A stretch of 10,549 bases of DNA from Pontiellaceae bacterium (GTDB lineage Bacteria; Verrucomicrobiota; Kiritimatiellia; Kiritimatiellales; Pontiellaceae), in NCBI GenBank assembly GCA_016937035.1, contig JAFGWS010000038.1:1-10549 (forward strand), written 5' to 3'. Numbering within the stretch: the stretch's first letter is position 1; every line of letters begins with the position of its first letter. Position numbers and translations under genes: made by a program. Below the pieces are notes generated by a model, which worked only from the letters and a program-made list of their open reading frames with translations, was not told the origin of the DNA and made no database searches. Below are positions 1-10,549 of the stretch, piece by piece.

Positions 1-1
1 C

Positions 2-400
2 AAACCCAAAGGACATCTACAGGATACGGGGCTCGCCTGCTATTTGAACGCAATCCCATCGCCCGAGGGTCTATTGAGCAATCCAAATTTCGGCAGCATT
101 TTCGAATCGTGGGGCGTTGGCTGGATTATGCGGCAGATCCAACGAATGCCGTTGCCCCCGTCGATCTACCATTGGCGGACACAAAATCGGGCGAAGGTCG
201 ACGCCGTCCTCGACCTCAACGGAAAACTATTCCCCATTGAGTTCAAGGCATCGCATCGACTCAATAAACACGATGCGCGAGGAATACTGGCGTTCCGCAA
301 CACCTACGCCAACGCCGTTCCCGGCGTAATTATTTATGGGGGTAACGAGCCATACCGACTGACCGAGCACGCTATGGCTATTCCATGGAAGGCGGTGTAG
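2..400 (+). CDS. DUF4143-family ATPase, C-terminal fragment (5' end outside window)
   Basis: The reading frame is open from base 2, so the gene starts before the window and only its last 132 residues are seen. An internal TTG at 44 is not a credible start, because the conserved segment DTGLACYLN lies before and across it. That segment, followed by GSIFESWGVGWI, a basic stretch with YHWRTQNRAKVDAVLDL and then FPIEFKAS, is the pattern of the DUF4143 domain at the end of AAA_14-type ATPases; the D..L......F.IEFK part resembles a PD-(D/E)XK nuclease-like core. Family members are P-loop ATPases of poorly known role, often in the accessory genome. The ATPase half cannot be seen. The gene ends 148 bases before the convergent GH51 gene, and I see no link in function. 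Family call fairly sure; function unknown. Confidence 0.8.
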   Translation, partial: KPKGHLQDTGLACYLNAIPSPEGLLSNPNFGSIFESWGVGWIMRQIQRMPLPPSIYHWRTQNRAKVDAVLDLNGKLFPIEFKASHRLNKHDARGILAFRNTYANAVPGVIIYGGNEPYRLTEHAMAIPWKAV

Positions 401-438
401 CACCGCCGCCGCTGCGATGATGAATTAGTTCGCAGAAA

Positions 439-493
439 TTGGCTCGCAGAGCCAACGATGCAATGATGCAAATGTGTCGGCTCTATGAGCCGA
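439..493. repeat. Two near-identical small hairpins in tandem
   Basis: Two hairpins of the same design lie 21 bases apart: TTGGCTC-GCA-GAGCCAA (439-455) and TCGGCTC-TAT-GAGCCGA (477-493). Each has a 7-bp perfect stem and a 3-base loop, sharing the GGCTC/GAGCC core. The second differs at one stem pair (T-A versus C-G) with pairing kept. They lie between two convergent genes, just beyond the terminator that follows. Their role is unknown; they could be a small repeat family or processing/stability hairpins. Confidence 0.6.
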
Positions 494-523
494 AAAAAGC
501 ACCCGCTGTTGGACGGGTGCTTT
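493..523 (-). terminator. Rho-independent terminator of the GH51 gene
   Basis: A perfect 10-bp stem, AAAGCACCCG at 496-505 with CGGGTGCTTT at 514-523, encloses an 8-base loop. Read on the minus strand, the stem runs into six T (complement of 493-498, partly within the stem). It lies 25 bases past the stop codon of the arabinofuranosidase gene, in the right orientation. It may also slow transcription from the opposite side, but there is no T-run on the plus strand. Confidence 0.85.
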
Positions 524-548
524 GCAGAATTTAGATTTCAGCTGAAGC

Positions 549-2552
549 TTACAGCTCGATGCGGTAGAGCACGGAGCTGAGTTTGGGGGCCTTCAGACCG
601 TTCGCGATGCGAGCGCTGTCCTCTTCGGCATCCACCTGACGCTTTTCGCCCGGCACATTGTGTGCCCATTGGTCTTTGCCGGTAATCGTCCAGACGGTTG
701 CTCTGCGCGGCAGCTGAACGCCTTCGACGCTGAAGTCGAGGGTGACATCTTCATCTGTCGGGTTGACGATACTGACGGTCAGAATCTTTCCGTCTTCCGA
801 TTTGGAGGCGGCAACGTCGAGGTTCCCATAGGCGTCGGCGGGCAGCTTGATCGGAATCGGCTGCCACTGAGCGCGGTAAGTCTTGAGGACGATGCCGGTG
901 GTGTCGAATTCGGCGTCGGTCTTGGTGGTCTTGATGCATCCGATCACGTTGACGGTCTGGGCATAGTTGGCGATCTTGATCAGGTCGCTCTGGCGATACA
1001 TTTCATGAAGGGCGATCACGGATCCCAGCGCATCCTTCAGATCGTAGACGCAGCCGAGTTCGCCATACTCGTAGACGCGGTGCCAATAGTTCCACTCGTC
1101 CAGCGCGATGTGCATCGTCTTTCCGTCAAGCTCCTCGATCGTGGGCTGAAGACGGCGGTGTTCATTGGTAATTCGGCGGATCTGGTCGCGCATCAGCACG
1201 ACATGCTCCAGAACGGGCAGCTCGGGATCTTCGGTCCACGGCGTACGGCCGGAATAAAAGTGCTCGGAGAGATAGTTCATGTGGTCGCTGGACCCCTCCA
1301 TCATGCCGACCGACCACAGTAAGTTCGATGCCGCTTGATCCGGGTCATAGTCGGTGTTGATCTGGTCGACCGCGCCAACGCCGACGAGCTGGAGTTCCGG
1401 GTCTACCGCCCACATCGCGTCCGCAATTTCGTTGTGCTTGAGGATATATTGCGCAAGCTGCATGAAGCCGAGCTGCCAAGGTCCCCACATTTCGTTCCCG
1501 ACGCACCAGTATTTGACGTTGTAGGGTTCCGGATGGCCGTTATCCACACGCCATTGTCCACCGATGGTCTCGCCGCCGCTGTTGCAGTATTCGACCCACT
1601 GCGCGGCGGAATAGGCGTCGCCGAACCCGGTGTTGGCGGCAATGGCGGGTTCCGTGCCGATCTCGCGGCAAAAGTCGAGATATTCATCGGTACCGAAGTC
1701 GTTGTGCTCCACGCCGGTCCAGGCGGGATTCTTGCGGGGCGGACGACGGTCGCGGTCGCCGATGCCGTCGCGCCAGTTGTAGCCCGAGACAAAGTTTCCG
1801 CCCGGCCAGCGGTAGATCGGGGCGTTCAGTTCCTTCAGCAGCGCGATGGTATCCGGACGCATACCCCGGATATTATCGGCCGGCATAAGCGAGAGCGTAC
1901 CCACAAAAACAGCGCCTTCTTCTACGCTGACGGTCAGCGTGGCTTCATCGCTGTCCGATTTTGCTTCAAAGGTGAACGGGTATTTTTCGTAGTCGCCGGC
2001 CGGAACAATAATGGTTTCGCTGACGTCCTGCTTCTTGCCTTCTGCGTCGGCGGCAAAAGTGACGACCACTTCGCTGCGCTCATCGCCGGCGTTTTTCAGC
2101 CAGATATATCCGTCGTAGGATTTGCCCTTTTCGGTGGCAAGATCGTGCTGACGAATGGCCGTACCCTTTTCAATGCGCGGCGTAAATTCGCCGACGAAAG
2201 AGTCTTCTTCAACCATCGTGAGACCTTTAGCCTTGCCGACAATTTCCCACGGCGAGGCGCCGACGACCGGGAAATCGGTATCGAGCAGATCCTTATAGGG
2301 ATCGTAGTCCTCGGTGATCGGGAAGTAGAATTTGCGGTCTTGGAGCATTTCCGCCCAGATGCCTCCATAGATGCATCGGCCGAGGTGTTCGATAAACTGA
2401 CCGTAAATAAACGGTTCAATCGGCTCGCCGGTCTGCGAAAGGTTTAAGGTGATGTCCGTTTTCATAGCAGGTTGCTGGGCCTGAGCAAACGAGCTCGCGG
2501 CAGCGATGCTCAGCACCATTATGCTGGTAGTTACTTTTTTCATGACTTTCAT
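549..2552 (-). CDS. Secreted alpha-L-arabinofuranosidase, glycoside hydrolase family 51
   Basis: GH51 enzymes release terminal alpha-L-arabinofuranosyl groups from arabinan, arabinoxylan and related glycans by a retaining mechanism. The 667-residue product starts with a signal peptide (basic MKVMKK, hydrophobic core, AQAQ near 23-26), so it acts in the periplasm or outside. FIYGQFIEHLGRCIYGGIW (48-66) is the family N-terminal signature. Residues about 100-225 form a beta-rich insert like a CBM4/9-type carbohydrate-binding module, known from other long GH51 enzymes. The barrel resumes at YRWPGGNFVSGYNW (247-260). Acid/base is Glu354 in CVGNEMWG; nucleophile is Glu486 in IALDEWNYW. A C-terminal beta domain follows from about 560. 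A second Met three codons in (ATG at 2543) is an equally possible start; neither has a strong ribosome site. It is monocistronic, with its own promoter and terminator. Actual substrate is not readable from sequence. Confidence 0.93.
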   Translation of the reverse strand: MKVMKKVTTSIMVLSIAAASSFAQAQQPAMKTDITLNLSQTGEPIEPFIYGQFIEHLGRCIYGGIWAEMLQDRKFYFPITEDYDPYKDLLDTDFPVVGASPWEIVGKAKGLTMVEEDSFVGEFTPRIEKGTAIRQHDLATEKGKSYDGYIWLKNAGDERSEVVVTFAADAEGKKQDVSETIIVPAGDYEKYPFTFEAKSDSDEATLTVSVEEGAVFVGTLSLMPADNIRGMRPDTIALLKELNAPIYRWPGGNFVSGYNWRDGIGDRDRRPPRKNPAWTGVEHNDFGTDEYLDFCREIGTEPAIAANTGFGDAYSAAQWVEYCNSGGETIGGQWRVDNGHPEPYNVKYWCVGNEMWGPWQLGFMQLAQYILKHNEIADAMWAVDPELQLVGVGAVDQINTDYDPDQAASNLLWSVGMMEGSSDHMNYLSEHFYSGRTPWTEDPELPVLEHVVLMRDQIRRITNEHRRLQPTIEELDGKTMHIALDEWNYWHRVYEYGELGCVYDLKDALGSVIALHEMYRQSDLIKIANYAQTVNVIGCIKTTKTDAEFDTTGIVLKTYRAQWQPIPIKLPADAYGNLDVAASKSEDGKILTVSIVNPTDEDVTLDFSVEGVQLPRRATVWTITGKDQWAHNVPGEKRQVDAEEDSARIANGLKAPKLSSVLYRIEL

Positions 2553-2638
2553 ACTCGGTTAATGCGGGCTTGCGGGCCACATGGATCGGGATACACACCC
2601 CTGAGAGATCCGTCCGCGCAACAGTTTTTACTTGGGAA

Positions 2639-2667
2639 GAGATACTTAACGCCGGGGGCATTGTCAA
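2639..2667 (-). promoter_or_regulatory. Candidate sigma-70 promoter of the GH51 gene
   Basis: On the minus strand a perfect TTGACA (2667-2662) is followed after 17 bases by TATCTC (2644-2639), a weak -10 box (3 of 6). Transcription would begin near 2632, leaving a leader of about 80 bases. The -35 box and spacing support it; the -10 box does not support it strongly. Confidence 0.4.
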
Positions 2668-2728
2668 GGATGGGCAGAAAAAAGGGGAAACAGAAATGGT
2701 AGGCGCGGCAAAAAACAGGATATTTGGA

Positions 2729-2756
2729 TTGACCGTGTTGAGATAATATCTAAATT
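2729..2756 (+). promoter_or_regulatory. Candidate promoter of the small gene and possibly the iron-uptake operon
   Basis: TTGACC (2729-2734, 5 of 6 to consensus) and TAAATT (2751-2756, 4 of 6) are 16 bases apart. A start near 2763 would give a leader of about 22 bases before the gene at 2785. The -10 region overlaps the palindromic site at 2741-2760, which would suit repression. Confidence 0.4.
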
Positions 2757-2760
2757 AGAT
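2741..2760. promoter_or_regulatory. Overlapping AT-rich palindromes, candidate operator
   Basis: Two perfect odd-centred palindromes overlap: AGATA-A-TATCT (2741-2751) and ATCTAA-A-TTAGAT (2748-2760). Together they read AGAT, ATCT, AGAT in regular alternation across the spacer and -10 of the candidate promoter. A repressor could bind here. The first hexamer GATAAT equals a Fur-box unit, but the whole 19 bases match the classic Fur consensus at only about 8 positions, so which regulator binds is open. Confidence 0.4.
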
Positions 2761-2784
2761 GGCAGATCAACCAAGAGAAGAAGT

Positions 2785-2976
2785 ATGGCCGATTGCCACG
2801 AAAATGTAAAAAAGCGGATCAATGCGCTCTACAATATGCTCGTCGAGCACGACGGGTTCGGTGAGATGCGGATTGATTTTCGGATTCTGAAAAAAGGGCA
2901 GAAAGAGGTGATCGTGCACTGCGGCAAGCAGTATCGCTATGTGGTTGATGCTTCCATGCGCTGTTTAAGAGATTGA
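2785..2976 (+). CDS. Small conserved-looking protein of unknown function, 63 residues
   Basis: I do not recognise this protein. It is supported as a real gene by a purine-rich ribosome site (AGAGAAGAAG, ending about 3 bases before the ATG), an upstream candidate promoter, and a compact, foldable sequence. An N-terminal helix (residues 1-22, KKRINALYNMLVEHDG) is followed by probable strands: GEMRIDFRIL, KEVIVHCGKQY, RYVVD. Two of its three cysteines (46 and 59) lie in the second half; there is no signal peptide or membrane segment, so it is cytoplasmic. It lies 91 bases before the porin gene on the same strand, with two stem-loops but no clear terminator between, so it may be the first gene of the iron operon. 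A regulatory or metal-related role would be only a guess from position. Confidence 0.6.
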   Translation: MADCHENVKKRINALYNMLVEHDGFGEMRIDFRILKKGQKEVIVHCGKQYRYVVDASMRCLRD

Positions 2977-2982
2977 TTGCTG

Positions 2983-2997
2983 CCAGGGAGACCCTGG
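2983..2997 (+). other. Perfect 6-bp hairpin after the small gene
   Basis: CCAGGG-AGA-CCCTGG forms a short GC-rich hairpin directly after the stop codon of the 63-residue gene. No T-run follows (AGCGGTAAAAC), so it is not a standard terminator; it may protect the 3' end or be chance. Confidence 0.4.
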
Positions 2998-3017
2998 AGC
3001 GGTAAAACAAACGAGTT

Positions 3018-3054
3018 AGAATGTCGGGGACCTCGTGGAGAGGTAGGACATTTT
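3018..3054 (+). promoter_or_regulatory. Stem-loop in front of the porin gene, leader structure or attenuator
   Basis: AGAATGTC (3018-3025) pairs with GACATTTT (3047-3054; 8 bp with one G-T pair), and inside it ACCTC (3030-3034) pairs with GAGGT (3040-3044) around loop GTGGA. The structure ends in four T and is directly followed by the porin ribosome site AAGGA (3055-3059). It could be a weak terminator/attenuator or a leader controlling translation. It matches no riboswitch class that I recognise. Confidence 0.45.
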
Positions 3055-3067
3055 AAGGAAACAGAAA

Positions 3068-4123
3068 ATGAACGCAGGAAAGGCAATGAGGCTCTTGGGA
3101 GCTTTTATTACAGGAGTCGGAATCGGAAATGTTCGAGGTGAAGAGATAAACATGGAGCAGACGGTCAAAGCGAACGGGGAGAATCGGCAGCGTTCTTCGG
3201 ATGTGTTGCCGCAGATGCGCGACGCTTTGTCGTTGAGATCACTGGATTGGGGATTGTTGCTGGAAGCCGAGGGGAGTGCATCGCGGATTGGATCGGTTTC
3301 CGAAAGTGATCTGATTCTGGCGACTGCTGAATTCACGCTCGACGCTGAGGTGAACGAATGGCTCTCCGGCCACTTGGGCCTTTTGTGGGAAGAGAACGAT
3401 ACGGAAACCAACAATCTGGACGAGGCCTACTTTACGATCGGCCGGGAATTTTATTTTCAGGCGGGGCGTTATTATCTGCCGTTCGGCGACTTTTCGAGCG
3501 ACTTTATCTCCGACCCGCTCACGCTGGAACTGGCGGAAATCAATCAGAGCGCGGTACAGGTTGGTTACGGAAATGATACCTTTCATCTGTGTGCCGGTGC
3601 CTTTCGCGGAACGGATGATTCTTCCATTGAAACGGGTTACGCCGCCGCAGGTGTTTCGTTGGGCGATTCAATTCAGTTTGGCGCCTATTGGTTGTCTGAC
3701 CTTCTCGAAACCGACGGACTCTCCGGTTTGGCCGGGGGAATAAATCATACCGAAGGCGGTGCGGGCGCGTATGCCAACTTTTGCTGCGGGCCGGCAACCC
3801 TCAATGCAGAATGGGTCGGGGCGTTGTCGGAATACGAAAGCACGGCCGGAAATTTTTCTCCAATGGCCTATAATTTAGAAGCTTCTCTGGCGGTAGATGA
3901 TCGCTGGACCGTAGGGGCCAAATGGGAAGGCTCCAACGACTTCTATACCGACTCCGCCGGAGGTTCCTTATCCGGAAAGTTCCACGAATGCGGATATGGA
4001 ACGGTTATTTCTTGTGCTCTGGGAGAGCATGCGTCGGTTTCGACCGAATATTTAAGAGTGGAAGATTTAGACGATGGGGACAACGGCCATAGGGTCACGC
4101 TCCAATTCGCGTTTGAGATTTAG
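3068..4123 (+). CDS. LbtU-like outer-membrane porin for iron uptake
   Basis: This 351-residue protein begins with a signal peptide (MNAGKAMRLLGAFITGVGIG, likely cut after VRG near residue 24) and then shows alternating beta-strands of an outer-membrane barrel. The block FYFQAGRYYLPFGDFSSDF (128-146) followed by SDPLTLELAEINQSAVQVGY (148-167) is like the LbtU family of siderophore porins, named from the Legionella legiobactin receptor. The last strand, RVTLQFAFEI, suits BAM-dependent assembly. Start chosen at ATG 3068, 8 bases after AAGGA. It ends 19 bases before feoA, so porin and Feo system are very likely co-transcribed; that points to passage of iron or a ferric/ferrous chelate into the periplasm. 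It lacks a TonB box or plug domain that I can see. Five cysteines in the mature part are unusual for an outer-membrane barrel. Porin certain, substrate inferred. Confidence 0.75.
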   Translation: MNAGKAMRLLGAFITGVGIGNVRGEEINMEQTVKANGENRQRSSDVLPQMRDALSLRSLDWGLLLEAEGSASRIGSVSESDLILATAEFTLDAEVNEWLSGHLGLLWEENDTETNNLDEAYFTIGREFYFQAGRYYLPFGDFSSDFISDPLTLELAEINQSAVQVGYGNDTFHLCAGAFRGTDDSSIETGYAAAGVSLGDSIQFGAYWLSDLLETDGLSGLAGGINHTEGGAGAYANFCCGPATLNAEWVGALSEYESTAGNFSPMAYNLEASLAVDDRWTVGAKWEGSNDFYTDSAGGSLSGKFHECGYGTVISCALGEHASVSTEYLRVEDLDDGDNGHRVTLQFAFEI

Positions 4124-4142
4124 AAGAAAGCTGAGGAATGAG

Positions 4143-4370
4143 ATGAAGCTGAAGGAGTTTAAGGTCGGCCAAACAGGGATCATTACAGGGTTTTGTTCTG
4201 CGGACCCGGCATATCGCCAGAAGCTGCTGCGGATGGGCCTGAACCGAAACGCCGATTTTACCGTAGTACGCAAAGCCCCCTTCAGCGGCCCCATTGAGGT
4301 GGAAGTCAAAGGATCGCGCGTGGTTCTGCGCAGCGATGAAGCCAACGTGCTTGAGGTAGACAGAAAATGA
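4143..4370 (+). CDS. feoA: Ferrous iron transport protein A
   Basis: FeoA is a small SH3-like cytoplasmic protein that works with FeoB in Fe(II) uptake. The 75-residue product MKLKEFKVGQTGIITGF... has the family order: LKEFKVGQ, turn with ADPAYRQKLLRMGLNRNADF, basic APFSGPIEVEVKG, and the closing RVVLRSDEANVLEV. Length is usual for the family. The frame is open further upstream to 4074, inside the porin gene, but ATG 4143 is the right start: GAGGA (4133-4137) lies 5 bases before it and homology begins there. The gene overlaps feoB by four bases (ATGA), so the two are probably translationally coupled. Confidence 0.93.
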   Translation: MKLKEFKVGQTGIITGFCSADPAYRQKLLRMGLNRNADFTVVRKAPFSGPIEVEVKGSRVVLRSDEANVLEVDRK

Positions 4371-6661
4371 ACCATTTAAAGATCGCCCTCGCGGGCAATC
4401 CGAACTGCGGTAAAACCACCGTTTTTAATGCCCTCACCGGCGCACACCAACGGGTCGGTAACTGGCCGGGTGTGACGGTGGAGCGGGTCATGGGGGAATA
4501 TACCCACGATGACGCGGTGATCGAGGTCACCGACCTTCCGGGAATTTATTCCTTCTCTGCGCTCTCCCCGGATGAAGAGGTGGCGCGGAAGCATATCTTG
4601 TTTGATACGCCCGATGTGGTGATCAACGTGGTCGATGCATCGAATCTGGAGCGCAACCTTTATCTGACCACGCAGCTGCTCGAAATGAATGTGCCGGTGG
4701 TGGTGGCGCTGAACATGATGGATATGGCCAAGGCGCGCGGTATCCGTATTGAGGTCGATCATCTGGCTAAACATTTGGGCTGTCCGGTCGTGCCGGTGAC
4801 CGCCTCTAAAAAGCTGGGCATTGAGGAGCTGCGCGCGGCGGTGTCTGAAATCAGCAAATCGCATCATACGCCGAATGTGCGCGTGGAGTATGAAAAGGAT
4901 GTCGAAAAGCTGCTCCATTCGCTGGAGATCAGCCTTGCGGATACGGCGCTGAGCCACAAGGTTTCGGCCCGCTGGCTGGCGGTTAAGCTGCTGGAAAAAG
5001 ATGCGCTGGCACTGGAAATTATCGGCGCGGATAAGGCACAGCTCCCGGATCTGGATAACCAGCTGAAAAAGGTGGAACGCCTGGTGGGCGAAGATGCCGA
5101 TATGATTGTTGCCGACGGCCGCTACGGATTTATCCACGGCCTGACGCGCGATGTGACCTCGACCAGCGATACACTGCGCAAAAGCTTTTCCGATTCGGTC
5201 GATAAGATTGTGCTCAACAAGGTGCTCGGCTTCCCGGTTTTCTTCCTGGTGATGTATCTGGTGTTCGCCATTACGATGAATGTGGGGGCCCCCTTTATTG
5301 ACTTTTTCGACGGCTTGTTCGGGACCATTTTTGTGGAGGGCTTCGGCCGTCTGCTCGGTTTAATAGATGCGCCGGAGTGGCTGATTGCTATTCTGGCAGA
5401 GGGCATCGGCGGCGGTATTCAGACCGTTTCGACCTTCATTCCGCCGATCTTTTTCATCTTCCTCTGCCTCTCCTTTTTGGAGGACTCCGGCTATATGTCG
5501 CGCGCGGCGTTTGTGATGGACCACTTTCTTCGCTTTATCGGATTGCCGGGCAAGGCGTTCATTCCGATGCTGGTCGGGTTCGGCTGTAATGTTCCGGGCA
5601 TAATGGCTACGCGGACGCTGGAGAGTCGGCGCGACCGGATTCTGGCGGTGCTGATGAATCCGTTTATGTCGTGCGGCGCGCGCCTGCCGGTCTATACGCT
5701 GTTCGCCGCGGCCTTTTTCCCGAGCAACGGTGGAACGGTCATTTTCGGAATTTATCTGACGGGCATTGTGTTGGCGGTACTGACGGGGCTGCTCTTTAAA
5801 AACACGCTGCTGCGCGGCGAAGTGACCAGTTTTGTGATGGAGCTTCCGCCCTATCATATGCCGACGTTCAGCGGCGTGATGTATCACACTTGGCATCGGC
5901 TGAAGTCGTTTATTATCAAAGCGGGGAAGATCATTCTGCTGATTGTGGCGCTGCTCGGGTTCCTGAATTCGCTGGGGGCCGACGGCAGCTTCGGCAATAA
6001 CGATTCCAGAAACTCGGTGCTCAGCGCCATGAGTCGTACCGTTACGCCGGTTTTCCGCCCAATGGGGATCGAAGACGAAAACTGGCCCGCCACCGTGGGC
6101 CTCTTTACCGGGATCTTTGCCAAGGAATCTGTGGTGGGAACGCTCGACGCCATCTACAGTCAGATGGAAGAGACGGAGGCCGAAGCCTCAGCCGAAGAGG
6201 AGTCGTTTGATTTTGGACAAGGGATCGCTGACGCATTCGCAGCTATTCCGGCAGGATTTAAAGACCTCGGGCATAATCTGCTCGATCCGCTGGGGCTTTC
6301 CGGCGCAGTCGATGAGGTGGAAACGGCCTCCGATCAGGAGCGCTATACCACGATGGTGAAGCACTTTGGCGAACATGGGAGCCAGGCCGCGCTCGCCTAT
6401 ATGCTGTTTATTCTGATCTATGCGCCGTGCGTAGCCGCCATGGCCGCCATTGCGCGGGAGATCGGAATGCGCTGGATGGTCTTTGCCGTGAGCTATCTGA
6501 CGGTGCTCGCCTGGATCGTTTCTACGCTCTTCTTCCAGTCGAGCACCTTCGCTGCGCATCCCGCGTCGTCCGCAGGTTGGATCGGCGGATGTTTGGCCAT
6601 GCTGGCTGCACTGATGATCGGTCTGCGCGCAGCGGGAAACCGGGGGGCGAAAAAATGCTGA
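4367..6661 (+). CDS. feoB: Ferrous iron transporter B, GTPase and membrane permease
   Basis: FeoB carries Fe(II) over the inner membrane, driven or gated by GTP. The 764-residue protein is full length. The N-terminal G domain has G1 GNPNCGKT (10-17), G2 Thr37 in NWPGVTVE, G3 DLPG (56-59), G4 NMMD (116-119) and G5 TASK (145-148); a helical GDI-like spacer runs to about 270. The membrane part follows with two Gate repeats: GFGCNVPGIMATRT (404-417) with NPFMSCGARLPVY (431-443), and GIFAKESVVGTL (582-593) with YAPCVA (685-690). Cys407, Cys436 and Cys688 sit where conserved pore cysteines lie in other FeoB proteins. An acidic loop, EETEAEASAEEE (601-612), precedes the last membrane segments. It is coupled to feoA upstream and overlaps feoC by seven bases downstream. 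Confidence 0.97.
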   Translation: MNHLKIALAGNPNCGKTTVFNALTGAHQRVGNWPGVTVERVMGEYTHDDAVIEVTDLPGIYSFSALSPDEEVARKHILFDTPDVVINVVDASNLERNLYLTTQLLEMNVPVVVALNMMDMAKARGIRIEVDHLAKHLGCPVVPVTASKKLGIEELRAAVSEISKSHHTPNVRVEYEKDVEKLLHSLEISLADTALSHKVSARWLAVKLLEKDALALEIIGADKAQLPDLDNQLKKVERLVGEDADMIVADGRYGFIHGLTRDVTSTSDTLRKSFSDSVDKIVLNKVLGFPVFFLVMYLVFAITMNVGAPFIDFFDGLFGTIFVEGFGRLLGLIDAPEWLIAILAEGIGGGIQTVSTFIPPIFFIFLCLSFLEDSGYMSRAAFVMDHFLRFIGLPGKAFIPMLVGFGCNVPGIMATRTLESRRDRILAVLMNPFMSCGARLPVYTLFAAAFFPSNGGTVIFGIYLTGIVLAVLTGLLFKNTLLRGEVTSFVMELPPYHMPTFSGVMYHTWHRLKSFIIKAGKIILLIVALLGFLNSLGADGSFGNNDSRNSVLSAMSRTVTPVFRPMGIEDENWPATVGLFTGIFAKESVVGTLDAIYSQMEETEAEASAEEESFDFGQGIADAFAAIPAGFKDLGHNLLDPLGLSGAVDEVETASDQERYTTMVKHFGEHGSQAALAYMLFILIYAPCVAAMAAIAREIGMRWMVFAVSYLTVLAWIVSTLFFQSSTFAAHPASSAGWIGGCLAMLAALMIGLRAAGNRGAKKC

Positions 6662-6897
6662 GCGATATCGTCAAACTGCTTCAGGAGCGCGGCGGCGCAA
6701 GCTCGGTTCAGGAAATCAGTCTGGCGCTCAAGATCGACACGAGCGCACTGCAACCCATGCTCGAACTGCTTGAGCGCAAGGGAAGGATTCAAAAAATTGA
6801 ACTCCCGTGTAAAAAGAACTGCACCGGCGGCTGTGCGCAGTCGGACTGTATGACTTTTTATAAAGCGGCGGAGCCGCTCGACACTGCTTTTAGATGA
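6655..6897 (+). CDS. feoC: FeoC-like winged-helix protein with Cys cluster
   Basis: This 80-residue protein has an N-terminal winged-helix fold (LSDIVKLLQERGGASSVQEISLALKIDTSALQPMLELLERKGRIQKIE, residues 2-49) and four cysteines, C52, C56, C60 and C65, in CKKNCTGGCAQSDC. The fold plus a Cys cluster after the wing is the FeoC layout; in enterobacterial FeoC the cysteines bind an Fe-S cluster and the protein affects FeoB stability. Start at ATG 6655, inside the feoB end, after a G-rich ribosome site (GGGGGGCG), fits coupled translation. The frame is open much further upstream within feoB, but the homology is not. The last 12 residues (KAAEPLDTAFR) are encoded by a half-copy of the family B repeat, so the native C-terminus may have been replaced or extended. 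Confidence 0.82.
   Translation: MLSDIVKLLQERGGASSVQEISLALKIDTSALQPMLELLERKGRIQKIELPCKKNCTGGCAQSDCMTFYKAAEPLDTAFR
6861..6893 (+). repeat. Family B repeat half-copy forming the 3' end of feoC
   Basis: GCCGCTCGACACTGCTTTTAG (6873-6893) equals the right end of the family B repeat (compare GCCGCTCGACACCGCT in the copy at 10062 read on the minus strand; one mismatch over 16). It is preceded by a perfect hairpin, AGCGGC-GGA-GCCGCT (6864-6878). The left end TGGAGTGCG is missing. The stop codon of feoC lies just past it. Confidence 0.6.
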
Positions 6898-6949
6898 TTA
6901 CGTTGAGCGGGTCGTTTTGCGGCAGCTGCAACGGCGTCGAGCCGCCGTA

Positions 6950-6984
6950 TTTAAAAGCGCAATCAAGCTTGCGCACTCCAAAGG
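6950..6984 (-). repeat. Family B repeat, copy 1 (short)
   Basis: Read on the minus strand this copy runs from TTTGGAGTGCGC to GCGCTTTTAAA, the two conserved ends of the family. The ends form a perfect 6-bp stem, GCGCAA (6957-6962) with TTGCGC (6969-6974). The interior is the shortest of all copies. Confidence 0.75.
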
Positions 6985-6998
6985 TTGCCTGTGCGATA

Positions 6999-7049
6999 TG
7001 GAGTGCGCGGGCCCGCAGGGTTGCGGAGCAACTTGACCGCGCTTTAAAA
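6999..7049 (+). repeat. Family B repeat, copy 2 (inverted to copies 1 and 3)
   Basis: This copy starts TGGAGTGCGCGG and ends CTTGACCGCGCTTTAAAA. The ends pair as GCGCGG (7005-7010) with CCGCGC (7037-7042); inside, GTTGC-GGA-GCAAC (7020-7032) forms a second hairpin. It lies 14 bases from copy 1 in opposite orientation. Confidence 0.75.
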
Positions 7050-7084
7050 TGCGCCGGAGGCGCTGTGCCAACTGAGCGTGTTTG

Positions 7085-7140
7085 TTTTAAAGCGGTGTCA
7101 AGCGGCTATCGCCGGCCTTCAGCCCACCGCACTCCAAAGG
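7085..7140 (-). repeat. Family B repeat, copy 3
   Basis: On the minus strand the copy starts CCTTTGGAGTGCGGTGG and ends CCGCTTGACACCGCTTTAAAA. The interior carries AAGGCCGGCGA, also present in the copy at 10062-10114. Ends can pair as GCGGT with ACCGC. Confidence 0.8.
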
Positions 7141-7150
7141 TTGTGTTGGC

Positions 7151-7196
7151 TTATTCTTCTACTGGCCATTCGGTGAGGATGTTGGCGGTTTCGAAC
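7151..7196 (-). pseudogene. Possible 3' remnant of a coding frame fused to a family A repeat
   Basis: On the minus strand, the family A copy at 7197-7252 reads GRDDCPQSS...SALP, and the frame runs on as FETANILTEWPVEE to a TAA (7153-7151). Upstream the frame is closed by TAG at 7279-7277 and no start is evident, so this is not an intact gene. The flank GATGTTGGCGG-TTCGA beside the repeat also borders the family A copy inside the U32 gene (7984-8000). It may be the tail of a decayed gene. Confidence 0.35.
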
Positions 7197-7252
7197 GGTA
7201 GGGCGGAGTCTCCCCACTCCGCTGCGGACGACTGGGGACAGTCGTCCCTACC
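7197..7252 (-). repeat. Family A palindromic element, intergenic copy (56 bp)
   Basis: Terminal inverted repeat GGTAGGG/CCCTACC encloses two hairpins: CGGAGT-CTCCCC-ACTCCG and GGACGACTG-GGGA-CAGTCGTCC. It has exactly the length of the copy at 8003-8058. Read on the minus strand, the frame that matches the U32 copies gives GRDDCPQSSAAEWGDSALP. Here the element is outside any gene. Confidence 0.9.
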
Positions 7253-7258
7253 TTGCCT

Positions 7259-7281
7259 GACGACTGGGGACCGTCCCTACC
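7259..7281 (-). repeat. Family A element, partial copy (right half)
   Basis: GACGACTGGGGAC followed by CGTCCCTACC equals the right half of the element with three bases (AGT) lost from the stem. It lies 6 bases after the full copy, in the same orientation, and is out of frame with it. Confidence 0.7.
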
Positions 7282-7459
7282 CCGGATGACGGGGGTTGCC
7301 TGGCGGATTAAAGGGGCGGACGCTGTCCGAGCCGTTTGTGGAATCGGAGTTCCGACATAATTAGGCTCGGAGAAGTAATTTCGTCGCTCTCCAGCTCGAT
7401 TGGATTTCGCGGTGATTTCAACCCTTTCGAACTAACTATTAACTGATAACGAATAACCG

Positions 7460-7489
7460 CCTCAGAAAAACCAGAGGTTTTTCAAGAGG
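7460..7489 (-). terminator. Hairpin after the U32 gene, possible terminator
   Basis: GAAAAACC (7465-7472) pairs perfectly with GGTTTTTC (7476-7483) around AGA, and CCTC/GAGG (7460-7463, 7486-7489) extends the stem with a small bulge. It lies 2 bases past the stop codon of the minus-strand U32 gene. No T-run follows the outer stem on the minus strand, so termination strength is uncertain. Confidence 0.5.
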
Positions 7490-7491
7490 CC

Positions 7492-9930
7492 CTACAGCGT
7501 CCGGCGATAGTTCCCGTCATGACTTCCGGCGATGGATTCGCCGGCGAATGCGCTGCGGAGTATTCGGGCAGCGTCGGCCGCAGTGTGGACGCCGTAAGTG
7601 AGGTCCATTCGGAAATTATGTGCGCCGACGGCGCGGAGTTCGTCGAGGTGCTCGATCAGCGAAAACGGGGCTTCATCAATCAGGATATATGGGTCGCCGT
7701 TTTGCTCAATGCGCATGCTGCGCTTATCGCGATCGATGAGTGTCTCTCCGCAATCGGGTCGGGTGGCGGAAATCATCAGCGGCGTGTGTTGATAGACGGA
7801 AACGATGGCTCGGTCGCCGAGGAGTTTGATCAGCGCCTTCAGATTATCGCCGGTATCTTCCGGCGAAAGCACGTTTTGCCGAATCCCCAGCTCCTTCCAC
7901 TGCGCGGCGGCCTCGGTGTTGAAGGTGTAGAGCGGCCAGTCGGCCGTCAGATCGGTAGCGTGGCGGAAGGCATGGAGTGCGCCGATGTTGGCGGCTTCGA
8001 GGGGTAGGGCGGAGTGTCCCCACTCCGCCGTGGACGACTGGGGACAGTCGTCCCTACCTCGCTGAATGACTGGAATGGCCAGGCGCTTGCTGTAGACGAA
8101 AGCTTGCTTCTGTACGGCGCAATCACCTGCTTCGTTGTCGTCATTCGGCCGAGGGGGCATAACGAAGCTGGAAGCTTCGTCTACGTTATGGGTCTCCAGC
8201 ACAATTTCGTCAAGTTGTGCGAGTTCGTCGTCGGTCAGTTGATCGAGAAGCGAGAGGTCGCGCAGCTTGACGGACCAGCGTTCTTCATCTGTGGGTAGGG
8301 CGGAGTGTCCCCACTCCGCTGCGTGTCCTTCCGCTGCTTCCTCTTCGGACGGCTGGGGACAGCCGTCCCTAACAGAAAAAACCAATTCTTGCAGCCGCTC
8401 CGCGTGGGCGGCGGTTTTATGCTCAGCGAATGCTGCGCTCAGCTTTTCGAGCAGTTGTCGGCGGACTTCGTTGAGCAGCGATGCCGGTGCAAATAGGCCG
8501 TTGTCGTTGATTTCGAGGCGATCGAGTTGCCACTCGGTTCCGCCGGTTTTTTCGAAGCATTTTCGGATCGAGGCTCCGCTCTGGTCTGGATTCCGGGCTT
8601 CGCTCAGCGGTTCTTTAATTCGGATTTCAGTTTGGGCTGAACGGGCTGTTATGCCTGCGGCGGTCAGCTCAACCGTTGCGTTGAACGGCTTGCGCTGGCG
8701 ATAGACTCCGGGGCGCGGCGCTTCAAATTTATAGCGCCGGCGGATCTCCTGCGAGATGGAGCAGTAGATGGTGAGTCCGCTTTCGAGGTAAGGATGATCC
8801 GTCGGCAGCTTTACGGCGATGTCGGTATGCGCGGGAATTTCAAATTTAAGATGCTTTTTGCGGTCGCCCAGCAGTCGGATTTCGGTGGCGGAGAAGCCAT
8901 AAGGTTCTTTGCCGGACATCTCGATTTTGAGGCCGTCATATTTTTGCAGGGCGCGGTCGGTATGGAAATGGAGCCAATGACTGCCCTGTTCGGGGACAAT
9001 CGATTGAATCGTTCCAATAACGGCGCCGCGGTGTCCGTTGGTGGTTGGATCGATCGGGTTGGTGTCGGCGTTTTTAAGATAGAGGTCGGTGGCGGGGCGA
9101 CCGAAGATGGTCTGAATGTCGGAGAGCAGTTGCTGTTGTTGCTGAGTGTTGATTTCATGGCTCAGGCGCTTACGGTAAAAATCGGTAACGGCGCCGACAT
9201 ATTCGGGGCTCTTCATGCGGCCTTCGATCTTGAGCGATGTCACTCCGGCATCCAGCAGTTTGTCGAGGTGCGGACCGACGACAAAATCCTTCATGGAAAA
9301 TGGCGTTTTTCTTCCGTCGGAAGTGTTGAACGTCTGGCGGCAGCAATAGGCGCAGCGGCCGCGGTTACCGCTGCGGCCGAGCAGGTGCGAGGAGAAGAGG
9401 CAGAGTCCACTGTAGGAATAGCAGAGCGCGCCGTGGATGAAGACTTCGGTTTCGATGCCGCAGCCGCGCGTGATGGTTTCAATCTCTTTAAGGCTCAGCT
9501 CGCGCGCCAGTACCACGCGGGTGAAGTCGAGATCGGCCAGCAGCTTCGCGCCGTCGAGGTTGTGAACAGCCAGCTGGGTGCTGGCATGCAGAGGAAGTTT
9601 AGGGAAAAAGCGTTTGGCCATGCAGGCCACGCCCAGGTCCTGGACGATTACGCCGTCGGCGTTGAGATCGCGGATGCGCGCCAGCGCTTCAAGTGCGTCT
9701 GCGAGTTCATGCTGCTGCACGAGCGTGTTGAATGTGATGTAGACTTTGCGGTCGTGCGCGTGGGCATAGCCGATCAGCTCGTCGAGCTGTTCCTCGGAAA
9801 AATTAACGGCTTCGGCGCGGGCGGAAAAGCGGGGCAGTCCGGCGTAGACGGCGTCGGCGCCGTAGGCCAAGGCGGCCCATGCGGCATCGACGCTGCCCGC
9901 CGGGGCCAGGAGTTCTGGGTTTTTGTTCAT
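7492..9930 (-). CDS. U32-family peptidase / RlhA-like protein with three in-frame repeat insertions
   Basis: The 812-residue product starts PELLAPAGSVDAAWAALAYGADAVYAG, the start of the U32 barrel. EVFIHGALCYSYSGLCLFS (162-180) fits the U32 signature exactly, and C170, C177, C193 and C196/C197 form the cysteine cluster seen in the RlhA/TrhP/UbiU group. RlhA and TrhP act in RNA hydroxylation; others are called collagenases. A DUF3656-like middle (about 290-500) and a second half ending HNFRMDLTYGV support the RlhA-type long architecture. Oddities lie between: residues 521-547 and 625-644 come from family A repeats and 583-613 from family C, without breaking the frame. Removing them leaves about 735 residues, with conserved-looking RWSVKLRD and LDEIVLET between. 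Start ATG 9930 has only a weak, distant GGGAA. It stands alone between repeats. Molecular activity is inferred; I cannot tell peptidase from RNA-modifying role. Confidence 0.85.
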   Translation of the reverse strand: MNKNPELLAPAGSVDAAWAALAYGADAVYAGLPRFSARAEAVNFSEEQLDELIGYAHAHDRKVYITFNTLVQQHELADALEALARIRDLNADGVIVQDLGVACMAKRFFPKLPLHASTQLAVHNLDGAKLLADLDFTRVVLARELSLKEIETITRGCGIETEVFIHGALCYSYSGLCLFSSHLLGRSGNRGRCAYCCRQTFNTSDGRKTPFSMKDFVVGPHLDKLLDAGVTSLKIEGRMKSPEYVGAVTDFYRKRLSHEINTQQQQQLLSDIQTIFGRPATDLYLKNADTNPIDPTTNGHRGAVIGTIQSIVPEQGSHWLHFHTDRALQKYDGLKIEMSGKEPYGFSATEIRLLGDRKKHLKFEIPAHTDIAVKLPTDHPYLESGLTIYCSISQEIRRRYKFEAPRPGVYRQRKPFNATVELTAAGITARSAQTEIRIKEPLSEARNPDQSGASIRKCFEKTGGTEWQLDRLEINDNGLFAPASLLNEVRRQLLEKLSAAFAEHKTAAHAERLQELVFSVRDGCPQPSEEEAAEGHAAEWGHSALPTDEERWSVKLRDLSLLDQLTDDELAQLDEIVLETHNVDEASSFVMPPRPNDDNEAGDCAVQKQAFVYSKRLAIPVIQRGRDDCPQSSTAEWGHSALPLEAANIGALHAFRHATDLTADWPLYTFNTEAAAQWKELGIRQNVLSPEDTGDNLKALIKLLGDRAIVSVYQHTPLMISATRPDCGETLIDRDKRSMRIEQNGDPYILIDEAPFSLIEHLDELRAVGAHNFRMDLTYGVHTAADAARILRSAFAGESIAGSHDGNYRRTL
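8003..8058 (-). repeat. Family A palindromic element inside the U32 gene, copy A2 (56 bp)
   Basis: Best-formed copy. GGTAG/CTACC closes two perfect 9-bp hairpins: GGCGGAGTG-TCCC-CACTCCGCC (8008-8029) and GGACGACTG-GGGA-CAGTCGTCC (8032-8053). The loops TCCC and GGGA are complementary. Translated in the gene frame it gives GRDDCPQSSTAEWGHSALP (625-643). Confidence 0.92.
8092..8184 (-). repeat. Family C element inside the U32 gene (93 bp, 31 codons)
   Basis: On the plus strand GTAGACGAAAGCTT at 8092 is answered by AAGCTTCGTCTAC ending at 8184, an inverted repeat with one extra base. The distal end holds a perfect hairpin, ACGAAGCT-GGA-AGCTTCGT (8162-8180), nested in CATAACG/CGTTATG (8158-8164, 8184-8190). 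In the gene frame the unit encodes residues 583-613, from VDEASSFVM to QAFVY. Only one copy is present, so family status is inferred from structure. Confidence 0.65.
8294..8373 (-). repeat. Family A palindromic element inside the U32 gene, copy A1 (80 bp, long linker)
   Basis: Left hairpin CGGAGTG-TCCC-CACTCCG (8301-8318) equals copy A2; right hairpin is GGACGGCTG-GGGA-CAGCCGTCC (8347-8368), with an A-T pair changed to G-C on both sides. The linker between hairpins is 24 bases longer than in the 56-bp copies, a multiple of three. The outer end has drifted from CTACC to CTAAC. In frame it encodes RDGCPQPS...AEWGHSALP. Confidence 0.88.
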
Positions 9931-10061
9931 GGGTTGAATTTCCCGGATAATTGGGTGCGTGACGACTGGAAATTCAGGGAATTTTCCGGGTTAAATTTTT
10001 GACCACCCGCCTTGCTGGAGGCACTGAGTCACAGAGGTTCCTTTTCTCCGGTGGATTTGTT

Positions 10062-10114
10062 TGATAGCGGTGTCGAGCGGCAGTCGCCGGCCTTCGGCCT
10101 TCCGCACTCCAAAT
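10062..10114 (-). repeat. Family B repeat, copy 4
   Basis: Read on the minus strand it starts TTTGGAGTGCGGAAGG, holds GAAGGCCGGCGA in its interior and ends GCCGCTCGACACCGCTATCAA. It is closest to copy 3 (7085-7140), about 3 kb away, which shows the family is dispersed and not a single local duplication. Confidence 0.8.
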
Positions 10115-10309
10115 TACCATTTGCGGTATCGGACGTCGTCCGGGCTGTGGATTGCCGTGAGAGGAATGAAATTAGGCAGAATGATTTTGGGGACAGAATA
10201 ATTACTCTTTCTGCTTCCACCTGCTCGATTGCTTTTTGATTCAAGGATGACCTTGTTTTTGATCCTTCTCTTTCGTTGTTCAAACCAGCGACCATGCCGC
10301 TCCATGCGC

Positions 10310-10338
10310 TTGACGTGCAGGGAGTGCTCCGCTAGCTT
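10310..10338 (+). promoter_or_regulatory. Candidate promoter of lepA
   Basis: TTGACG (10310-10315, 5 of 6) is followed after 17 bases by TAGCTT (10333-10338, 3 of 6). A start near 10345 leaves a leader of about 46 bases, including AGCG-TT-CGCT and seven T at 10349-10355, which could cause pausing. Tentative. Confidence 0.3.
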
Positions 10339-10390
10339 GAGCGTTCGCTTTTTTTAAGGGAAAAGCCCGAAATCCGAATAACGAACATTT

Positions 10391-10549
10391 ATGAACGATC
10401 TCAGTTTAATCCGAAACTTTTCAATTATTGCCCATATTGACCACGGAAAGTCGACGCTGGCGGACCGTATGCTGGAGCTGACCCAGACCGTGGAGCAGCG
10501 CAAAATGAAGGAGCAGCTGCTCGACTCCATGGATCTGGAGCGCGAGCGC
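10391..10549 (+). CDS. lepA: Elongation factor 4 (LepA), N-terminal part; gene runs past the window
   Basis: LepA is a ribosome-bound translational GTPase that acts on elongation and initiation. The 53 visible residues, beginning [22 protein letters not shown], are the family N-terminus: the G1 loop AHIDHGKST covers residues 14-22, followed by [20 protein letters not shown] and [11 protein letters not shown], just before where the switch I Thr would come. The frame is open to the window edge. ATG 10391 is chosen because homology begins at once after it; I see no good ribosome site in front (ACGAACATTT), so initiation may rely on an unstructured AT-rich leader. Divergent from the U32 gene. Confidence 0.96.

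Follow-up and report, generated by a model that had tools for sequence, protein, structure and literature searches.

Known in-frame insertions

REPs are named for their extragenic location. Rickettsia palindromic elements are in-frame palindromic inserts in many proteins, and inteins bring a mobile enzyme gene in frame into single-copy housekeeping genes. The papers that follow are cited from excerpts. RepRanger defines REPs as seldom overlapping coding regions (PMC12306157). In REPINs (PMC3116915), which have been described outside genes, an inverted REP doublet gives one long hairpin structure. In REPtrons, a Y1 HUH transposase (RAYT/TnpA-REP) is encoded between inverted REPs (PMC2817692, PMC8266576, PMC6006769); a few unexpectedly long RAYT proteins were set aside in PMC6006769 as gene fusions or annotation errors. 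Intragenic GTAG REPs in frame have already been published (PMC3733652): these dimers have a GTAG head, stems of 6–9 bp and inverted order, lie in frame within ORFs, contribute 20–30 amino acids per dimer and were inserted repeatedly in one gene. O. terrae (Verrucomicrobia) is named there as the richest. The same source places the rickettsial RPE-4 and RPE-6 in a CGTC class, for which it found no association with transposase genes.

Palindromic doublets in a U32 gene

The window, i.e. the whole 10,549-nucleotide stretch of DNA analysed, contained, read from its left end, an arabinofuranosidase-like gene, FeoB, a FeoC-like gene and a U32 gene on the minus strand. It is Pontiella-like (Kiritimatiellota), with family members of its proteins carrying the names Pontiella and Pontiellaceae. 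The nearest genome compared was G001 (U32 locus L003, protein P0002), which had 23% of the window's sampled 31-letter words in common. The following features were recognized:

7492..9930, minus strand: U32 family gene, PF01136 and PF12392 (DUF3656), 812 aa (ORF and Pfam); carries all three elements
8294..8373, minus strand: family A doublet (putative REP), in frame, about residues 520–546 (hairpin scan, fold); among the eight other U32 proteins of alignment A1 shared only by P0002
8092..8184, minus strand: family C doublet (putative REP), in frame, residues 583–613 (hairpin scan, fold); common to P0002 and P0003 and partly to P0005 and P0006
8162..8184, minus strand: C hairpin with GTAG, 8-bp stem and TCC loop; identical to one adjoining the RAYT within PriA of G001 (L105)
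8003..8058, minus strand: family A doublet (putative REP), in frame, about residues 625–643 (hairpin scan, fold); A also present here in P0004
8004..8029, plus strand: A hairpin arm 1, GTAG head and 9-bp stem (hairpin scan)
8032..8057, minus strand: A hairpin arm 2, GTAG head and 9-bp stem (hairpin scan)
7178..7267, minus strand: probable decayed duplicate of the U32 sequence surrounding the 8003 element, with a third A copy (7197–7252); 88% to 7984–8073, and by translation

The original prediction, made from the letters of the window, was of three palindromic elements in frame in the U32 gene, and their coordinates, frame and similarity were all borne out: the 812-aa ORF ran uninterrupted across both A elements and the C element. 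Family A was 56 bp long at 8003 and 7197 and 80 bp at 8294, with the sequence GTAG-GGCGGAGTG-TCCC-CACTCCGCC followed by the inverted GTAG-GGACGACTG-TCCC-CAGTCGTCC. One end of the C element read GTAG-ACGAAGCT-TCC-AGCTTCGT, and its partner at the other end was degenerate. The GTAG head was present at the foot of the stem-loop in the A arms and in one C arm, the second C arm of the window (GTAGACGAAAGCTTGCTTC) being degenerate. An inverted hairpin pair was found for A, and for C it was clear in L003 and L105 and degenerate in the window. The window contained eight GTAG-headed hairpins, compared with a mean of 0.61 and a maximum of 3 in 100 Markov shuffles; six of the eight were A and C arms, one of these with the changed loop of the 7197 copy. 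Folded as single-stranded DNA, the elements reached z-scores of −6.5 (8003), −5.2 (8294), −4.2 (C) and −4.3 (7197), with none of 200 shuffles as good in each case. The A element at 8003 folded into two hairpins sharing a GGTAG/CTACC foot. Family A thus folds as REPINs do; REPINs have been described outside genes, whereas the U32 elements are coding sequence. That both A copies are read in the same phase was also predicted correctly, but the 8003 element was stop-free in four of six frames, so the common phase is weak evidence, and it was dropped as a sign of selection.

The U32 inserts share all the listed traits of the GTAG dimers in the excerpts of PMC3733652 and differ from them in stems and loops, in the phylum-level lineage and in the gene concerned. 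Since in-frame intragenic GTAG REPs are published there, the U32 inserts add a new case to a known kind.

Alignment A1 comprised nine U32 proteins, those of the window and eight others. Depending on the protein, the stretch between conserved blocks was empty, filled with A, filled with C or filled otherwise. P0002 had A (residues 520–546) and C, plus FQVSGLKFQVS at the place of the window's second A; P0003 had C and FQVSGFKFQVS, without A; P0004 had A at the window's second-A place (residues 625–643) only, the sole one of the eight to do so. A C-like doublet was seen in P0005 and a shorter C-like stretch in P0006, and neither A nor C was present in P0007, P0008 and P0009. Because some of these relatives share A or C and others are without either, the inserts are patchy and not confined to the window. 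The expectation that their residues would be unique to the window therefore held only in part: several relatives were without them, and P0002–P0006 shared some. In a wider set, U32 proteins of other families and genera, where the same residues would have spoken against insertion, aligned without the A and C residues. No target duplication and no clean DNA-level empty site were found for the U32 inserts, and the flanking residues differed at the sites. Heptad-like repeats of the FQVSGLKFQVS type occupied the site of window position 8003 in L003 and P0003. Inserts also occurred outside the linker, in P0002 near residue 204, in P0009 near residue 288 and, of a D-like kind, in P0002–P0004 near residue 435; the one in P0009 was in frame (LNHEEHKDHEAH...) and apparently a different dispersed repeat.

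The predicted U32 structure was poor overall (mean pLDDT 54, pTM 0.33), with pLDDT <50 at residues 506–547, 581–613 and 617–693. The inserts probably sit in a permissive linker between conserved U32 blocks, and the added peptide is probably unstructured. A linker position had been predicted; the segment does vary among relatives, and the linker reading rests on the alignment, the model being poor.

The U32 ORFs of relatives were scanned for GTAG hairpins in 32 rows, representing 31 distinct loci (L006 equals L003). Twenty hairpins were found in the 31 distinct loci, compared with 0.74 (maximum 4) in 50 codon shuffles of the 32 rows. Eight rows had such hairpins: the window, L003/L006, L011, L013, L022, L017 and L030. 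L011 contained two doublets of the D type, and L013, from another bacterial family, also contained two doublets. The single hairpins of L017 and L030 fell in conserved U32 blocks, and these two of the 20 look like chance. Because different GTAG hairpins occur in the U32 ORFs of relatives, the gene appears to have been struck by several REP families.

The third A copy, at 7197, had been taken for an extragenic copy of the same element. Its flanks matched U32 DNA (88% over 90 nt), and its minus-strand translation, VVRQ-GRDDCPQSSAAEWGDSALP-FETANI-LTEWP followed by a stop, has as its U32 counterpart VIQR-GRDDCPQSSTAEWGHSALP-LEAANI..LTADWP. With U32 flanks present in both DNA and translation, an independent extragenic insertion was rejected, and the copy is probably a decayed duplicate of the U32 stretch. 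L003 likewise had a C copy with U32-like flanks directly behind its U32 gene. A second palindromic family (TTTAAAGCGGTGTC...GCACTCCAAA), which had no GTAG head, was observed at window positions 6978–7138 and 10056–10113; its copies at 7081 and 10056 were 86% alike over 58 nt, and an inverted copy lay at about 6996–7049.

Dispersed copies, transposases and the origin of the inserts

The elements are dispersed, as counted in the genomes of relatives, where further copies had been predicted. The exact family A pattern (GTAGGGNNNNNTGTCCCCA) occurred 37 times across 9 of the 28 Pontiella genomes, against none for the reversed control. With one mismatch allowed it occurred in 16 of the 28, but the control matched as well; a longer-stem variant had five matches, all in G002. 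The C-type pattern gave 135 matches in 18 of the 28 genomes and one control match. Exact A and C hairpins were absent from viral contigs in two scans.

In G001, 21 C-type matches corresponded to 16 elements, nine of which were read in frame as part of genes, two each in a DUF4139 protein and PriA and one each in an HrpA-like helicase, a protein kinase, U32, Mfd and a PNP-UbiA domain join. Seven of the nine had Pfam domains on both sides or across, U32 was assigned by alignment, and Mfd had Pfam support on one side only. In six other genomes (G002 being covered at five places), 2 of 24 C-type elements were in genes (XseA in L204, TatD in L116). The in-gene habit is therefore strong in G001 and not general. 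Exact family A matches in G001 were limited to the two U32 arms, plus a half match adjoining a tRNA-like end, and a protein search with the A peptide matched only the window and P0002 (candidates of about 447–1421 aa). In G017, a 344-aa ORF (L265) contained an A doublet in frame close to its end; this ORF had no Pfam domain and a short NCBIfam match under the cut-off, and it was not counted as an in-gene case. Among the 25 of 37 exact A matches whose context was examined, with Pfam run on four other ORFs, none besides the G001 U32 and the uncounted G017 case lay in a supported gene.

RAYT genes lay beside hairpins of both types. For A, a 167-aa RAYT of P. desulfatans (G006, L248; NCBIfam REP_Tyr_transpos 94.4 bits, cut-off 80) stood between three A doublets and an A hairpin, and is thus a unit of the REPtron kind. 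For C, the RAYT in PriA of G001 had C-type hairpins on both sides, one of them letter-identical to the window's C hairpin. A truncated Y1_Tnp in G002 had A-like hairpins on both sides.

We consider it likely, with a probability of about 0.87, that the three U32 elements are non-autonomous, GTAG-headed REP doublets of the BIME/REPIN type that were moved by a RAYT and survived where they were in frame and tolerated. Behind this stand the established anatomy, reading frame and patchy presence, the additional copies across the genus, and the A- and C-type hairpins flanking RAYT genes. A RAYT of the Pontiella lineage (TnpA-REP, HUH single-strand transposases) would have copied or moved the doublets as single-stranded hairpins into U32, and those insertions that kept the frame in the permissive stretch between conserved blocks would have survived. 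The inserted DNA would thereby be translated as extra, probably unstructured peptide, which we infer to be tolerated rather than useful. In related elements even the RAYT gene is in frame inside host genes.

An adaptive origin, in which selection retains the added peptides because they tune the U32 enzyme (e.g. its binding of rRNA or of a partner), would agree with the retention in frame of A at 520–546 and C at 583–613 in both the window and P0002. It is very unlikely given the patchy presence and the unrelated inserts at the same stretches (FQVSGLKFQVS-type repeats in P0002/P0003, D-type REPs in L011, other GTAG hairpins in L013); the low pLDDT over the inserts also speaks against it, though the U32 model is poor overall. 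Spread of the U32 copies by local duplication or gene conversion instead of RAYT activity is similarly improbable: it leaves unexplained why many genomes have A and C hairpins at unrelated loci and why the same stretch of U32 carries different REP families, while the U32 flanks of the 7178–7267 copy and the U32-like flanks of the C copy behind U32 in L003 speak for it, and it probably explains the 7197 copy. The likeness to Rickettsia palindromic elements, drawn in the original prediction, holds for the outcome, in-frame palindromes that add peptides, and not for the class, which by anatomy is that of GTAG REP doublets with RAYT. The GTAG head, the doublet order and the RAYT association make it extremely improbable that these belong to the Rickettsia type or to some other family of coding palindromes with no relation to RAYT; RPE-4 and RPE-6 of rickettsiae have a different head, that of the CGTC class, which PMC3733652 found not to be transposase-associated. 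That candidate was rejected on anatomy and the RAYT link.

Housekeeping genes that carry a whole RAYT gene in frame

A Y1_Tnp profile search of ten good Pontiella genomes gave 96 matches, and the 17 whose open frame measured 450 aa or more were all examined: 11 were internal, five C-terminal and one N-terminal (L184). The internal ones were in PriA (G001, G017, G022, G026), a B12-radical-SAM/DUF4080 protein (G001, G005, G010, G017, G022), CmoB (G001) and MvaD (G026), and the C-terminal ones in ThiD (G022, G026), TatD (G002) and CobQ (G006, G010). Further hosts were HypF (G032), the CCA-adding enzyme (G036), MvaD (G018) and PriA (G007, G014, G018, G027, G038, G042), and in the B12-radical-SAM gene of G008 and G021 the RAYT was at another place. 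Y1_Tnp at the C-terminus of biosynthetic or nuclease proteins of several Pontiella genomes was observed at L135, L181, L133 and L134 (ThiD), L183 (TatD), and L185 and L186 (CobQ). Among 27 Y1_Tnp matches starting at profile position 27 or later, 25 were examined; 14 were RAYTs of the LPHW type (12 in host frames and two, L207 and L220, standing alone) and the other 11 belonged to another class; the matches outside these 25 may include more of the LPHW type.

The RAYT was bracketed by GTAG hairpins in the PriA ORFs of six genomes, in that of G038, in CmoB and in the MvaD of G018; in the MvaD of G026 and the PriA of G026 and of G027, hairpins stood on one side of the RAYT or inside it. At the radical-SAM genes, HypF, CCA and the G042 PriA, the GTAG-hairpin scan found no flanking hairpins; short in-frame repeats of other kinds adjoined the RAYT there (e.g. 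RQDVGETVPPASCGQHS in L112). A D-type REP was noted within the RAYT coding part of PriA in G026, G027 and G038 (L175, L125, L130). The PriA-embedded domain passed the Y1_Tnp Pfam cut-off, and all 24 embedded or fused RAYT sequences contained PNHxH. The REP_Tyr_transpos cut-off of 80 bits was exceeded in L112, L181 and L185, as in the A-type L248, and was not reached by three PriA ORFs (58.8, 59.0 and 64.0 bits), CmoB, MvaD, HypF and CCA; the PriA-embedded domain is therefore termed RAYT-like. Pfam detected no splicing (Hint) domain in the RAYT-bearing ORFs scanned. Unlike an intein, the RAYT would remain in the protein, and in contrast to REPtrons its reading frame is continuous with that of the host protein in PriA and the other genes.

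PriA was the clearest case. The G001 ORF had PriA_3primeBD at 29–125, Y1_Tnp at 313–390 and helicase domains from 531. PriA_3primeBD had a single match per genome, in 20 of 28 Pontiella genomes, so the RAYT-filled priA is the only copy seen. Between the 3'BD and the next domain, six genomes had a doublet-RAYT-doublet unit (687–711 nt in the five measured), the two doublets being 80–97% alike within a genome. The priA of P. desulfatans (G006) had one REP doublet without RAYT, which resembles a scar. Linker remnants were of the D type in G002 and G019 and of a third kind in G005, and no REP or RAYT was found in the PriA linker of G010, G012, G025 and G028. In P. sulfatireligans (G022), a named species, PriA is annotated at 1000 aa (P0014), which argues against an assembly error there.

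The Ka/Ks of the RAYT in PriA was 0.033–0.112 (12 of 15 pairs, three being undefined by saturation) and that of the PriA helicase part 0.065–0.116; these ratios are rough because Ks was high and near-saturated, and they point to purifying selection on the PriA RAYT. In a tree of 24 RAYT sequences, the PriA RAYTs fell in two groups and CmoB (G001) stood beside MvaD (G026) with 99/97 support, two long branches being unsure. Because of this split and this pairing, RAYTs appear to have entered PriA at least twice and to have changed hosts. The P. sulfatireligans PriA-RAYT model (19 sequences) had a pLDDT of 65 and a pTM of 0.48, with about 55–81 per block in the RAYT part and <50 in both REP-encoded joins. 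Foldseek ranked PriA structures first for this model, and the RAYT part, searched by sequence against the PDB, gave one unconvincing match only.

We tentatively propose, at somewhat less than even odds, that a group of Pontiella RAYTs lives as translated inserts: stop-free REP-RAYT-REP units in linkers of single-copy housekeeping genes would be expressed with the host protein, would be difficult to lose other than through exact REP-REP recombination with an in-frame doublet left behind, and would seed doublets of the U32 type. If true, such inserts would have an intein-like life without splicing, or would represent early domestication, with PriA carrying its own single-strand nuclease. The U32 doublets taken by themselves are of a known kind; judged from the sequences, the whole RAYT units in frame appear to be the new aspect. 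No RAYT gene lying whole and in frame within a housekeeping gene, as found in Pontiella and its order, is described in the excerpts of PMC3733652 or in the literature searched, which included few subscription journals. Despite their extragenic name, REPs are read through again and again within conserved genes, as is their transposase in relatives, and the U32 stretch and the PriA linker were each struck by several REP families. Filled, scarred and empty sites exist naturally; therefore the cost, benefit and mechanism of in-frame insertion are testable.

A search with the RAYT part of G001 PriA gave 494 proteins of 584–1858 aa (E up to 1e-6). Among the 120 matches listed (P0010–P0129), 21 had a PriA domain, and others had restriction, methylase, RarA or Mur-ligase domains. 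The Pontiella genomes suggest that the 'unexpectedly long' RAYT proteins set aside in the earlier survey (PMC6006769, in excerpt) merit a second look. Some of the RAYT-like long proteins among P0010–P0129 bear names from other phyla.
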